The translations under genes and the position numbers were made by a program. A model generated the notes under the pieces. The model was not told where the DNA came from. It searched no databases and worked only from the letters and a program-made list of their open reading frames with translations. DNA of 64,000 nt from contig CALUYS010000002.1 of the NCBI GenBank assembly GCA_944325065.1, positions 62,001 through 126,000 on the forward strand. Reading direction: 5' to 3'. The stretch comes from Candidatus Gastranaerophilales bacterium (GTDB taxonomy: Bacteria; Cyanobacteriota; Vampirovibrionia; Gastranaerophilales; Gastranaerophilaceae). Every line of letters starts with the position of its first letter. The stretch's first letter is position 1. Of this stretch, positions 1 to 64,000 are shown in pieces.

Positions 1-209
1 GCACGGGCTGCATATAAACGAACAGAACCATTTTTATCGTTTTTTAATACATTAATTAAGGGGGCAACTGCATTAATATCACCCATTTCGCCTAATACAC
101 GGGCAGCATTATATCGAACTTTTTCTGAATTGCTAGTTTGTAAATCTTCAAGTAATTCGACAAATGTTTTTTTTGACTGTTTTTTTCTTGAATTCACACT
201 AATTGACAT
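1..209 (-). CDS. HEAT-repeat protein, 5' part only
   Basis: The first 69 codons of a leftward gene that runs off the window. After a basic Ser/Lys-rich start (MSISVNSRKK) come the typical HEAT helices: LLEDLQTSNSEKVRYNAARV followed by LGEMGDINAVAPLINVLK and then SVRLYAARA. A strong Shine-Dalgarno (GGAGGAAAAG read on the minus strand) sits directly before the ATG. HEAT and PBS-lyase-like repeats form helical scaffolds for protein contacts, so the partner and role cannot be told from this fragment. A second HEAT protein lies at 31838-32956. Confidence 0.75.
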   Translation of the reverse strand, partial: MSISVNSRKKQSKKTFVELLEDLQTSNSEKVRYNAARVLGEMGDINAVAPLINVLKNDKNGSVRLYAAR

Positions 210-598
210 GCTTTTCCTCCAGCATTTAAATAATTCACACTACACATTTATATAAAGTATTTCATTAAATAAAAATTGCTAAATTTTTCAAGATTGTTAA
301 GTTTCATTAATAATTGTTATCCCAACACTTTATTTAACTTACTTTCTTATTATAACATTTTTTTCAATATTTTCCTACTATATTAATATTAATTAACAAA
401 AAGATTTGAATTGTTTTTATAATGTAAAGTGTATTTTAATAGTGTCAATGTTTTGCCTTGTTAATAAAACTTAACATTGTTGCATTATTTTTTGTTTTTG
501 TTATATATCAACAAAAATAGTATGTGGATAATAGAATTTAAAAAGAGTGTGAAAAAAGTTTATATTAAAGACGTAAAATTTTAAGGTAAAATAAATTT
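210..598. other. Intergenic AT-rich stretch
   Basis: No open frame with coding character was seen on either strand. The sequence is very AT-rich and must contain the leftward promoter of the HEAT gene, but no clear -35/-10 pair was assigned. Confidence 0.5.
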
Positions 599-929
599 AC
601 GGGAAAAATATTATTTGGATTTTTTAGATTTATTATAGTGCTAATTCTTTTGTTTATTTTATTTATTGGATGTTATATTGTCAAAAGAAGAATATAACTT
701 TATTATTCCTATTCCAAAATATATGCAAAACAAGAGGATAAAGAACTTGCTATATTAATTGAAAATATGATAAAAAAATTTATTACTTAAAAATGAAAAT
801 AATCAAAATGAAAAAGATATAAAAACTAGACAAGATACTTCTTATGGTAAAAAAACAAATAAAAAGTCTACATCATCTTCAAATGATGGTCATTGGGTAA
901 TGATAAACGGAAATCATCGTTTTTATTGA
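599..929 (+). pseudogene. Decayed small membrane protein gene (stop plus frameshift)
   Basis: No intact gene is present, but one protein can be followed through two lesions. A hydrophobic segment (FIIVLILLFILFIGCYIV) ends at an in-frame TAA at 695-697. The same frame continues as a polar helix (SKIYAKQEDKELAILIENMI) into a run of seven A (772-778). The coding frame then shifts by one base and goes on through a Lys/Asn/Ser-rich part to the ending GHWVMINGNHRFY and a TGA at 927-929. The inferred protein is one N-terminal membrane helix followed by a charged domain. No ATG or good ribosome site was found at the 5' end. Its function is unknown. The reading rests on frame continuity alone and could be partly chance in such AT-rich DNA. 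Confidence 0.4.
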
Positions 930-1336
930 AAATTAAATTTTATTATAAATTATTTTTTTTGAAAAGGAATTTTATTTTGTCTTCTGATGCAATATGCAAC
1001 ATAAGTATTCCAAATATAACGATATTAATAAATGAGAAGAATGAAGCTAAATTACTTGACATTTTTTACTCCGTATTCAAGCATTCCTAAAACAAAATTT
1101 ATGATAGTCTTTATAAATATTGTTAACTTGCAGATGATAAATTTTTGTTTATTATCATTTTTAGCCTTTACAAATAATCAATTAATGAAAGCGAAAAAAT
1201 CTGTTTAAAAAAGAAATCAAAGTATTTTATAGGAATTAATTTTTAAATATGAAACTTATCCTTGCATAAAATTTAATATATTAAATTTATTTTTCAATTC
1301 GTTATAATCGGAGTTTGAAATGAATATAAAGCACAA
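930..1336. other. Intergenic stretch without recognisable gene
   Basis: About 400 bases between the decayed membrane-protein gene and the AbrB-like gene. A short open frame on the plus strand (893-1090) overlaps the decayed gene in another frame and looks like a by-product of base composition. No toxin gene of the MazF or PemK kind was recognised beside the antitoxin. Confidence 0.45.
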
Positions 1337-1501
1337 CTACTCATCATCATGAGCCTTTTTATATTTTTGAATTGTTAACTTATCTTTTTCAACAATGAGT
1401 TCAACTTCGTCAATAGCCGGATTGACCTTTAATAAATCAAGAATTGATATTGGAATAATTAAACCCCAACTATTTCCTATATTACGAAGTTTTTTATGCA
1501 T
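1337..1501 (-). CDS. AbrB/MazE-type DNA-binding protein (orphan antitoxin-like)
   Basis: A 54-residue protein with the hallmark SpoVT-AbrB swapped-hairpin sequence: KKLRNIGNSWGLIIPISIL, then a short helix, then EVELIVEKDKLTI. In MazE-like antitoxins this fold dimerises, binds the operon promoter, and uses a C-terminal tail to block the toxin. Here the tail is short and acidic (HDDE). GGAAAGAG precedes the ATG at a suitable distance. No toxin gene lies on either side: upstream is a frameshifted remnant and downstream is non-coding. It may therefore be an orphan antitoxin or a stand-alone AbrB-like regulator. The family call is firm, the role is not. Confidence 0.8.
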   Translation of the reverse strand: MHKKLRNIGNSWGLIIPISILDLLKVNPAIDEVELIVEKDKLTIQKYKKAHDDE

Positions 1502-1601
1502 TTTCTCTTTCCATTAATTATATATAATAATATTATATACATTATGTTGGACAAAAGATTACTATTATGTTATAACTTAATAGTAACAAAGGTAAATATT
1601 T

Positions 1602-1915
1602 ATGAAGCAAAAAAAAGAAACTGTTATTTTAAATCTTGATAATGATATGTTTATTTACAAAAGACATATTTGGGGTAGTTTTCAAGATGTTTTAAAAAAT
1701 GAAAAGGAATTTATAATAAAACTTGCAGAAGAATATGAGGTTAAATTGTATACAAAAAAAATAAAACTACCATTGAAGACGTGTTAGCACAATATGGTCT
1801 TAATAAATATTTTAAATCAGTAATAACAACAAAACCAAGAAAGTATTTATATATTAAATATTATACTCCTTATGCATTTACATCTCAAGCCTTTTTGGGG
1901 AAGCCCCCGGCATAG
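1602..1915 (+). pseudogene. Frameshifted gene, weakly HAD-like
   Basis: A first frame from ATG 1602 (ETVILNLDNDMFIYKR... EEYEVKLYT) stops early at 1785-1787. Adding one base in the run of eight A at 1754-1761 would continue it as TTIEDVLAQYGLNKYF, then SVITTKPRKYLYIK, to a TAG at 1913-1915. The joined order (hydrophobic strand with acidic residues, a helix, VKLYT, then a GLNKYF-like segment) resembles a small haloacid-dehalogenase-type domain, but the nucleophile motif is DND rather than DxDGT. The resemblance is suggestive only. An upstream AAAGG could serve as ribosome site. The 3' end overlaps the leftward gene ending at 1878, which also argues for decay. An assembly error in the A-run is possible. 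Confidence 0.45.
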
Positions 1916-2090
1916 TGTTGTTATAAATATTTAAATCCTCATGTTTTGATTTATAATATTGTCTTAAATATTGGTTATTTTTAATTTCTTCTTCGCAGTA
2001 TAAGACATCTTCAACGTTCCGTAAATACTCAACAAAACGCATTTGTTCTTCATCAAAATTATAGTCCCTAATCAATTTAATAATATCCAT
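1878..2090 (-). CDS. Small hypothetical protein, 70 aa
   Basis: A 70-residue acidic, mostly helical protein (MDIIKLIRDYNFDEEQMRFV...) with no motif I recognise. It follows rsmD in the same direction with a gap of about 45 bases, so it may be co-transcribed with gltD and rsmD. The last ten residues (PGASPKRLEM) differ in character from the rest and are encoded in a GC-richer patch, as if the 3' end had been replaced. The ribosome site is weak. It may be a real small gene or a truncated one. Confidence 0.45.
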   Translation of the reverse strand: MDIIKLIRDYNFDEEQMRFVEYLRNVEDVLYCEEEIKNNQYLRQYYKSKHEDLNIYNNTMPGASPKRLEM

Positions 2091-2135
2091 ATTATTATTT
2101 TAAAGGATAAAGACATGACATTCATTATTTTTCAT

Positions 2136-2675
2136 TTAAATGTTAAGTTTTAAAAAGATAATTTTTGTATCTGAATATTTTTTCTCACTTAAAATTTTGT
2201 AACAATTGAAATTAATTGTCACATCAACACTTGTTTCAAGTATTAAAAAAGAATTATCATCATTTAATAGGTTATCATTTTTAACTTTATCAATAATTTT
2301 TTGATAAAGTCCCTTAAAATATGGAGGGTCTGCGTATATTATATCAAAACTTTTGTCATAATTTACATTTAAAGCATTCTTAATAAACAAATTTGGAGTA
2401 AGCCCTAAATTTTTATAATTTTCCTTTATTATTTTGGCAGTCTTAAAATCATTTTCGACGGCAACAACATCTTTAAAACCTCTTGATAATGCCTCAAGAC
2501 CCATAATACCTGAACCTGCAAACATATCCAAAAAGCTTTTATCGTCAAAATTCCCAATTAAATTATTAAGAATATTAAAAACACTTTGACGCGTTTTAGA
2601 TAAAGTTGGTCGAACTGATAAAGATTTTGGAGCAATAATTTTCCGTCCGTTAAATTTACCGCCTGTTATTTGCAT
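2136..2675 (-). CDS. rsmD: 16S rRNA (guanine-966-N2)-methyltransferase RsmD
   Basis: A 179-residue class I SAM-dependent methyltransferase. The N-terminus (MQITGGKFNGRKI) and the RPTLSKTRQSVFNIL helix are typical of RsmD. The SAM-binding motif I is FLDMFAGSGIMGLEALSRG around residues 48-65, and the catalytic motif YADPPY is at 114-119. RsmD methylates G966 of 16S rRNA during assembly of the 30S subunit in the cytoplasm. The length is normal for the family. The start overlaps the end of the upstream gltD homologue by 10 bases, indicating one transcript. Confidence 0.93.
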   Translation of the reverse strand: MQITGGKFNGRKIIAPKSLSVRPTLSKTRQSVFNILNNLIGNFDDKSFLDMFAGSGIMGLEALSRGFKDVVAVENDFKTAKIIKENYKNLGLTPNLFIKNALNVNYDKSFDIIYADPPYFKGLYQKIIDKVKNDNLLNDDNSFLILETSVDVTINFNCYKILSEKKYSDTKIIFLKLNI

Positions 2676-4048
2676 TCTTTTAAGTATTCATTTATTGCAC
2701 AAGCGGCACGTTTCCCTGCACCCATAGCATTTATAGCGTTTGATTCACCGTTTGGAGCAACATCTCCACCAGCATATACTCCGTCGATCGATGTTTTGCC
2801 CGTTTCTTTATCAATAATTATATAGCCATATTTGTCAGTAATTAAATTCAAACCTTCCTCATTTGCTGATGATTGAATAATAGGGTTTGGACCTGTTCCC
2901 AAAGCAACAATAACAGTATCAACGTCCATATCAACAATTTCACCTGTTGAAATAGGACGACGACGACCTGATTCATCAGGCTCACCTAACTCCATAACTT
3001 CAAGTTGTAAAGTTTTCACATAACCATTTTCACCAACTATTTCGTTGGGAGAATGCAAAAGTTTAAATATAACACCTTCTTCTTTAGCATGACGAATTTC
3101 TTCAAGTCTTGCGGGCAATTCAGTTTCGGTGCGACGATAAACAATATAAACTTCTTTAAAACCTACGCGTACTGCAGTTCTTGCAGCATCCATTGCAACA
3201 TTCCCGCCGCCTATAATAGCAGCTTTTGTGCCAACTCTTAATGGTGTTGAAGAATTTTCATCATTTGCATTCATCAAATTAACTCGAGTTAAAAACTCAT
3301 TTGCACTATATACACCATTTAGGTTTTCACCTTTAATATTAAGCATTTTAGGCAACCCAGCACCGGAACAAATAAATATAGCATCATACCCATCTTCTTT
3401 TAATTGGTTTATTGTAATGGATTTCCCAACAACAACATTCTTTTCAAATTTTACACCTAATTCTTTTAGGTTATCTATTTCACGGTTTAAAACTTGACGT
3501 GGAAGTCTAAATGGTGGAATGCCATACCTTAAAACTCCGCCTAATTTGTGTAATGCTTCAAAAACGGTAACATCATGACCTGCTTTTCTCAAATCACAAG
3601 CAGCTGTCATGCCTGCACATCCAGAACCAATTATTGCAACTTTTTTTCCGCTTGGTACAATTGTACATTCTTTTGCTTTTGAATTATCACCAACAAATCT
3701 TTCAAGTGCTCCAATAGCAACACTTTCACCTTTAATACCTAAAACACAAGACCCTTCACATTGACGTTCTTGAGGACAAACACGCCCACAAACAGAAGGA
3801 AGCATTGATGTTTTTCTAATAATCTCTCCAGCTGATTCAATATCTCCTTCTTTTACTTTTTGTATAAAACCTGGAATATTTATATTAACAGGACAACCTT
3901 GAACACACCGTGGATTTTTACAATTTAAACAACGAGAAGCTTCAAGCCTAGCTTGGTCGGGAAGAAAGTTACTTTCAACAGCCTCAAAATTGTTTCTTCT
4001 TGTATTTTTATCCTGTTCTTTTGGTTTTTGTCGTTCAATTTTTGTCAT
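2666..4048 (-). CDS. gltD: Glutamate synthase small subunit homologue (NADPH, FAD, Fe-S)
   Basis: A 460-residue flavoprotein oxidoreductase of the GltD/GltA (homotetrameric type) family. The N-terminal cysteine cluster reads C-x2-C-x4-C-x3-CP at residues 40-53, with a second set in SVCGRVCPQERQCEGSC, as in the Fe-S domain of the GltD subunit and of dihydropyrimidine dehydrogenase. The FAD-binding GSGCAGM follows near residue 140 and the NADPH-binding IIGGGNVAMDAA near 275. The C-terminal GVYAGGDV is the second FAD motif. Such proteins pass electrons from NADPH to a glutamate synthase large subunit or, when alone, to other acceptors. No large subunit is seen here, so the exact acceptor is unknown. 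Confidence 0.88.
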   Translation of the reverse strand: MTKIERQKPKEQDKNTRRNNFEAVESNFLPDQARLEASRCLNCKNPRCVQGCPVNINIPGFIQKVKEGDIESAGEIIRKTSMLPSVCGRVCPQERQCEGSCVLGIKGESVAIGALERFVGDNSKAKECTIVPSGKKVAIIGSGCAGMTAACDLRKAGHDVTVFEALHKLGGVLRYGIPPFRLPRQVLNREIDNLKELGVKFEKNVVVGKSITINQLKEDGYDAIFICSGAGLPKMLNIKGENLNGVYSANEFLTRVNLMNANDENSSTPLRVGTKAAIIGGGNVAMDAARTAVRVGFKEVYIVYRRTETELPARLEEIRHAKEEGVIFKLLHSPNEIVGENGYVKTLQLEVMELGEPDESGRRRPISTGEIVDMDVDTVIVALGTGPNPIIQSSANEEGLNLITDKYGYIIIDKETGKTSIDGVYAGGDVAPNGESNAINAMGAGKRAACAINEYLKECK

Positions 4049-4201
4049 CGCTTATTCATTCTCCAAATTCTTCTTCTTGACTAAAAATTTAACATAAGTA
4101 TTTATCAATAACAAGAGGGAAAAAATATTTTATTTTTTTTACTACTTGTTTTTTTATTTTTTTATACTACTATCTAATATGTAACAGTCAAGGAGGTAAA
4201 A

Positions 4202-5539
4202 ATGCAAGTTAAATTTAACACTTTTAAGGAATTAAACAACACAAATCTAAATTATGATTTTAATAAAAAAAATAAGGTAACAAAAACTAGTCAAAATTTG
4301 AATATTAATAGTAATAACTATCCATATTCAAAGGATGTAGTGTTTGCTTTAAAAAATCACAGTATTTCTTTTGGTAAAGCATTACCATTTGATAAGAATA
4401 AAAAAGCTACTCAAAAAAAAATACCTATAGCACAAAATGTCAGGAGAGCTTGGGAGGATTTACCATATCGTGAAAGAAGAAGCCAATTTATAACAAGGGT
4501 AAACAATGCAATGCAAAATTTAAGGCGTAATTTAGCAAATGTTAATACTCCAATAGAAAATCAAAACCCACAAAATACGAATATAAACATAAATCCTTCT
4601 GTTAGGGGTTATATTAATAGTGCTATTAACGCTTCTCGAATTCGATACAATAGTATATTAAACATTATAAGATCAAATGCTCTGAATGATCCAACTTTAT
4701 TAAATAATTTAAATAACATTAGAGCAGGACTAAACTTTTCATCACGGGAAAATGCTATGAATTCTTTTGCTAAGTTACTGTTGATAGAAAAATTACTACT
4801 TTCTAAAGTTGAAGGGCATGATAAATTCTTTAAATTGGCTGAAAATTTAATAACCCCAGATTTTATGAATAATAATATTTTTGCATTTGCTAAAGATCCT
4901 AAAATCTATCATGTATCTGAAGCAGAAAGAGAAATGGAATACACTATATTTATTACTCCGAAGGAATCTAACGATGAAATATTAGGGTTTAAGATTGGAG
5001 ATTTTGAATTAGGCAATATTCAATTAGCAACATTTGAACTATTATATACAGCAGATGATAGTAATGATAGTGATGATTTTGCCCATCGTAAAGTAGATAA
5101 TTTTAGACTTGAGGCTAAACCAGGAAAGGAAATTACAGGATTAAAAGCAAATATATATGAAGTCTCTAGTTTTAGTACAAATGTAGACAAAACTTATTTT
5201 GATCCAGAACAGCATTCTTTTAAAGATATCCATGGAATTTCAGAAATTTATACATACGATATGCAAGAAATTGAAACAGGATGGTCAGATAGTTCTGAAG
5301 ATAATCAACTTAATCCAGCAGAACAATCAAATGAAACATCTGATAACACTATTTCGCAGATTTTATATTTTACGTCTGAAACTAATCAAAAAATAACCGC
5401 AGATAATTTACCTAGCTATGATTGGGATCAGTCTAATGATACAGATCATACAGATCAAGTTCATCTTTATTGGCGGAATAATGACATTATTCTTGAACTA
5501 TCTGATATTCATTTTTCTGATGTGCAAATAAGAAGATAG
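4202..5539 (+). CDS. Unknown protein with N-terminal SFG tag
   Basis: A 445-residue protein of unknown function. The first 60 residues are Asn/Lys-rich and look disordered, ending in SISFGKALPF (residues 54-63), the short SFG-type tag seen in several other unknown proteins of this window. Residues 65-240 are predicted mostly helical, with basic clusters (RERRSQF, MQNLRRNLAN). The rest is rich in acidic and aromatic residues (EIETGWSDSSED, YDWDQSNDTDHT). No classical signal peptide or membrane helix is visible. Translation is well supported by AAGGAGGT at 4190-4197, four bases before the ATG. It is monocistronic and ends in a strong hairpin. The unusual composition would suit an exported or lineage-specific protein, but that is inference. 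Confidence 0.75.
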   Translation: MQVKFNTFKELNNTNLNYDFNKKNKVTKTSQNLNINSNNYPYSKDVVFALKNHSISFGKALPFDKNKKATQKKIPIAQNVRRAWEDLPYRERRSQFITRVNNAMQNLRRNLANVNTPIENQNPQNTNININPSVRGYINSAINASRIRYNSILNIIRSNALNDPTLLNNLNNIRAGLNFSSRENAMNSFAKLLLIEKLLLSKVEGHDKFFKLAENLITPDFMNNNIFAFAKDPKIYHVSEAEREMEYTIFITPKESNDEILGFKIGDFELGNIQLATFELLYTADDSNDSDDFAHRKVDNFRLEAKPGKEITGLKANIYEVSSFSTNVDKTYFDPEQHSFKDIHGISEIYTYDMQEIETGWSDSSEDNQLNPAEQSNETSDNTISQILYFTSETNQKITADNLPSYDWDQSNDTDHTDQVHLYWRNNDIILELSDIHFSDVQIRR

Positions 5540-5550
5540 CTGGAATAAAT

Positions 5551-5591
5551 AAATTGACGTTTTGATATTTAATATATCAAAACGTCAATTT
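5551..5591. terminator. Bidirectional rho-independent terminator
   Basis: A perfect 18-base inverted repeat (arms 5551-5568 and 5574-5591, loop TTAAT) with A/T runs on both outer sides lies between two convergent genes. It can end transcription of the SFG-tagged gene rightwards and of proC leftwards. Confidence 0.85.
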
Positions 5592-5597
5592 TAATAT

Positions 5598-6407
5598 TTA
5601 ATTAGCTAAATTTTTAGCTTTTTCCATAGTATCAATAATAGTTTTATTTAAAATGTTATTTATATTGCTTGTTGCTAAAACATTATTTCCAACTTCTGTA
5701 CATCCGCCTTTTGTTGTTACATTTTCAATTAATTTTTCTATATTAATATTATTTTGCATTCCGTTTAATATCATTTTGCCAGCACCGATAGCTGTTTGAG
5801 CGGACAATTTTAAAGATGTTTCATAATCTAATCCAAGATTATAAGCGGATTTTGCAAATTCATTAATAATATAATAATAAAAAGCTGGTCCAGATCCGGA
5901 AAGTGCTGTTACTATATCAATTTTATTTTCATCAACAATGACAGTTTTGCCAACACTTTGCATGATTTTTTGAGCTAAATTTAAATCTTCATCATTTGCA
6001 TAAGTACCTTTGCATAAACCTGAAATACCTTCATTAATAAGTGCAGGTGTGTTTGGCATAATGCGGATTACTTTTGCTTTATTGTTTAATTTTGTTTCTA
6101 TTTTTTGTGATGAAACGCCAGCAGCTATTGAGATTATAAGTTTTTTCTCATTAATTTCTTTATTAATTTCATCTAAAACTTCATTAATAATAAATGGTTT
6201 TATGCAAATCATAATGATGTCATTATTTTTAACAAGTTCTTGAATTGAATTATAAAATATAGCATTATATTTTTGTTTTATTTCATCAACTATTTGATTA
6301 TTTATATCAAAAAATGAAAAATTAATAAATAATTTTGAATTAAAAATCCCGTTCATAATAGAATTTGCCATTTTCCCAGCACCAATAAAACCTAATTTTT
6401 TATTCAT
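5598..6407 (-). CDS. proC: Pyrroline-5-carboxylate reductase
   Basis: A 269-residue enzyme that reduces 1-pyrroline-5-carboxylate to L-proline with NAD(P)H, the last step of proline synthesis in the cytoplasm. The start LGFIGAGKMA is the Rossmann dinucleotide loop. Further along are MPNTPALINEGISGL, the ALSGSGPAF helix of the C-terminal dimer domain, and TTKGGCTEVG, all hallmarks of ProC. The length is normal. It stands alone between a convergent terminator and the divergent rpmH promoter region. Confidence 0.95.
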   Translation of the reverse strand: MNKKLGFIGAGKMANSIMNGIFNSKLFINFSFFDINNQIVDEIKQKYNAIFYNSIQELVKNNDIIMICIKPFIINEVLDEINKEINEKKLIISIAAGVSSQKIETKLNNKAKVIRIMPNTPALINEGISGLCKGTYANDEDLNLAQKIMQSVGKTVIVDENKIDIVTALSGSGPAFYYYIINEFAKSAYNLGLDYETSLKLSAQTAIGAGKMILNGMQNNINIEKLIENVTTKGGCTEVGNNVLATSNINNILNKTIIDTMEKAKNLAN

Positions 6408-6435
6408 ATAAATTTACCTTTACTAATATAATTAT

Positions 6436-6464
6436 TTGACTAAAATGCATGTGTATTCTATCAT
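6436..6464 (+). promoter_or_regulatory. Sigma-70-type promoter of rpmH-rnpA
   Basis: TTGACT (6436-6441), a 17-base spacer and TATCAT (6459-6464) lie about 45 bases upstream of the rpmH start, which also has a good AAAGGAG ribosome site. Confidence 0.6.
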
Positions 6465-6507
6465 AAGAATAACATAAAATAAAAATAAATATAAAAAGGA
6501 GAATAAA

Positions 6508-6660
6508 ATGAGACGAACATTAGAGGGAACAAAAAGAAAAAGACAAAAAGTGAGCGGTTTCCGTGCTCGTATGGCAACGCCAGGTGGTCGTGGTGTTATA
6601 AATCGTCGACGTGCAAAAGGTCGTCATAGACTTGCTATTATTGCTAAAAAGCTTGCCTAA
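6508..6660 (+). CDS. rpmH: 50S ribosomal protein L34
   Basis: A 50-residue highly basic protein starting [14 protein letters not shown] and continuing [25 protein letters not shown]. This is L34, a small protein of the large ribosomal subunit. The RTLEGT...SGFRARM opening follows the cyanobacterial pattern (RTLGGT...SGFRARM) rather than the KRTYQPS form of most bacteria, and is one of the better lineage clues in the window. An AAAGGAG ribosome site lies just upstream. It is followed after two bases by rnpA, the usual pairing. Confidence 0.96.
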
Positions 6661-6662
6661 TA

Positions 6663-7022
6663 ATGCTTTTAAGAAAATATAGACTTACAAAAAATAGTGC
6701 ATTTATCAATACATATTTAAACAAAAAAATCGTGAGTAACGATTTTTTTGTGCTGTATTTAGGGAAAGTTAAGTCGGCTCAAATTGATATTTCTACAAAG
6801 GTTGGGTTTGTAATTTCTAAGAAAAATATTAAACTTGCTTCAAAACGTAATAAAATAAAACGACAATTAAGAGAAATATATAGGAATTTTGTATTAAATA
6901 AAGAAATTTATAATATTAATAAATATTTATCTTTAGTTTTTATTGTAAAAGCACAATGTTATAATAAGGATTTTCTTTTAATTAAAGAAAAGTTTTTAGA
7001 ACTTGTATCTCAAATTGATTAA
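6663..7022 (+). CDS. rnpA: Ribonuclease P protein component
   Basis: A 119-residue basic protein, the protein subunit that helps RNase P RNA cleave the 5' leader of pre-tRNAs. The defining helix RNKIKRQLREIYR is at residues 62-74, preceded by the strand VGFVISKKNIKLASK. The ATG is two bases after the rpmH stop, so the two are co-translated. Unlike many genomes, yidC does not follow (it is at 44589), and the RNase P RNA is not in the window. Confidence 0.93.
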   Translation: MLLRKYRLTKNSAFINTYLNKKIVSNDFFVLYLGKVKSAQIDISTKVGFVISKKNIKLASKRNKIKRQLREIYRNFVLNKEIYNINKYLSLVFIVKAQCYNKDFLLIKEKFLELVSQID

Positions 7023-7096
7023 TTTATTATTGAAATTTTTGTTTAAGAATGTTATTCTAAAAGAATACTTTAATTAATATTTATAAGGAAGAAAAT

Positions 7097-8461
7097 TTGT
7101 TTGAAAAATTTACTCAAGTTGCCGTTGATGTGGTAATTGAAGCACAATTTGAAGCTTGTTCTTTAAAACATAAAAAAGTATACCCTGAGCATTTTCTTCT
7201 TGGGTTTTTGTCTCAAAAGTATTGTTATGCTTGTAGGCTTCTTAATATCGCAAATATAAATTCTCAAAACTTGAGAGAATTAATTAAAGAAAAACTTAAT
7301 TCAAAGAGATTAAATGAAGAGAATATACAAAATGTTCCATTTAGTTTTAGTACAAAAAGTGTATTAAATAGTGCTATTTCTTTGGCAAAAATTATTACTC
7401 AAAGTTATGTTACACCCGAACATATTTTTATTGCACTTTTAGAATATGAGAAATGTTATGTTAAAGACATTTTAACTCAACTTGGATTTGATGTCGATAA
7501 AAATAAAGCTTTAATGTATAAACTAATTAAACGTAATAAGAAAACTGAAAACATACACCCTGAGGAAGATTTTGCATTGGAAACAAAAAATGAAAGTTCA
7601 GAGCTTGCAACAATATTTGAAGATTTTAAAAATTCAAGTATTTTTAATTCAGCAATGGCAAAACTTACTGCTTCAAATTATGAAATATTGGGAACAGAAC
7701 AGATTTTGCAATCTATTCTTGAGGATAAAAGTTCTGAATTTACACAAATGCTAAATAAAACTGGATTAAGTTTGGAAAAATATTTAAATAAATTATCTGA
7801 AATAACAAATCGAAACGAAGAATTTGAAGAGAAACAAATTGTATTGACTCCAAATGCTTTAAAAACACTTATTGTTGCTTATGAAACAGCAAAAGAGTTT
7901 GGTGATTTAACAATAATGCCGCAACATTTTGTTTTATCATTATTAAAGTCAAAAAAGGGCATTGCTTATCGAATTATGAAAGAGCTAAATGTTGATTTTG
8001 ATTTAATAGCTTCAAATGTAATAAAGCCAATAGAAAGGCAGATGAATGAAGTTACCACAATTATGCGTTTGGCTCATGAAGAAGCTTATAATCTAGGGCA
8101 GAATGTTGTTGGTACTGAATTAATTTTGCTTGGAATTGTAGCTGAGGGAACATCAATAGCTGCAAAAGTGCTTTTAAAACTTGGTGTAAATTTAAAAGAT
8201 ATAAGAACTTGTGTTGAGAAACTTGTGACACCATCTGATGATTATGCTAGTAAAAATTTAAAATTATCCGAACGTGCTAAAAATGTATTAAGTTTGTCAA
8301 GTAAAATAGCTCGTGAATATAAAGTTAAAAAAATTAGGTCAGAACATTTACTTTTAGCAATTACTCAAGAACCTAAATGTGTGGCTATGAAAATATTAAA
8401 TGATTTAGGTGTTGATGTTTTGGAGATTAAATTTGGTATTACAAAAGAGCTTGAAAAATAA
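7097..8461 (+). CDS. Clp N-domain repeat protein without ATPase
   Basis: A 454-residue protein made almost entirely of Clp N-terminal (R-domain) repeats. Six helical units can be traced, each ending in a (T/S/P)EH-(F/L/I)-LLG-like turn: YPEHFLLGFL, TPEHIFIALL, GTEQILQSIL, MPQHFVLSLL, GTELILLGIV, RSEHLLLAI. They pair into three Clp_N domains. No Walker A/B or AAA+ module follows, whereas ClpA, ClpB and ClpC carry one such domain ahead of two ATPase modules. ClpN domains bind substrates or adaptors, so this may act as an adaptor, decoy or scaffold for a Clp chaperone. The start is TTG with AAGGAAG upstream. Confidence 0.8.
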   Translation: MFEKFTQVAVDVVIEAQFEACSLKHKKVYPEHFLLGFLSQKYCYACRLLNIANINSQNLRELIKEKLNSKRLNEENIQNVPFSFSTKSVLNSAISLAKIITQSYVTPEHIFIALLEYEKCYVKDILTQLGFDVDKNKALMYKLIKRNKKTENIHPEEDFALETKNESSELATIFEDFKNSSIFNSAMAKLTASNYEILGTEQILQSILEDKSSEFTQMLNKTGLSLEKYLNKLSEITNRNEEFEEKQIVLTPNALKTLIVAYETAKEFGDLTIMPQHFVLSLLKSKKGIAYRIMKELNVDFDLIASNVIKPIERQMNEVTTIMRLAHEEAYNLGQNVVGTELILLGIVAEGTSIAAKVLLKLGVNLKDIRTCVEKLVTPSDDYASKNLKLSERAKNVLSLSSKIAREYKVKKIRSEHLLLAITQEPKCVAMKILNDLGVDVLEIKFGITKELEK

Positions 8462-8518
8462 CCTTCTTGATGTATAATTTATATGATTTACAATATGAAA
8501 AATTAAGGAGATGTTAAA

Positions 8519-9328
8519 TTGTCAAATATAAAAGTTGGTGTTGTTGGAGCTTTAGGCAAAATGGGACGAGAAGTTGTCAAAGCTGTTTTTGACAATAAAA
8601 CTATGGAAATTGTTTTAGCTGTTGATATCTTTAATGTTGGGTTGGATATTGGAGAAATAGTTCTTAATAAAAAAATTGATGTAAAAATAGAATCAGATTT
8701 ATGTCATGCTATTGAATCAAAAGATGTTGACGTAATTGTTGATTTTACTCAACCTTCAAGTATATATAATAATGCAAAAAAAATATTAAATTCAAAAGTT
8801 AATCTAGTTATTGGTACAACCGGTTTAAATGATGAGCAGTTGGAAGAATTAAAGAATTTAACATATGAAAATCATGTTTCAACTTTAATAGCTCCAAATT
8901 TTTCAACGGGAGCTGTTTTATTGATGATGTTTTCGAAAATGGCTGCAAAATATTTTGATAATGCTGAAATTATTGAACTTCATCACAATCAAAAGAAAGA
9001 TGCACCATCGGGTACTGCAATTAAAACTGCGAAGATGATAGCATCTATTAAAGATAATTTTGAGAATGAAAATTGTGAGGAAGTTGAGCTTATAAAAGGT
9101 TCCCGTGGAGCCAAAGCAGATTCAAATGTGAGAATTCATTCAGTTAGAATGCCTGGATTTATTGCTTCTGAGGAAGTTATTTTTGGTGAAAATGGTCAAA
9201 TTTTAACCTTAAGACACGATTCTATGAATCGTGAATGCTATATGAAAGGTGTTTTGCTTTCAATAGATTATGTTTATAAGCATAAAGAATTTGTTTATGG
9301 TTTAGAAAATATTTTGAGTTTTGACTAA
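8519..9328 (+). CDS. dapB: 4-hydroxy-tetrahydrodipicolinate reductase
   Basis: A 269-residue enzyme of lysine and diaminopimelate synthesis that reduces the DapA product with NAD(P)H. The N-terminal loop GVVGALGKMGREV binds the nucleotide, and ELHHNQKKDAPSGTA is the DapB signature with the catalytic His pair and substrate-binding Lys. The C-terminal FGENGQILTLRHDS fits the family. The start is TTG, supported by AAGGAG at the right distance. It lies 36 bases before asd, the gene for the preceding branch-point enzyme, so the two probably form an operon. Confidence 0.95.
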   Translation: MSNIKVGVVGALGKMGREVVKAVFDNKTMEIVLAVDIFNVGLDIGEIVLNKKIDVKIESDLCHAIESKDVDVIVDFTQPSSIYNNAKKILNSKVNLVIGTTGLNDEQLEELKNLTYENHVSTLIAPNFSTGAVLLMMFSKMAAKYFDNAEIIELHHNQKKDAPSGTAIKTAKMIASIKDNFENENCEEVELIKGSRGAKADSNVRIHSVRMPGFIASEEVIFGENGQILTLRHDSMNRECYMKGVLLSIDYVYKHKEFVYGLENILSFD

Positions 9329-9364
9329 AAAATAAAATAAATAATGAGAAAAGGAATATAAATA

Positions 9365-10381
9365 ATGAGAAAACCAAATTTAGCAGTATTAGGTGCAACG
9401 GGTGTTGTTGGAAGTCGTATTTTAAGCATATTAGAAGAAAATAAGGTTGAGTATAATGAAATAAAATTTTTGGCAAGTAGCAAAAGTGCAGGCAAAAAAA
9501 TAATGTTTAATGGTACTGAACATACAGTTGTTGAAGCTACACCAGAAGCGTTTGAAGGAATAAATATTGTTTTAGCTTCAGCAGGTGGTTCTACAAGTTT
9601 AAAGCTTGCACCTGAAGCTAAAAAACGAGGTTGTGTTTATATTGATAATTCTTCGGCTTTTCGCATGGAAAAAGATGTCCCACTTGTTATAGCAGGGGTT
9701 AACGATGATGATTTAAAAAAACACAATGGTATTATTGCTAATCCAAATTGTTCCACATCTCAATTAATGCTTGTATTAAAACCATTAAATGACAAATATA
9801 AAATTAAAAGACTTCTTGTTTCGACATACCAAGCCGTTTCAGGTGCTGGGCTTGCTGCGATAAATGAGTTAAAAGAAAATATTAAAGCCTTTAATGAAGG
9901 TGAAGATTTTGAAAATAAAGCGTTTAAAAAGCCTATTGCCTATAACGTAATACCTCAGATTGATGTGTTCTGTGAAAATGGTTATACAAAAGAAGAAATG
10001 AAAGTTACAAATGAAACACGTAAAATATTGCATTTGGATGAAAATGTTCCAATTTCTTGTACAGCTGTTCGTGTTCCTGTTTTTGTCGGACATAGTGAAG
10101 CCGTTGAAATTGAATTTCAAGAAAATGTTGATGTAAACGAAGTTCGTGGAATTTTAAGCAACGCCTATGGGGTTGAAGTTGTTGATAATATTGATAACTA
10201 TGTTTACCCAACACCAAGAGATTGTGAAAATAAAAACCCTGTTTACGTTGGGCGTATTCGTAAAAGCATTGGATTTGATAATGGTATTACTCTTTTTTGT
10301 GTCGCTGATAATTTACGTATTGGAGCAGCTTTGAATACTGTAAGGCTTGCTCAAAAAGTTATTGAAATGGGGTTATATTAA
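9365..10381 (+). CDS. asd: Aspartate-semialdehyde dehydrogenase
   Basis: A 338-residue NADP-dependent enzyme that makes aspartate semialdehyde from aspartyl phosphate, feeding lysine, threonine and methionine synthesis. The LGATGVVGSRIL loop binds NADP, NPNCSTSQ carries the catalytic Cys129, and RVPVFVGHSEAVEIEF holds the conserved His of the active site. The length is typical. It lies directly after dapB and seven bases before a PadR-type regulator gene. Confidence 0.96.
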   Translation: MRKPNLAVLGATGVVGSRILSILEENKVEYNEIKFLASSKSAGKKIMFNGTEHTVVEATPEAFEGINIVLASAGGSTSLKLAPEAKKRGCVYIDNSSAFRMEKDVPLVIAGVNDDDLKKHNGIIANPNCSTSQLMLVLKPLNDKYKIKRLLVSTYQAVSGAGLAAINELKENIKAFNEGEDFENKAFKKPIAYNVIPQIDVFCENGYTKEEMKVTNETRKILHLDENVPISCTAVRVPVFVGHSEAVEIEFQENVDVNEVRGILSNAYGVEVVDNIDNYVYPTPRDCENKNPVYVGRIRKSIGFDNGITLFCVADNLRIGAALNTVRLAQKVIEMGLY

Positions 10382-10388
10382 TTAAACT

Positions 10389-10919
10389 ATGCTTGAGTTA
10401 TTAGTATTATATACTCTAAATACCTTTGAAAAAACAGGATATTCAATAAAGAAAGAAATAACAAAAAAATTCGGTACTTTTATTCAACCTTCAAGCGGTG
10501 CATTACATCCGCTTTTAAAAAAACTTGTTCAAAAAAAAATTATTGATGAAAAAAAAATTTTAACGGAAGGTGGTAAAAAATTAAGTTATTTTTATTTTAA
10601 TAAAGATAGTTTAAAACATTTTTCAAAACTTTTTATTAAACCATTGTCGAATAATCCAAGTGTCTGTGTAAATGAAATATATTCAAAACTTGCTTGTTTT
10701 AAAATGGCTAATAATGAAATGCAAGAAAACTTTCTTGAAAATGCCATAGAAAATTTAAAAATGTTTATTGTTGATGCTAATAATACGCTTCATGATGAGT
10801 ATCTTAAATTTGATTTTTATCAAAAAACATTAATAAAATATCAAATTGGTATTTTTGAAGACTTATTAAAACATATTGAAAGGTTTAAAAACTTTGATGA
10901 AGAATGCAATAATAAGTGA
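10389..10919 (+). CDS. PadR-family transcriptional regulator
   Basis: A 176-residue protein whose first 80 residues form a PadR-type winged helix: LLVLYTLN, TGYSIKKEI, PSSGALHPLLKKLVQKKII, then a Lys-rich wing ending in YFYFNKDSL. The C-terminal helical part would mediate dimerisation. PadR proteins usually repress a nearby gene in answer to a ligand. Neither the ligand nor the target can be told here, though the downstream DUF512 gene overlaps by about 23 bases and is probably translationally coupled. Confidence 0.75.
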   Translation: MLELLVLYTLNTFEKTGYSIKKEITKKFGTFIQPSSGALHPLLKKLVQKKIIDEKKILTEGGKKLSYFYFNKDSLKHFSKLFIKPLSNNPSVCVNEIYSKLACFKMANNEMQENFLENAIENLKMFIVDANNTLHDEYLKFDFYQKTLIKYQIGIFEDLLKHIERFKNFDEECNNK

Positions 10920-12195
10920 AGTTAAGCCAAATTCAATAGCTTGGGAATTAGAACTTGTTGCAGGTGATAAAATTATTAAAGTTAATGATAAAGAACTTAC
11001 TGATTTAATTGATTTCAATTTTGAAACTGCATTGAACAATTATAAATTAACTGTTGAAAAAAAAGATACAGGTGAAATTGAAGTATTGGAAATTGAAAAA
11101 GATGACGATGAAGAACTTGGGATTGTGTTTGAATCGGCTGTTTTTGATGGGGTTAAACGTTGTCTAAATAAATGTATCTTTTGTTTTGTTGACCAACAAC
11201 CCAAACATTTGCGTAAGACTTTGTATATAAAAGATGACGATTATAGACTTTCTTATCTTCAGGGAACTTATATAACTTTAACCAATTTGAAGCAAGAAGA
11301 CAAAGAACGTATTGAAAAGCTTAATTTAGGACCTTTGTATGTTTCTATTCATACTACAAATGGTGAGTTGCGTAAAAAAATGCTTAATAACAAAAATGCT
11401 GATAAAATTTTGGATGAGCTTGATTGGTTAAAAAAAATAAACATTCCTATCCATTGTCAGATCGTGTTGTGTCCAGGTTATAATGACAATGACGAACTCA
11501 TAAAAACATTAAACGATTTATATAAATATAAAAAAATCGTTAAATCTGTTGCTATTGTTCCTGTTGGGATTACAAAATATCGTAAAAATAATGATTTAAA
11601 AAAAGTTGATTATAACGTTGCCCAAAAAACTATTGAAATTGTGAATGAGTTTAATACAAAGAAAAAAACTAATTTTGTACAATTAAGTGATGAGTTTTTT
11701 ATTTTAACTAATAGTAAAATTCCTGATAAAAAGTATTATAAAAATTATTCTCAGCTTGACGATGGAGTTGGCACAACAAGACTTATTTTAGATGATTTTG
11801 CAAAATGTGAAAAAAAATTGCCAAATAAAATAAAAGATAAAAAGACTTTTCATTTTATTCTATCAAAATCAAGTTTAAAAGCATTTGATATTATTGTCAA
11901 TCGATTAAATCAAATTGAAAACTTGAATATTGTTAAAGTTGTTGTTGAAAGTAAATTTTTTGGTGATGATATAAATGTCTCAGGTTTGATTGTCGGAAGT
12001 GACATATTATCAACATTAAAAAAACAGAAAAACTTAAATATAGTTTTACCCTCAATAATGTTAAAACCTTATACAACAAGCTTTTTAGATGATATGACGG
12101 TTGAAGATTTGCAAACTAAACTCAATTCAAAAATATATATTATTGAAGACTCTTATTCTGTTTCTGAAGTTATTGAGTTGTGTTGTGAAGTTTGA
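10897..12195 (+). CDS. DUF512 PDZ / radical-SAM-like Fe-S protein
   Basis: A 432-residue protein of the DUF512 family, common in cyanobacteria and some Firmicutes. It begins with a PDZ-like domain (ISEVKPNSIAWELELVAGDK), followed by the cluster motif RCLNKCIFCFVDQ (C-x3-C-x2-C) of radical-SAM enzymes, YLQGTYITLTNL, and a C-terminal domain with IVGSDIL. The reaction is not established. I chose the ATG at 10897 (MKNAIISEV) over an upstream TTG at 10876 because similar proteins begin there, but the ribosome site does not decide the matter. It overlaps the end of the PadR gene. Confidence 0.85.
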   Translation: MKNAIISEVKPNSIAWELELVAGDKIIKVNDKELTDLIDFNFETALNNYKLTVEKKDTGEIEVLEIEKDDDEELGIVFESAVFDGVKRCLNKCIFCFVDQQPKHLRKTLYIKDDDYRLSYLQGTYITLTNLKQEDKERIEKLNLGPLYVSIHTTNGELRKKMLNNKNADKILDELDWLKKINIPIHCQIVLCPGYNDNDELIKTLNDLYKYKKIVKSVAIVPVGITKYRKNNDLKKVDYNVAQKTIEIVNEFNTKKKTNFVQLSDEFFILTNSKIPDKKYYKNYSQLDDGVGTTRLILDDFAKCEKKLPNKIKDKKTFHFILSKSSLKAFDIIVNRLNQIENLNIVKVVVESKFFGDDINVSGLIVGSDILSTLKKQKNLNIVLPSIMLKPYTTSFLDDMTVEDLQTKLNSKIYIIEDSYSVSEVIELCCEV

Positions 12196-12225
12196 TATCC
12201 ACCTTTTAAATCAAAATACTTAAAT

Positions 12226-12465
12226 TTAATAGTATTTAATCTTGCCATATTTTATAGGTTTGTAAAGGTACATCAGTATTAAGCTCTTTTTTTTTCTCTT
12301 TCTTGCTATCACTTCTGCATCACTTGGTATGATTACACATGATGAATATTCGGGTATTGATGCTGCAATATTTTGTAGACTTCTTATCATAAATTCTTCA
12401 TCTGTCATTCTCATATCCGGGTCAAGTAAAGGTTTAATCTCGTAAAGGGTATCAATGGATAACAT
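12226..12465 (-). CDS. Small hypothetical protein, 79 aa
   Basis: An unrecognised 79-residue protein with a helical, Met-rich middle (MRMTDEEFMIRSLQNIAASI) and a very basic stretch (ARKRKKKS) before an aromatic C-terminus. It follows the 211-residue membrane protein gene by 16 bases in the same direction and is probably the last member of that leftward cluster. No clear ribosome site was found, so it might be read by coupling or be a fragment. Confidence 0.45.
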   Translation of the reverse strand: MLSIDTLYEIKPLLDPDMRMTDEEFMIRSLQNIAASIPEYSSCVIIPSDAEVIARKRKKKSLILMYLYKPIKYGKIKYY

Positions 12466-12481
12466 GTTATTTTTATCATAT

Positions 12482-13117
12482 TCATCTATATTTTTGTATT
12501 TTTTTTAAAAGCGAAAATTTATCTATTATTTTAAGATTATTATAATTTTTTATTCTGTTTTTATCCATAAATTTTGTATTTCCGACTATATAATTTCCTT
12601 TATTTTCCTTATTTTCCTTTATTTTCCTTTTAATTAACTTTGAAAATTTTTCACCTTTAATTATATATCTTAAACAATCAATAGAATTTAAAAATATAAG
12701 TAAAGAACCAAGTGGTATAACGATTTTACAAAAAGTATTGCTTAAAAGTTCATTCATAAATTTTTTCTTATCTTTAAAATACAAATTTAATAAAATAAGA
12801 TTAAACATAAGACCAAAAACTACTTGTATCCAATTAACTCCTTCATTTTTTCTTCCCGTAATGTCATATTTAGCGTTTGCTCGAGACCACATAGTATCTT
12901 GTTTAAAATGATGAACAAATATATCGCTTTTTTCCCAATCGGGCATTGAAAGATTAAATGCTGCAACCTGACGTTGACCATATCTATCATTAACAGTTTG
13001 CGGATTTTTCATTGCATAATAAACATAATCATTGTCTTCGGGACTATGAATTATCATGTCATCTTGATTATTATTGTTTTTGAATGTTATGGTTTTGTGT
13101 AGTTGAGTTATTTCCAA
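12482..13117 (-). CDS. Unknown membrane protein, paralogue of next gene
   Basis: A 211-residue protein with two hydrophobic segments (around 97-116 and 127-148) and a basic, Lys-rich C-terminus. The part before the membrane segments (AAFNLSMPDWEKSD...HHFKQDTMWSRANAK) matches the adjacent gene's product closely in order and spacing, so the two are tandem paralogues. The shared H-x2-KQDT-x-W-x-RA core is not a motif I can name. The start lies 47 bases inside the upstream gene, showing tight coupling. The early ITFK (10-13) may be a variant of the SFKG tag. Confidence 0.65.
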   Translation of the reverse strand: MEITQLHKTITFKNNNNQDDMIIHSPEDNDYVYYAMKNPQTVNDRYGQRQVAAFNLSMPDWEKSDIFVHHFKQDTMWSRANAKYDITGRKNEGVNWIQVVFGLMFNLILLNLYFKDKKKFMNELLSNTFCKIVIPLGSLLIFLNSIDCLRYIIKGEKFSKLIKRKIKENKENKGNYIVGNTKFMDKNRIKNYNNLKIIDKFSLLKKIQKYR

Positions 13118-13655
13118 TGGATATTTGCTCTTTATTATTTTTTTTAAATTTATCCCTTATTAATTTATCTAATCTTTTAGCGGTAAAAATATAACATGTA
13201 TCGTCAATTGCCATATAAACTCCAAGTAATGATATTAACATATTTACAACATTATTAAAGCTATCACTTTTTTTAGGAAAAATTTTAATTTTATATTTTT
13301 TAACAATAAGTGGTTCAAACATTAAAAATATGCCAAATAAAATACCGTAAATTGGAACAAAATGACTTTCAAAAAGCCCCGGATTTATTTTACCTGTTGC
13401 TCTTGCCCAAATGGTGTCTTGTTTAAGTTGATGAACAATCATTGGATTATTTCGCCAGTTTGGATAAGCCAGGTTAAACCCTTCAGCTTCATATTTAAGA
13501 AAGTCAGGAGCAGATGACGGGTCATTATAAATTTTATAAGCATAATCATTATCTTGTTTATGTTCTATATGTTCCTTATATTGTTTTCTTCTTTTATCTC
13601 TATAATTTTCATCTGAACTACAAAAAGAAAGATAATGAAAAGTATTAATTTTCAT
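13071..13655 (-). CDS. Unknown membrane protein, paralogue of previous gene
   Basis: A 194-residue protein with hydrophobic segments around 110-125 and 142-165 and a polar, charged front. It shares EGFNLAYPNWRNNPM, then HQLKQDTIWARATGK, with its neighbour at 12482-13117, pointing to tandem duplication. Its ATG is only four bases beyond the stop of the upstream gene ending at 13659, and GAGG/AGGA sequences within that gene's end can serve as ribosome site. Function is unknown. The operon arrangement suggests that it works with the Gly/Ala-rich protein upstream. Confidence 0.65.
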   Translation of the reverse strand: MKINTFHYLSFCSSDENYRDKRRKQYKEHIEHKQDNDYAYKIYNDPSSAPDFLKYEAEGFNLAYPNWRNNPMIVHQLKQDTIWARATGKINPGLFESHFVPIYGILFGIFLMFEPLIVKKYKIKIFPKKSDSFNNVVNMLISLLGVYMAIDDTCYIFTAKRLDKLIRDKFKKNNKEQISIGNNSTTQNHNIQKQ

Positions 13656-13658
13656 TAT

Positions 13659-15125
13659 CTAAAATCCTAAACCTCTTAAAATATTTTTAATTTCAGGTAC
13701 AAGATTTTCATAAATTTTTCCTAATTCATTCGCTGATTTTTCATTAAGCACAATTCTTCCATATTCCATAATCCCTCGTCGACCTAACTCTTGTTTAAAC
13801 AGGCTATTTATTCGACTATCTTGCATTAATGTTTTCATAACAGGTTTAATTTCATCACGAATTAAGTCATCTTTTGATTTTTGTGAAACACCAATTACAT
13901 CTTTTGTGACAAGAGAAAATAAAGAACCTTTTATTATATCTTCCAAAGTCTTATCATCAATGTTTCCTTTTGACTCAATAGCATGTTGGGCAACTTGAGG
14001 TATAACAAGTTCAAGCCCCCTGGCTGCATAATTTGTTGCATCAGATTGAATTATTTCATTTGCTTCTTTAATAAAAAAGCCGACACCTTTTGGCATATTT
14101 CTAACCATATCAGCACCTAAACTTTTTGCTGCTGATTCTTTTAAATCCAAAGCATGGTGCTCTAAATCTAAAACATTATCAAAACCTTTATCAAGTCCCC
14201 AAAATACGCCATATGCAAACGCTTCTAAACTTTTATCTACAACATTCATTTTGCCATTTTCATAATCTTTAACAAAAGCCCAGCCCATAGATTCACAAAG
14301 TGTAGCGGATAATAAGCCGTTTCCTGCACGGACAGCACCTGAAACTGCAACATTTCCGGCACCTGCTGTTGTCATGGTCGCTGCTATATGAGCACCAAAA
14401 CCGCAAACATTCCAAATACCTTGTAATATATTCATACCAACTGTTGCACCCGATACAAAATGTTTTCCTGCATGTAACATTCCGGCTATTGGATCTGCAT
14501 CAAGCACATCGATTAATCCTGCAAACATGCCCATTTCAGCGGTCATTAAAAAAGGTAAGTCTGCTTTTGCCATACATAATTCCCCCATGGCTGCTGAGAT
14601 TCCTGCACAAATTAAAGCAGTCGTGTGTATAATCGCATGACAATCGCTTTTTTGAGAACTTGAAATATATTTTTTTCCGCCAAATGATATATCATTTTTA
14701 TTTTTAACAATACTTTTGTTTTCAGTTTCATCAACACTTAAAACTTCATCTATTTGTTGAATTGTTTGTTTTATATTTTCAACACTTGTCCCATTTTTCG
14801 TATAATTGCTTTTTAACCCTTGATTTATAAATTTTAGCTCATCAATATAAGCATTTCTTATAAGTTTTAATAAACCGACACCTTTATCATGTTCTTTTAA
14901 TTTTGATGAATTTTTTATAAATTCATATAATTTTTTCTTATGTTCAAGTCTAATTTTATCAGCATTTGAAGCAAGATTTAAATTTCCCAAATAGCACTTT
15001 GGATTTAAAGCAAGTAGATTTGAAGAATGTCCAAAATTTTGATTTGCTTTTGGATTTATTGATGATTTAGTTTTTTGCCCATTAAATTTGCCCATTAAAT
15101 TTGTTTTAACCTTAACACTATTCAT
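13659..15125 (-). CDS. Unknown Gly/Ala-rich protein with SFG tag
   Basis: A 488-residue protein if started at the ATG at 15125 (MNSVKVK), which has AGGAAGGG at the right distance; an ATG nine codons upstream has no such site. The first 150 residues are polar, with NFGHSS (30-35) and ISFGG (146-150). Residues about 165-290 alternate Gly/Ala-rich hydrophobic stretches (TALICAGISAAMG, GATVGMNIL, TTAGAGNVAVSGAVRAG) that could insert into membranes. The remainder is helical and charged. The composition recalls translocator or pore-type proteins, but no family was recognised. It heads a leftward operon with the two paralogous membrane proteins and lies 117 bases beyond the FliI-type ATPase gene. 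Confidence 0.65.
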   Translation of the reverse strand: MNSVKVKTNLMGKFNGQKTKSSINPKANQNFGHSSNLLALNPKCYLGNLNLASNADKIRLEHKKKLYEFIKNSSKLKEHDKGVGLLKLIRNAYIDELKFINQGLKSNYTKNGTSVENIKQTIQQIDEVLSVDETENKSIVKNKNDISFGGKKYISSSQKSDCHAIIHTTALICAGISAAMGELCMAKADLPFLMTAEMGMFAGLIDVLDADPIAGMLHAGKHFVSGATVGMNILQGIWNVCGFGAHIAATMTTAGAGNVAVSGAVRAGNGLLSATLCESMGWAFVKDYENGKMNVVDKSLEAFAYGVFWGLDKGFDNVLDLEHHALDLKESAAKSLGADMVRNMPKGVGFFIKEANEIIQSDATNYAARGLELVIPQVAQHAIESKGNIDDKTLEDIIKGSLFSLVTKDVIGVSQKSKDDLIRDEIKPVMKTLMQDSRINSLFKQELGRRGIMEYGRIVLNEKSANELGKIYENLVPEIKNILRGLGF

Positions 15126-15241
15126 TTCATTCTCATCCCTTCCTAAAAACATATAAGCACATTATATTTATACTTATATAAAATCCATAAAAAAAATAAT
15201 TTGCTAGTTTAGAAGAAAAATATTAAGAAACTTTTACAAAT

Positions 15242-16579
15242 TTAAATATCAACATTTCGCATCATGTCAATTAAAGTATCGATAGTTGTTTGCATAGTTA
15301 CACTATCTGAAGTTCGTTGTTGAAGAAAAGCGTTTACTTTGGGAATCATTTCAATGGCTGTGTCAAGCTTTGGGTTTGAGCCTGGTGTATACATACCAAC
15401 ATCAATTAAGTCTTTGTTTTCACGGTACATAGCAAGAATTTTTCTCAATTTATAAGCTGCTTCTTTTTGTTCGTTTGATACAATAGCTGTAAATAAACGG
15501 GAAATACTTCCCAAAATATCAATAGCTGGATAATGGTTCATTTCAGCAACTTTTCGTGATAAGAATACGTGTCCATCGACAATCCCACGAACTGTGTCAA
15601 CAACAGGGTCATTAATATCATCACCTTCCATAAGAACAGTGTAAAAAGCGGTTATTGAACCTTTTTCACTATTTCCTGTTCGTTCTAAAACTTTTTGCAG
15701 CCATGAAAATATTGAAGGGGGATATCCTTTCATCGTAGGCGGTTCACCAATAGAAAGACCAACTTCCCTACCCGCCATAGCACAACGTGTAACAGTGTCA
15801 GTCATAAGAAAGACTTTTTTACCTTGGTCACGAAAATGCTCACATACTGCAGTTGCAGTAAGAAGGCATTTCATACGAATTAACGGTGGTTGGTCACCTG
15901 TTGAACAAACAAGCACTGATTTTTTCATACCTTCAGGACCTAAAGCATCCTCAACAAATTCCTTAACCTCCCGTCCACGTTCTCCAATCAGTGCAATGAC
16001 GTTTATGTCGGCATCAGAGTTTCGCGCAATCATACCAAGAAGAGTACTTTTCCCAACACCAGAACCAGCAAACAATCCCATACGCTGTCCGCAACCAAAT
16101 GTTAATGTCGAGTCAATAGCTCGTACACCAGTTGAGAACATATCTTTTATAATCGGACGCTCAAAAGCTCCAGGTGGGTCATTGTCAACTTTTATCCATT
16201 TTGCATTTGTTGTATCAAGTGGTATATTATCAATAGGCTCACCAAGCGGATTTATCAGCCTGCCAAGAAGGAAATCACCAACTGGTATCATAATAGGTCG
16301 ACCTGTTGATGTTACAAGACTACCTTGTCCTATCCCTGCTCCATCGTATAACAGCATAAGCTGAGCAGCATCACCTTTAAAAGCAACAACCTCAGCTGCT
16401 TTTTTTTGCCCCTCATCTGTTTCTATATAGCATAAATCCCCAATTTTAAGCCCCGGTAATTTGACATCAACAGTTAATCCTAAAAGTTTGGCAACGGTGC
16501 CTTTAAAACTATATAATTTAATGTTATCTAATGTATTTTTTACATTATCTTTTAAACTTTCAACTTCATTTTGTTTCAT
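15242..16579 (-). CDS. fliI: FliI/YscN-type export ATPase
   Basis: A 445-residue ATPase of the flagellar/type III secretion family. The Walker A loop GSGVGKST is at 172-179 in the family-specific context GLFAGSGVGKS. The Walker B strand is KKVFLMTDTVTRCAMAGREV. Also present are IGEPPTMKGYPPSIFSWL and YHEI-like SRKVAEMNHYPAIDI. FliI hexamers sit below the export gate and unfold or release substrates from chaperones. No other flagellar or type III secretion gene is in the window, so the rest of the machine is either elsewhere or absent. It precedes, in the same direction, the unknown operon 13659-12226. Confidence 0.88.
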   Translation of the reverse strand: MKQNEVESLKDNVKNTLDNIKLYSFKGTVAKLLGLTVDVKLPGLKIGDLCYIETDEGQKKAAEVVAFKGDAAQLMLLYDGAGIGQGSLVTSTGRPIMIPVGDFLLGRLINPLGEPIDNIPLDTTNAKWIKVDNDPPGAFERPIIKDMFSTGVRAIDSTLTFGCGQRMGLFAGSGVGKSTLLGMIARNSDADINVIALIGERGREVKEFVEDALGPEGMKKSVLVCSTGDQPPLIRMKCLLTATAVCEHFRDQGKKVFLMTDTVTRCAMAGREVGLSIGEPPTMKGYPPSIFSWLQKVLERTGNSEKGSITAFYTVLMEGDDINDPVVDTVRGIVDGHVFLSRKVAEMNHYPAIDILGSISRLFTAIVSNEQKEAAYKLRKILAMYRENKDLIDVGMYTPGSNPKLDTAIEMIPKVNAFLQQRTSDSVTMQTTIDTLIDMMRNVDI

Positions 16580-16602
16580 ATAAAAAAAGTTGTTCCTATA
16601 TT

Positions 16603-18078
16603 TTAAACTCGACCATACATGTCACATAAACGTACTATATCGTTTTCATCTAAAATATCACCTTTCTGAACTTCAAGAATTTTTAAAGGTTTATTAGTTA
16701 GGTTTTGAAGTGAATGTGTTTCCTTTATTTTTATATCAATACTTTCACCTGGTATTAAGTTATATTCTATATCATCTTTAACAACTACTGCATTTCCTTC
16801 TAAAACAACCCAATGTTCACTTCTATGAAAATGATACTGAAGGCTTAATTTTGAATAGGGATTAACACATATACATTTTGTTAAAAATCCCTCACCTTCT
16901 TGAAGCACAGAATAATAACCCCAAGGACGATAAACAGTTTTATGAACTTTATGTGTTTCATCATTTATATCTTTTAGCTTTTCATATATTCTTTTGACTT
17001 CATTTGACTTTGATTTATCGCAAACAAGAAGTGCATCCTCTGTTTCAACAATACAAGTGTTGTTTAAACCTATTGTTGTCACAAGTTTTGAGGTTGCATA
17101 TACGAACGAATCTTTTGAATCAATATCTATTACATTGCCCAAAAAACAATTATTCTTTTCATCTTTTTTAGAATTTTCATAAATTGCTTCCCAAGAGCCT
17201 AAATCCATCCAATCACATTCAAGTTCTATCATAACTGTTTTCTTTGATTTTTCAATTAAAGCATAATCAATTGATATATTTGGTAAGTTTTCGAAAATAT
17301 TATATTGAATATTTGGGGAATTATTTTCATCAATTTGTGCTTTTTCAATTATATCAAGAATTTCATTTGAATATTTTTTCATTTCAGATTTAAAAATAGA
17401 AGCTTTAAACATATACATTCCACTATTAATATAACAATTTTTTTCTTTGATTAAATTGTTGCAAGTATTTATGTCAGGTTTTTCAATAAATTCAATAACT
17501 TTTTTAGCAGTTTTGACTTTTTCTGATAATTGTTTGTTATTTTTAACTTTTATATAACCAAGTCCTTCATCAGCTTTTTTAGGTTTTGTTCCGAACATAA
17601 CAATATTACCATTTGTAGCTAAGTCTACAGCTTTATTGAAAGTTGAAGCAAAACTTTTTATATCATCAATTATTGTATCTGATGCTGTTACAAAAATTAT
17701 CGGGTCTTGATTTTTATGACTTAAAAACTTGCATATATATTTTACTCCCAAAGAAATAGCTGCAGCTGTATTTTTTGAAAGAGGTTCTGTTATTATTTTA
17801 TAATCATTGTCCCTAAAATATTTTTCCTTAAAAATTTCAAGTTGAGATTTTATACCATTTTGATGTTTAATATTTGTAACTGTTAATATATTTTTATCGT
17901 CAATATTTAAAGTAAGACGTTTAAATGTATTTTGAAATAAAGTTTCATTTTTTTCTTTGTTGAAGTTTTGAAGTTGCTTTGGATACATTTCACGACTTAA
18001 TGGCCATAAACGAGAACCGGTTCCACCTGCTAATATTAATCCATAAATGTTATTGCTTTTTTCTTTGTTACAAGTCAT
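16603..18078 (-). CDS. manC: Mannose-1-phosphate guanylyltransferase / mannose-6-phosphate isomerase
   Basis: A 491-residue bifunctional-type enzyme that forms GDP-mannose from mannose-1-phosphate and GTP. The nucleotidyltransferase start is LILAGGTGSRLWPLSREMYPKQ (here with the signature GGTGSRLWP), with FIEKP and YINSGMYMF further on. The C-terminal cupin (VYRPWGYYSVLQEG, YHFHRSEHWVVLEG) is the type II isomerase part with its metal-binding His residues. GDP-mannose feeds capsule, O-antigen or other surface glycans. It is divergent from a glycosyltransferase gene that may use the same pathway. Confidence 0.92.
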   Translation of the reverse strand: MTCNKEKSNNIYGLILAGGTGSRLWPLSREMYPKQLQNFNKEKNETLFQNTFKRLTLNIDDKNILTVTNIKHQNGIKSQLEIFKEKYFRDNDYKIITEPLSKNTAAAISLGVKYICKFLSHKNQDPIIFVTASDTIIDDIKSFASTFNKAVDLATNGNIVMFGTKPKKADEGLGYIKVKNNKQLSEKVKTAKKVIEFIEKPDINTCNNLIKEKNCYINSGMYMFKASIFKSEMKKYSNEILDIIEKAQIDENNSPNIQYNIFENLPNISIDYALIEKSKKTVMIELECDWMDLGSWEAIYENSKKDEKNNCFLGNVIDIDSKDSFVYATSKLVTTIGLNNTCIVETEDALLVCDKSKSNEVKRIYEKLKDINDETHKVHKTVYRPWGYYSVLQEGEGFLTKCICVNPYSKLSLQYHFHRSEHWVVLEGNAVVVKDDIEYNLIPGESIDIKIKETHSLQNLTNKPLKILEVQKGDILDENDIVRLCDMYGRV

Positions 18079-18213
18079 AAATTTAAATCCAAAAACACTA
18101 ATAATCCCACAATTTAATTATATATGATTTAATACATTATTGTCAAAAAACATAGTATTATAAAATTTTATATATGTATATATAATTTTTTTTATTTGGG
18201 ATATTATTAATTT

Positions 18214-19287
18214 ATGCAAAATATTAATTTAGAAAATAAAATAGCATTCATTACCTCATTATATCAGGAAGATTGTTTTACCTCAGGTGGGGTAAAATTA
18301 AATTATTTATTGTTAAAGCATTTTAAAGAAAAAGATGACTTTATTTTTGATGTATATGCTAAATATTATGACAAACATGTTTCTTTGCCTGATAAAATTT
18401 ATCCATATGAGATGTTCAATGAAACAGTTGCTCAAAAGTATAAATTAGTATTATCTGAAAAAGGTATATTTGGCTCAGATGTTACTTATTTACACGATCA
18501 TAGTAATAAATTTAGATATAAGTTTATGTATAAAAAATGGTATTATAATATTATTTATAAAATTATATCAAGAAAAAAGTATATTGAAAGAAAAAAAATT
18601 GACGAAAGTATTAAAAAACACTTAAAAAATACAAAAAAAATTATAGTCTCATCAAATGTGTTAAAGGATGATTGTATTCGTAATTATAAAATAGAAGCTT
18701 CTAAGATTTATATAATTCCACCTCCTGTTGATTATCAACCTATTAAAAAATTTATAAAAAATAAAAAATCATTTATATTTGGCTTAAGTGCTATTGGATT
18801 TGAAAGAAAAGGTGGATATTTTTTATTAAAAGCAGTTACAAAATTAAAAAAACAAAAGTATTCTAATTTTAAAGTTAAAATTATTCTAAAAAAAGAAAAT
18901 TTATATATTAAATTTTTAACTATGTATTATGGAATATCAAAATATATTGAATTTATACCAATACAAAAGGATATGTCTCATTTTTATAATTCAATTGATT
19001 GTTTACTTATGCCCTCAATACTTGAACCATTCGGTATGGTTGCATTAGAAGCTATGATGAACACAAAACCGGTTATTGTGTCTAAAATTGCAGGTGTTTC
19101 TGATATTATTAAAGATGGCGTTAATGGATTAATTACAAATAATAAAAATTTAGACAAAAAAATGCAACAAATGATTGATATGGCAAATAATGATTATCAA
19201 AAAATGTCTATAAATGCTTATAATTCTGTCGTTCATTTAACCTGTGAAAATTTTGCAAAAAAATATCTTGAAATTTTATCCCAATAA
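18214..19287 (+). CDS. Glycosyltransferase family 4
   Basis: A 357-residue GT-B fold glycosyltransferase. The C-terminal half has the nucleotide-sugar site typical of GT4: MPSILEPFGMVALEAMM (with the E-x7-E motif), then VSKIAGVSDIIKDGVNGLI. KIYIIPPPVDY is the usual hinge strand. It would act in the cytoplasm on a lipid-linked or surface glycan acceptor. The sugar is unknown, although the divergent manC makes GDP-mannose a plausible donor. No good ribosome site stands out, only the distance-appropriate TTTGGGA. Confidence 0.85.
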   Translation: MQNINLENKIAFITSLYQEDCFTSGGVKLNYLLLKHFKEKDDFIFDVYAKYYDKHVSLPDKIYPYEMFNETVAQKYKLVLSEKGIFGSDVTYLHDHSNKFRYKFMYKKWYYNIIYKIISRKKYIERKKIDESIKKHLKNTKKIIVSSNVLKDDCIRNYKIEASKIYIIPPPVDYQPIKKFIKNKKSFIFGLSAIGFERKGGYFLLKAVTKLKKQKYSNFKVKIILKKENLYIKFLTMYYGISKYIEFIPIQKDMSHFYNSIDCLLMPSILEPFGMVALEAMMNTKPVIVSKIAGVSDIIKDGVNGLITNNKNLDKKMQQMIDMANNDYQKMSINAYNSVVHLTCENFAKKYLEILSQ

Positions 19288-19355
19288 ATTACTCTTTGTT
19301 ATATTGTTTTGTTTTTTTTTATAATACATAATAAGTATTATTTGGAGGTGTATAA

Positions 19356-19688
19356 ATGTTAATGCTACTTTTACGCTTTATTGGTTTTGCTTTAATAATA
19401 ATGTTTACAGCCTGGATTGTGCCTGGAATTTCTGTTGAAAATTTCAAATGGGCATTTGTTGTTGCAATAGTAATATCTTTAATAAATTTATTTATTAAAC
19501 CAATCCTTATATTAATTACATTACCAATAAATATTTTAACATTAGGTTTATTTACTCTTGTTATAAATGCACTATTATTAATATTTGCAGCTTATTTAGT
19601 TCCAGGTTTTGAAGTTGATGGTTTTTTAAATGCACTTTTAGGGTCAGTAATTATATCATTATTAACCGTTGGACTAAATTTGCCATAA
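19356..19688 (+). CDS. Phage-holin-4-like four-helix membrane protein
   Basis: A 110-residue very hydrophobic protein with four membrane helices and the pattern AWIVPGISVENF ... IKPILILITLPINILTLG ... AAYLVPGFEVDGF, as in the PF04020 (phage holin family 4, superfamily IV) proteins common on bacterial chromosomes. Despite the name, these are mostly chromosomal membrane proteins of unknown role, and no phage gene is near. The two matching VPG turns show an internal duplication. TTGGAGGT gives a strong ribosome site. Confidence 0.85.
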   Translation: MLMLLLRFIGFALIIMFTAWIVPGISVENFKWAFVVAIVISLINLFIKPILILITLPINILTLGLFTLVINALLLIFAAYLVPGFEVDGFLNALLGSVIISLLTVGLNLP

Positions 19689-19701
19689 TGAATATAAATT
19701 A

Positions 19702-21243
19702 TTAATGATTAAATCCACTATGATTGTGAAATTGTTGCCATTTAAATTTAGGATAAGTGTGTTTTATTTCATTCCAGTCAATGTTAATAATATTATTACC
19801 ATTATTTTGAGTTTTATGTTTTTGTTCCCATTCTTTTAGATAATCAGCACATGCATGGTCAATAAAATATAACTTATCAACACATATATCAACATTTGTG
19901 TTATTTGGAATACTTTCAAAAATACTTATTAAACTTGGAAGTTGCAAAAATGTAATGTTTCCACGAAGACATATCACCATTTTGTTTTGAGTTTTTAAAT
20001 AATGTTTATGGATATTAGTTTTTAAAACTTTATAAATATTTTTTATAAATGCACTTACAAATCCAATGATTATTCCTTCAAATAAGTTAGTAAATAAAAT
20101 TGAAATTAAAGTAATTGAATATATAATAAATTCACCTTTGCTTAAAGTAAATAAATATTTTGCGGATTTAATATTAATTAAAGTAAAACCAGTATAAACA
20201 AGTATAGCGGCCAATGATGCTGTTGGTATATAGTTTAATACTTGAGGAAAACATACAACAAAAAGTAAAATCCAGAATCCATGAAGTATAGGTGATAATC
20301 TTGTTTGTGCATTCGCATTTATATTTGCAACAGATCTAACAATAACACCTGTAATGGGCAATCCACCCATAATGCCTGCAATTGAATTCCCAACACCTTG
20401 AGCTATTATTTCTTTATTATAATCAGTTTTTGAACGAGGTTCCATTTTATCTATTGCTGTTGATGTTAAAAGAGTTTCAGCACTTGCAATAAAAGTTATT
20501 ACAAAAGCCATCATAATAATTTTTATATTGAATATTTGAGAAATTTTATTGAAGTTTAAAAATGTAATATCACTAAAAAAGTTACTATCCATTTTAATAT
20601 AGTTTATATCAAAATGAAAAATATTAGCTATTAAAGAAGCTGATAAAACTGCAACTAAGGCTGAAGGGATAACTTTTAATTTTGAAGTTCTTAATGATTT
20701 CCATAAAACAATACAACTTATTGTCCAAATACCTATTAAACAAGCTTGTTGATGTCTTGACCAATCAAATGGTTGTATTGAAGAAGCTATTACTTGCCAT
20801 AAGGTTGTTAAATTTTCCCAAAAGTGACTTAATGGTTTTGAATCAAGCATTATATGAAATTGTGATAAAAATATTGATATGCCAATACCAGATAACATTC
20901 CTTGAATTATAGCTGGTGATATAGCTCGAAAATAATTGCCTAATTGTAGCAACCCAAAAGCAATTTGTATAATTCCTGCAATCAAAATAGTTAAAAATAA
21001 TTGCTGTACTCCCATATTAGTAATAATATCAGCAACTATTAAAATTAACCCCGCAGCAGGTCCTGAAACTTGAAATGATCCACCTGATAATGCACCTACT
21101 ATAATTCCGCCGATTATACCTGAAATCAGACCACAATAAATAGGTAGACCGCAAGCTATTGAAAGACCTATCGCTAGTGGTAAAGCTACTAAAAATACGA
21201 TTATTGACGCTAAAAAGTCCTTTTTAAGGGAATTTATATTCAT
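19702..21243 (-). CDS. SulP-family anion transporter with STAS domain
   Basis: A 513-residue inner-membrane transporter of the SulP/SLC26 family. The N-terminal membrane domain shows the family sequences LPLAIGLSIACGLPI, QVSGPAAGL and the conserved GNSIAGIMGGLPITG. A shortened STAS domain fills about residues 425-500. SulP members carry sulfate, bicarbonate or other anions, often with sodium or protons. The substrate cannot be assigned from sequence alone, though bicarbonate carriers of the BicA type in cyanobacteria belong here. The gene is convergent with the four-helix protein and monocistronic. Confidence 0.88.
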   Translation of the reverse strand: MNINSLKKDFLASIIVFLVALPLAIGLSIACGLPIYCGLISGIIGGIIVGALSGGSFQVSGPAAGLILIVADIITNMGVQQLFLTILIAGIIQIAFGLLQLGNYFRAISPAIIQGMLSGIGISIFLSQFHIMLDSKPLSHFWENLTTLWQVIASSIQPFDWSRHQQACLIGIWTISCIVLWKSLRTSKLKVIPSALVAVLSASLIANIFHFDINYIKMDSNFFSDITFLNFNKISQIFNIKIIMMAFVITFIASAETLLTSTAIDKMEPRSKTDYNKEIIAQGVGNSIAGIMGGLPITGVIVRSVANINANAQTRLSPILHGFWILLFVVCFPQVLNYIPTASLAAILVYTGFTLINIKSAKYLFTLSKGEFIIYSITLISILFTNLFEGIIIGFVSAFIKNIYKVLKTNIHKHYLKTQNKMVICLRGNITFLQLPSLISIFESIPNNTNVDICVDKLYFIDHACADYLKEWEQKHKTQNNGNNIINIDWNEIKHTYPKFKWQQFHNHSGFNH

Positions 21244-21418
21244 TGATTTATTTCTCCGATATTTTAATGAGTTTAAATTTAAAATGTTCGAAACGTGTAA
21301 GTTATTTTAATAATTTAAATATATCAAATATAAAGCTATTTTTCAATCAAATGTAACAAATTTATTAATATTTTTTAAAATATTTTTTATGTTATAATTA
21401 AAAAAAAAGGTTTTTTAT

Positions 21419-22042
21419 ATGTGTTATTTAGAATCAAAAAAAGAGTTAGTTAAAATTGTAAAAAAACTTGGTAAAAATAAATTACTTCCTGGTACAAGTG
21501 GAAATGTTTCTATCCGATATAATGATAATAAAATTCTTTTAACTTCATCTGGTTCATCAAGTGCTTTTATTACTTATGATGATATTGTTCTGACTGATAT
21601 AGAAGGCAATATAATTGAAAAAACACAAAAGAAACCAACATCTGAAATAGGCATTCATACACTTATTTATAAAAAACGACCTGATATAAATGCGATAATA
21701 CATTCTCATTCAAGTGCTTTAAGTGCATTTGCTGTTGCTCATAAACATTTAAGTTGTATTCTAGCTGAAAATATTTATTATTTTAAAAATGTTCCCTTTG
21801 TGCCATATTTTAAGCCTGGTTCTTATGAACTTGCGATGAATACTGCAGCTTGTTTTGAAAATAAAGATGTTAATGCTTGTTTTTTGTTAAACCACGGATT
21901 TGTCTTAGGAGCGAAAAATATAAAAGATGCCTATAATATGACTATTATGGCAGAAAATATTGCTCAAATTGAAATTAATGCTTATATTCTTGGTAAGTTT
22001 GAGACTCTTGTCTGTGTAAATGGAAATAATGATGCTATATAA
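21419..22042 (+). CDS. Class II aldolase (L-fuculose-phosphate aldolase-like)
   Basis: A 207-residue zinc-dependent class II aldolase/adducin family enzyme. GTSGNVSIR and LTSSGSSSAFI bind the phosphate, EIGIHTLIYKKRP precedes the metal-binding pair IIHSHSS, and the third His is in LLNHGFVLGA. Substrates in this family include L-fuculose-1-phosphate, L-ribulose-5-phosphate and methylthioribulose-1-phosphate, and the exact one is not fixed by these motifs. The 3' end overlaps the convergent HNH-motif gene by 61 bases, an unusually long convergent overlap. Confidence 0.85.
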   Translation: MCYLESKKELVKIVKKLGKNKLLPGTSGNVSIRYNDNKILLTSSGSSSAFITYDDIVLTDIEGNIIEKTQKKPTSEIGIHTLIYKKRPDINAIIHSHSSALSAFAVAHKHLSCILAENIYYFKNVPFVPYFKPGSYELAMNTAACFENKDVNACFLLNHGFVLGAKNIKDAYNMTIMAENIAQIEINAYILGKFETLVCVNGNNDAI

Positions 22043-23787
22043 TTGCCAATGGGCTTTATATATTTTGAATAAAATGTTATTTTTTTTAATGGTATACTGC
22101 TATTATCAATTTTATCCATTAAATCCGCCCAAGATGATAATCCTATATTAATTTTACCACCTGTTTCACGATAAATTGTCTTTGAAATTACAGGTGGGTA
22201 GTATTTTAATACACAATATTGGTTGTATAAATATTTTATCTCTCTTATTATAGGTGCATTATTTATGTTTGAAAGATTTAAATATGAATATAACAAATTA
22301 TCAATTTCATTTTTTGTCATTATTTTATTTAAATATTTTGAATTAAGAAGTCTATATATTTTTTTAACTATTGGTTTTTTACTTTCTTCTTTTTCTATAT
22401 TTATTTGATTTTTTAATATTTTTTTTAAATGTATGGTTTTAATATATGGTTTATTAAAAATTTTTTCAATATCTTTTTTTATTGAATTTATTACACGATA
22501 ATTTGAAAAGTTTTTCTTTTTTATTATATAGTTCAATTCATTTAAAATATTATTCTTAGTAATTTGTTTATTATGTTGATATTTTTTTAAACTCTTTACA
22601 AGTATTTTTAATAAAGGTGTTTTGTTTTTATAATAAAATAAAATATCTTTTAAACTATATTTAACAAAGTTTTTATAACTTTTTAAAGACTTTAAAAGAT
22701 TTTCATCATTTTTAATAAGTTCAATAATTCCGTTAATATTATTTATTACGTTATGTCCAAAATTTTCTTCTGTGCTATTTAAAAAATTAATAAAATCCAT
22801 ATTGCCGCGTTTTCCGTTACATATTTGGTGTTCAAAAATAAAATTTCTTGGAGAGTTAAACTTTTGATTAACAATATTAAACTTATCATTTTGATAAATA
22901 TTTCTCATAAGTTTACGACCTATACTATGAGGACGTATATGTTCAACAGAAATCTCATCGTTTTTTAATGGTTTACCACAACAAGAACAGGGCAAGTCGC
23001 TTAAATCAAAAAAATTTATAAAAATACCTTTAAACATAGACGTCATAGTAAAAATATTGACCCACAAATAATTTATTTCTTCTTTATGTTCACTTAATTT
23101 TTTTAAAATTATTTCTTTATTGTCATAGACTTGACCATTTTCTTTTGCAAATAAAAGTTTTTTTTGGTTAATACAATATTTATAAAAAACCTTGTTTTCT
23201 TTATGCATAATATTTTCCGACAATAATGCACAATAAGAGTCATATTTTTTTTTTCTTATTTTATCATCTAAGGATATATATTTTGATATAATATTTTTTG
23301 ATTTATCATTCAAAATACTAAAATCATTATTTAACAAAGAATAAAAGTAACTTTGAGATTTTTCATCGCCAAGCAAATCTTTGTTTTGTGAAGCGTAGTT
23401 CAAAATGCGTTTAGATAATGAGTCAGCATAATTTTTTGTTTCTTTTGTTGTTAGTTTTATTTGATTTAAATTTTTATCTGATAAATTTATACAAGAATAA
23501 TCACAAGCAGGGTTATAAAGAACATCTTCATTACTATCAATAGGTGTTATAGCGATAGTTTCATAAAAGTCAGAATTTTCTATTTGTTTTCCTTCCCTAT
23601 AATGATTACATTTTAAATCACCATTGGACATTATAAGATAATCACTTCGTAAAATTGGTAACTCTATTCTTACCTGAGAATCTGTTCTTTGATATTGAGT
23701 GTTAAGTTTATTAAAAGAGGCTAATTTTTTTCCCCTACCTTTAAATGAGAAATTATTATTTGTAAAATTATATTGATAAATTTCCAT
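21982..23787 (-). CDS. Large protein with HNH-nuclease-like core and SFKG tag
   Basis: A 601-residue protein without overall family match. Close to the N-terminus is NNFSFKGRG (residues 11-19), the SFKG-type tag. The centre has an HNH-like arrangement: C-x2-C at 267-270 (CSCCG), SVEHIRPHS at 280-288, NSPRNFIFEH and then QICNGKRGN at 321-329. HNH nucleases use the first His as general base and Asn/His residues to hold the metal, with zinc held by the Cys pairs. Long Lys-rich helical regions flank it. It could be a DNA- or RNA-cleaving effector or a mobile-element nuclease. No signal peptide is seen and no immunity gene was recognised. Confidence 0.65.
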   Translation of the reverse strand: MEIYQYNFTNNNFSFKGRGKKLASFNKLNTQYQRTDSQVRIELPILRSDYLIMSNGDLKCNHYREGKQIENSDFYETIAITPIDSNEDVLYNPACDYSCINLSDKNLNQIKLTTKETKNYADSLSKRILNYASQNKDLLGDEKSQSYFYSLLNNDFSILNDKSKNIISKYISLDDKIRKKKYDSYCALLSENIMHKENKVFYKYCINQKKLLFAKENGQVYDNKEIILKKLSEHKEEINYLWVNIFTMTSMFKGIFINFFDLSDLPCSCCGKPLKNDEISVEHIRPHSIGRKLMRNIYQNDKFNIVNQKFNSPRNFIFEHQICNGKRGNMDFINFLNSTEENFGHNVINNINGIIELIKNDENLLKSLKSYKNFVKYSLKDILFYYKNKTPLLKILVKSLKKYQHNKQITKNNILNELNYIIKKKNFSNYRVINSIKKDIEKIFNKPYIKTIHLKKILKNQINIEKEESKKPIVKKIYRLLNSKYLNKIMTKNEIDNLLYSYLNLSNINNAPIIREIKYLYNQYCVLKYYPPVISKTIYRETGGKINIGLSSWADLMDKIDNSSIPLKKITFYSKYIKPIGNYIASLFPFTQTRVSNLPRI

Positions 23788-24022
23788 ATATTTTTTAAAT
23801 GTATAAAAACTTACTATTACTTAATAATATAGTATTTAATTTTTGTTGTCAATAAAATAGACAGGGAATTTTGATGATGAAATATATTGGAATAATGATT
23901 ATAAGCCATTTTAAATTATTTTAGCCTATTATCTTACTTAAGCTATGAAATAAGTTAAGGAAAAATAATTTATTATTTTTAGTAGAATTTTCCATATGAA
24001 ATATTTTAAATTTGCAATAAAA
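23788..24022. other. Intergenic region upstream of HNH-like gene
   Basis: No gene is seen. The stretch must contain the leftward promoter of the HNH-like gene, whose upstream sequence (ATTAAATACTATATTATTAAG read leftwards only in part) is AT-rich without a convincing -35 box. Confidence 0.4.
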
Positions 24023-24059
24023 AAACTATCGACTTGTTATAATTTTCAGTCGATAGTTT
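24023..24059 (-). terminator. Rho-independent terminator of tpiA
   Basis: An 11-base perfect inverted repeat (24023-24033 and 24049-24059, with GACTATCG-type core AACTATCGAC) lies just beyond the tpiA stop and is followed leftwards by a T run on the minus strand. Confidence 0.75.
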
Positions 24060-24076
24060 CAAATATTAAAGAAAAT

Positions 24077-24856
24077 TTATTTTTTAGCACCTAAAATTAT
24101 ATCAACAAAACTTTGAGCTTTTAAACTAGCACCTCCAACCAAAGCTCCATCAATATCAGATTGAGCCATTTGTTCTTTTATTGTTTCAGGTTTTACACTA
24201 CCTCCATATAAAATACGAACAGATTGTGCTGTTTGTTCATCAGATATTTGAGCAATAGTTTTTCTTATATTTTTTATTGTGCGATTAGCTTCAACAGCAT
24301 CACAAGTTTTGCCAGTACCAATAGCCCATATTGGCTCATAAGCAATTACTGATTTGGCTATTTGGTCATTTGAAAGATCATATAAAGCAGCTTTTATTTG
24401 AGAAGCTATATGAGTATCTGTTTCGTTGTTTTCACGTTGTTCAAGACTTTCACCGCAGCAGATTATTGGAATTAAACCATTATTTAAAATTGCTTTTGCT
24501 TTTTTATTAATCAATTCATCAGTTTCATTAAAATACCCACGACGTTCAGAGTGTCCAATAATTATGTATTCACATCCAACATCTTTTAACATTTGAGTTG
24601 ATTCTTCACCTGTAAATGCACCTTTTTCTTCATAATAACAGTTTTGAGCACTTAATTTAACTTTTCCACAACCACATTTATTTATAGTTTCATTAATACT
24701 AAATAGTGAAGTATAAACAGGAGCTACGATCACTGTTGGAAGATCATTTATGTCTTCATCACTTAATTTGTTCATAATTTCTTCAACTAAAGAAATTGAA
24801 TCACTAACCAAGTTGTGCATTTTCCAATTGCCAGCTATTATAGGACGTCTTGTCAT
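24077..24856 (-). CDS. tpiA: Triosephosphate isomerase
   Basis: A 259-residue TIM-barrel enzyme interconverting dihydroxyacetone phosphate and glyceraldehyde-3-phosphate in glycolysis. The start RRPIIAGNWKMHN holds the catalytic Lys, YIIGHSERR the electrophilic His, AYEPIWAIGTGK the catalytic Glu with the mobile loop after it, and ILYGGSVKPE and DGALVGGASL the phosphate site. The length is normal. GGAGAAAAAA gives the ribosome site. Monocistronic with its own terminator. Confidence 0.97.
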   Translation of the reverse strand: MTRRPIIAGNWKMHNLVSDSISLVEEIMNKLSDEDINDLPTVIVAPVYTSLFSINETINKCGCGKVKLSAQNCYYEEKGAFTGEESTQMLKDVGCEYIIIGHSERRGYFNETDELINKKAKAILNNGLIPIICCGESLEQRENNETDTHIASQIKAALYDLSNDQIAKSVIAYEPIWAIGTGKTCDAVEANRTIKNIRKTIAQISDEQTAQSVRILYGGSVKPETIKEQMAQSDIDGALVGGASLKAQSFVDIILGAKK

Positions 24857-25026
24857 TTTTTTCTCCTCATTACTTTAACTACATTTAAATTCTAGTTAAA
24901 AAATATTAATAAATCAATAATAAAAGTTTTTTATAAGTAATTAAGTCAGAAGTATAATACATGTTTACCTATGTGTTTAAAGTCTTATTTTTAATTTTAC
25001 GATATTTTAATTTTGAGGAAATTTTA

Positions 25027-25638
25027 ATGTTTAAAAAAAAATATAAAAGTTTAAATATGTCAAAATTAATTGAACTTGCACAAAATGATGATATTAAGGC
25101 GGTTGAAGAAGTCATTAAACGTATTCAAAGTTCAATATATGCTACAATTTTTTATTTGGATCCTAAAAAAGAAAACATTAATGATTTTACTCAAGAAGTT
25201 TTACTTCGTGTTGTTAAAAATATAAAAAATTTAAAAAATCCTAAATTATTTAAATCTTGGTTAAATCAAATTATAACAAATATGTTTTATGATGATATGC
25301 GAAAAAAATACCGAGAACCTAATATTATTTCAATTGACTCAAATTATACTGATAAAGATGACAATAACACAATAAATGTAACATCGCCAATTCAGTTGGA
25401 GGATTATCATCCAAGACCATTGGAACATACATTGTCATTAGAATTAAATGATTTAATAAAAAAATCAATTCATAAGTTACCAGATCAATTTCGTTTGGCA
25501 CTTGTTTTAAGAGAATTTCAAGGTTTAAGTTATGATGAGATTGCAAAATTAACAAATGTAAATGTAGGTACAGTAAAATCAAGAATTTCAAGAGCTAGAA
25601 ACAAACTTCAGGAATATTTAAAAAATTATGTAGCATAA
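25027..25638 (+). CDS. ECF-type RNA polymerase sigma factor
   Basis: A 203-residue sigma-70 family protein of the extracytoplasmic-function size. Region 2 includes FTQEVLLRVVKNIKNL and FKSWLNQIITNMFYDDMRKK (signature FKSWLNQI), and region 4 has LPDQFRLALVLREFQGLSYDEIA followed by the recognition helix GTVKSRISRARNKL. The ATG at 25027 is preferred because TGAGGAA lies at the proper distance; an upstream in-frame ATG at 24961 would add a hydrophobic 22-residue extension. It lies 30 bases before a zinc-finger anti-sigma gene, which presumably holds it inactive at the membrane. Confidence 0.88.
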   Translation: MFKKKYKSLNMSKLIELAQNDDIKAVEEVIKRIQSSIYATIFYLDPKKENINDFTQEVLLRVVKNIKNLKNPKLFKSWLNQIITNMFYDDMRKKYREPNIISIDSNYTDKDDNNTINVTSPIQLEDYHPRPLEHTLSLELNDLIKKSIHKLPDQFRLALVLREFQGLSYDEIAKLTNVNVGTVKSRISRARNKLQEYLKNYVA

Positions 25639-25668
25639 AGATAAATATAAAGATGAAAGGATATAAAC

Positions 25669-26241
25669 ATGACTTTTTTTACTTGCAATAAAATTCAGGC
25701 ATTATTATCAATGTATATAGACCACAAACTTGACTCTGATTTAGAAGCTTCAGTTGCGTTGCATCTTGCTTCTTGTAATCGTTGTCAAAGAAAATATATA
25801 GAATTAAAATCCATGATTTCAAGTTTAAGAAACTCATATAAAAAAATTAAAGAAGAAGTTTATACAACAAATAACCATCAATCAGTAAATCTTAATTTTA
25901 AGATAAGTGAACATGAACGTTTTAAAAAGAACATATCCGCATTTTTAGATAATGAGTTGAATGATGTTGAAATGATTGAGTTTAAAAATTACTGTGACAA
26001 AATGAAACTAGCCAATGATACAATAAAACCTTATATTAAATTAGAAAAATTATTAAAAGATAATTATAGCAATATACAAAAACAAATGCCAAAAAATTTT
26101 TCAAAAGATGTAATAAATGAAGCTTTATCAAAAGAACCAGCTAAAATTGTAGCTATTTTTGAAACAGTTGGAATTTTTCTTTTATTTTCTATTCTATGTA
26201 TTATTTTTATAGGAATTTATGCCTTTTTTATTAGATTTTAA
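25669..26241 (+). CDS. Membrane anti-sigma factor with zinc-finger motif
   Basis: A 190-residue protein. The N-terminal domain has C-x(n)-HLASCNRC, i.e. the H-x3-C-x2-C core of zinc-binding anti-sigma (ZAS) domains, residues about 6-40. A second helical part (FLDNELNDVEMIEF) resembles a further degenerate anti-sigma helix set. One C-terminal membrane helix (about 166-187) places the N-terminus in the cytoplasm and leaves almost nothing outside, so signal sensing may rely on a partner. It is paired with the ECF sigma gene just upstream. Confidence 0.83.
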   Translation: MTFFTCNKIQALLSMYIDHKLDSDLEASVALHLASCNRCQRKYIELKSMISSLRNSYKKIKEEVYTTNNHQSVNLNFKISEHERFKKNISAFLDNELNDVEMIEFKNYCDKMKLANDTIKPYIKLEKLLKDNYSNIQKQMPKNFSKDVINEALSKEPAKIVAIFETVGIFLLFSILCIIFIGIYAFFIRF

Positions 26242-26400
26242 TGTTAAATTTTGTAAAGCTACAAGCGTAAATTAGAAAATTATTTTATGTTCAGGCATTA
26301 TATAAACAAATGGTAAAAAGGCTAATATTTATAGTATAAATGTCGTATTTGTGCATAGTTTTAGCATAAAAAGAAGAGAAAATAGGAAAGGAAAAAAAAT

Positions 26401-28110
26401 ATGAAACTTGAGAGAGTGGAATTAGACCAGAACAAAAATCAAGTAAAAAAAGAAAGAAAAGCTAAAAACAATTTTACTATGTCCAAATTTGGCTTGCCAA
26501 AAATGCAAAAAGGAAATTTGAAAAAAGATATTATGAGTTTTGGAGCACCAATAACCTATATTGATACAAAAAGACCAAGGTATTTATCACAAGCTTCAAA
26601 AGAATTTATAGAATATTTTGATGATTTAACGTCTTCGACAAAAAATGCATATAAATTAGGAAATGGACAAACTTCTAATGCATATTATATTAAAGACTTT
26701 GGATTTGTTATTAAACAAAATTTTGAAAAATTTGCACGCAAAATAGGCAACACATCTATGGGAAGTTTATTTCATGAAAATTTAGTTTTAAAAAAACTCA
26801 ATCCAAAAGTTGAAGAATATTCTCAAAAACAAATAGCCTTTATAAAAACAGCAAATAATAATGAATATTTAATTTCAAGTTTTGCATATGGTAATGAAAT
26901 TAATTACAATGAAAGAAAATTAAATTCTAAGGATTTAGATAGAATTTTGAGAGTTTGTTATAGGCTTGATAAAAATGGTGTATTGCAAACAGATATGGCT
27001 TGTGGCAATATATTTTTAGATTCAAATTCTAAACCGACTTTTTTAGATTATCAGTGGGCAATTCCTGATTTTACATATAATTCTTTAGCGACTTCTTTAA
27101 ATTGTCAACCTTTTCCAGATTTTGAAATGCCTGCAAATGATACTCAATTTGAAAGTTGTGCGTTGGGTTCTTATTTAAACGAAATGAGTAAAAATGAATC
27201 ATATTCAAGTTGTAAAGAATTTATAGAAAACTATTTAATAAAAAAATCAAAATATTGTCAAAAAAAAGCTCATATTCTTGAAAAAAATACAAGAGGTTAT
27301 AATTATGAGAAAGAAAGAATAGAATTTGAGAAAGCTAAAGCAAATGTTTTTAGAAATCCAAGTGAAAGTGTAATTAATTGTGAATTGTTACGTATAAATA
27401 TTTTGCATCAATTTCGTAAACAACATTCAGTAACAGAACTACCTATTTGTGGTGAACCCAAAAATCTTATAAAATTTTTTGTTCATGCTGCAAGCCTTAA
27501 GTTATCAGCCGAAACATTAAAAGAATTAGAGCTCCCTACTTATATGTCTCAAGATGAAAAAACATATTTTAAATATATGAAACGATATGGTCAATACTGG
27601 AGTAATTTTATCAATAAACCATTTAAACAAACTTCAAGAAGTATATTGAATCATATACAAGGTTATGAATATAATAATGAATATTTCGATAAAGACAAAA
27701 TAGTAAAAGTAGATAGTGCTGGTGATTTAAAAAGAATATTAGACATTCCGTATAATGTTTCATCGAGATGTAATCATGATGAAAAATTTTCAGAAATATC
27801 TGATTTATACGATAAACGATATAAATTATGTGATTTTGGATACGATTTTTCTAAAAAATTTAGTTTATTTGAAAATTTGGATCACTATTTATCAGGACGA
27901 CGAAAAGATTCATTTACAACTCAGATGATTGAAAATATTTATAATGCAAGTCATATTGATATCGGGATGGAATTAGCAGAAGAAGCACATTTAATAAATT
28001 TAATGCATAAACATTCATCCTCAATGCCATATCCAAGAGAAGAAAAAGTTGAAAAAGACTTGAGAAAAATTATGGATTCTCAGATAGAAACATTATTTTC
28101 AGATAGGTAA
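26401..28110 (+). CDS. Protein-kinase/phosphotransferase-like protein with SFG tag
   Basis: A 569-residue protein. After a basic 40-residue front and MSFGAP (45-50), residues 85-216 read like a kinase/aminoglycoside-phosphotransferase fold. The glycine loop is YKLGNGQTSNAYYI (Gly88/Gly... to Ser92), the ATP lysine is likely Lys105 in FVIKQ, and the matching acid Glu126 in HENLVLKK. The catalytic loop is LQTDMACGNIFLD (Asp198, Asn203) and the metal-binding acid is Asp216 in FLDYQW. All key residues are present. The C-terminal 350 residues are of unknown fold. AGGAAAGGA gives a strong ribosome site. The next gene, a HAD phosphatase-like protein, starts directly after the stop. Kinase activity is inferred, not shown. 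Confidence 0.65.
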   Translation: MKLERVELDQNKNQVKKERKAKNNFTMSKFGLPKMQKGNLKKDIMSFGAPITYIDTKRPRYLSQASKEFIEYFDDLTSSTKNAYKLGNGQTSNAYYIKDFGFVIKQNFEKFARKIGNTSMGSLFHENLVLKKLNPKVEEYSQKQIAFIKTANNNEYLISSFAYGNEINYNERKLNSKDLDRILRVCYRLDKNGVLQTDMACGNIFLDSNSKPTFLDYQWAIPDFTYNSLATSLNCQPFPDFEMPANDTQFESCALGSYLNEMSKNESYSSCKEFIENYLIKKSKYCQKKAHILEKNTRGYNYEKERIEFEKAKANVFRNPSESVINCELLRINILHQFRKQHSVTELPICGEPKNLIKFFVHAASLKLSAETLKELELPTYMSQDEKTYFKYMKRYGQYWSNFINKPFKQTSRSILNHIQGYEYNNEYFDKDKIVKVDSAGDLKRILDIPYNVSSRCNHDEKFSEISDLYDKRYKLCDFGYDFSKKFSLFENLDHYLSGRRKDSFTTQMIENIYNASHIDIGMELAEEAHLINLMHKHSSSMPYPREEKVEKDLRKIMDSQIETLFSDR

Positions 28111-29109
28111 ATGTTGATTATGAAAATAAATATTGTACAAAATATTCAAACTATATCTTTTAAAGCAGGAAAAACTGTTTTTTTGACTGATTACGATGGT
28201 ACATTTAAACCTAAAATACTGAAATACCCACCTAAAACATATGAAGAAATTGCAAATCCATATTATGCTCAATTTTGCAGTTTCCAAAAACAAGGTGATG
28301 ATATTTTTGATATTTATATTACAACTGGTAGACATCAAAATGCTCAAAAACAAAGTTGTATAAAAATTCTTGATGATTTTAAACTTTTAGAAAAATCAAA
28401 TAGACCCTTTATTAAAGGTATAATCGAAAATAATGGTGGAAATTTTTTTGATATAAGAAAACAAGATGGAAATGATATTTTAGTTATTAATTCCAAATAT
28501 AATAAACAACGTGAAGAATTTCACTTGAAAAAAAACAAAAAAAATTTAGGTCAAAAAATTAAAAAAGACTTAGATTCAATGATTGAAGTTAAAAAAGCAA
28601 AGAAAAATAATGATTTGGTTATTGTTGCAGGAGATGGGAATAACGACAAATCTTTTTTGAATATTTTTACTTATATTAAATTGCCAAAAGGTATGAAGAT
28701 ACCTCAAGATATTGAAAATGCAAAAAAAATGTTAAAAAATAATGATGTAAAAAAACAAATAGATGATTTACCTTTAAAAATCCTGACGGTTGAAGGTGAC
28801 ATCACAAATGATAAGTATTATAAATATTTAGTAGAAACTTTTCCTAATAAATATAAACATGTAAAACAAGAGACTAAATCTAATAAAAATTCTTTATTTA
28901 ATTCAATAAAGGAATGTATTGAAAATTATAAAAATGAAAACAAATATTTTAAAAAATCTTTAAATAAAAAAATATTTAAAAAAAAATTGATTAAAGTTGG
29001 GCTAATAATTTTACCGATTACAGTTTTAATGGGAACTATTTTAAGTTTATATTTTTATTTTATAAAAAATCAAAAAAGTTTGAAACAATCCCCCAAGGTT
29101 TTAGTATGA
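28111..29109 (+). CDS. HAD-family phosphatase-like protein with SFKAG tag and membrane anchor
   Basis: A 332-residue HAD hydrolase with motif I FLTDYDGTF (nucleophile Asp27, acid Asp29), motif II ITTGRHQ near 70-75, a motif III lysine around 160, and motif IV VAGDGNNDKSF (Asp175, Asp179), as in Cof/sucrose-phosphatase-like enzymes. The SFKAG tag sits at residues 16-20, just before motif I. One hydrophobic helix (about 295-318, IILPITVLMGTILSLYF) near the C-terminus suggests membrane anchoring, with the enzyme part towards the cytoplasm or exterior depending on topology. It begins right after the kinase-like gene; a second ATG at 28120 is also possible. Confidence 0.78.
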   Translation: MLIMKINIVQNIQTISFKAGKTVFLTDYDGTFKPKILKYPPKTYEEIANPYYAQFCSFQKQGDDIFDIYITTGRHQNAQKQSCIKILDDFKLLEKSNRPFIKGIIENNGGNFFDIRKQDGNDILVINSKYNKQREEFHLKKNKKNLGQKIKKDLDSMIEVKKAKKNNDLVIVAGDGNNDKSFLNIFTYIKLPKGMKIPQDIENAKKMLKNNDVKKQIDDLPLKILTVEGDITNDKYYKYLVETFPNKYKHVKQETKSNKNSLFNSIKECIENYKNENKYFKKSLNKKIFKKKLIKVGLIILPITVLMGTILSLYFYFIKNQKSLKQSPKVLV

Positions 29110-29302
29110 AAATAACATTAATAAAAGGTAGGCTTCCCGCCAATCCTTTAACAAAAAGAAATAACCAACCAAGCTTTAAAAGGAAATATTTAAATTAGTA
29201 CTAACTCAACATAACTTAACAAAAATAACACATATATTTGAAAAAAAAAAATAAAAATGCGATATAATATTCTTATATAAAGAAAATAGTGAGGATATTA
29301 TT

Positions 29303-30532
29303 TTGGCAGGTTTATCAAAGAATTTAAAATTAAGTATTGTATTATCAAGTGTTATTTTGTCATTTGGTTTTTTAAATTTGGGATGTTTTGCATCATCCGA
29401 TTTTGATTTATATATTCAAGCTTGGAATAATATTAATCAAAAATATGTAGACAAAACCAATAATGAACAAAACTGGATGAGATGGAAAAATAGATATTCA
29501 AAGTACATAAAAACTCCTGAAGATTCTTATGTTGCTATTGATACAATGCTAGCAAGTTTAAATGATCCTTATACAAAATTTCTTGATCCAAAAGAATTTG
29601 AAGAAGAAAAAAGTTCAATAAAGGGTTCTTTAAAAGGTATTGGTATACAAATTGGTGTTCGGGATGGCAAATTACTTATTATTGCCCCATTGGAAGACAC
29701 GCCAGGTGAAAAAGCTGGTTTAAAAGCTGAGGATGAAATTTTATCAATAAACGGTAAATCAACAAAAGGGATAACAGTTGATAAAGCAGCAGATCAAATA
29801 CGTGGTAAGGAAGGCACGGTTGTTGAATTATTAATAAAACGTAAAGGTGTCGAAAATAAAATATATCGTATTGTTCGTGCTGAGATAAACTTAAAATCAG
29901 TATCTTTAAAAATACCTGAGAATGCTAAAATATCTCCTGAAGTTGGATATATTCGTTTAAGTTCTTTTATTAGCAAAAATGCAACAGCAGAATTTCAAAG
30001 TGCATTAAAACAGTTATCTGATAAAAAAGGATATATAATTGATTTAAGGTCAAACCCTGGTGGTTTGTTATCGAATGCTATTTTTATTTCTGATATGTTT
30101 TTAAATGGAGGAGTTATTGTATCAACGGTTGACCGTGACGGATATAAAGAAAATATACGTGCTACAAGAAAATATGCAACAGATAAACCTGTAATCTTAC
30201 TTATTAATAAGGGTAGTGCATCGGCTAGTGAAATTTTTTCAGGTGCATTAAAAGATAACAATCGTGCATTGATTGTTGGAGAAGGTTCATTTGGCAAAGG
30301 TCTTGTTCAAGAAGTTAACACTTTAATGGGCGGAGCTGGAATGAATATAACAATCCAAAAATATTTGACTCCAAATGGTACTGATATTAATAAAAAAGGT
30401 ATACAACCTGATGTTGTTGTTGAATTAACAGAAGAAGATGTAAAAAATAAAAATGATAAGCAACTTGCTAAAGCTCAAGAGCTTTTGCTTCAAATGATAA
30501 AATATTCATATGCAAATAAAGCACAATTGTAA
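29303..30532 (+). CDS. ctpA: C-terminal processing peptidase (S41)
   Basis: A 409-residue serine protease. A signal sequence (LKLSIVLSSVILSFGFLNL) is followed by GCFASS, leaving a periplasmic enzyme or, if Cys is lipidated, a lipoprotein. The PDZ domain is KGIGIQIGVRDGKL...GEKAGLKAEDEIL. The peptidase core has YIDLRSNPGG-like IIDLRSNPGG, then GSASASEIF with the nucleophile Ser, and GSFGKGLVQ with the general-base Lys. These proteases trim or degrade proteins by their C-termini. TTG start with GTGAGGA upstream. It ends at a bidirectional hairpin. Confidence 0.93.
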   Translation: MAGLSKNLKLSIVLSSVILSFGFLNLGCFASSDFDLYIQAWNNINQKYVDKTNNEQNWMRWKNRYSKYIKTPEDSYVAIDTMLASLNDPYTKFLDPKEFEEEKSSIKGSLKGIGIQIGVRDGKLLIIAPLEDTPGEKAGLKAEDEILSINGKSTKGITVDKAADQIRGKEGTVVELLIKRKGVENKIYRIVRAEINLKSVSLKIPENAKISPEVGYIRLSSFISKNATAEFQSALKQLSDKKGYIIDLRSNPGGLLSNAIFISDMFLNGGVIVSTVDRDGYKENIRATRKYATDKPVILLINKGSASASEIFSGALKDNNRALIVGEGSFGKGLVQEVNTLMGGAGMNITIQKYLTPNGTDINKKGIQPDVVVELTEEDVKNKNDKQLAKAQELLLQMIKYSYANKAQL

Positions 30533-30553
30533 TTAAGGTAGAAATAGTAGTAT

Positions 30554-30582
30554 AAAAAATGGCGGTTATTACGCCATTTTTT
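30554..30582. terminator. Bidirectional terminator between ctpA and nagA
   Basis: A perfect 11-base inverted repeat (AAAAAATGGCG at 30554-30564 and its complement at 30572-30582) with a 7-base loop carries its A and T runs within the arms. It lies between the convergent ctpA and nagA stops and overlaps the last two bases of nagA. Confidence 0.85.
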
Positions 30583-31792
30583 AATTAATAAATATTTTTT
30601 TTATATCTAATGTTTTCTTATCCCAAATTATAAAATCAAGATTATTATTTAATTTAAATTCAAATTTATTTTCAATATTTAAATTTTTAGCACAGTTAGT
30701 TGAAAGACAAGCAATAATTTCTTCGAAAGTAAAGTCAGTTTCGTTTAAGATTTTTTTTATATTATCACAAGAAAATTTGTTATTACCTGCTATTGTGCCG
30801 TCTTCACTTAGAGCAAGTCCATTTGAGATGTTAATTTTAACATTATTCATATAAAAAATATTATTTTTTGAATATGCACATGGCAAAGCATCTGATATAA
30901 ATATAATATTGTGTTTTGGTTTTAACTTTCTAACTAAATTTAACATTTTTGGATGGACGTGTTTTAAATCAGATATAATTTCAATAAATAAATTGTCATT
31001 AAATAAAGCTTCATTAGCTATTGTAAATTTACGATGATGTATATATGCCATTGCGTTAAATAAATGTGTTATTTGTTTAACATTTGAATTTAGGATTTCA
31101 ACAGCACTTGCAACACTGTGACCAGCTGAACTTATTATATTATTTGCTTTTAAATATTTACATAGTGAATAATTTTCATCAAGTTCAGGTGCAAGTGTGA
31201 CTATTTTTATTATATCCTTATGTTTTAGCTTTTTAAAATCTTGAACATTTGGTTTTATAAGCAATTTGATTGGGTGAATCCCAGCTTTTTCAGGATTTAA
31301 AAATGGTCCTTCAAGATGAACTCCCAAAATTTTTGTTGAACCTAATTGAGGTGAATTAATAATATTTCTAATAATTTTAAGTTGTTTATTTATATTATCA
31401 ATACTATCTGGTAATAAAGTTGGGACAAGATAAGAATACCCAAACTGAGCTGATTTTTTTAAAAAATATCTGATTTCTTCTTCTTTTGAATTATGAAAAT
31501 TTATATCATATCCGCCATGTATATGTTGATCGATGAAGGATGGTGTAAGATACATATTTTTTGCATTAATTACATTGAGTTTTATATTATCTATTTGAAA
31601 ATCGTTTTTAACATAATCAATAGCGATTAGTTTTTTATTATAAAATAACAAATCAGCTTTTTTAAAGCAGGGTAAATTGTTTTCAATAAAAAAAACATAA
31701 CCGTTTAAAAAAGCAGTATAATTATTTAAAATGTTATAATCATTAATATGAATAGGAGTAATATTTTTACAAAGATCAAATATTTTTTTCAT
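30581..31792 (-). CDS. nagA: N-acetylglucosamine-6-phosphate deacetylase
   Basis: A 403-residue metal-dependent amidohydrolase that removes acetate from GlcNAc-6-phosphate, used in amino-sugar catabolism and cell-wall recycling. IDQHIHGGYDINFH carries the first metal His pair, VHLEGPFLNPEKAGIH the metal Glu and substrate site, SAGHS and THLFNAM further His ligands, and FISDALPC the catalytic Asp. Length is slightly above E. coli NagA because of an N-terminal extension. No nagB is beside it. Confidence 0.92.
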   Translation of the reverse strand: MKKIFDLCKNITPIHINDYNILNNYTAFLNGYVFFIENNLPCFKKADLLFYNKKLIAIDYVKNDFQIDNIKLNVINAKNMYLTPSFIDQHIHGGYDINFHNSKEEEIRYFLKKSAQFGYSYLVPTLLPDSIDNINKQLKIIRNIINSPQLGSTKILGVHLEGPFLNPEKAGIHPIKLLIKPNVQDFKKLKHKDIIKIVTLAPELDENYSLCKYLKANNIISSAGHSVASAVEILNSNVKQITHLFNAMAYIHHRKFTIANEALFNDNLFIEIISDLKHVHPKMLNLVRKLKPKHNIIFISDALPCAYSKNNIFYMNNVKINISNGLALSEDGTIAGNNKFSCDNIKKILNETDFTFEEIIACLSTNCAKNLNIENKFEFKLNNNLDFIIWDKKTLDIKKIFIN

Positions 31793-31837
31793 ATAATAAT
31801 TATAACACTTAATTTTATAATAAAATAAGAATACTAA

Positions 31838-32956
31838 TTATTTAGTCTTTATTTTTTGATTTTGTTGCAACTGTTTTTGTTGTATATTTTGTCCTTTTTT
31901 ATCAATATTAGCAAGGGCTTTTTTAGCGGTTTCACTAACTTTTATATCCTTATCATTACTAGCTGCTTTCAATATTGGTTTTATAACAGGATTAAATTGT
32001 GGTTTTGCAATGAAAAATAATGCTTCAACTGCAGTAGTTCGTAAAACAGGGTTAGGATCTGTTTTTAAGACATTAATTACATCATCCATTCCAGGCAAAT
32101 CACGCATTTCTAGATCAATTTTTTCACTTGAAGTTTTATTATTTTTATCAAATTCATTAATTAAAATACCATCAAGTAAAGCGATTGTATAAATAGCAAA
32201 TTGTTTATTGCGTTCACTCATTTCCATAGGTGAACTTTGTGATGCTATTTTCATTTGTTCATCTGAAATTTTTTTACCTTCCATAACTTCCTTACGAAGT
32301 TTGAGTTGCTGTGGTGTTGGACCTGATAATTTTTTTGAATCTTGTTTTAATATATCAGTTAAAGCTTTAACAATTGGGGGGTTTAAAAATTGTTTTGCTA
32401 TTTTTGGATTTTCTTCACAAATAAATGCAATAGTGGCAAGCCCAATTGTTTGTTCTTTTAAATCTTTTGAATTAAGTGTTTTTACAACCTCATCGGTATT
32501 AAATATGGGTTCAGCATCGTTATTTGTTTCTGGTAATTTAGAATTTTGTGATGTTTTATTTGTTTGTTTTACTTTTTCATTTGCACCAAAAGCAAGTTTT
32601 TGTTTGTCAACATTTTGATGATTTAAAGGATTATGTGTTTTAAAATTTTTATTTAAATTTTGTTCATTATCAATGCTATCTCCTTCTGCAAAATAAATTG
32701 GCGTTTGATCATTTGTTGTAGTATTTTCTTTTGGTTTAACTTCAAAAGGAGGAGTTATGGATGCTTTGTTTTGTGCATTAGTATCATACACGCTTGCTGA
32801 AGGGTATTCATACAGTTTTTTGTCAACTATTTGTTCATTTGTTTTAACTTCCGGTTGATGTATATCGATTTTTACAGCGTTATATTGTCCGCTATTTTCT
32901 CCCCACGCTGGTCCTTGTATACAATTCGCACATCCAAACGGTACCTTTAAAGCCAT
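31838..32956 (-). CDS. HEAT-repeat protein with SFG-like tags
   Basis: A 372-residue protein. The first 125 residues are polar, with VPFGCANC near the start (5-12) and KLAFGANEK at 120-128, variants of the SFG tag. The remainder is helical, with HEAT-type units: VVKTLNSKDLKEQTIGLATI, then LKTDPNPVLRTTAVEALFFI (DPNPVLRTTAVEALF) and ASNDKDIKVSETAKKALANI. The C-terminus is Gln/Lys-rich. HEAT scaffolds mediate protein contacts. AAAGGAGG gives a strong ribosome site. It resembles in style the truncated HEAT gene at 1-209 and may belong to the same family. Confidence 0.8.
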   Translation of the reverse strand: MALKVPFGCANCIQGPAWGENSGQYNAVKIDIHQPEVKTNEQIVDKKLYEYPSASVYDTNAQNKASITPPFEVKPKENTTTNDQTPIYFAEGDSIDNEQNLNKNFKTHNPLNHQNVDKQKLAFGANEKVKQTNKTSQNSKLPETNNDAEPIFNTDEVVKTLNSKDLKEQTIGLATIAFICEENPKIAKQFLNPPIVKALTDILKQDSKKLSGPTPQQLKLRKEVMEGKKISDEQMKIASQSSPMEMSERNKQFAIYTIALLDGILINEFDKNNKTSSEKIDLEMRDLPGMDDVINVLKTDPNPVLRTTAVEALFFIAKPQFNPVIKPILKAASNDKDIKVSETAKKALANIDKKGQNIQQKQLQQNQKIKTK

Positions 32957-33357
32957 TTTTCCTCCTTTGGAAATTATTTTTTCTCATAAATTTATACTTA
33001 TACTTGTATAATGCACCTAAAAATATTTTTTGCTATTTTTTAGTTAATTATTAAAAAAACTTTACAATTTTTTTTAAATACAATACTACTGAGTGATTAT
33101 ATTATATTCCATAGAATACTTTTAATATTCTATTATAATCATTTTGTCCATATTTATGCTGTAAATATTTGAAAGTTTATTTATTCCACATAAATTTAAA
33201 TTTCTGATATTTAATCAATATTTTTTCTAATTATTAATTTGTATTTTGTTGCAAAATTTTTGTTTTTAATAATATTTAAATATTTAGTATTTTCATTTTA
33301 ATAATATTACTATAATTCTAAAAAACTTTAATTTTATAAAAAGAAGTTCACAAGTAT
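32957..33357. other. Intergenic region, 400 bases
   Basis: Very AT-rich; no gene, RNA or repeat was recognised. Near its left edge TTTATACTTATACTTGTATAAT (in part shared with the promoter regions at 15165 and 46272) and a ribosome site for the HEAT gene are present. The right part is the unmarked 3' region of aroH. Confidence 0.5.
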
Positions 33358-33729
33358 TTATAAATCAGGTCGTAAAATTTTTGCCCCTTCAAGATAAATA
33401 TGTTTAATTTCTTCTTGAGTTTTTTCTGTATTTATAACTATTAAAATTCTTAAACACATTTTTAAACCATTTTGAATATTAAGCTCATTAAAGCACAAGA
33501 GAGGAACAAGATCAAATTTTAATTCACTACGAACAAATTTTGCAGGATAAGCTGCATCCAAATCATTTGTCATTGTAAAAATACAATGTGAAATATCAGC
33601 AGTTTTTATATTATTTTTTTCTATCATTTCAGAAATTAAAGTTATTGTAGCTTTTTTTATATCTTCAATGGTGTTATTTTTAACAGTTATAGCACCTCGA
33701 ATGCCACGAGTATAAAAATTATTAATCAT
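33358..33729 (-). CDS. aroH: Chorismate mutase, AroH type
   Basis: A 123-residue protein of the monofunctional AroH class, a trimeric alpha/beta barrel that turns chorismate into prephenate for Phe and Tyr synthesis. TRGIRGAITVKNNT is the typical start with the active-site Arg, followed by the helix IKKATITLISEMIEKN, the strand CIFTMTNDLDAAYPAKFVR and the ending VIN...ILRPDL. It overlaps fmt by 8 bases and is the last gene of the glyA-wecA-def-fmt-aroH operon. Confidence 0.93.
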   Translation of the reverse strand: MINNFYTRGIRGAITVKNNTIEDIKKATITLISEMIEKNNIKTADISHCIFTMTNDLDAAYPAKFVRSELKFDLVPLLCFNELNIQNGLKMCLRILIVINTEKTQEEIKHIYLEGAKILRPDL

Positions 33730-34672
33730 TACTTATAAAATCTCCGACTTTAACCCTTGCACCATTAACCCAACAACAAGCATCAATTTCACTTTTGCCT
33801 TCAGGTTTTATTCTTTTTAAAATTATTGCATTATCTTTTGTACTTACTGTAATACCATCTTTTGAGATATTAATTATTTCACCTGGTTTTCTTTTTTCAC
33901 ATATTTGAGTGGGAGAAGCATAAATAACTTTTATTTTTTTATTATTAAAACAAAAATAAGCATTACCACAGCAATCAAAAGCACGAACTTTATTATAAAA
34001 TTCAGAAGTTGTTTGATTAAAATCTAAAATCATATCCTCTTTTGAACATTTATTTGCGTAAGAAATTAAATGTTCATAATTACTTTGTTTTTGTGGAGTA
34101 ACTGTGTTATTATATAAGCCTTTTATTGTTTTATAAAGTAAAAAAGGAGCTTTATCAGAAATTTTTTGAGATAGATTTAAAAGTCCCATGTTCTCTTCAA
34201 TTTTAATTTCTTCTTGTAGACAAATATCACCTTCATCAAGTCCTAAAGATGTTATCATAGTAGTTATACCAGTTATTTTATCTCCATTTAGAATAGCTCT
34301 TTGAATTGGGTTTGCTCCTCTATATTTTGGTAAAAGAGAAGCATGTAAATTTATTGTACCATATTTTGGAATATTCAAAATTTCTTGTGATAAAATTTGT
34401 CCAAAAGCAAAGGTTATAAAAAAATCAATACTTGAGGTTTTTAAAATTTCTATAATTTCTTCATCTTTACGTATGCAATCCGTTTGAAGTACTTTTAAAT
34501 TATTTTTTAAAGCAGCTTTTTTTACACAAGGAGCAGACAACTTATAGCCTCGTCCTTGAGGTTTATCTTTTGGAGTAACAACATATACCATATTTATATC
34601 ATTAAAATTAATTAATTTATTTAAAGCATTAACTGCAATTTGTGGAGTTGCAAAATAAACAACGTTTAACAT
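33722..34672 (-). CDS. fmt: Methionyl-tRNA formyltransferase
   Basis: A 316-residue enzyme that formylates initiator Met-tRNA with 10-formyl-THF. The N-terminal domain contains VVTPKDKPQGRG, FGQILSQEIL, and the catalytic Asn/His segment NLHASLLPKYRGANPI with the following Asp in LDEGDICLQ. The C-terminal domain (VRAFDCCGNAYF) binds tRNA. Its product becomes the substrate of peptide deformylase, encoded immediately upstream. Confidence 0.95.
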   Translation of the reverse strand: MLNVVYFATPQIAVNALNKLINFNDINMVYVVTPKDKPQGRGYKLSAPCVKKAALKNNLKVLQTDCIRKDEEIIEILKTSSIDFFITFAFGQILSQEILNIPKYGTINLHASLLPKYRGANPIQRAILNGDKITGITTMITSLGLDEGDICLQEEIKIEENMGLLNLSQKISDKAPFLLYKTIKGLYNNTVTPQKQSNYEHLISYANKCSKEDMILDFNQTTSEFYNKVRAFDCCGNAYFCFNNKKIKVIYASPTQICEKRKPGEIINISKDGITVSTKDNAIILKRIKPEGKSEIDACCWVNGARVKVGDFISND

Positions 34673-34680
34673 AATTTTAT

Positions 34681-35283
34681 TTATTCATATTCCTCATTTT
34701 GATTTTCTTTTTTTGCTTGTTGTTTTTGTATTTCATCTTCAAGTTCATCTTCTTTAATAAGCTTTTCAATAGAAATAGGCGGTAGATTATTTTCTTTTAA
34801 AATGCTATCAGCTTCAAATCTATTTCTACAATGGTCAATAAAAAGTATACCATCAAGATGATCAAATTCATGTTGTATTGCCCGAGCTAGAAGTTCACCT
34901 TCTTTAGCTTCCAATATAAATGATTTTCCTTTTTGATTAAGAGCTTTGATAACAACATTTTTATATCGTCGGACGTTTGTATATGCTTTGGGGAAACTTA
35001 AACAACCTTCATAACTATTTACAGCTCCTGATTTTTTAATAATCTTAGGGTTAATAAAAATCATTGGATTAAGTTTTTCGTTATTCCCATTAGAAACGTC
35101 GATTACAAAAACTCTTAAATTGATTCCTATTTGTGGTGCTGCAAGACCGACGCCATTTTGAGCATACATTGTATCAAGTAAATCTTCACATAAAATCTGA
35201 ATTTTACGTGAAACTTTAGTTACTTCTTTACTTTTCTGTCTTAAAATATCATTACCATATTGCAAAACCTTTTTTATAGCCAT
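34681..35283 (-). CDS. def: Peptide deformylase
   Basis: A 200-residue metalloenzyme that removes the formyl group from new proteins. All three family motifs are present: GVGLAAPQIG, EGCLSFP (metal Cys) and QHEFDHLDG (metal His pair with catalytic Glu). A Glu/Lys/Gln-rich C-terminal tail of about 25 residues extends beyond the core. It lies 8 bases before fmt, the usual functional pairing. Confidence 0.96.
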   Translation of the reverse strand: MAIKKVLQYGNDILRQKSKEVTKVSRKIQILCEDLLDTMYAQNGVGLAAPQIGINLRVFVIDVSNGNNEKLNPMIFINPKIIKKSGAVNSYEGCLSFPKAYTNVRRYKNVVIKALNQKGKSFILEAKEGELLARAIQHEFDHLDGILFIDHCRNRFEADSILKENNLPPISIEKLIKEDELEDEIQKQQAKKENQNEEYE

Positions 35284-35298
35284 AAAATATCCTATTAA

Positions 35299-36378
35299 TT
35301 AATTTAAAATTTCTTTATTACTTTCTTTACTTTGATTGCTTTTAACACGTGCAAGAAAACTAAGCAATAGCATAAATACAGAAAATGCAACTGCATATAA
35401 AAAGTATTTAATAAATGAAGCATTTACAATAATAACAGCAAGTGTACCCATTGCTATTGCGACTAAAACAAGTATCAAAACTGTTTTATTTTGTGAAAAA
35501 CCTGCTTTTAATAATTTATGGTGAATATGTTCTGCATCAGCAATAAAAGGAGACGATCCTTTCAATATGCGTCGTAATGATGAAAATGTAATATCAATAA
35601 TAGGTACAGCTAGGACAAACAGCGGAACAATCATTGATAAAGCTGCAGTTTTCATTACACCTGTTATTGATAAAGTTGCAAGTAAGAATCCACCGAATAA
35701 AGCACCACTATCACCCATAAATATTTTAGCAGGGTTAAAATTATAAGTCAGAAATGCAAGCATTGAACCAGCTAAAATAAAGGCGATTAAAGCACTTATA
35801 GGACTTGAAGGAACCATAGTGACAGCTATAAGTCCTAAAGTAACTGAACTTACTGTGATTATTGAACCAGCTAAACCATCCACACCATCAATAAAATTAA
35901 CAGCGTTGCTTATTCCAACAATCCATAATATTGTTACAATGTATGAAAAGACTAAATTCAAAGTTATTGGATCTCCAAATGGATTAAATATTGACTCAAT
36001 TCGAATACCTAGTAAAAATACTATTGTGGCTATTGCAATTTGTATAAAAAGCTTAAATTTAGCTTTTAAGCAATATATATCATCAACAAGTCCGAGTAAA
36101 AACATTAAACTACTTCCAAGCAATATGCCAGAAAGTAATGAACCATAAGGATAATAACTTAATACGACAAGAAGCAAGAATGTGAGCATTGTTGATACCC
36201 ATATTGCAATACCGCCAAGTCTTGATATTGGATGAGAATGTATTTTTCTTTCACCAGGCATGTCAACTAAATTATTTTTCCTTGAAAAATAAATTACAAA
36301 CGGCACAACAAACACACCTAAAAGGTATGAAATTATTGCACCTATTATATGAGCTTCATTTAATTGAATTATTGTCAT
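35299..36378 (-). CDS. wecA: WecA/TagO-type UDP-GlcNAc:undecaprenyl-phosphate GlcNAc-1-P transferase
   Basis: A 359-residue integral membrane enzyme of the MraY/WecA family with about ten membrane helices. It starts O-antigen, teichoic-acid-like or other glycan synthesis on undecaprenyl phosphate. RKNNLVDMPGERKIHSHP-like sequence with PISRLGGIAI, LGLVDD (catalytic Asp pair), NAVNFIDGVDGLAG and IFMGDSGALF are WecA/TagO signatures, and DAEHIHHKLL is the loop that favours WecA/TagO over MraY. It sits between glyA and def in a tight operon. Confidence 0.9.
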   Translation of the reverse strand: MTIIQLNEAHIIGAIISYLLGVFVVPFVIYFSRKNNLVDMPGERKIHSHPISRLGGIAIWVSTMLTFLLLVVLSYYPYGSLLSGILLGSSLMFLLGLVDDIYCLKAKFKLFIQIAIATIVFLLGIRIESIFNPFGDPITLNLVFSYIVTILWIVGISNAVNFIDGVDGLAGSIITVSSVTLGLIAVTMVPSSPISALIAFILAGSMLAFLTYNFNPAKIFMGDSGALFGGFLLATLSITGVMKTAALSMIVPLFVLAVPIIDITFSSLRRILKGSSPFIADAEHIHHKLLKAGFSQNKTVLILVLVAIAMGTLAVIIVNASFIKYFLYAVAFSVFMLLLSFLARVKSNQSKESNKEILN

Positions 36379-36387
36379 AATATAATT

Positions 36388-37626
36388 TTAATACAAAGGA
36401 TATTTATTTAAAAGTGTTTTTACCTCAAGTTTTAAATTATCTAATATTTTTTCATCGTTACTGTTTTTAACAGCTTCTGCAATAATTTTTCCTAAAGTTT
36501 TCATATCATTTTCATTAAATCCTCGAGTTGTAATTGCAGCAACACCAAGTCTAACCCCACTTGTTACGAAAGGACTTTGCGGGTCATCTGGAACTGTATT
36601 TTTATTTGCTGTTATATGTATTTTCTCAAGGATGTTGGCTATATCTTTTCCTGTTTTGTTAAATTTTGTTAAGTTCATTGTCATTAAATGATTTTCTGTC
36701 ATTTGTCCAACGATATCCATACCATTATCCATTAATGATTGACATAATGCTTTTGCATTTTTAATAATATTTTGTGCGTATAATTTAAAATCATCAGATA
36801 AAGCTTCTTTTAACGCAACGGCCTTAGCGGCTATAATATGTTCTAATGGTCCACCTTGAACTCCTGGAAATACTGCTTTATCAATACCTTGAGCATGTTT
36901 TTCTTTACACATAATTATTCCACCTCTTGGTCCTCTTAAAGTTTTATGTGTGGTTGTTGTAACAAAATCAGCATAAGGAATAGGACTTGGATGATAACCT
37001 GTTGCAACAAGTGCGGCAATATGTGCAATGTCTGCCATAAGGAAGGCATTTACGCTTTTTGCTATTTTTGCAAAACGTTCAAAATTAATAATTTTAGAAT
37101 AATTGCTTGCACCACAAATTATAAGTTTTGGTTTATATTCTTTAGCAAGTGCTTCAACTTTGTCATAATCAATTTCACCATCTTTATTAACTCCATAGCT
37201 TATAATATTAAAATAAAGACCTGAAAAATTAACAGGTGAACCATGTGTTAAATGACCACCATTTGATAAATCCATGCCTAAAACTGTATCACCTGACTTT
37301 AAAGCATATAAAAATACCGCCATATTTGCTTGTGCTCCACTATGAGGTTGAACATTAGCATGTTCAGCACCAAAAAGTTTTTTTGCACGTTCTTGAGCAA
37401 TCTCTTCTATTTTGTCTACGACTTCGCAACCGTTATAAAAACGTTTATAAGGCTTACCTTCAGCATACTTGTTTGTTAAAACACTTCCACAAGCTTCCAT
37501 AACAGCACAAGATGTAAAATTTTCACTTGCAATAAGCTCGATTGTATTTTGTTGACGAAAAAGTTCTTCTTTTATTAAATTATAAATTTCATTATCAGTC
37601 TGTTTTAATGTATCTAAAATAGGCAT
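36388..37626 (-). CDS. glyA: Serine hydroxymethyltransferase
   Basis: A 412-residue PLP enzyme converting serine and THF to glycine and 5,10-methylene-THF. The sequence [27 protein letters not shown], the PLP lysine in [14 protein letters not shown] and [14 protein letters not shown] are standard. It provides one-carbon units that the downstream fmt step needs. First gene of a compact five-gene leftward operon with gaps of 8-15 bases; the promoter should lie in 37630-37740. Confidence 0.97.
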
Positions 37627-37740
37627 TAATATTACTCCTTATTAATTCAAATAACTATCTAATTATAACATGTTTAAAATAAAAATAAATAAGAATTATT
37701 GCAAAAATTTTACAATAATCATATTTTTATTAAAAATTTA

Positions 37741-37769
37741 TTGACAAATTTACTTTAACGTTGTAATAT
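37741..37769 (+). promoter_or_regulatory. Near-consensus promoter of the BlaI/CopY-like gene
   Basis: TTGACA (37741-37746), a 17-base spacer and TAATAT (37764-37769). The spacer region holds an imperfect ACAA...TTGT inverted pair that could be an autoregulatory operator, as BlaI-family repressors bind TACA-N-TGTA-like dyads. Confidence 0.75.
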
Positions 37770-37817
37770 TAATCAAAACTTATTTAGAAATCAGGGAGAA
37801 AAAGGGAGACGAAATTT

Positions 37818-38162
37818 ATGAATTACACACATGGTAGTCTTGAAAATCATATTATGAATGTGGTTTGGGCTTTGGAAGAAGACAATCAAGATATTAATAT
37901 CTGCGTTAATACTGTTTTAGAAAGAATGAACGGTAATGGCTCAACAAGAGCTTATACTACAGTTAAAACTGTTATGGATCGTTTGGTTAACAAAGAATTA
38001 TTAACTCGTTACAAAGTTGGTAAAAAATTCTGTTATAAATCAACATCTTCTCGTATGCAGATGGGTAAGTTGGCTATTCAAAAATTGGCAAGTCAATATT
38101 TCCGCAACGATTTGGGATCATTAGCTCAAACTGTTGAGAAAGAATTCAATCAAGCTTTATAG
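37818..38162 (+). CDS. BlaI/MecI/CopY-family repressor
   Basis: A 114-residue winged-helix protein: SLENHIMNVVWALEE, VLERMN, then the recognition helix AYTTVKTVMDRLVNKELL and wing TRYKVGKKFCYKS, all typical of BlaI/MecI/CopY. The C-terminal dimer helices are shorter than in BlaI and carry no CopY-type C-x-C-x(4)-C-x-C tail, so direct copper sensing in the CopY manner is unlikely. No BlaR1 sensor protease is adjacent. A strong promoter and GGGAGA ribosome site precede it. It may form an operon with the next gene. Confidence 0.85.
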   Translation: MNYTHGSLENHIMNVVWALEEDNQDINICVNTVLERMNGNGSTRAYTTVKTVMDRLVNKELLTRYKVGKKFCYKSTSSRMQMGKLAIQKLASQYFRNDLGSLAQTVEKEFNQAL

Positions 38163-38199
38163 TATTTAAATATTTTGTTTGTTCTTTAAAAAATAAGTA

Positions 38200-38574
38200 A
38201 TGTTAGACAAAGACATTATTAGTGCTAGAAAAAAAGTTGGTGATTTAATAATAAAGGTCTTGACACGTAATTTAAGTGTCAAAAATGCTTTATTATTATT
38301 TCCTAAAGGTTTTACCGATGCTTCTTTAAAATGTGCTTGGCATGCTATATGTCATTTTGAAGCAGATGAAGATATTCGTAAAAATGATTTATTTTATAAA
38401 GAAGAACAGGATAATTATTTAGAAATGCTTTCTAATATTTTAATCCAAGGTGAACCTATCCCTCAAGATATTTTAGCTGATTATAAAGATTATTATAAAG
38501 ATGCTAATGTGCCAATTGATAAAGGTCTAAAAGGATTTTTTCAAAGTATTTTACGATTCTTAAATGTCAAATGA
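38200..38574 (+). CDS. Unknown 124-aa protein
   Basis: A helical protein of unknown function (MLDKDIISARKKVGDLIIKV...), with a conserved-looking FPKGFTDASLKCAWHAICHFEADED core and an acidic, Tyr-rich second half (LADYKDYYKDA). No membrane segment. It follows the BlaI-like gene after 37 bases and ends within a terminator hairpin, suggesting a two-gene transcript. Confidence 0.65.
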   Translation: MLDKDIISARKKVGDLIIKVLTRNLSVKNALLLFPKGFTDASLKCAWHAICHFEADEDIRKNDLFYKEEQDNYLEMLSNILIQGEPIPQDILADYKDYYKDANVPIDKGLKGFFQSILRFLNVK

Positions 38575-38596
38575 TTTAAATCACTTGACATTTTTT
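38562..38596 (+). terminator. Rho-independent terminator overlapping the gene end
   Basis: The arms AAATGTCAAATGA (38562-38574) and TCACTTGACATTT (38581-38593) pair over 12 of 13 bases, followed by T runs. The left arm includes the stop codon of the 124-residue gene; the right arm contains the -35 box of the next promoter. Confidence 0.75.
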
Positions 38597-38613
38597 CTAT
38601 TTTTATATAATAT
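38585..38613 (+). promoter_or_regulatory. Near-consensus promoter of the Cys-rich protein gene
   Basis: TTGACA (38585-38590), 17-base spacer, TAATAT (38608-38613). Transcription would begin near 38620, just before the G-tract operator, and would give a long (about 170-base) 5' leader. Confidence 0.75.
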
Positions 38614-38628
38614 ATTTTTGTACTTTAT

Positions 38629-38645
38629 CCACCATAGGGGGGTGG
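38629..38645. promoter_or_regulatory. Putative CsoR operator (G-tract inverted repeat)
   Basis: CCACC-N7-GGTGG with the G-rich centre ATAGGGG, followed by GGTA, in otherwise very AT-rich DNA. CsoR/RcnR-type repressors are known to bind G/C-tract dyads of this sort flanked by TA steps. It lies about 16 bases downstream of the -10 box, where a bound repressor would block transcription, and a copper-type csoR gene lies 550 bases downstream. Confidence 0.55.
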
Positions 38646-38648
38646 GGT

Positions 38649-38699
38649 ATGAAACAAAATATAATCCCTCAAAAAAGTAAATGTCAATCGTGGTGTTAA
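38649..38699 (+). CDS. Possible 16-aa leader peptide ending in Cys
   Basis: ATG at 38649 follows an AGGGGGG Shine-Dalgarno-like tract by six bases and encodes MKQNIIPQKSKCQSWC then TAA. It lies in the untranslated leader of the Cys-rich protein gene. A Cys- and Trp-containing leader peptide could couple translation to downstream expression, but the G tract is as easily explained by the operator alone. Confidence 0.25.
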   Translation: MKQNIIPQKSKCQSWC

Positions 38700-38792
38700 A
38701 GATAAAGCAATACAAAAATGATGAATATTTATTAAAGTATTAAAGGCAAAATCCACAAGTCATATAAATATTAGTTGAAAAAGGAGAAAAAA

Positions 38793-39095
38793 ATGAAAAA
38801 ATTATTTACAACTTTATCGTTAGTTTTAATGTTTGCTTTATTAGCAATTAATGTTTCATTTGCAGAAGAAAATAACTGTACAAAATGTGATTGTGCTAAA
38901 AAATGCAATTGTGAATGCCACAAAGTCATTAAAAAATGTGATTGCAAATGTGATGATGATTGTAATTGTAATTGTTGTAAAGAAGGTAATTGCAAATGTG
39001 AAGATAAAAACTGCGAATGTGTAAAAAATAATAATTGCCAACATAAACAAAGTTGTGATTGTAAAAAAATGAATAAAAATAAAAAATCTAAATAG
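38793..39095 (+). CDS. Secreted cysteine-rich, metallothionein-like protein
   Basis: A 100-residue protein with a clear signal peptide (KKLFTTLSLVLMFALLAINV, cleavage after SFA) and a mature part of about 76 residues containing 20 cysteines, mostly in C-x-C and C-x2-C pairs with Lys, Asp and His (NCTKCDCAKKCNCECH). This is what a metal-binding, thiol-rich periplasmic or surface protein looks like; there is no sequence match I can name. AGGAG is seven bases before the ATG, which is preferred to an upstream TTG. A near-consensus promoter, a putative CsoR operator and a downstream csoR gene suggest metal-induced expression. Confidence 0.75.
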   Translation: MKKLFTTLSLVLMFALLAINVSFAEENNCTKCDCAKKCNCECHKVIKKCDCKCDDDCNCNCCKEGNCKCEDKNCECVKNNNCQHKQSCDCKKMNKNKKSK

Positions 39096-39129
39096 TTTTT
39101 ATTTTCTATAACTAAGCTTTAACCACAGA

Positions 39130-39159
39130 AAAAGCACTCTTTCTTTTAAGAGTGCTTTT
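39130..39159 (+). terminator. Terminator after the Cys-rich gene
   Basis: Perfect 12-base inverted repeat (AAAAGCACTCTT 39130-39141 and its complement 39148-39159, loop of six) with a T-rich 3' side. It separates the Cys-rich gene from csoR. Confidence 0.85.
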
Positions 39160-39198
39160 GTGCTATTATTTATTTTATTATATAGGAATTTTTTATTA

Positions 39199-39468
39199 AT
39201 GCATGATGATAAACAAATTAAAATATTGTTAAAAACAGCTCGTGGGCAGATTGATGGAATGCTAAAAATGATAGACGAAAATCGTGATTGTATCGATATT
39301 TCAACTCAACTTATGGCAACTCAGTCAATACTTAAGAAAATTAATTTATTAATTTTGTCAAATCATTTAAATCATTGTGTTCGTGAGACTTTTGAAAATA
39401 ATGATGAAGCTCAAAAACAGAATAAAATCGATGAAATTATATTAATATTAAATAAACTTTTAAAATAG
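39199..39468 (+). CDS. csoR: CsoR-type copper-sensing repressor
   Basis: An 89-residue all-helical protein of the CsoR/RcnR/FrmR family: KTARGQIDGMLKMIDENRDC then DISTQLMATQSILKKIN and NHLNHCV. Cys31, His56 and Cys60 have exactly the C-x24-H-x3-C spacing of the Cu(I) site in CsoR, and no N-terminal His of the RcnR/nickel type is in place beyond His2. Copper binding releases such proteins from DNA. The ATG at 39199 is preferred to a GTG at 39160 lying in the terminator. It is the likely regulator of the Cys-rich gene upstream. No copper ATPase gene is in the window. Confidence 0.88.
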   Translation: MHDDKQIKILLKTARGQIDGMLKMIDENRDCIDISTQLMATQSILKKINLLILSNHLNHCVRETFENNDEAQKQNKIDEIILILNKLLK

Positions 39469-39487
39469 AATTTAAAATGAGAATATA

Positions 39488-39521
39488 AAAAAGTCCTCTT
39501 TATTAATAAAGAGGACTTTTT
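39488..39521. terminator. Bidirectional terminator between csoR and hppA
   Basis: A perfect palindrome of 17-base arms centred at 39504/39505, with core AGTCCTCTTT and its complement and A/T runs on both ends, lies between convergent genes. Confidence 0.88.
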
Positions 39522-39539
39522 AGTTTGTATTAAAATAAA

Positions 39540-41957
39540 CTAATTTTCTTGATGTTCTTTAATTCTCATACCGTAGAAGGATCTCCATACAAAGAATAAT
39601 GCAACTATAAAGAAGAATATAGCTACATAAGGAGCTATGTTTTGAAATTTTGCTGAAATGGCAATTTCCATAGCAAGTAAACCAAATAGAGTTGTAAATT
39701 TAATTATAGGATTCATGGCAACAGATGATGTATCTTTAAACGGGTCACCAACTGTATCACCAACAACTGTTGCATCATGAAGCGGTGTACCTTTTACTTT
39801 TAAGTCTACTTCAACTATTTTTTTTGCATTATCCCAACAACCGCCTGCATTCGCCATAAATACAGCTTGGAATAATCCGAATACGGCAATTGCTATTAAA
39901 TAACTTATAAATAAAGAAATAGCATCCGCTGATTTTATTGGTGATGAGAAAAATGCAAAAGCTAAAGCAAATGAAAATAATGCTATAAAAATATTAAACA
40001 TACCACTTTGAGCATATTGTGTACATATTTTAACGACTTCTTTTGAGTTTTCAATATTTGCTTTGCCGCCTTCTTTGTTTAAATCTATATGTTCTTTTAT
40101 ATACTTAACAGCACGGTGAGCTCCTGTTGTAACAGCCTGCATTGAGCTTCCAGTGAACCAATAAATTACAGCACCGCCTAAAATAAAACCAATAAGTGTA
40201 TAAGGATTTAACAAGTTCAAAATAGATTCAGGTTTCAACGATAACGTATTTTGAATTAACAAAATAAGTGAGAAAATCATTGTAGTAGCACCAACAACAG
40301 CTGTAGCTATAAGAACAGGTTTTGAAGTTGCTTTAAAGGTGTTTCCTGCTCCATCATTTTCTTCAAGTATTGTTTTTGCACTTTCAAAATCAGGTTTAAA
40401 ACCATATTCTTCTTCGATTTTTGAAGCAATATTTTCTTCTTCCTCAATCAATGAAAGCTCATAAACGCTTTGAGCGTTGTCTGTAACTGGACCATAGCTA
40501 TCAACTGCAATTGTAATTGGTCCCATACCAAGAAAACCGAATGCAACTAAACCAAAAGCAAAGATTGAAGCATATATCATCATTTCATTTGGTATTGCAA
40601 GGCTGGCAAAATAAGATATAACCATTAGTACAACAATAATAAGTCCAATCCAAAATGAACTAAAGTTCCCTGAAACAAGACCTGAAAGAATTGTTAATGA
40701 TGAACCGCCTTCTCGTGATGCATTTACCACTTCAACTGTATGACAAGCTTTTGTTGAGGTAAACATTTTTGTAAATTCAGGGATTAATGAAGCTCCTAAT
40801 GTTCCACAACTAATAATTGTTGATAACACCCACCATAAATTTGGTCCTAAATTTTTAAGTAAAGCATAGCTTACACCAAAAGTCATAATAATAGATAATA
40901 TTGAAGTTAACCAGATTAAAGAAGTTAAAGGTTTTTCAAAATCCATTGTTTTAGCTTCTTTATACTTAATATTTGTAAAAAATTCATTAATCTTATAAGC
41001 AACAACTGAAGTTATAATCATAAGAAATCTCATTGTAAATATCCAGGTTAATAATGGAATTTGATACTTAGGTTGAACAGCAAGAAGTATAAAGCTTACA
41101 AGAGCAACACCAGTTACCCCATAAGTTTCAAATCCGTCAGCTGTCGGACCAATGCTGTCTCCAGCATTATCACCTGTACAATCAGCAATAACTCCAGGGT
41201 TTCTTGGATCATCCTCTTTGATATTAAATTCAATTTTCATTAAATCGGACCCAATATCTGCAATTTTGGTAAAAATACCGCCAGCCACACGGAGAGCACT
41301 AGCACCAAGAGATTCACCTATCGCAAAACCTATAAAACAAGCACCGGCAAGGTTCCCTGGAACAAAAAGCAAAATTGTAAGCATTAAAATAAGCTCAACA
41401 CTTACAAGCAAGACACCAATGCTCATACCTACATTTAACGGTATATTCATAACTTCAAGTGGCTTGCCTTTTAATGAAGCAAAAGCAGTTCTTGCATTTG
41501 CAAGCGTGTTCATACGTATGCCATACCAAGCGACACCATATGAGCCCAAAATACCAATAACAGACCACAACAAAATTGTTGCAACACCCATTATTCCCAT
41601 ACCTTGAAGAATGCCGAAGTAAAACGCTATACAGATTGCAATAAAAAATTCAAGCAAAAATAAAAATTTACCTTGTTGAATAAGGTAGGTTTTACAAGTT
41701 TCAAAAATCAAATTGCCAACGTTTAACATTAAAGGGTGAGCTTTAATATTTTTAACTTTCACAAATTCAATTAAACCATAAATAAGTCCTAAAAAGCTAA
41801 TTCCAATGCCCAGCAAAAGTAAATTAAAACTTTGCGGATGGTTTGAAAAGTTAGGTACAACCAAATCCGCTTCACCTGCAAATGTGCAACAACCTGATAG
41901 AAACATTGTTACAAAAGCAGATAAAACAAAATGGTTAAATTTCTTTTTTAAATCCAT
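39540..41957 (-). CDS. hppA: Membrane proton-pumping pyrophosphatase
   Basis: An 805-residue integral membrane H+-PPase with about 16 helices, which uses pyrophosphate hydrolysis to pump protons across the inner membrane. The pyrophosphate/Mg site is visible in EDDPRNPGVIADCTGDNAGDS (in two parts: DDPRNPGVIAD and DNAGDSIGPTADGFE), GPVTDNAQ, and DTVGDPFKDT. The position that separates K+-dependent (Ala) from K+-independent (Lys) forms reads GNTFKA, with Lys, suggesting the K+-independent class. The N-terminal 60 residues are longer than in many homologues. Monocistronic. Confidence 0.92.
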   Translation of the reverse strand: MDLKKKFNHFVLSAFVTMFLSGCCTFAGEADLVVPNFSNHPQSFNLLLLGIGISFLGLIYGLIEFVKVKNIKAHPLMLNVGNLIFETCKTYLIQQGKFLFLLEFFIAICIAFYFGILQGMGIMGVATILLWSVIGILGSYGVAWYGIRMNTLANARTAFASLKGKPLEVMNIPLNVGMSIGVLLVSVELILMLTILLFVPGNLAGACFIGFAIGESLGASALRVAGGIFTKIADIGSDLMKIEFNIKEDDPRNPGVIADCTGDNAGDSIGPTADGFETYGVTGVALVSFILLAVQPKYQIPLLTWIFTMRFLMIITSVVAYKINEFFTNIKYKEAKTMDFEKPLTSLIWLTSILSIIMTFGVSYALLKNLGPNLWWVLSTIISCGTLGASLIPEFTKMFTSTKACHTVEVVNASREGGSSLTILSGLVSGNFSSFWIGLIIVVLMVISYFASLAIPNEMMIYASIFAFGLVAFGFLGMGPITIAVDSYGPVTDNAQSVYELSLIEEEENIASKIEEEYGFKPDFESAKTILEENDGAGNTFKATSKPVLIATAVVGATTMIFSLILLIQNTLSLKPESILNLLNPYTLIGFILGGAVIYWFTGSSMQAVTTGAHRAVKYIKEHIDLNKEGGKANIENSKEVVKICTQYAQSGMFNIFIALFSFALAFAFFSSPIKSADAISLFISYLIAIAVFGLFQAVFMANAGGCWDNAKKIVEVDLKVKGTPLHDATVVGDTVGDPFKDTSSVAMNPIIKFTTLFGLLAMEIAISAKFQNIAPYVAIFFFIVALFFVWRSFYGMRIKEHQEN

Positions 41958-42012
41958 TTTTTTCCTCTATCTTCCTATTTTCAATAATACATTCAAATTA
42001 TAATGGTTTTTT

Positions 42013-42051
42013 ATAAAACAATCAATACATATTGTGTACTGATTGTTTTAT
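42013..42051 (-). terminator. Hairpin after HD-domain gene
   Basis: ATAAAACAATCA (42013-42024) pairs with its exact complement at 42040-42051 around a 15-base loop. It lies between the stop of the HD-domain gene and the hppA start, so it may end the HD transcript or act in the hppA leader. The trailing U tract is weak. Confidence 0.5.
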
Positions 42052-42060
42052 AGTTATTTA

Positions 42061-43038
42061 TTATTTTAATTTAAAAGGAAATGGAATCTTAGATAGTTGG
42101 GATTTCATTGTTGATTCGGACTGAGTTAAGTTTTGAACTAAACGTTCAAGCATTGGTATACTTTTACCTTCAATCTTTGACATAAAATTGGGATGGTTTT
42201 GTAAAATTTGCGGATTGCCATTTAAATCAGCTTTACCTAAAATTTTAAGCATTGTTAAAAATTTATTTGGATCTTTTTCTTTAGCACATAATTTTGCTAT
42301 TTCATTTGCACTTGCACTGTAGTCTATATATTGATTAAAATGGTGGTTATATATTAAATTTGATATTGTAGTACGATCATCTTCAGTATATTCAGGAAGA
42401 TTTTTTAATGCTTGATAAGCAAATGCTGCACCTTTTTGGGGATGAAAAAAATCACGTCCCCCTGCCTTTTTTTGAATGTCATGCATTAATGCTGCAGTAA
42501 GTAATAATTTTTTATCGTGATTATCTAGTGTTTTAAAATCGGGATCATTATATACACTTTTTGTAACAGCAAGGATGTGCTTATCAACAGTATAAGAATG
42601 ACCCAATTGTTGTCTTCCTATTGTGTTTATCAAGCCTGGGATTTTTTTGAATATTTTTTTTAATGCTTGTGTTTGTTTTTCATTAGCACCTGTTATTTTT
42701 AAATTTTCATTTGTCGTACCTGATATTTCAAGTGTGTCAAAATCAAGATCTTTTATATCGCTAACAGTGTTTAGCAATTCATTATGGTCAATAAAATTTA
42801 CCGGAAGATTAGAAGGACTTCCAACATTATCTGTGTGGTGGCTTTTTGGTCTACTAGGTCTAGCAAGAATTGTTGTATTCTTTACCGCAGGACGCATTGT
42901 ATTTGATGAATTATCAGCTTGCGTAGTTTGTGAGGTATTATTCGTACTAGAATTAGAAGGACTTCCAACATTATCTGTGTGGTGGCTTTTTTGTATTCTA
43001 GAATTAGCTGAAATTGGGTTATAAAAATTTATACTCAT
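42061..43038 (-). CDS. HD-domain protein with duplicated N-terminal segment
   Basis: A 325-residue protein. Residues 1-80 are polar and contain KSHHTDNVGSPSN twice (18-30 and 66-78), the result of a 40-bp DNA duplication. From about 130 on there is an HD-superfamily metal-dependent phosphohydrolase domain: LGHSYTVDKHIL, LLTAALMHDIQKK (HD pair), FFHPQKGAAFAYQAL and YNHHFNQYIDY. Such domains cleave nucleotides, RNA ends or cyclic dinucleotides; the substrate is unknown. The Ser/Asn-rich front resembles those of the SFG-tagged proteins, though SINFYNP is the only near-tag. Confidence 0.8.
   Translation of the reverse strand: MSINFYNPISANSRIQKSHHTDNVGSPSNSSTNNTSQTTQADNSSNTMRPAVKNTTILARPSRPKSHHTDNVGSPSNLPVNFIDHNELLNTVSDIKDLDFDTLEISGTTNENLKITGANEKQTQALKKIFKKIPGLINTIGRQQLGHSYTVDKHILAVTKSVYNDPDFKTLDNHDKKLLLTAALMHDIQKKAGGRDFFHPQKGAAFAYQALKNLPEYTEDDRTTISNLIYNHHFNQYIDYSASANEIAKLCAKEKDPNKFLTMLKILGKADLNGNPQILQNHPNFMSKIEGKSIPMLERLVQNLTQSESTMKSQLSKIPFPFKLK
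42808..42847. repeat. 40-bp direct repeat, copy 1
   Basis: Forty bases beginning ATTAGAAGGACTTCC and ending GTGGTGGCTTTTT are identical to 42952-42991. The two copies are 144 bases apart, a multiple of three, inside the HD-domain gene. Confidence 0.95.
42952..42991. repeat. 40-bp direct repeat, copy 2
   Basis: Identical to 42808-42847. Recombination between copies would remove 48 codons in frame. Confidence 0.95.
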
Positions 43039-43166
43039 TTTTATATTTCTCCTATATTCTACAATTATAATAAAGTGTAAATAAAATTATTGATATTTTT
43101 TTTATTAAAAATTTACAAAATGTAACATAAAACGAAAATTAATTTATTTTTGATAAAATATAAATT

Positions 43167-44582
43167 ATGATAAAAAACTTAATTGAAGTAAAAAAAAGCT
43201 TGAAAGAAATAAAAGAGGGTTTGCGTGGTTTTACGGAGCGTGTTGTGTTGCTTTTAATTATTTTTGGTGTGTGGCTTTTTTTGGATATATTCCAAAATAG
43301 ACTTTCAAGTTTTTATGCAGTATTAAGCCTTTTATTGATTATGACTTTATATGCAATTTATATGCAAATTGCTTATAAATATAAAAAGCGTAAAGCAAGA
43401 AAAAATCCTATATCAATAAATGAAGAGTATAAACCATTTGTTTCAATAATGATACCATGTCATAATGAGGAAAATGTAATTAAAACTACAGTAGAAAATG
43501 TTTTAAAACTTCAATATCCTAATTATGAAGTAATAGTTATTGATGACAGAAGCGAGGATAATACAGCTTCAATTTTAATTGAGTTAGAAAAAAAATATGA
43601 TAATGTAAAAGTATTAATACGTGAAAAAGATGCATTTCCAGGCAAATCTATTGTTTTAAACGAAGCAATGAAATGGGCAAAAGGTGATGCAATTCTTGTT
43701 TTTGATGCTGATGCATATGTCGAGAGTGATTTTCTTTGTAAACTTGTACCATTTTTAGAACCTCACGATATAGGAGCAGTTCAAGCAAGAAAGGTCATAA
43801 TGAATCGTGAAGAAAACTTTTTAACAAGATGTCAGGATAATGAGTATGCTCTTGACACTCATTTTCAAGTAGGGCGTGATGCTGTTAAAGGTGCTGTTGA
43901 ACTTCGTGGTAATGGTGAATTAATAAAAAGAGAAGCTTTAAACGATATTCAAGGTTGGAATAATTATACAATTACAGATGATTTAGATATGTCTACAAGA
44001 CTTCAAATAAAAGGTTGGGATATTCGTTTTTGTCCTAATATTTGTGTTTATGAAGAAGGTATTACATCAATTAAAGCCTTATATAGGCAACGCAGACGTT
44101 GGGTTGAAGGTTCTATTAGAAGATATTTAGAAAATATAAGACCAATTTTATTTTCAAAAGATATGTCTATTAGAACAGGTGTTGATTTAATTGCATATCT
44201 AACTGAAGTAATTTTGCCATTTATGGCTGTTTCAGAATTTTTACTTCAGATGGGTAGAAGTTTGTTTCATTATTCAAATACGTTTCCTGCTTCAATTATA
44301 TTAGGAGGAGTTATTTGTGTATTTTATATGATAGGAATAGCATATAGCATTCGACGTTATAATAATCTAAGTCGCATTCAAACATTAAAACAAGGTCTTC
44401 AAACAAGTATTTATTTTATTGCTGTTTGGTTTCCTTTGGTGTTATTTATTGTTTTTAAAATTATATTTGGTAAAAAAACTATGGAATGGGGAAAAACTTC
44501 TCATGGTATAAACAAAATAATTTTAGAGGATAAAAAATATATTATAAATAGTGAAGAAGGTATAAGTTTAAGAGAGGAATAA
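43167..44582 (+). CDS. Processive glycosyltransferase family 2, PgaC/BcsA-like
   Basis: A 471-residue membrane glycosyltransferase. Two N-terminal membrane helices precede the GT2 domain: SIMIPCHNEENVI, VIVIDDRSEDNT (UDP site), FDADAYVE (DxD), TDDLDMSTRL (catalytic TED-like ITDDLD) and QRRRWVEG (Q-x2-RW). Two or three C-terminal helices follow. The set is that of processive synthases making beta-linked polysaccharides such as poly-GlcNAc, cellulose or hyaluronan. The sugar is not settled and no PgaA/B/D partner is near. YidC follows after six bases. Confidence 0.88.
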   Translation: MIKNLIEVKKSLKEIKEGLRGFTERVVLLLIIFGVWLFLDIFQNRLSSFYAVLSLLLIMTLYAIYMQIAYKYKKRKARKNPISINEEYKPFVSIMIPCHNEENVIKTTVENVLKLQYPNYEVIVIDDRSEDNTASILIELEKKYDNVKVLIREKDAFPGKSIVLNEAMKWAKGDAILVFDADAYVESDFLCKLVPFLEPHDIGAVQARKVIMNREENFLTRCQDNEYALDTHFQVGRDAVKGAVELRGNGELIKREALNDIQGWNNYTITDDLDMSTRLQIKGWDIRFCPNICVYEEGITSIKALYRQRRRWVEGSIRRYLENIRPILFSKDMSIRTGVDLIAYLTEVILPFMAVSEFLLQMGRSLFHYSNTFPASIILGGVICVFYMIGIAYSIRRYNNLSRIQTLKQGLQTSIYFIAVWFPLVLFIVFKIIFGKKTMEWGKTSHGINKIILEDKKYIINSEEGISLREE

Positions 44583-44588
44583 AAATAT

Positions 44589-45671
44589 ATGGATTTTGTA
44601 GCATTAACAATATCTTTTTTAAAAATGTTAAGTAGTTTTGTAGGGAGTTATGGTTTTGGCATAATACTTTTGACAATAATTATACGGTTGGCATTGTGGC
44701 CATTAGGTGTATCACAACAACGTTCAATGAGAATGATGCAAACACTTCAACCTAAATTAAAAGCACTTCAGGATAGATACAAATCAGATCCACAAATGCT
44801 TCAAAAAAAGATGATGGAATTTTATAAAGATCATAAATTTAATCCAATGGCAGGTTGTTTACCAATGTTAATTCAATTACCTGTTTTTATATTATTGTAT
44901 TCGGCATTAATGAGTCCGCAGTTTATACAAATGGCAGGAGATTCGAAGTTTTTGTTTATAAATAGGCTTGATGCAACTCTTCGAGGAAATGCAGGAGTTC
45001 CTTATGATGGTAGTTTTGCTTCGTCCAAAAATGCTTATTTTAATACATCTAAAACAGCAATTGTTTATTTTGATGGCGGTAATAAATTAGATGATGTTAA
45101 GTTTAATTCAAAAAAAGCCTTAAAAGTTCAAGGTGATATAATACCAGGAGAAACAATAGATTTTAAAATAAGTTTGGATGAATTGGATTTAAAATATTCT
45201 CAACTTGAAAAAGTTCAAAAAATTGAAACCACAATAACAGATTCAACAACACGTGAAGTTGAAAAAGTTATATTTACACGTGATGGAGATATATTAAAAG
45301 CTCAAGTTCCAACTATTATATCAAAAACTAATTTTCACATGGATGTATTAATTTTAATTGTTATATTTGGTTTAACTATGTATATTTCTCAAAAAATAAT
45401 GATGGCTTCAAATAAAAATCAAAAGCTTGATCCACAGCAGGAAGCTATTCAAAAATCAATGGGAACAATGATGCCTATTATGTTAACAGCAACTTTTGTA
45501 TTTATCCCAATTCCAGCTGGGGTTTTACTTTATTTAATTTCAAGTAATATAATTCAAGTTATTCAAACAATTATGATTAATAAACAGATAGATTGTGAAG
45601 AAGCTTCAAAAAAAACATCAAAAATAAATGGCAATGCAACCAATGTTATTGATGCTGAATTTAGAGAATAA
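44589..45671 (+). CDS. yidC: Membrane protein insertase YidC/Oxa1
   Basis: A 360-residue insertase for membrane proteins. SYGFGIILLTIIIRLALWPLG and MQTLQPKLKALQDRYKSDPQ are its first core helix (with the conserved Arg) and cytoplasmic coiled hairpin, followed by NPMAGCLPMLIQLPVFILLY. A large extracytoplasmic insert of about 120 residues (150-240) lies between helices, placed after the second core helix rather than at the N-terminus as in proteobacterial YidC. The end returns to GTMMPIMLTATFVFIPIPAGVLLY. It is separated from rpmH-rnpA, its usual neighbours. Confidence 0.92.
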   Translation: MDFVALTISFLKMLSSFVGSYGFGIILLTIIIRLALWPLGVSQQRSMRMMQTLQPKLKALQDRYKSDPQMLQKKMMEFYKDHKFNPMAGCLPMLIQLPVFILLYSALMSPQFIQMAGDSKFLFINRLDATLRGNAGVPYDGSFASSKNAYFNTSKTAIVYFDGGNKLDDVKFNSKKALKVQGDIIPGETIDFKISLDELDLKYSQLEKVQKIETTITDSTTREVEKVIFTRDGDILKAQVPTIISKTNFHMDVLILIVIFGLTMYISQKIMMASNKNQKLDPQQEAIQKSMGTMMPIMLTATFVFIPIPAGVLLYLISSNIIQVIQTIMINKQIDCEEASKKTSKINGNATNVIDAEFRE

Positions 45672-45692
45672 ATATTTTTAACTTAAAAAATG

Positions 45693-45725
45693 AAGGTTTT
45701 TATAATAAAAGACCTTCTTTTTTTT
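45693..45725 (+). terminator. Terminator after yidC
   Basis: GAAGGT (45693-45698) pairs with ACCTTC (45713-45718), with further A-T pairs inside, followed by a run of T. Confidence 0.7.
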
Positions 45726-45728
45726 AGG

Positions 45729-46169
45729 TTATTTTTGTTGTTCGACCGTTGATTTAAGTGCTAATGCATTTTTTGCTAGTACTTGTGTTTTTTGTGATTC
45801 ATTTTTAGTAATGTTATCTTGTGAAGCTTTGTTTTTTTCTATCTCAAGTTTTGTATTTAATATTTCAATTTCTTTTTTTGTATTTTGTATTTGTATTTCT
45901 AAATCATTAACCATATGTTTTGATGAACGTATATCACTTTCGGATAATTTTCCTGATAATATTTTATTAGTTATAATATTTGCAAGATTTTGCCAAGAAA
46001 AAATAAGAGTTGATTTTGCATTAATTTTTTCTTGCAAATCTTGTATAATTTTTGTTGAATTTTGTGTAATTTCAAAATTGTTTGAAATATTGGGTTCTAT
46101 TTTTTTAGCATTAACCTTTGTAATTGTCTTTTGCGTTGGAACAGAAATTGTTTGTAAACTTTCTACCAT
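45729..46169 (-). CDS. Small coiled-coil protein, unknown
   Basis: A 146-residue polar protein without known motif. The first 40 residues are Thr/Asn/Lys-rich and likely disordered. From 40 to 125 it is strongly helical with heptad-like spacing (IIQDLQEKINAK, LEIQIQNTKKEIEILNTKLE). No signal or membrane helix. It is convergent with yidC. A TATATAAGTAT stretch lies about 105 bases upstream of the start, similar to the sequences before the genes at 15125 and 32956. Confidence 0.6.
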   Translation of the reverse strand: MVESLQTISVPTQKTITKVNAKKIEPNISNNFEITQNSTKIIQDLQEKINAKSTLIFSWQNLANIITNKILSGKLSESDIRSSKHMVNDLEIQIQNTKKEIEILNTKLEIEKNKASQDNITKNESQKTQVLAKNALALKSTVEQQK

Positions 46170-46292
46170 AAGTATTTATCCTTTATTAGATTTTTTACTT
46201 ATTAATAAAAACGATTTTGTTAATAGAAATTGCTTAATTTACAAAAAACTTTACAAATGTTAATATAAAAATACTTATATAAAAAAGAGGAA

Positions 46293-47138
46293 TTGTTTGT
46301 GGAATGTGTTTATTTTATTTCGGGGTTTATTTTGGGTAATTTAATTGTTTTAATTTTATTTAAATTTTTAAAAAATGATAGTAATAAGCTTGAAAATATT
46401 TTTAAAAATGTCTTAGATAATTATAATAAACATTTTTTGTTTTTAAATAATCAAAATACAGGTATTTTTGGTGAATATATTCTTGAAAATATTCTTAAAT
46501 CTGTAGGGCTAAAAAAAGATAGAGAATATTTTATTCAAAAACAGTTTGGTGATAAAAAGCCTGATGTCGTTATTAAATTATCTGACGAAAGATTTGTATG
46601 TATTGATTCAAAAGCTAATCTTAAAGATTATTATGAATATGTAAATGCAGTTAATGAAAAAGATAAAAATAAAAAATTAAAACAATTAAAGCAAGCTATA
46701 AAATCACAAATTAAAAATTTAAGTGGTAAAAAATATCATAATATTCAAAATTTAAATAGTTCAATTGAATTTACATTAATGTTTATCCCAATAGAAAGTG
46801 TCTATATGTTTTTATTTGATGATGACAATAATTTGTTTAATTACGCTTTACAAAAAGAGATAATAATAGTTTCTCCCAGTTCTTTAAGTTGTATTTTAAA
46901 AATAATAAATAGCTTTAATTTAAAATTTAAACAAAAAGAAAATATCAATAAAATTGTTGAGATAGCTATAAATTTAGGTAATAGATATTTCCAATTGTAT
47001 AATGAGTTTAAAAAGGTTCAAAGTATTTTTTCTGAAATAAGTAATGATTTTTACGGAAATGAAAGTATACAATCACAAATTGAACAATTGAAAGAATATG
47101 GGATTGACTTAAAAAGTAATCATAATATTTTGTTATAA
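46293..47138 (+). CDS. rmuC: RmuC-family nuclease-fold protein, short form
   Basis: A 281-residue protein. One N-terminal membrane helix (YFISGFILGNLIVLILFKFL) leads into an RmuC domain: GIFGEYILENILKSVGL, KKPDVVIKLSDERFVCIDSKA (PD-(D/E)xK core), FIPIESVYMFLFDDD and IIIVSPSSLSCILKII. RmuC limits recombination at inverted repeats. The usual long coiled coil is absent; the family is mostly above 400 residues. TTG start with AGAGGA before it. Confidence 0.85.
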   Translation: MFVECVYFISGFILGNLIVLILFKFLKNDSNKLENIFKNVLDNYNKHFLFLNNQNTGIFGEYILENILKSVGLKKDREYFIQKQFGDKKPDVVIKLSDERFVCIDSKANLKDYYEYVNAVNEKDKNKKLKQLKQAIKSQIKNLSGKKYHNIQNLNSSIEFTLMFIPIESVYMFLFDDDNNLFNYALQKEIIIVSPSSLSCILKIINSFNLKFKQKENINKIVEIAINLGNRYFQLYNEFKKVQSIFSEISNDFYGNESIQSQIEQLKEYGIDLKSNHNILL

Positions 47139-47200
47139 AATATAGACTGATGTTTTTGTGTGACGTATAATAAAATAAAGTAGAGTTAGTATTTGGGAAA

Positions 47201-47980
47201 GTGAAATTGGAAGAAGTAAAAAATAATCAACAATATAAAATAAAAGCAGTAGATTATAATTGTGATGCAGCACAAAGCTATGGCTTTTATCAAAATGAAG
47301 ATGAGTATAAATTATACGATTATGTAAGTTCGCTTAGCATTTCATGTGGTTTTCACAGCGGCGATCCGATGAAAATTCAAAAAGCATTAACCTTAGCAAA
47401 AGAAAAAAATCTTTGTATTGGAGCACATATAGGATTTCCCGATATACAAGGTTTTGGTTATCGTGATATGGAATTAAACAAAGATGAGCTTGAAGCTTGT
47501 GTTGTTTATCAAATAGGGGCATTAAAAAGTTTTGCAAGATTATATAATAAAGAAGTTGAATTTGTACGTTTTCATGGTGCAATGTATGATAAATTTAATC
47601 GTAATTCAAATTTTGCTTTAAATTTAGCTAGAGCTTGCAAAAAAGCAGATCCGTGGTTAATTATCTATGGTGGGGATTATGAGCATTTAACTTTAATTTC
47701 AAATGAACTTAATGTTCGTACAGCTTTTGAGTTAAATATTGAAAAAGTTTATGATGAAAATTTAAAGCATCTTAATCAAAATATCGATGTTGAAAAATTG
47801 GAACATCGTGTTAAAGCTTATTTGCAATACGAAAAAATACACAAAATAAATGGTGAATTTGTATCATTAAAATGTGATACAATACATTTCAAAAATTTAA
47901 ATATACTAAAAATTGCAAATAGCTTAGTTAAACCAAGCCCAGTTAATTACAATAAAGTTCAGGCTTCAGGTTGGGTATAA
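47201..47980 (+). CDS. pxpA: LamB/YcsF-family protein, 5-oxoprolinase subunit A
   Basis: A 259-residue protein: VDYNCDAAQSYGFY, SISCGFHSGDP, CIGAHIGFPDIQGFGYRDM, FVRFHGAMYDKFN are the YcsF family sequences (normally NCDxGE, ANIACGFHAGDP, GAHPGYPD, VKPHGALYN). PxpA works with PxpB and PxpC to open 5-oxoproline to glutamate with ATP. No pxpB or pxpC is adjacent, and several consensus positions differ (CGFHSGDP, RFHGAMY), so the activity may differ. GTG start. It begins a run pxpA-yvcK-panB-panC. Confidence 0.85.
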   Translation: MKLEEVKNNQQYKIKAVDYNCDAAQSYGFYQNEDEYKLYDYVSSLSISCGFHSGDPMKIQKALTLAKEKNLCIGAHIGFPDIQGFGYRDMELNKDELEACVVYQIGALKSFARLYNKEVEFVRFHGAMYDKFNRNSNFALNLARACKKADPWLIIYGGDYEHLTLISNELNVRTAFELNIEKVYDENLKHLNQNIDVEKLEHRVKAYLQYEKIHKINGEFVSLKCDTIHFKNLNILKIANSLVKPSPVNYNKVQASGWV

Positions 47981-47987
47981 GATTATC

Positions 47988-49316
47988 ATGAAAAAAAATG
48001 TTGAAAAGTTTATAAAAAATCATATAAAAACTCCAAAAGACATGTTGTGGTTGCTTCCTGGACTTCAGGTTAAAAGGTGGTTTGCTTTAATATTTTTTGG
48101 AACAAGTGCAATAATAATAGGTGTTTTAATATTAATGAATTTACGACCTGTCTATTTTTTAATGACACTTATGATAAAACTATTTCAAAATTTTTCAAGT
48201 GAAATAATAGGTATTGTATGTATACTATTTGGAGTTTTTTTATTTATCAAAGGTTGGATCTATGCGAACTATTCTTTGCTTGGAGCATCAGATAGTCGTA
48301 AACGGCATGAATTATTAGAATCTGTTTATCGTCGCAGAATGCTTAATCGTGGACCAAAGATTGTTGCAATTGGTGGAGGCACAGGTTTATCAACATTATT
48401 AAAAGGATTAAAAAATTTAACAAATAATATAACAGCAGTGGTAACAGTTGGAGATGATGGCGGTTCAAGCGGTCGCTTGCGTCATGAATTGGGCGTTTTG
48501 CCACCTGGTGATATTCGCAATTGTATTGCTGCATTAGCTGATGATGAGGATTTGGTAACAAAATTATTCCAATATCGTTTTAAAACTGGTGAAGGTTTGG
48601 AAGGTCATAGCTTTGGGAATTTATTTTTGTCAGCTTTATGTTCAATAACAGGTGATATGGTTAATGCAGTTATGGAATCTTCAAAAGTTTTGTCTATTCG
48701 TGGAAGAGTTTTGCCATCAACGTTGGATGATATGAAACTTGTAGCTAAAATGGATACAGGTGAAATTGTATGTGGTGAATCAAATATCCCTGAAGCAAAA
48801 GGAAAAATCGAAAAAATATATACTGATCCTATAAATTGTAGAGCTTTAAAGGATGTTATTCTCGCAATTGAAGAAGCAGAGTTAATAATTCTTGGTCCTG
48901 GCAGTTTGTATACAAGTGTTATTCCTAATCTGTTAATTAAGGATATTTCGTATGCTCTTGCAAAATCAAAAGCTAAAAAAATATATATATGTAATATTAT
49001 GACTCAACCTGGTGAGACAGACGGATTTACTGTTTCTGACCATATAAAAACAATTAATGAACATGCAAATGTAAATAAAAATATTATTGATGCTGTTTTA
49101 GTAAATGATACTTTAAATGAAAGTTTAGTTGAGGATTATAAAAAAGTTAATGCATATCCAGTAAATCTTGATATTGAACTTGTTAAATCTATGGATATTG
49201 AAGTAGTTAAACGAAAATTGTTAGAAGATAATACAACATCACTTGTAAGACATTCTCCAAACCGTCTTGCCCGTGCTATTTATTATTGGTATAAAAAATC
49301 ATTAAAATCTGATTAA
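47988..49316 (+). CDS. yvcK: YvcK/GlmR-type gluconeogenesis factor (CofD-like)
   Basis: A 442-residue protein. Two membrane helices fill residues 30-90; then IVAIGGGTGLSTLLKGLKNL, VGDDGGSSGRLR, PPGDIRNCIAALAD, EGHSFGNLFL and ILGPGSLYTSVIPNLL, all typical of the YvcK/GlmR branch of the CofD fold, follow. YvcK proteins bind UDP-GlcNAc and route carbon to cell-wall precursors. The N-terminal membrane extension is common in the longer, actinobacterial/cyanobacterial-like form. It starts eight bases after pxpA. Confidence 0.9.
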   Translation: MKKNVEKFIKNHIKTPKDMLWLLPGLQVKRWFALIFFGTSAIIIGVLILMNLRPVYFLMTLMIKLFQNFSSEIIGIVCILFGVFLFIKGWIYANYSLLGASDSRKRHELLESVYRRRMLNRGPKIVAIGGGTGLSTLLKGLKNLTNNITAVVTVGDDGGSSGRLRHELGVLPPGDIRNCIAALADDEDLVTKLFQYRFKTGEGLEGHSFGNLFLSALCSITGDMVNAVMESSKVLSIRGRVLPSTLDDMKLVAKMDTGEIVCGESNIPEAKGKIEKIYTDPINCRALKDVILAIEEAELIILGPGSLYTSVIPNLLIKDISYALAKSKAKKIYICNIMTQPGETDGFTVSDHIKTINEHANVNKNIIDAVLVNDTLNESLVEDYKKVNAYPVNLDIELVKSMDIEVVKRKLLEDNTTSLVRHSPNRLARAIYYWYKKSLKSD

Positions 49317-49343
49317 ATTAATAAATATAAACTGGAGTATAAT

Positions 49344-50180
49344 ATGAAAAAGACTATTTCTACAATATTAAAGCTTTATCAAGAAAATAAAAAAATAAGT
49401 ATGGTAACTTCTTATGATTATTCAACTGCAAAAGCAGCTCAAGAAGCCAATATTGACATGATACTTGTTGGTGATTCATTGGGGATGGTTATGCTGGGGC
49501 ATGAAAATACGATAAATGTTACTATTAATGAAATGGAATTATTTACAAAAGCTGTTTCAAAAGGAGCAAATGAAAGTTTTATTGTTTCTGATATGCCTTT
49601 TTTAAGCTGTGGTGTGAGTGTTTCTGAAACGGTTAAAAATGCTGGTATTTTGATTAAAGCAGGAGCTCAAGCTGTTAAAATTGAAGGAGCTAATAATGAA
49701 ATATTAAAAGAAATAAAAGCTCTTACAGAAAATGGCATTGCAGTTATGGGACATTTAGGGTTTACTCCACAATATATAAATACATTTGGTGGTTTTAAAG
49801 TTCAAAGTAAAACTTATGATAAAACAATTAAAATGCTTGAAAATGCTAAAAAATTGCAAGAAGCGGGTGTTTTTGCAATAGTTTTGGAAATGGTGCCATG
49901 TCAAAGTGCAAAGTATGTGACTCAAAATATAAATATACCGACTATTGGCATTGGAGCTGGTGTTGATTGTTCAGGTCAAGTTTTGGTTATTGATGATATG
50001 CTTGGAAGGTATAGTAATTTTACACCAAAATTCGCGAAGAAATATGCAAATGTTTATGAAATAATGGTGCAAGCAATAAGTGGATATAAAAAGGATGTTC
50101 TAAATAAGCATTTTCCTAGTGAAAATCATTGTTTTTGTTTAAATGATGAAGAGTTAAATAAATTAAATAATAAAATGTAA
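49344..50180 (+). CDS. panB: 3-methyl-2-oxobutanoate hydroxymethyltransferase
   Basis: A 278-residue TIM-barrel enzyme, first step of pantothenate synthesis (ketopantoate formation with methylene-THF). SMVTSYDYSTAKAAQEA, ILVGDSLGMVMLGHENT, VVSDMPF-like IVSDMPFLSCG, AVKIEGA, MGHLGFTPQ and IGIGAGVDCSGQVLVIDDMLG match PanB throughout. It is followed by panC after 12 bases. Confidence 0.96.
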   Translation: MKKTISTILKLYQENKKISMVTSYDYSTAKAAQEANIDMILVGDSLGMVMLGHENTINVTINEMELFTKAVSKGANESFIVSDMPFLSCGVSVSETVKNAGILIKAGAQAVKIEGANNEILKEIKALTENGIAVMGHLGFTPQYINTFGGFKVQSKTYDKTIKMLENAKKLQEAGVFAIVLEMVPCQSAKYVTQNINIPTIGIGAGVDCSGQVLVIDDMLGRYSNFTPKFAKKYANVYEIMVQAISGYKKDVLNKHFPSENHCFCLNDEELNKLNNKM

Positions 50181-50192
50181 AAGAGGCATAAA

Positions 50193-51065
50193 ATGATAGT
50201 AATAAAAACAATATCTGAATTAAAAGAATATACAGCTAAAAATGATAATATATCACTTGTCCCAACAATGGGAGCTTTACATTTAGGTCACGGTGCTTTA
50301 ATAAAAGAAGCAGTTAAACAAAAAAATCAAAATGGTAAAGTAATTGTATCAATTTTTGTAAATCCTATTCAATTTGGACCAAATGAAGACTATAATAAGT
50401 ATCCAAGAACTTTAACTGAGGATGTGAATTTTTGTGAAAATCTCGGAGTTGATGTTGTTTTTGTGCCAAGTGCTTGTGAAATGTATGGGATAGAAGAAAA
50501 TCAAAAAGATAATTTCAATTTTTCAAATAACTATTTAACGTATGTTTGCCCTCCTTATTTTTTAGTTAATAAATTATGTGGTAAATCAAGAGTCGGTCAT
50601 TTTGATGGTGTAGCAACTGTGGTTTTAAAATTATTTAACCTAACAGGAGCAAAAAAAGCATATTTTGGACAAAAAGATGCTCAACAATTATTTCTAATAA
50701 AAAAAATGATTAAAGATTTAAATTTAAATGTCGATATAAAAAGTATTCCAATAGTTCGAGATAAAAATGGTCTTGCATTATCAAGTCGTAATAAATATTT
50801 AGATGATGACGGATATAATAAGGCTTTAATTATTAACAAAATGCTCACTAAAGTTAAAAATCTATATGAAAGAGGTATAACCAATGTAAAAATATTATTT
50901 GAAGAAGCTATAGGTTTAAATAATGATAATATGATTGATATTGAATATTTTGAATTTATAGATTTTAATAATTTAGAAAATACTTTTGAGGCTAAAGAAA
51001 ATACATTAGTTGCTATTGCAGCAAAAGTTAATAATATTCGTTTAATTGACAATTTGTTATTATAA
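50193..51065 (+). CDS. panC: Pantothenate synthetase
   Basis: A 290-residue ligase joining pantoate and beta-alanine with ATP. PTMGALHLGHGALI has the HxGH nucleotide motif; SIFVNPIQFGPNEDYNKYPR, RVGHFDGVATVVLKLFN, AYFGQKDAQQL and VRDKNGLALSSRNKYL are PanC signatures. There is an extra stretch of about ten residues before the RVGHFDG motif (NLYFV-like NNYLTYVCPPYF) compared with the usual form. Co-operonic with panB. Confidence 0.95.
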   Translation: MIVIKTISELKEYTAKNDNISLVPTMGALHLGHGALIKEAVKQKNQNGKVIVSIFVNPIQFGPNEDYNKYPRTLTEDVNFCENLGVDVVFVPSACEMYGIEENQKDNFNFSNNYLTYVCPPYFLVNKLCGKSRVGHFDGVATVVLKLFNLTGAKKAYFGQKDAQQLFLIKKMIKDLNLNVDIKSIPIVRDKNGLALSSRNKYLDDDGYNKALIINKMLTKVKNLYERGITNVKILFEEAIGLNNDNMIDIEYFEFIDFNNLENTFEAKENTLVAIAAKVNNIRLIDNLLL

Positions 51066-51103
51066 ATAAGATGATAAAATAGTATAAAAAAGGACTTAAA
51101 TTT

Positions 51104-51991
51104 ATGTTAAAAAAAATAAAAACACTATTTAATACAATATCAGAAATAATACAGGTATTTTTGTATTTTTATGCGTTTTTTGCAATTATAGTTTGGTTTT
51201 TGTCATTAAGCCACTGTCCTTTATGTAAAGATTTAAATGATTATTTTGTAATTTTTGAAAATATTGTTAATAAATTTTATTCTCCAAAGGATGTTGACTG
51301 GACATTAATTATCATTTCTGTACTTTGTATGCTTGTATCAAATCTTTTATCTAAAATAACAGAAAATATAAATATGTTAATTGATAATATTAGCTCTTTA
51401 ATTATTGATATTAAAGAGAAAAAAGATATAAATGAAGAAAATAAAGCTAGAAATGAATTAAGACAAGATTATTTACAATATAATCAACTTGTCATAGGAA
51501 TAAAAATTAAAATTCAAGTTAATGAACATCAAATATATCAAAGCTTGTCTCAACTTGAAGTATCAAAGTTACATTCTGATATTGTTGCAGAAGTAAGAAA
51601 ATATATTGATGCAACAACAGTAAAAAGCTTTTCAACAAATGAGGATTGTATAATTATACGCTCAAAATCTTTTAGTGATATTGAAGATTATATTGACTCA
51701 ATAAATAATTTGTCACAAATTATTAAAACAAAATATTCAAATAATGAATATAGACCTTCTATTAAATGCTATATTGAACCATTGAAACCTGAAAATAAAG
51801 TAAATCAAAACTTTATAATTAAAATTTTGAATATGAACCTTACACCTAAGTTTATTACAAATGAAAAATTTTATAATATTTATAATGAGTTTGGTCTAAA
51901 AAAGTTTAAAATTTTAACTATAGGATTATATAATATTGAGGATGAAAATAATAAAACTTCTCAAAATATTGAACTTTATCAAATAAAATAA
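51104..51991 (+). CDS. Unknown membrane protein, 295 aa
   Basis: A protein with two N-terminal membrane helices (about 12-34 and 64-83) separated by a loop with CPLC (residues 40-43), a short coiled coil (NMLIDNISSLIIDIKEKKDIN), and a cytoplasmic domain of about 170 residues of unknown fold. Within it, DCIIIRSKSFSDIEDYIDSI alternates strand and helix like small alpha/beta domains that bind nucleotides, but no motif is decisive. It follows panC after 38 bases with AAAGGA before its ATG. Confidence 0.65.
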   Translation: MLKKIKTLFNTISEIIQVFLYFYAFFAIIVWFLSLSHCPLCKDLNDYFVIFENIVNKFYSPKDVDWTLIIISVLCMLVSNLLSKITENINMLIDNISSLIIDIKEKKDINEENKARNELRQDYLQYNQLVIGIKIKIQVNEHQIYQSLSQLEVSKLHSDIVAEVRKYIDATTVKSFSTNEDCIIIRSKSFSDIEDYIDSINNLSQIIKTKYSNNEYRPSIKCYIEPLKPENKVNQNFIIKILNMNLTPKFITNEKFYNIYNEFGLKKFKILTIGLYNIEDENNKTSQNIELYQIK

Positions 51992-52018
51992 ATTTAAATG
52001 TGTTTCTTAATAATAAAA

Positions 52019-52051
52019 AAAATAAATAACAAATTATTTGTTATTTATTTT
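52019..52051. terminator. Bidirectional terminator
   Basis: AT-rich inverted repeat (52019-52033 with 52037-52051, core AAATAACAAA) between convergent genes, with A and T runs on the outsides. It overlaps the end of the leftward DUF2229 gene. Confidence 0.7.
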
Positions 52052-53089
52052 TTTTAGGTTTTGTTTATTAATAAATTTAATATCATCATTATTAAAATCA
52101 ATATTTTTTAATATGTTAGCACGTTTTTTACGGAACAGCATATCAACAAAAGCTTCAATTCTGGTGACAAATCCTGCTTCACCAGTTTGTTCATCAATTG
52201 TCAAATTTAGAATAGGTTTATTATAAATTTTAGAATTTTTATTTATTTTTTCAACCATTAAAGAATCAGGTCCACAACCAAAAGCAGTAATTGTAACTAA
52301 ACCGTCAATTTTATTATTTTGAAGAAAATGTCCAGCGGCACCTGTCATTTCAAGTTCATTAGCCCAATATAGTTGAGTATCTAAAGCTTGAATACCTTCG
52401 GTCATTTGTTCGTTTGATAAATTTTCAGCTGTATAAACTTTAACGTCAAGTTTTTCCATTTTACTAAATATTTTCATGGATGTTAAATCATCATAAATAT
52501 TGTATCCATGAGAAATTAATGCTATATTAATAGGATATTCTTTTTCAACATTTGGTATAATTACTCTATTCTGACTAGAATATTTTAGAGCTGTTTTATA
52601 ATCAATTCCTGAACGACGCATAATATAGAAATTATTATACATTTGGAATCCTTGTTTTGAAGCTTGTTTAATTTTATTGGTGTCTTTAATATTAAAATAT
52701 TGAGCAATTTCAAATAAAAAATCATAAAGTTTTTTATCTTCAGATAAATCCAAAGTTGCATCAATAATTGTAATATCCTGTTTTATAATATTTTTTATTA
52801 AATCAGGCAAGCCTCGAAGTTTTGAGCAATTGTATATTTTATTTTTCAATGATTGAATGGAAGGTACAAAAATTTTATCCACACCTTTATCTATCAAATT
52901 TAAAATATGTCCGACATAAACTTTAACTGGTAAGCAAGTTTCAGTAACGACTAAACTAGCACCTTTTGATAAAGTGTTCTTTGTAGTATAATCAGATAAG
53001 CAAATTTCTATGTCTAAAGCTGAAAAAAAACCAAGCCAAAATGGATAAAAATTATAATATGACAATGCACGTGGTATCCCTATTTTCAT
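52034..53089 (-). CDS. DUF2229 / CoA-dehydratase-activase-related protein
   Basis: A 351-residue protein of the COG3580/DUF2229 kind related to activators of 2-hydroxyacyl-CoA dehydratases. MKIGIPRALSYYNFYPFW is the family start; TETCLPVKVYVGHILNL, NCSKLRGLPDLIK and TAFGCGPDSLMVEKI hold the conserved cysteines, and LTIDEQTGEAGFVTRIEAFVDM is the usual ending. The ATPase (BadF/HgdC) half is not fused and not adjacent. Its biochemical role is unknown, probably an Fe-S protein. Confidence 0.83.
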   Translation of the reverse strand: MKIGIPRALSYYNFYPFWLGFFSALDIEICLSDYTTKNTLSKGASLVVTETCLPVKVYVGHILNLIDKGVDKIFVPSIQSLKNKIYNCSKLRGLPDLIKNIIKQDITIIDATLDLSEDKKLYDFLFEIAQYFNIKDTNKIKQASKQGFQMYNNFYIMRRSGIDYKTALKYSSQNRVIIPNVEKEYPINIALISHGYNIYDDLTSMKIFSKMEKLDVKVYTAENLSNEQMTEGIQALDTQLYWANELEMTGAAGHFLQNNKIDGLVTITAFGCGPDSLMVEKINKNSKIYNKPILNLTIDEQTGEAGFVTRIEAFVDMLFRKKRANILKNIDFNNDDIKFINKQNLKKINNK

Positions 53090-53170
53090 TAATTGAATAA
53101 TCTCCTATAAAATATTAACTTTATTATATTATAAAAAATGTAAAAAATATTAATTATGAATAAATGTAAA

Positions 53171-53202
53171 TAAAAAGGAAACAAATATTTGTTTCCTTTT
53201 TA
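53171..53202 (-). terminator. Terminator of tpsB
   Basis: A perfect 32-base palindrome (arms TAAAAAGGAAACAAAT and its complement) with T run on the minus strand, 12 bases past the tpsB stop. Confidence 0.8.
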
Positions 53203-53214
53203 TCAATAAATTTG

Positions 53215-55107
53215 TTAAAGAGCTTCTTTTTTCTTTGATTTAGGTGCTCTTTGTACTCTTTGTTCCATTCTTTTATTTTTAAAGTCAATTAAGCGGTCAA
53301 AATCAGGACTAGCTGTAATTTCGAAATGGAAACGAGGCATATAAGTGTAAGCTAGATAATCGCTTTTTAAGAATGGAAAGCCCCAATAAAATTTACCAGT
53401 TAAATCAAATGGTAAATTAACACGAAGACCAAAACCTGCTGAAGCCATAAAATTATCAACGGTAGTATCTTCTCCCCCAGGGAATACAGCACCGTGATCA
53501 ACAAAAACGGCACCTTTTATTAAGTTTCTTGGATATATAATACGTTCTTTCCCACGTAATTTAAATTTCCATTCTGTAGGAGTAATAGGGAAAATAACTT
53601 CAGCACTTGTTAAATAACCAGTACGTCCAATTAAGCCACCTTCGCTATAACCTCTTACTGTTGATACACCACCGATTTGGAATTGGTCAAGAGATGGGAT
53701 ATATTTTTCAGGAGAATATTGCCATAAAGCTCTAAATTGTCCAACAATACCTTTCCCAAAGTCGTGAACACGAATAATACCACCTTCATAACGAAAATAT
53801 GGATCATAAAAGCTATGATCAAGCGGAAAAGAATACGATACATTGTGATTTGTATACCAAATACCTCTCCGGCTGTCCTTACGAGCCATTATACCAGTAC
53901 CTAGTGTAATAACCTTATCTTTATATATTTGAAAATCTGCAATATCAGTACTTGCTGTTTTATATGAAACATTTGAAATGCTAGTTAAATTTAACCAAGG
54001 TTTGTCAATAATTGGTTGAGAATAATATAATTGTGCTAATTGTGATTTACCACTTATGTCAAACATAGCATAATCACCTTTTGTTACGTCCATATTACTT
54101 GCAGAATATGATACACCCAAGCGACCACCTGATTTATTTAATGGAATATTATAGTCAATAAATGGTGTCACAGAAGAGGATGATAAATACGTTCCACCAG
54201 TTAATTTATCTCTATGACCTGTAAGACTATCTATTTGCCCAATTACACCAAAACGATTTTGACCAATAGTTTCACGACCAGCATTATCTGTTGCTAAGGT
54301 AATGTGAAATGGGAAATTTTCACGAACGTTAATCTCTAAATCAGAAGTCCCAACAACTTCTCCAGGAACAAGATTGGCATTTATTACTATACCCTCATTA
54401 ACATGGTTAAATTGAATTACATCTTGCTCAAGTTGCCTTAACTCAAGTAAATTACCCATATCCATGTCTTCAATCCGACGCATAATATAGCCTTTTGTCG
54501 TGCATTTATTACCACTTATTTTAACTTCACCTATACGACCTTCAAGCAAAGATATTCTAATTGTCCCATCTTCAATCACCTGATCTTCTAAGTATGCTCG
54601 AGCCGTAATATAATTTTTTTCTGCATATAACATATTAATTTTATCAATGGCATCTTTAATCTCTTGTAATTGGACAACACGACCTACAAGTGGTTCAATT
54701 ACTGATTTAATTTCATCATTTGATAAAATATATGATTCATCAACTTCTATGTTTTTTATATAAAAGCCTTCTGTTTTATATTTTTCAATTGTCATTTGTA
54801 ACTCAGAATCAACCTCATTTGCATTTGGCGTTGAATTTATAGGCAAAATATTTTTATTATTATTTTCCTCCATTTTATCATCTTGAATGTATTCTTGTTT
54901 ATTTTTAAGATCTTTAATTTTTTGATCTGTCATTTCTTTGTTTTTTAAATAATCAATTTGATGTTTGTTTAAAGCTCCAGCGTCAAACATCCCACCAGCT
55001 TGAGGAAGTTGAGGCATATTCATATTTGGTGCGGCTTGTGCAACACTTAAAGGTATTAAACCTGATAAAATCCAACACAATAAAACTTTTTTACTTTTAA
55101 ATTTCAT
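53215..55107 (-). CDS. Two-partner secretion transporter (TpsB/FhaC family)
   Basis: A 630-residue outer-membrane protein. Signal peptide (KKVLLCWILSGLIPLSVAQA), then a 90-residue coiled, Lys/Asp-rich linker, a POTRA domain (FYIKNIEVDES... VVQLQEIKDAIDKINMLYAEKNYITARAYLEDQ in part, with YLEDQVIEDGTIRISLLEGRIG), a second POTRA-like part and a 16-strand barrel with GGVSTVRGYSEGG-type VRGY motif (loop L6, the family hallmark) and FxFD-like final strand. It would export the TpsA proteins whose genes lie divergent and adjacent. Outer membrane location implies a Gram-negative envelope. Confidence 0.93.
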   Translation of the reverse strand: MKFKSKKVLLCWILSGLIPLSVAQAAPNMNMPQLPQAGGMFDAGALNKHQIDYLKNKEMTDQKIKDLKNKQEYIQDDKMEENNNKNILPINSTPNANEVDSELQMTIEKYKTEGFYIKNIEVDESYILSNDEIKSVIEPLVGRVVQLQEIKDAIDKINMLYAEKNYITARAYLEDQVIEDGTIRISLLEGRIGEVKISGNKCTTKGYIMRRIEDMDMGNLLELRQLEQDVIQFNHVNEGIVINANLVPGEVVGTSDLEINVRENFPFHITLATDNAGRETIGQNRFGVIGQIDSLTGHRDKLTGGTYLSSSSVTPFIDYNIPLNKSGGRLGVSYSASNMDVTKGDYAMFDISGKSQLAQLYYSQPIIDKPWLNLTSISNVSYKTASTDIADFQIYKDKVITLGTGIMARKDSRRGIWYTNHNVSYSFPLDHSFYDPYFRYEGGIIRVHDFGKGIVGQFRALWQYSPEKYIPSLDQFQIGGVSTVRGYSEGGLIGRTGYLTSAEVIFPITPTEWKFKLRGKERIIYPRNLIKGAVFVDHGAVFPGGEDTTVDNFMASAGFGLRVNLPFDLTGKFYWGFPFLKSDYLAYTYMPRFHFEITASPDFDRLIDFKNKRMEQRVQRAPKSKKKEAL

Positions 55108-55362
55108 ATTCCCTTTACCTTTTGTTAAATTTAATTATATTAACTTTAAGTATTATAAAATCGTATATATAAATTAAGTTTATATAATTATTATAAATTT
55201 ATAAATATTATTGTAATAAAAACATGCTATTGTGCAAATATATTTTAAATATTTATTGCATTTTGTAAATTTTCTTAATATTATATGTAGTATTTTAAAT
55301 ATTTTTTTATTATACTAATACGGTAGTTAGGAATAGACAGTAAAAAAAGGGAAAATAAATTT
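55108..55362. other. Divergent promoter region of the two-partner locus
   Basis: 255 bases between tpsB (left) and tpsA1 (right). Very AT-rich. A TATACTAATACGG sequence near 55311 and GGGAAAATAAAT before the tpsA1 ATG are the only candidate signals; no clear operator was seen. Confidence 0.5.
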
Positions 55363-57825
55363 ATGGGAAAGATGAAAAAGAATTTTGTAGTAAGTAAGTT
55401 CAGGATTTTATGTTTCACAAGTCTTGTTTTATCATTATCATTCAATTCAATTAGCTTAGCGACTAATATAACTGGAGTTTCAGGTTTTAATGGTGTATAC
55501 TATATAAAGCCACAGAAAGTTAGTGGTAATACGGGTTTTAGACAGTATTCAAATTTTTCTCTTGATAAAGGTAACACTGCAAGTTTAATGTTTGTGAATG
55601 GAATTACTAGGTATATAAATGCAGTTGATAATCGAGTTACAATTAATGGTATATTAAATACAGTAGATGCAAATAAAAATTTTTATAATGGTAAAGCTAT
55701 ATTTGTATCGCCCAAAGGTTTTGTTGTTGGAGAATCTGGCATTGTAAATGTAGGAGCTTTAGAGGTTTATACTCCTTCAAGTTCAGTTTATAATGAATTT
55801 AAAAAAAAATCTGTTAATAGGATGTCTGATATAGAGTTATCAAATGATAAATATTTTGGTAATGGGAACATTAAAATTAACGGTATGGTTTTAGCTCGTG
55901 AAAATATTACATTAAAGGGTAATAATATATATATTAACGAAGGTGCAAAAATAGCTACGGGATTTAAAAATAAAGACGAGAATAATTTAGTTTCGCAAAA
56001 AGGAATAGCAAAATATTCTCAGCAAAAAACTAAAACGAATGCTCCAATAAAAGCTGAAGAATTATTTAATATTCTTGTTAATACAGGGAAATATGGTTTT
56101 AACGTAAGTAATAATGATATTGATATAAGTTCTTCAAATGGCGATTTGATTTTAACGACAAATAGGGGAACTATTATTGAAAATTCCACTATAGTTGCGA
56201 ATGGTGATATTTCTGTTTTGAATAAAGATAGGTATAATGTAAAAATAGCTGGCGAACAATATGTTAATGGTGATTATTTCGTAAGTCAAAGTGCTCGATC
56301 GTTGGCTGGGAATTTATATATTGATGGAGATGTTAATACAAATGGTAAGATTGAATTTGAACAAAATTCTAATGGAAATACTTATATTTCAGGCAAAGTA
56401 AAATCAAAAAACGATATGTTAATTAATCAAAATCCTTATGGTAAATATACAGAAAGTGCGAATAAGGGCAATATTTATGTAGGCGGTGATTTAAAAAGTA
56501 CAGAAGGGGACATAAAAATCACTAATAATGGCATTGAAAATATTATTGTTGAAAATAATGTAGCGGTAGAAACTAGTGGCGATAAAAGTTTTATTATTGA
56601 GCATGGAAATAAAGGGGATATATTAATAAAAGAAAATGGAAATGTTGATGTTTCTAATAACGTAAAGATAATCCATAATGGAGAAGGAAATATAAATATT
56701 GATGGTAAAATAAAAGCTACAGAGCTTATAGGTGTTGAACATAATTATTCAGGGAGTACTATAAGTAATTCGCAAAATGGAAGTAACGGGGATATCAAAT
56801 TAAGTGGTATATTTGAAAGCACAAACAGTATTCTGGATGTGGAGCATAATGGAATAGGTAATATTATCATTGATGATGAAATGAAAATTATAACTCGACC
56901 TCATATAAATTCTTTAATTCGGCATGAAAATAACGGGAATATCATAGTTCAAGAAGATGGGGTTATTAATTCTAATTATAATATTCAACTTGTGAACGAT
57001 GGGTATGGTGATATAGATATCCAAGGAACTATTATAAGTGATAATGGTAATATATATTTAACAAAAAATGAAAATTCAGTCGGCAAAATTGATATCAGTG
57101 GTAACATAAAGAATAATGGAACTTGGGTTGTAAGTGATGATGGATATTTGCGAGTGATTACTGGTGTAATCAATATTCATCATGATGGAATTGCTGACAG
57201 TAATGGAGACTTGATCAATGTAAAAGATACAGGTGTATTAGAAACACAAAATTTAATAGTTATTAAAAGAGCAAATAAGGAACATGGCGATATAAATTTA
57301 GATGGTACATTATCTAGTGATTGTGAGATGAATATATATACACCAAGTGATTTAAATATAGAAGGTGATCTTGAATCGAGAAGGATATATTTTACAATTA
57401 GTGATTCAGGTAATATAAATTTAGATAGAGGAAGTATATCTTTGAAAGATGACAGTGACTTATGGGGTGGTCCTTCAACGATTAGTTTAAATAGTGATGC
57501 CGGCGATATAGTAATAGACGGTTTAGTTTATGGGAATTCGGGTGGTAATATAAGTATTATGTCTGAAACAGGTGCTATAACAATTAAGGAACATGGATAT
57601 GTTAATAATATAAATTCAAAGATTGAGCTTATAAGTTATGGAGACAAGGATATAAAAGTTCTTGGGATTCCTTCTCAGAATTTATATGGTCAAGTGGCAG
57701 CAGATAACGGTTATTTATATATAAAGCCATTAGGAGAAGGTCAATTTAAATTAGAAGGAGGAGTGGCAGGAGCATCAAATGTTGCACATACTGAAGAATC
57801 GCGTGTAATAATTCAGGAGAATTAA
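55363..57825 (+). CDS. TpsA filamentous-haemagglutinin-type adhesin, short
   Basis: An 820-residue exported protein with a signal sequence (KFRILCFTSLVLSLSFNSISLA) and an FHA N-terminal (TPS) domain: NGVYYIKPQKVSG, FSLDKGNTASL, NAVDNRVTINGIL, AIFVSPKGFVVGESGIVNVG. From about 250 on it is made of short beta-helix strands of the GDINIDG/GNIIV kind typical of right-handed beta-helix adhesins. It lies opposite its transporter gene (tpsB). No PilZ or other C-terminal domain: it ends after ...SRVIIQEN. It shares the N-terminal half with the next gene (paralogues). Confidence 0.88.
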   Translation: MGKMKKNFVVSKFRILCFTSLVLSLSFNSISLATNITGVSGFNGVYYIKPQKVSGNTGFRQYSNFSLDKGNTASLMFVNGITRYINAVDNRVTINGILNTVDANKNFYNGKAIFVSPKGFVVGESGIVNVGALEVYTPSSSVYNEFKKKSVNRMSDIELSNDKYFGNGNIKINGMVLARENITLKGNNIYINEGAKIATGFKNKDENNLVSQKGIAKYSQQKTKTNAPIKAEELFNILVNTGKYGFNVSNNDIDISSSNGDLILTTNRGTIIENSTIVANGDISVLNKDRYNVKIAGEQYVNGDYFVSQSARSLAGNLYIDGDVNTNGKIEFEQNSNGNTYISGKVKSKNDMLINQNPYGKYTESANKGNIYVGGDLKSTEGDIKITNNGIENIIVENNVAVETSGDKSFIIEHGNKGDILIKENGNVDVSNNVKIIHNGEGNINIDGKIKATELIGVEHNYSGSTISNSQNGSNGDIKLSGIFESTNSILDVEHNGIGNIIIDDEMKIITRPHINSLIRHENNGNIIVQEDGVINSNYNIQLVNDGYGDIDIQGTIISDNGNIYLTKNENSVGKIDISGNIKNNGTWVVSDDGYLRVITGVINIHHDGIADSNGDLINVKDTGVLETQNLIVIKRANKEHGDINLDGTLSSDCEMNIYTPSDLNIEGDLESRRIYFTISDSGNINLDRGSISLKDDSDLWGGPSTISLNSDAGDIVIDGLVYGNSGGNISIMSETGAITIKEHGYVNNINSKIELISYGDKDIKVLGIPSQNLYGQVAADNGYLYIKPLGEGQFKLEGGVAGASNVAHTEESRVIIQEN

Positions 57826-58003
57826 TATGTAAACATTTGTAAAAATTTCAAAAAAATATCGCAAATTTTTATATAAATAAGACTTTTTTATTATTATAAT
57901 AAAAAAAGGTATTGATTATATATTTTTATGTTATATTTTTAATAATATGTGGAAATAATATAATGTGAGTGAAAAATTAGAAAAATCAGGAGATAAAATT
58001 ATT

Positions 58004-61000
58004 ATGAGACTTAACAAATTGAAAAAGAAGAAAGGAAATTTGAAAAGGGTTGTTGCTTCATTTTTAGCGATTGCCACGATAGGTTTTCAAGCTAATTTAG
58101 TTGGTTTTGCTTCAAATATAACAGGAATAACTGGAAATAATGGTGTATATAATATAAACCCTTCACAAACAAGTGGAACAACGGGGTATCGTCAATATAC
58201 AAATTTTACGCTAGATAATGGTCATACTGCTAATTTAATATTTAACGGGATAAATAGATTTATAAATGCGGTTGATAATAAAGTAACCATTAATGGTATA
58301 TTAAATAGTGTTAATGGAAGCGGTGCTTTTGCGAATGGTAGAGCTATATTTGTTTCGCCCCGAGGTTTTGTTGTTGGGTCAAGTGGTGTTGTTAACGTTG
58401 GATCATTAGGTGTTTATACGCCAACACTTGCTGCTTATAATTCTTTTAAAAATTTATCCTTAGATCAAATGTCTGATGCGTTGTTGAACGGATATGGATT
58501 AGTTGGTGACGGTCATATAACCATTGATGGAATGATATTAACTCGTGAGGGAATAACATTAAATTCTCCTAGTGTTTATATTGGGGATAATGCAAAAATG
58601 GCTCATGGTTTTAAGTCTAATAATAGTCAGTACTCACAAGATACTATAGCACAATATTCACAATTAGATGTTCAAAATGCAAGAAATAATGCTGGCAAAT
58701 TGTTTGAGCTTATAGTAAATGGTGGTAAGAATAATTTTAATTCTAGTGATATTGATTTTTCGGCACAAAATGGTAATGTAGCCATAAATACAGGTTCAAA
58801 CTATAATTTTAAGAATGCAACAATGGTTGCTAATGGCAATGTTGATATAAAAACAAATAATATGGTTACACAAGACACAAGCAATATATTAGATGACAAT
58901 CGTATACATGAGTTAGGTGGCAAGACTTATGTTGCAAATGATTATAATTTCGAATCAATTGTAAAAGATACTTTTGTTAATAGAAAAGGAGAAACCGCAA
59001 GTGGTCGTGCAACAATTAAGGTGACAGGGGAAATTAACGCTAAAAATATATCAATAAAAAATAAGATATCTGATGATGTAATAGCTAAACTTAATGATTG
59101 GGAACATAATAGTTCTTCTAATATGCATGTTCTTGAAAATAGTAAATTAAATGCAACAAATAGTATAAATTTAGAAAATGATGGTCTGCAAATGATTGTA
59201 GCAGGTGATTTGAATTTAGATAATTATAATAATGTTGCTGGTGCTGGAATAAATATAATAAATAATTCTGCTTATGTAGGACCTGGTAATACATTTGGGA
59301 CTTATATCGATGGAAATATAACTGTTAATAATGGCGATTTAAATGTGATTACTAATTTTAAAGGTCCAAATACTTCAGCTTCATCTATTGGTTTTGATAA
59401 AAATTCTAATATTAATGTGACAAATGGTAATGTTTATATTAGTATGGCTGATAACTTGATGAACGATGCTAAAGGTGGCTATGGTGGAATATATTTACTT
59501 GGAAATACGATAAATATAAAAGAGCAGGGTAATCTTACAATAAGTGATTATTCTAAAATTATTGGTGATAACAGTGTTGTAGGTGGTCGAGTAATGTTAA
59601 ATGGTAATATTGATCTTGAAAATGGAGATGTTAATATTACTAAATTTAGACCTTATGGTAATACTATAGATGGTAATGATAACTTGGCTCTAATTCCAGA
59701 TACAAATATTTATAATTTAGGGACTATTATAGCAAATGGTAATATTGATATTAAAAATGAAGTAGGGGGTATTGTAGCTAATGGTACAATAGCTAGTACG
59801 GATAATGGGAATTCTAATTATAATGGTATCAATATTGTAACAACTGAAAATTCTAGAGGTCAATTGACTGTTGGCGGTAAATTAACTTCTGACAAAAATA
59901 TTAATATAGAACATAGTGGAACTGGTGAGCTAAAGGTTTCTTCGCAACCTGAATATTTTTATTTTAAGACACAATTTATTGACAATGTTTCTATGGTAAG
60001 CTCAGTTGCACTTTCTGATACTCCAAACGAGATTGAATATGAAGAATCGACTCTTGTTTATTTTGATGGAGATGTTATAAATACTAAAGATTTATATATA
60101 TCGAATAAAGCTCTTATAGAAAGTAAAGGGTCAGATGGAAAAATATCATTAGTATATAAAGGTATAGACGGTGGTGTTAATATAAATAGTGATCTAAATA
60201 GTGCAGGTGGGTTAGATATTATTAATTCAGGTAATCGAGGAATAATGTTTAATAATGATATAATCACTGCACAAGGGAATACTTTTATTAATGACACTGG
60301 TATTGCTAGTATAAATATAAATAAAACTCTAAATACAGGTGGTTTAGAAATACAAAATGAAAACGAAGGAGACATAAATGTTTCGGGAACAATAAATAGT
60401 TCAGGTACTGTTCTTGTTCGTAACAATACAAGTGGCAAAATAGATATATCAGGAGCATTAAATAATTCATCAACAAATGGAACAACTAAAATTGTTAATG
60501 AAACATCAAATGTGGGTGGTATAAATGTTTCTGGAGCTATTGGTGCAAGGAATGAAACAACAATAACAAACAAAGGGGATAGTTTAATAAATATATCAGG
60601 TGATGTTGTTGATAATATTGTAGGTATAGCAGTAGAGCAAGCAAATGCTGGAGTAAATGGTGGGGTATCAATTTCAAAAGATATAACAACTTCTGGTTAT
60701 TTAACAATAAGCAATAAAGGTCAACAAGGAATAACATTAACTAATGGAACAAATACTACAAGTACTGGTAAAACAACAATAAAAGATACAAGTAATGTAG
60801 GTATAAATATTGGTAATAATACAAATATAAATGCTGGTTCTCTTGCGGTTATTAAAGAGGGACAAGGCGGAATAAATATGCAAGGGGTTGTTTCTTCAAC
60901 TGGAGATACTCTTGTGGCAAATTATGGGACAGATGATATCAATATTTCTAATACATTTGCAGGCGGTAAAACAACAATATATAATGATGTAAATGGTAGT

Positions 61001-63925
61001 GATATCAATATATCTGGTTCAGTTACAACAAATGGTGACACATTAATAGTTCAAGGTGCAGAAGGTGCATTGAATATAACAGGAGCTATTAATAATAATT
61101 CACAAGGTAAAACAGTAATAAGCAATGTAAATGGTTCTTCATTTAATGTTGGCAATATGAATACAAATGGTTTTACATTGATAGAGAATTCTTCAGATAC
61201 AGATATAGCTTTAAATGGAAATATAAATACGAATAATGGAGATTTATCAATACAAAATCAAAATTATGAAATAGCAATAAATAAAACTGATGTAGAAAAT
61301 TCTGATGCAGTTTCATTAACACGTAATAGTGTCGATTCGCCTAATAAGAATGGCGGAATTGTAGCAAATGGAACGCTTGCAGGTAATGATATATATATTC
61401 AAAATTCAGGTGATAATGGTATATTAACAAACAATAATATAACAGCATCTGGTAATTTAATGATAACAAGTGATAATGCGAATATTAATTTGCAAAATGG
61501 TAACCTATCAGGTAATAGTGTTATAGTATCAGCATCAAATAACACAACAGGTGGTATAAATATTGATTCCAATATAATATCCCAAGAAATGTTATTACTT
61601 GAAAACGCAGGTAGTGGTAATATTATCGTTAATGGAAATCTTACAGGTAATAATGGAAATGTATTGATTGAAAATCAAACATATGATATAGAAACACCAC
61701 GTGCTTCATTTAATAATGATTATATAGTTCTTGATGTAAACCGAATAAATCAAGCATCAAAAAATACAAATAGCGGGATATATACAACAGGTGCAATAAG
61801 TGGTGCTAATATTTACATTCAAAACTCTGGTAATCAAGGTATTGAAGCTAATTCAAATATTACATCTCAAGGTGATGTGTTGATTACAAATAATGCTGGA
61901 AGTATTAATTTGGTGGGTAAGAATATAATTGGTAATAATATTACTGTTTCAAATTCAAATAATGCAAATAGTGGTATAACTGTAGGTTCGAATATTACAG
62001 CTCAAAATGCTGGTATGTTGACAATAGAAAATGCAGCACCTGGTTCAATATTATTAAATGGTAATTTAAATGCAAATGGCGGTTATATTATAGTAGAAAA
62101 TCAAACATACGATATAGCAACACCACGTGTTTCATTTAATAATGATTATATAGTTCTTGATGTAAACCGAATAAATCAAGCATCACAATATGTTGATGGT
62201 GGTATAGTTGCAAATGGTACAATAAATGGAGGCGATATATTTATACAAAATGCAGGTAGTGAAGGTATTGCTGTAAATAATAACATAACATCCGATAATT
62301 TAATGATAACTAATGATAATGGTGGGATTAGTATCGGAAATGTTGATATTGTAGCTCAATATCGTGATGTAGTAATTTCAAATTCAAACAATGCTACAGG
62401 TGGTATAAATATAGCAGCTGACATACAAGCAAACAATGGAGATGTTGTTGTTGAAAATGCAGGAAATGGCAACATTGAATTAGGCATAACAAGTGCTTTA
62501 TCAGGCGATCGTGTTCTTGTAGAAAATCAAACATACGATATAGCAACGCCACGTTTTCCTGAAGGAGATAATATATTGCTAGGTGTTGAACGTAGCGAAA
62601 TACCATCTTCTAATCAAAATGGTGGTATAATCTCAAACGGTAATATAAGTGGTAATGAAGTTTATATCCAAAATTCAGGAGATAATGGTATAACTACAAA
62701 TGGTGATATTCAAGGTAATGATGTAGTTGCAATAACTAATAATAGTGGTGCAATAAGTTTGAATAATGGTGGCACTGTGAGTGGAAATGAAGTTATTATC
62801 TCGCAATCAAATCAAGGAACAGGCGGTGTTACAATTGATTCAAATGTAACAGGAACAAATTTAGTTCTGATAGAAAATGCAGGTTCAGGGGATCTTTCAA
62901 TAGGTGGTGATGTGAATGGCGGAAACATATCTGTTCAAAATCAAACATATGACATAGAAACCCCACAATTTAAACATAATGATGGTTTAATTACACTTGA
63001 TGTAAATCGAATAGATCAAGATACACCAAATAAAGATGGCGGAATTATAATTGATGGTGATATAACAGGCAATGAAGATACAAAAATACAAAATTCAGGT
63101 GATGATGGCATAATAGCAAATGGTGATGTTACAGGCGGTGATGTTGCTATCACTAATAATGGAGGTGATGTTAACATAAATGGTAATGTTGATGGTGATA
63201 ATGTAACAATTTCAAATTCTGATAATGGCGGTGAAGTTAACATAAATGGTAATGTTGACGGAAATGATGTACTTGTTGAAAATAATGGTAGCGGAGATAT
63301 CAATAATCCTAATAATGTAAACGGAGATATAAAAGATCATGAATATGGTATAGAAACACCACGTAATCCATCAAATGACCCATATATAACACTTGATGTG
63401 ACACGTAATCCATTCCCTTCTCCTATAATCCCAACACCAACACCAACACCAACACCAACGCCTGTTCCAACTCCAAATAGTACTCCAGAATTAAAAGATA
63501 ATGATCCAACAAGGCTTATATATGATCGTGAACAAGATAATAATTTCTTAGAGTTAAAACGTGAATCAATAAGATATGGAGTTAATGGAGATTCATTATC
63601 GTTAAACGAAGGAAGCGAGCACATTGAAAGTATAGTTGATATATCTAAAACAGGTTTAGCTGTAAAGACTGATGGTAATTTAAAACTTAACGATGAAGTA
63701 AAGGTTAGCTTTGCTTATAAAGGAATAGAGGTAGATGCAACAGCTAAAGTTATGCGAGTTAATCAATCTAATAACATTGCAGGGTTGAAATTTACAGATT
63801 TAGATACTTTAACAGCAAATAAAATATTATATCTAAGTATGTTAAATGAAGCTCAAAAAGAACAAACAGCTGCAAATGATCAAAATCAACAGCCTTCGTT
63901 TATGAATGTACTATCAAAGCTGTAG
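58004..63925 (+). CDS. Giant TpsA adhesin with C-terminal PilZ domain
   Basis: A 1973-residue exported adhesin starting at ATG 58004 (AGGAG 11 bases upstream; an upstream GTG at 57965 is possible). A basic signal sequence (LKRVVASFLAIATIGFQANL) and TPS domain (NGVYNINPSQTSG, AIFVSPRGFVVGSSGVVNVG) resemble the previous gene. A long beta-helix follows, including six copies of a 140-residue unit. A Thr-Pro linker at about 1806-1828 leads into a PilZ-type domain: R1853-x3-R1857, then D1879-I-S1881-x2-G1884, then IAGLKFTDLD, which is the canonical c-di-GMP-binding arrangement RxxxR...(D/N)xSxxG. A 50-residue tail follows. A surface adhesin carrying a c-di-GMP domain at its C-terminus is odd. The transporter is TpsB at 53215. 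Confidence 0.85.
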   Translation: MRLNKLKKKKGNLKRVVASFLAIATIGFQANLVGFASNITGITGNNGVYNINPSQTSGTTGYRQYTNFTLDNGHTANLIFNGINRFINAVDNKVTINGILNSVNGSGAFANGRAIFVSPRGFVVGSSGVVNVGSLGVYTPTLAAYNSFKNLSLDQMSDALLNGYGLVGDGHITIDGMILTREGITLNSPSVYIGDNAKMAHGFKSNNSQYSQDTIAQYSQLDVQNARNNAGKLFELIVNGGKNNFNSSDIDFSAQNGNVAINTGSNYNFKNATMVANGNVDIKTNNMVTQDTSNILDDNRIHELGGKTYVANDYNFESIVKDTFVNRKGETASGRATIKVTGEINAKNISIKNKISDDVIAKLNDWEHNSSSNMHVLENSKLNATNSINLENDGLQMIVAGDLNLDNYNNVAGAGINIINNSAYVGPGNTFGTYIDGNITVNNGDLNVITNFKGPNTSASSIGFDKNSNINVTNGNVYISMADNLMNDAKGGYGGIYLLGNTINIKEQGNLTISDYSKIIGDNSVVGGRVMLNGNIDLENGDVNITKFRPYGNTIDGNDNLALIPDTNIYNLGTIIANGNIDIKNEVGGIVANGTIASTDNGNSNYNGINIVTTENSRGQLTVGGKLTSDKNINIEHSGTGELKVSSQPEYFYFKTQFIDNVSMVSSVALSDTPNEIEYEESTLVYFDGDVINTKDLYISNKALIESKGSDGKISLVYKGIDGGVNINSDLNSAGGLDIINSGNRGIMFNNDIITAQGNTFINDTGIASININKTLNTGGLEIQNENEGDINVSGTINSSGTVLVRNNTSGKIDISGALNNSSTNGTTKIVNETSNVGGINVSGAIGARNETTITNKGDSLINISGDVVDNIVGIAVEQANAGVNGGVSISKDITTSGYLTISNKGQQGITLTNGTNTTSTGKTTIKDTSNVGINIGNNTNINAGSLAVIKEGQGGINMQGVVSSTGDTLVANYGTDDINISNTFAGGKTTIYNDVNGSDINISGSVTTNGDTLIVQGAEGALNITGAINNNSQGKTVISNVNGSSFNVGNMNTNGFTLIENSSDTDIALNGNINTNNGDLSIQNQNYEIAINKTDVENSDAVSLTRNSVDSPNKNGGIVANGTLAGNDIYIQNSGDNGILTNNNITASGNLMITSDNANINLQNGNLSGNSVIVSASNNTTGGINIDSNIISQEMLLLENAGSGNIIVNGNLTGNNGNVLIENQTYDIETPRASFNNDYIVLDVNRINQASKNTNSGIYTTGAISGANIYIQNSGNQGIEANSNITSQGDVLITNNAGSINLVGKNIIGNNITVSNSNNANSGITVGSNITAQNAGMLTIENAAPGSILLNGNLNANGGYIIVENQTYDIATPRVSFNNDYIVLDVNRINQASQYVDGGIVANGTINGGDIFIQNAGSEGIAVNNNITSDNLMITNDNGGISIGNVDIVAQYRDVVISNSNNATGGINIAADIQANNGDVVVENAGNGNIELGITSALSGDRVLVENQTYDIATPRFPEGDNILLGVERSEIPSSNQNGGIISNGNISGNEVYIQNSGDNGITTNGDIQGNDVVAITNNSGAISLNNGGTVSGNEVIISQSNQGTGGVTIDSNVTGTNLVLIENAGSGDLSIGGDVNGGNISVQNQTYDIETPQFKHNDGLITLDVNRIDQDTPNKDGGIIIDGDITGNEDTKIQNSGDDGIIANGDVTGGDVAITNNGGDVNINGNVDGDNVTISNSDNGGEVNINGNVDGNDVLVENNGSGDINNPNNVNGDIKDHEYGIETPRNPSNDPYITLDVTRNPFPSPIIPTPTPTPTPTPVPTPNSTPELKDNDPTRLIYDREQDNNFLELKRESIRYGVNGDSLSLNEGSEHIESIVDISKTGLAVKTDGNLKLNDEVKVSFAYKGIEVDATAKVMRVNQSNNIAGLKFTDLDTLTANKILYLSMLNEAQKEQTAANDQNQQPSFMNVLSKL
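61256..63400 (+). repeat. Tandem coding repeats (six units, about 140 aa each)
   Basis: Units start at 61256, 61673, 62099, 62525, 62939 and 63335 (periods 417, 426, 426, 414, 396 bases). Each begins with NQTYDI(E/A)TPR or a variant, then a SLTR/LDVNR-like stretch, GGI(V/I), IQN(S/A)G. The stretch 61705-61759 is identical over 55 bases to 62131-62185. Confidence 0.88.
63431..63460 (+). repeat. Hexanucleotide repeat CCAACA coding Thr-Pro linker
   Basis: Four CCAACA units followed by CCAACG encode alternating Pro and Thr. Such simple repeats can change copy number and so linker length. They lie between the beta-helix and the PilZ domain. Confidence 0.9.
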
Positions 63926-63946
63926 ATATCGGGGATATGTTAAATG

Positions 63947-63983
63947 AAAAATGAGAGTATACAAAAACTCTCATTTTTTTTTA
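63947..63983 (+). terminator. Terminator of the TpsA genes
   Basis: AAAAATGAGAGT (63947-63958) pairs with its complement at 63967-63978 and is followed by T residues, just past the adhesin stop. Confidence 0.85.
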
Positions 63984-64000
63984 TTTATTTTTATAATAAA

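Follow-up and report, generated by a model that had tools for sequence, protein, structure and literature searches.

TpsA proteins exit the cell N-terminus first. The retention tails described for two of them, CdrA and FhaB, are periplasmic (PMC5422565, PMC8263021). In CdrA of Pseudomonas aeruginosa, LapG cuts the periplasmic C-terminal tail when c-di-GMP is low (PMC5422565, PMC4694147). The prodomain of FhaB in Bordetella comprises the PNT, a proline-rich region and an extreme C-terminus of ~98 residues, and these last residues shield the prodomain until they are removed by DegP (PMC8263021). High c-di-GMP holds ExlA of Pseudomonas aeruginosa at the outer membrane, by a route that is unknown (PMC8472254). 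Control of TPS retention by c-di-GMP is already known; it runs through LapD/LapG in CdrA, and the link is missing in ExlA.

The window is the whole stretch of DNA analysed here, 64,000 nucleotides from a Candidatus Gastranaerophilales bacterium. The ORF at 58004–63925 on the forward strand starts with an ATG at 58004, stops at 63925 and has an AGGAG-like sequence about 10 bases 5′ of the start. It is a genuine gene, and its product is a protein of 1973 residues. The features of the locus are given below.

53215–55107, reverse strand: TpsB outer-membrane transporter with POTRA_2 and ShlB domains (Pfam).
55363–57825, forward strand: tandem TpsA paralogue of 820 residues, without linker or PilZ (NF012204 at 4.6e-39; C-terminus).
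58004–63925, forward strand: TpsA-type adhesin with a C-terminal PilZ domain, 1973 residues (ORF, Pfam, NF012204 and a full-length relative, L074).
58004–58111, forward strand: putative long signal peptide, residues 1–36 (a Lys-rich n-region, then a hydrophobic core, by eye).
58112–58720, forward strand: TPS secretion domain, residues ~37–239 (NF012204 at residues 49–196; model matches).
58721–63406, forward strand: repetitive beta-helix-like body, residues 240–1801 (sequence and motif positions).
63407–63556, forward strand: Thr-Pro/polar linker, residues 1802–1851 (sequence; low confidence and strandless in the model).
63557–63826, forward strand: PilZ domain, residues 1852–1941 (PF07238, AlphaFold, Foldseek and motif invariance).
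63827–63922, forward strand: predicted C-terminal helix and short polar tail, residues 1942–1973 (model and sequence).

The N-terminus of the protein, residues 49–196, matches NF012204 (7e-38), the NCBIfam model for the secretion domain of LktA-type filamentous adhesins. The same model is matched by 32 of 32 relatives and by the giant ORFs described below. The Pfam TPS model PF05860 matches six of the 32 relatives, and gives nothing above its report threshold on the N-terminus of the window protein. A structural model of the TPS domain has TPS proteins (HxuA, EtpA, HpmA, HMW1, FHA) as all of its top 21 PDB matches, with weak E-values of at least 2e-3; a profile of the domain had no match among PDB sequences. 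The likeness to the LktA family (FxxPxG secretion domain) is a model match confined to this N-terminal domain, and the name implies no leukotoxin activity for the window protein, whose C-terminal PilZ lies outside NF012204.

The putative signal peptide and the N-terminal TPS domain assigned by NF012204 are those expected of a TpsA protein, and the gene for the partner TpsB lies upstream of the adhesin on the opposite strand. The sequence-only reading had named the product a two-partner adhesin. We infer this label from the secretion domain, the beta-repeat body and the TpsB gene nearby. Along the body, a YDI-E/A-TP...LDVxR motif repeats every ~140 residues. The PilZ-less paralogue sits between TpsB and the PilZ-tailed adhesin. 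Tandems of PilZ-plus and PilZ-minus TpsA genes also occur in L086, L094, L106 and L118; for most relatives no TpsB was found within the ~20 kb fetched per locus.

The same earlier reading had described the C-terminus as a complete PilZ domain with R-x3-R and D-x-S-x2-G, reached through a Thr-Pro linker, and both elements are present. PF07238 matches residues 1852–1941 at an E-value of 4.1e-12 and 46.8 bits, against a curated cut-off of 22.5, as the sole PilZ match. All five residues, R1853, R1857, D1879, S1881 and G1884, stand at the positions that had been given. In an AlphaFold model of the last 235 residues, the chain is disordered or of low confidence to about residue 1855, and is then confidently predicted as the six-strand barrel with C-terminal helix of a PilZ domain, the barrel strands having a pLDDT of about 90–97. 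No membrane segment is seen in residues 1942–1973, either in the model or in the sequence. In a Foldseek search with the tail model the top PDB matches are all PilZ, the best being the c-di-GMP-bound Alg44 PilZ structures 4rt0 and 4xrn. In sequence comparison with the PDB, phmmer with the window tail gave no match, and a tail profile gave a single one, Lpg0364 at 0.007. The predicted fold and the motif are common to the window tail, Alg44 PilZ (4rt0) and other c-di-GMP-bound PilZ domains. Alg44 and those other domains are cytoplasmic, whereas the window-type PilZ sits on Sec-targeted proteins.

The conservation of the tail was examined in an alignment of 65 distinct tails with a median pairwise identity of 54% and a minimum of 24%. 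Only seven full core columns are invariant: R1853, R1857, S1881, G1884, G1927, F1930 and L1942. At position 1879, 51 tails have D and 14 have N, so that both RxxxR and (D/N)xSxxG are kept throughout, and a set of 13 representatives at a 60% identity threshold gave the same invariance. A degenerate PilZ is ruled out by this invariant motif. Because the motif positions do not vary among such diverged tails, strong selection is acting to keep the ligand site. By the accepted view, PilZ proteins that lose c-di-GMP binding also lose the RxxxR and [DN]xSxxG motif. That four of the seven invariant columns belong to the c-di-GMP motif argues that the PilZ tail may bind c-di-GMP, or a closely similar ligand, in vivo.

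The fusion had been treated as a singular protein, and that observation is right but understated, as the window protein belongs to a large family. Of 286 genomes drawn from the order, 163 gave matches in a search with the tail, most of them at the end of an ORF of 1000–6400 residues, and dozens of TPS adhesins of 1040–6400 residues carry the PilZ ending within Gastranaerophilales. Among the loci fetched, about 45 ORFs of 1040–3225 residues are complete from TPS start to PilZ end. A second type consists of giant TpsA-like ORFs of 5170–6232 residues with the same TPS and PilZ ends and an adjoining divergent TpsB; giants were found at L085, L087, L091, L109 and L110. PilZ-tailed adhesins are spread across this order of gut and rumen bacteria, and a tail-profile search across the phylum (tally 47/117) returned no genome from outside the order among the matches listed. 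The nearest relative, L074, is on an independent Candidatus Gastranaerophilales MAG contig and encodes the same protein, with 72% identity over the whole length and 85% in the tail. An assembly joint between a TPS protein and a separate PilZ gene is ruled out, since L074 and many other ORFs in independently assembled genomes encode the same TPS-to-PilZ protein; a chance HMM match is opposed by the PilZ E-value of 4e-12. An artefact of either kind has next to no probability.

Within the family PilZ is always at the extreme end, 5–47 residues from the C-terminus. Paralogues without PilZ in these tandem arrays end directly after the body, and the linker and PilZ together thus behave as an optional module.

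In the window protein the body ends near residue 1801 and PilZ begins at 1852, leaving a linker of ~52 residues, ~18 nm when fully stretched. It is long enough for the TpsB channel, and short for the outer membrane, the periplasm and the inner membrane together. The earlier proposal, an adhesin anchored through the envelope with its linker crossing the periplasm, does not agree well with this length. The linkers of relatives range from 57 to more than 500 residues.

The side of the membrane on which the PilZ domain works was approached through its stand-alone relatives. Many short PilZ ORFs in the relatives are adhesin tails cut by contig ends, and these were not counted. The ten stand-alone PilZ proteins whose start is visible all show a charged n-region or a Lys-containing start followed by a hydrophobic core, most have a plausible signal-peptidase site, and all ten keep RxxxR and [DN]xSxxG. 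For eight of the ten, a PilZ-tailed adhesin lies on the same strand 39–186 bp before the start of the frame. The window's own genome has just one further PilZ protein, L042:4261–4785 on contig C20, and it is among these ten; it begins with a signal peptide and keeps RxxxR and DxSxxG intact, and its relatives in other genomes lie directly 3′ of PilZ-tailed adhesins. The signal peptides were judged by hydropathy and the relatives are not independent, which limits the weight of this evidence on the compartment. In a tree that rests on few columns and leaves many forks open, the tails and the small stand-alone proteins form one clade, and the order's YcgR-like cytoplasmic PilZ proteins fall outside it (100/100).

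Cysteine content was compared as well. The tails are cysteine-free in 61 of 65 cases, against 0 of 30 cytoplasmic PilZ domains. The 13 representative tails hold 1 cysteine in 1244 residues and 5 cytoplasmic PilZ domains hold 12 in 496, where the background at the same loci is 1.24 per 100 residues in presumed cytoplasmic proteins and 0.38 in presumed exported ones. Two companion PilZ proteins of the window's own genus do have cysteines. A classifier of compartment from whole composition gave the tails an intermediate median of 0.47 and the window tail 0.33, at the cytoplasmic median; with an AUC of 0.74 it is too weak to serve as the sole test.

The signal peptides of the stand-alone relatives and the depletion of cysteine point outward for PilZ, and the conservation of the motif and the composition score of the window tail point inward. 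Taken with the linker length, the evidence leans towards a tail outside the cytoplasm, and the cytoplasmic PilZ of the sequence-only reading is not supported by it.

The locus resembles each of the described systems in part. As in CdrA/CdrB, a TpsA adhesin may be held in TpsB by its C-terminal tail, and retention may depend on c-di-GMP; the CdrA tail, however, is cut by LapG, with c-di-GMP sensed by a separate LapD, whereas the window protein has a PilZ of its own. With FhaB it has in common a body followed by a Pro-rich stretch and a folded C-terminal module of ~100 residues, and the tail is expected on the cell side of TpsB; the FhaB C-terminus is not a PilZ, has no c-di-GMP site and is removed by DegP/CtpA (PMC8263021). 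ExlA/ExlB is another case of a TPS protein kept at the outer membrane under high c-di-GMP (PMC8472254), but the effect of c-di-GMP there is indirect and ExlA has no described PilZ. In agreement with the earlier statement that no TpsA of this kind was described, no paper on a TpsA with a PilZ domain or on adhesins of Gastranaerophilales was found in the open-access literature.

The position of PilZ fits the known retention tails of CdrA and FhaB, and we take the tail to be a candidate ligand-dependent retention plug. The adhesin would be exported from its N- to its C-terminus, first by Sec and then by TpsB, until the last ~100 residues form a PilZ barrel too folded for further threading. Because a folded barrel is not threadable, its C-terminus would keep the chain on the cell, and the low-complexity linker would lie inside the TpsB channel. 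A ligand bound by the invariant RxxxR/[DN]xSxxG residues, with c-di-GMP the likeliest candidate, would tighten the plug or pair PilZ domains, the partner being another adhesin tail or a small signal-peptide PilZ protein. Ligand binding would thereby set retention versus release, and the PilZ-less paralogues, ending after the body, would be the free-release form. The sequence suggests in this way a switch built into the adhesin that may hold or release it. That the linker and PilZ are a ligand-tuned retention tail, with the plug at the periplasmic face of the outer membrane rather than in the cytoplasm, is our tentative preference, at a little under an even chance. If the adhesin carries its own receptor domain, no link from messenger to surface attachment could be shorter.

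A plug could also form one step earlier. According to the sequence-only reading, PilZ would fold on c-di-GMP in the cytoplasm, halt export at its last step and leave an anchor spanning the envelope. Spelled out, the domain would fold before SecA reaches it and so stop export by Sec; when c-di-GMP falls, PilZ would unfold and be exported, and the adhesin would be freed. c-di-GMP is made in the cytoplasm by GGDEF enzymes. With its ligand cytoplasmic and GGDEF in every genome, this lock explains the undecayed site most simply, and avoidance of cysteine could stem from eventual export. However, the stand-alone members have a signal peptide but no adhesin body and are hard to account for as Sec locks, and linkers of ~52 residues in the window and 57 in the shortest relative are short for the distance between cell surface and cytoplasm unless the body is partly unfolded. 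A stable plug in Sec would also block translocons. We consider the cytoplasmic lock possible though rather unlikely. If retention by the tail is granted, a periplasmic plug is slightly the more likely of the two; it fits the signal-peptide companions and the linker, and a cytoplasmic plug fits the known location of c-di-GMP.

The difficulty for the periplasmic plug is its ligand. c-di-GMP has no known action in the periplasm, and because c-di-GMP is made in the cytoplasm, a periplasmic PilZ, for all its perfect motif, is without an obvious ligand. One answer is re-use of the PilZ fold outside the cell, as a structural cap or as a binder of another phosphate-rich ligand, without control by c-di-GMP. 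The signal peptides on all stand-alone relatives, the cysteine-poor tails and the lack of any known periplasmic c-di-GMP are consistent with this reading, but 65 tails and ten stand-alone proteins retain all five canonical c-di-GMP positions, and the best matches of the predicted fold are c-di-GMP-bound PilZ domains. Such re-use seems improbable, as do the ligands it would call for: other nucleotides, lipopolysaccharide, or host or neighbour molecules. Another answer keeps the ligand-tuned periplasmic plug, with the PilZ tails and the small secreted companions binding c-di-GMP, or a cyclic dinucleotide like it, outside the cytoplasm; a nucleotide that is exported, or that comes from a neighbour, would then control retention of the adhesin. 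This is quite unlikely in our estimate; no PilZ precedent for cyclic-dinucleotide signalling outside the cytoplasm was found in the open-access literature. A periplasmic tail would imply signalling of that kind, given its intact c-di-GMP site. A PilZ-tailed TpsA would extend c-di-GMP-linked retention of TpsA proteins, and binding of a cyclic dinucleotide by an extracytoplasmic PilZ would make it categorically new.

The genomes were also searched for the proteins of c-di-GMP signalling. GGDEF genes are present in 286 of 286 Gastranaerophilales genomes searched; their co-occurrence with PilZ tails is thereby uninformative on the ligand, and was dropped as a test. A search for LapG (PF06035) matched 0 of the order's 286 genomes, and one for EAL domains matched nothing in the window's own genome; the positive control matched in both. 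PF16448, the model for the HAMP-GGDEF-EAL receptor LapD, has no match in the own genome, though no control matched with that model. The absence of LapG and of EAL makes the LapD/LapG route unlikely, in line with the independence from it proposed earlier, and control through LapD/LapG was rejected. The own genome has eight GGDEF matches, without an EAL domain, and an HD-GYP-like ORF, recognised by eye, at L042:3–449. Breakdown of c-di-GMP there presumably proceeds by HD-GYP-type enzymes such as this one.

At L100:10914–14307, a TPS ORF of 534 residues is directly followed by a PilZ-ended ORF of 581 residues without a TPS domain; it looks like one adhesin gene split by a frame change or an assembly error. 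The make-up of the linker ahead of PilZ differs widely in the family (DADADA, DTDTDT, PTDPPTD, EPEPEP). In L106, L118, L105, L116, L120 and others, linkers reach ~500 residues of (DA)n, (DT)n, (DS)n or (PTDP)n, and these repeats resemble the Ser-Asp stalks of Gram-positive surface proteins.
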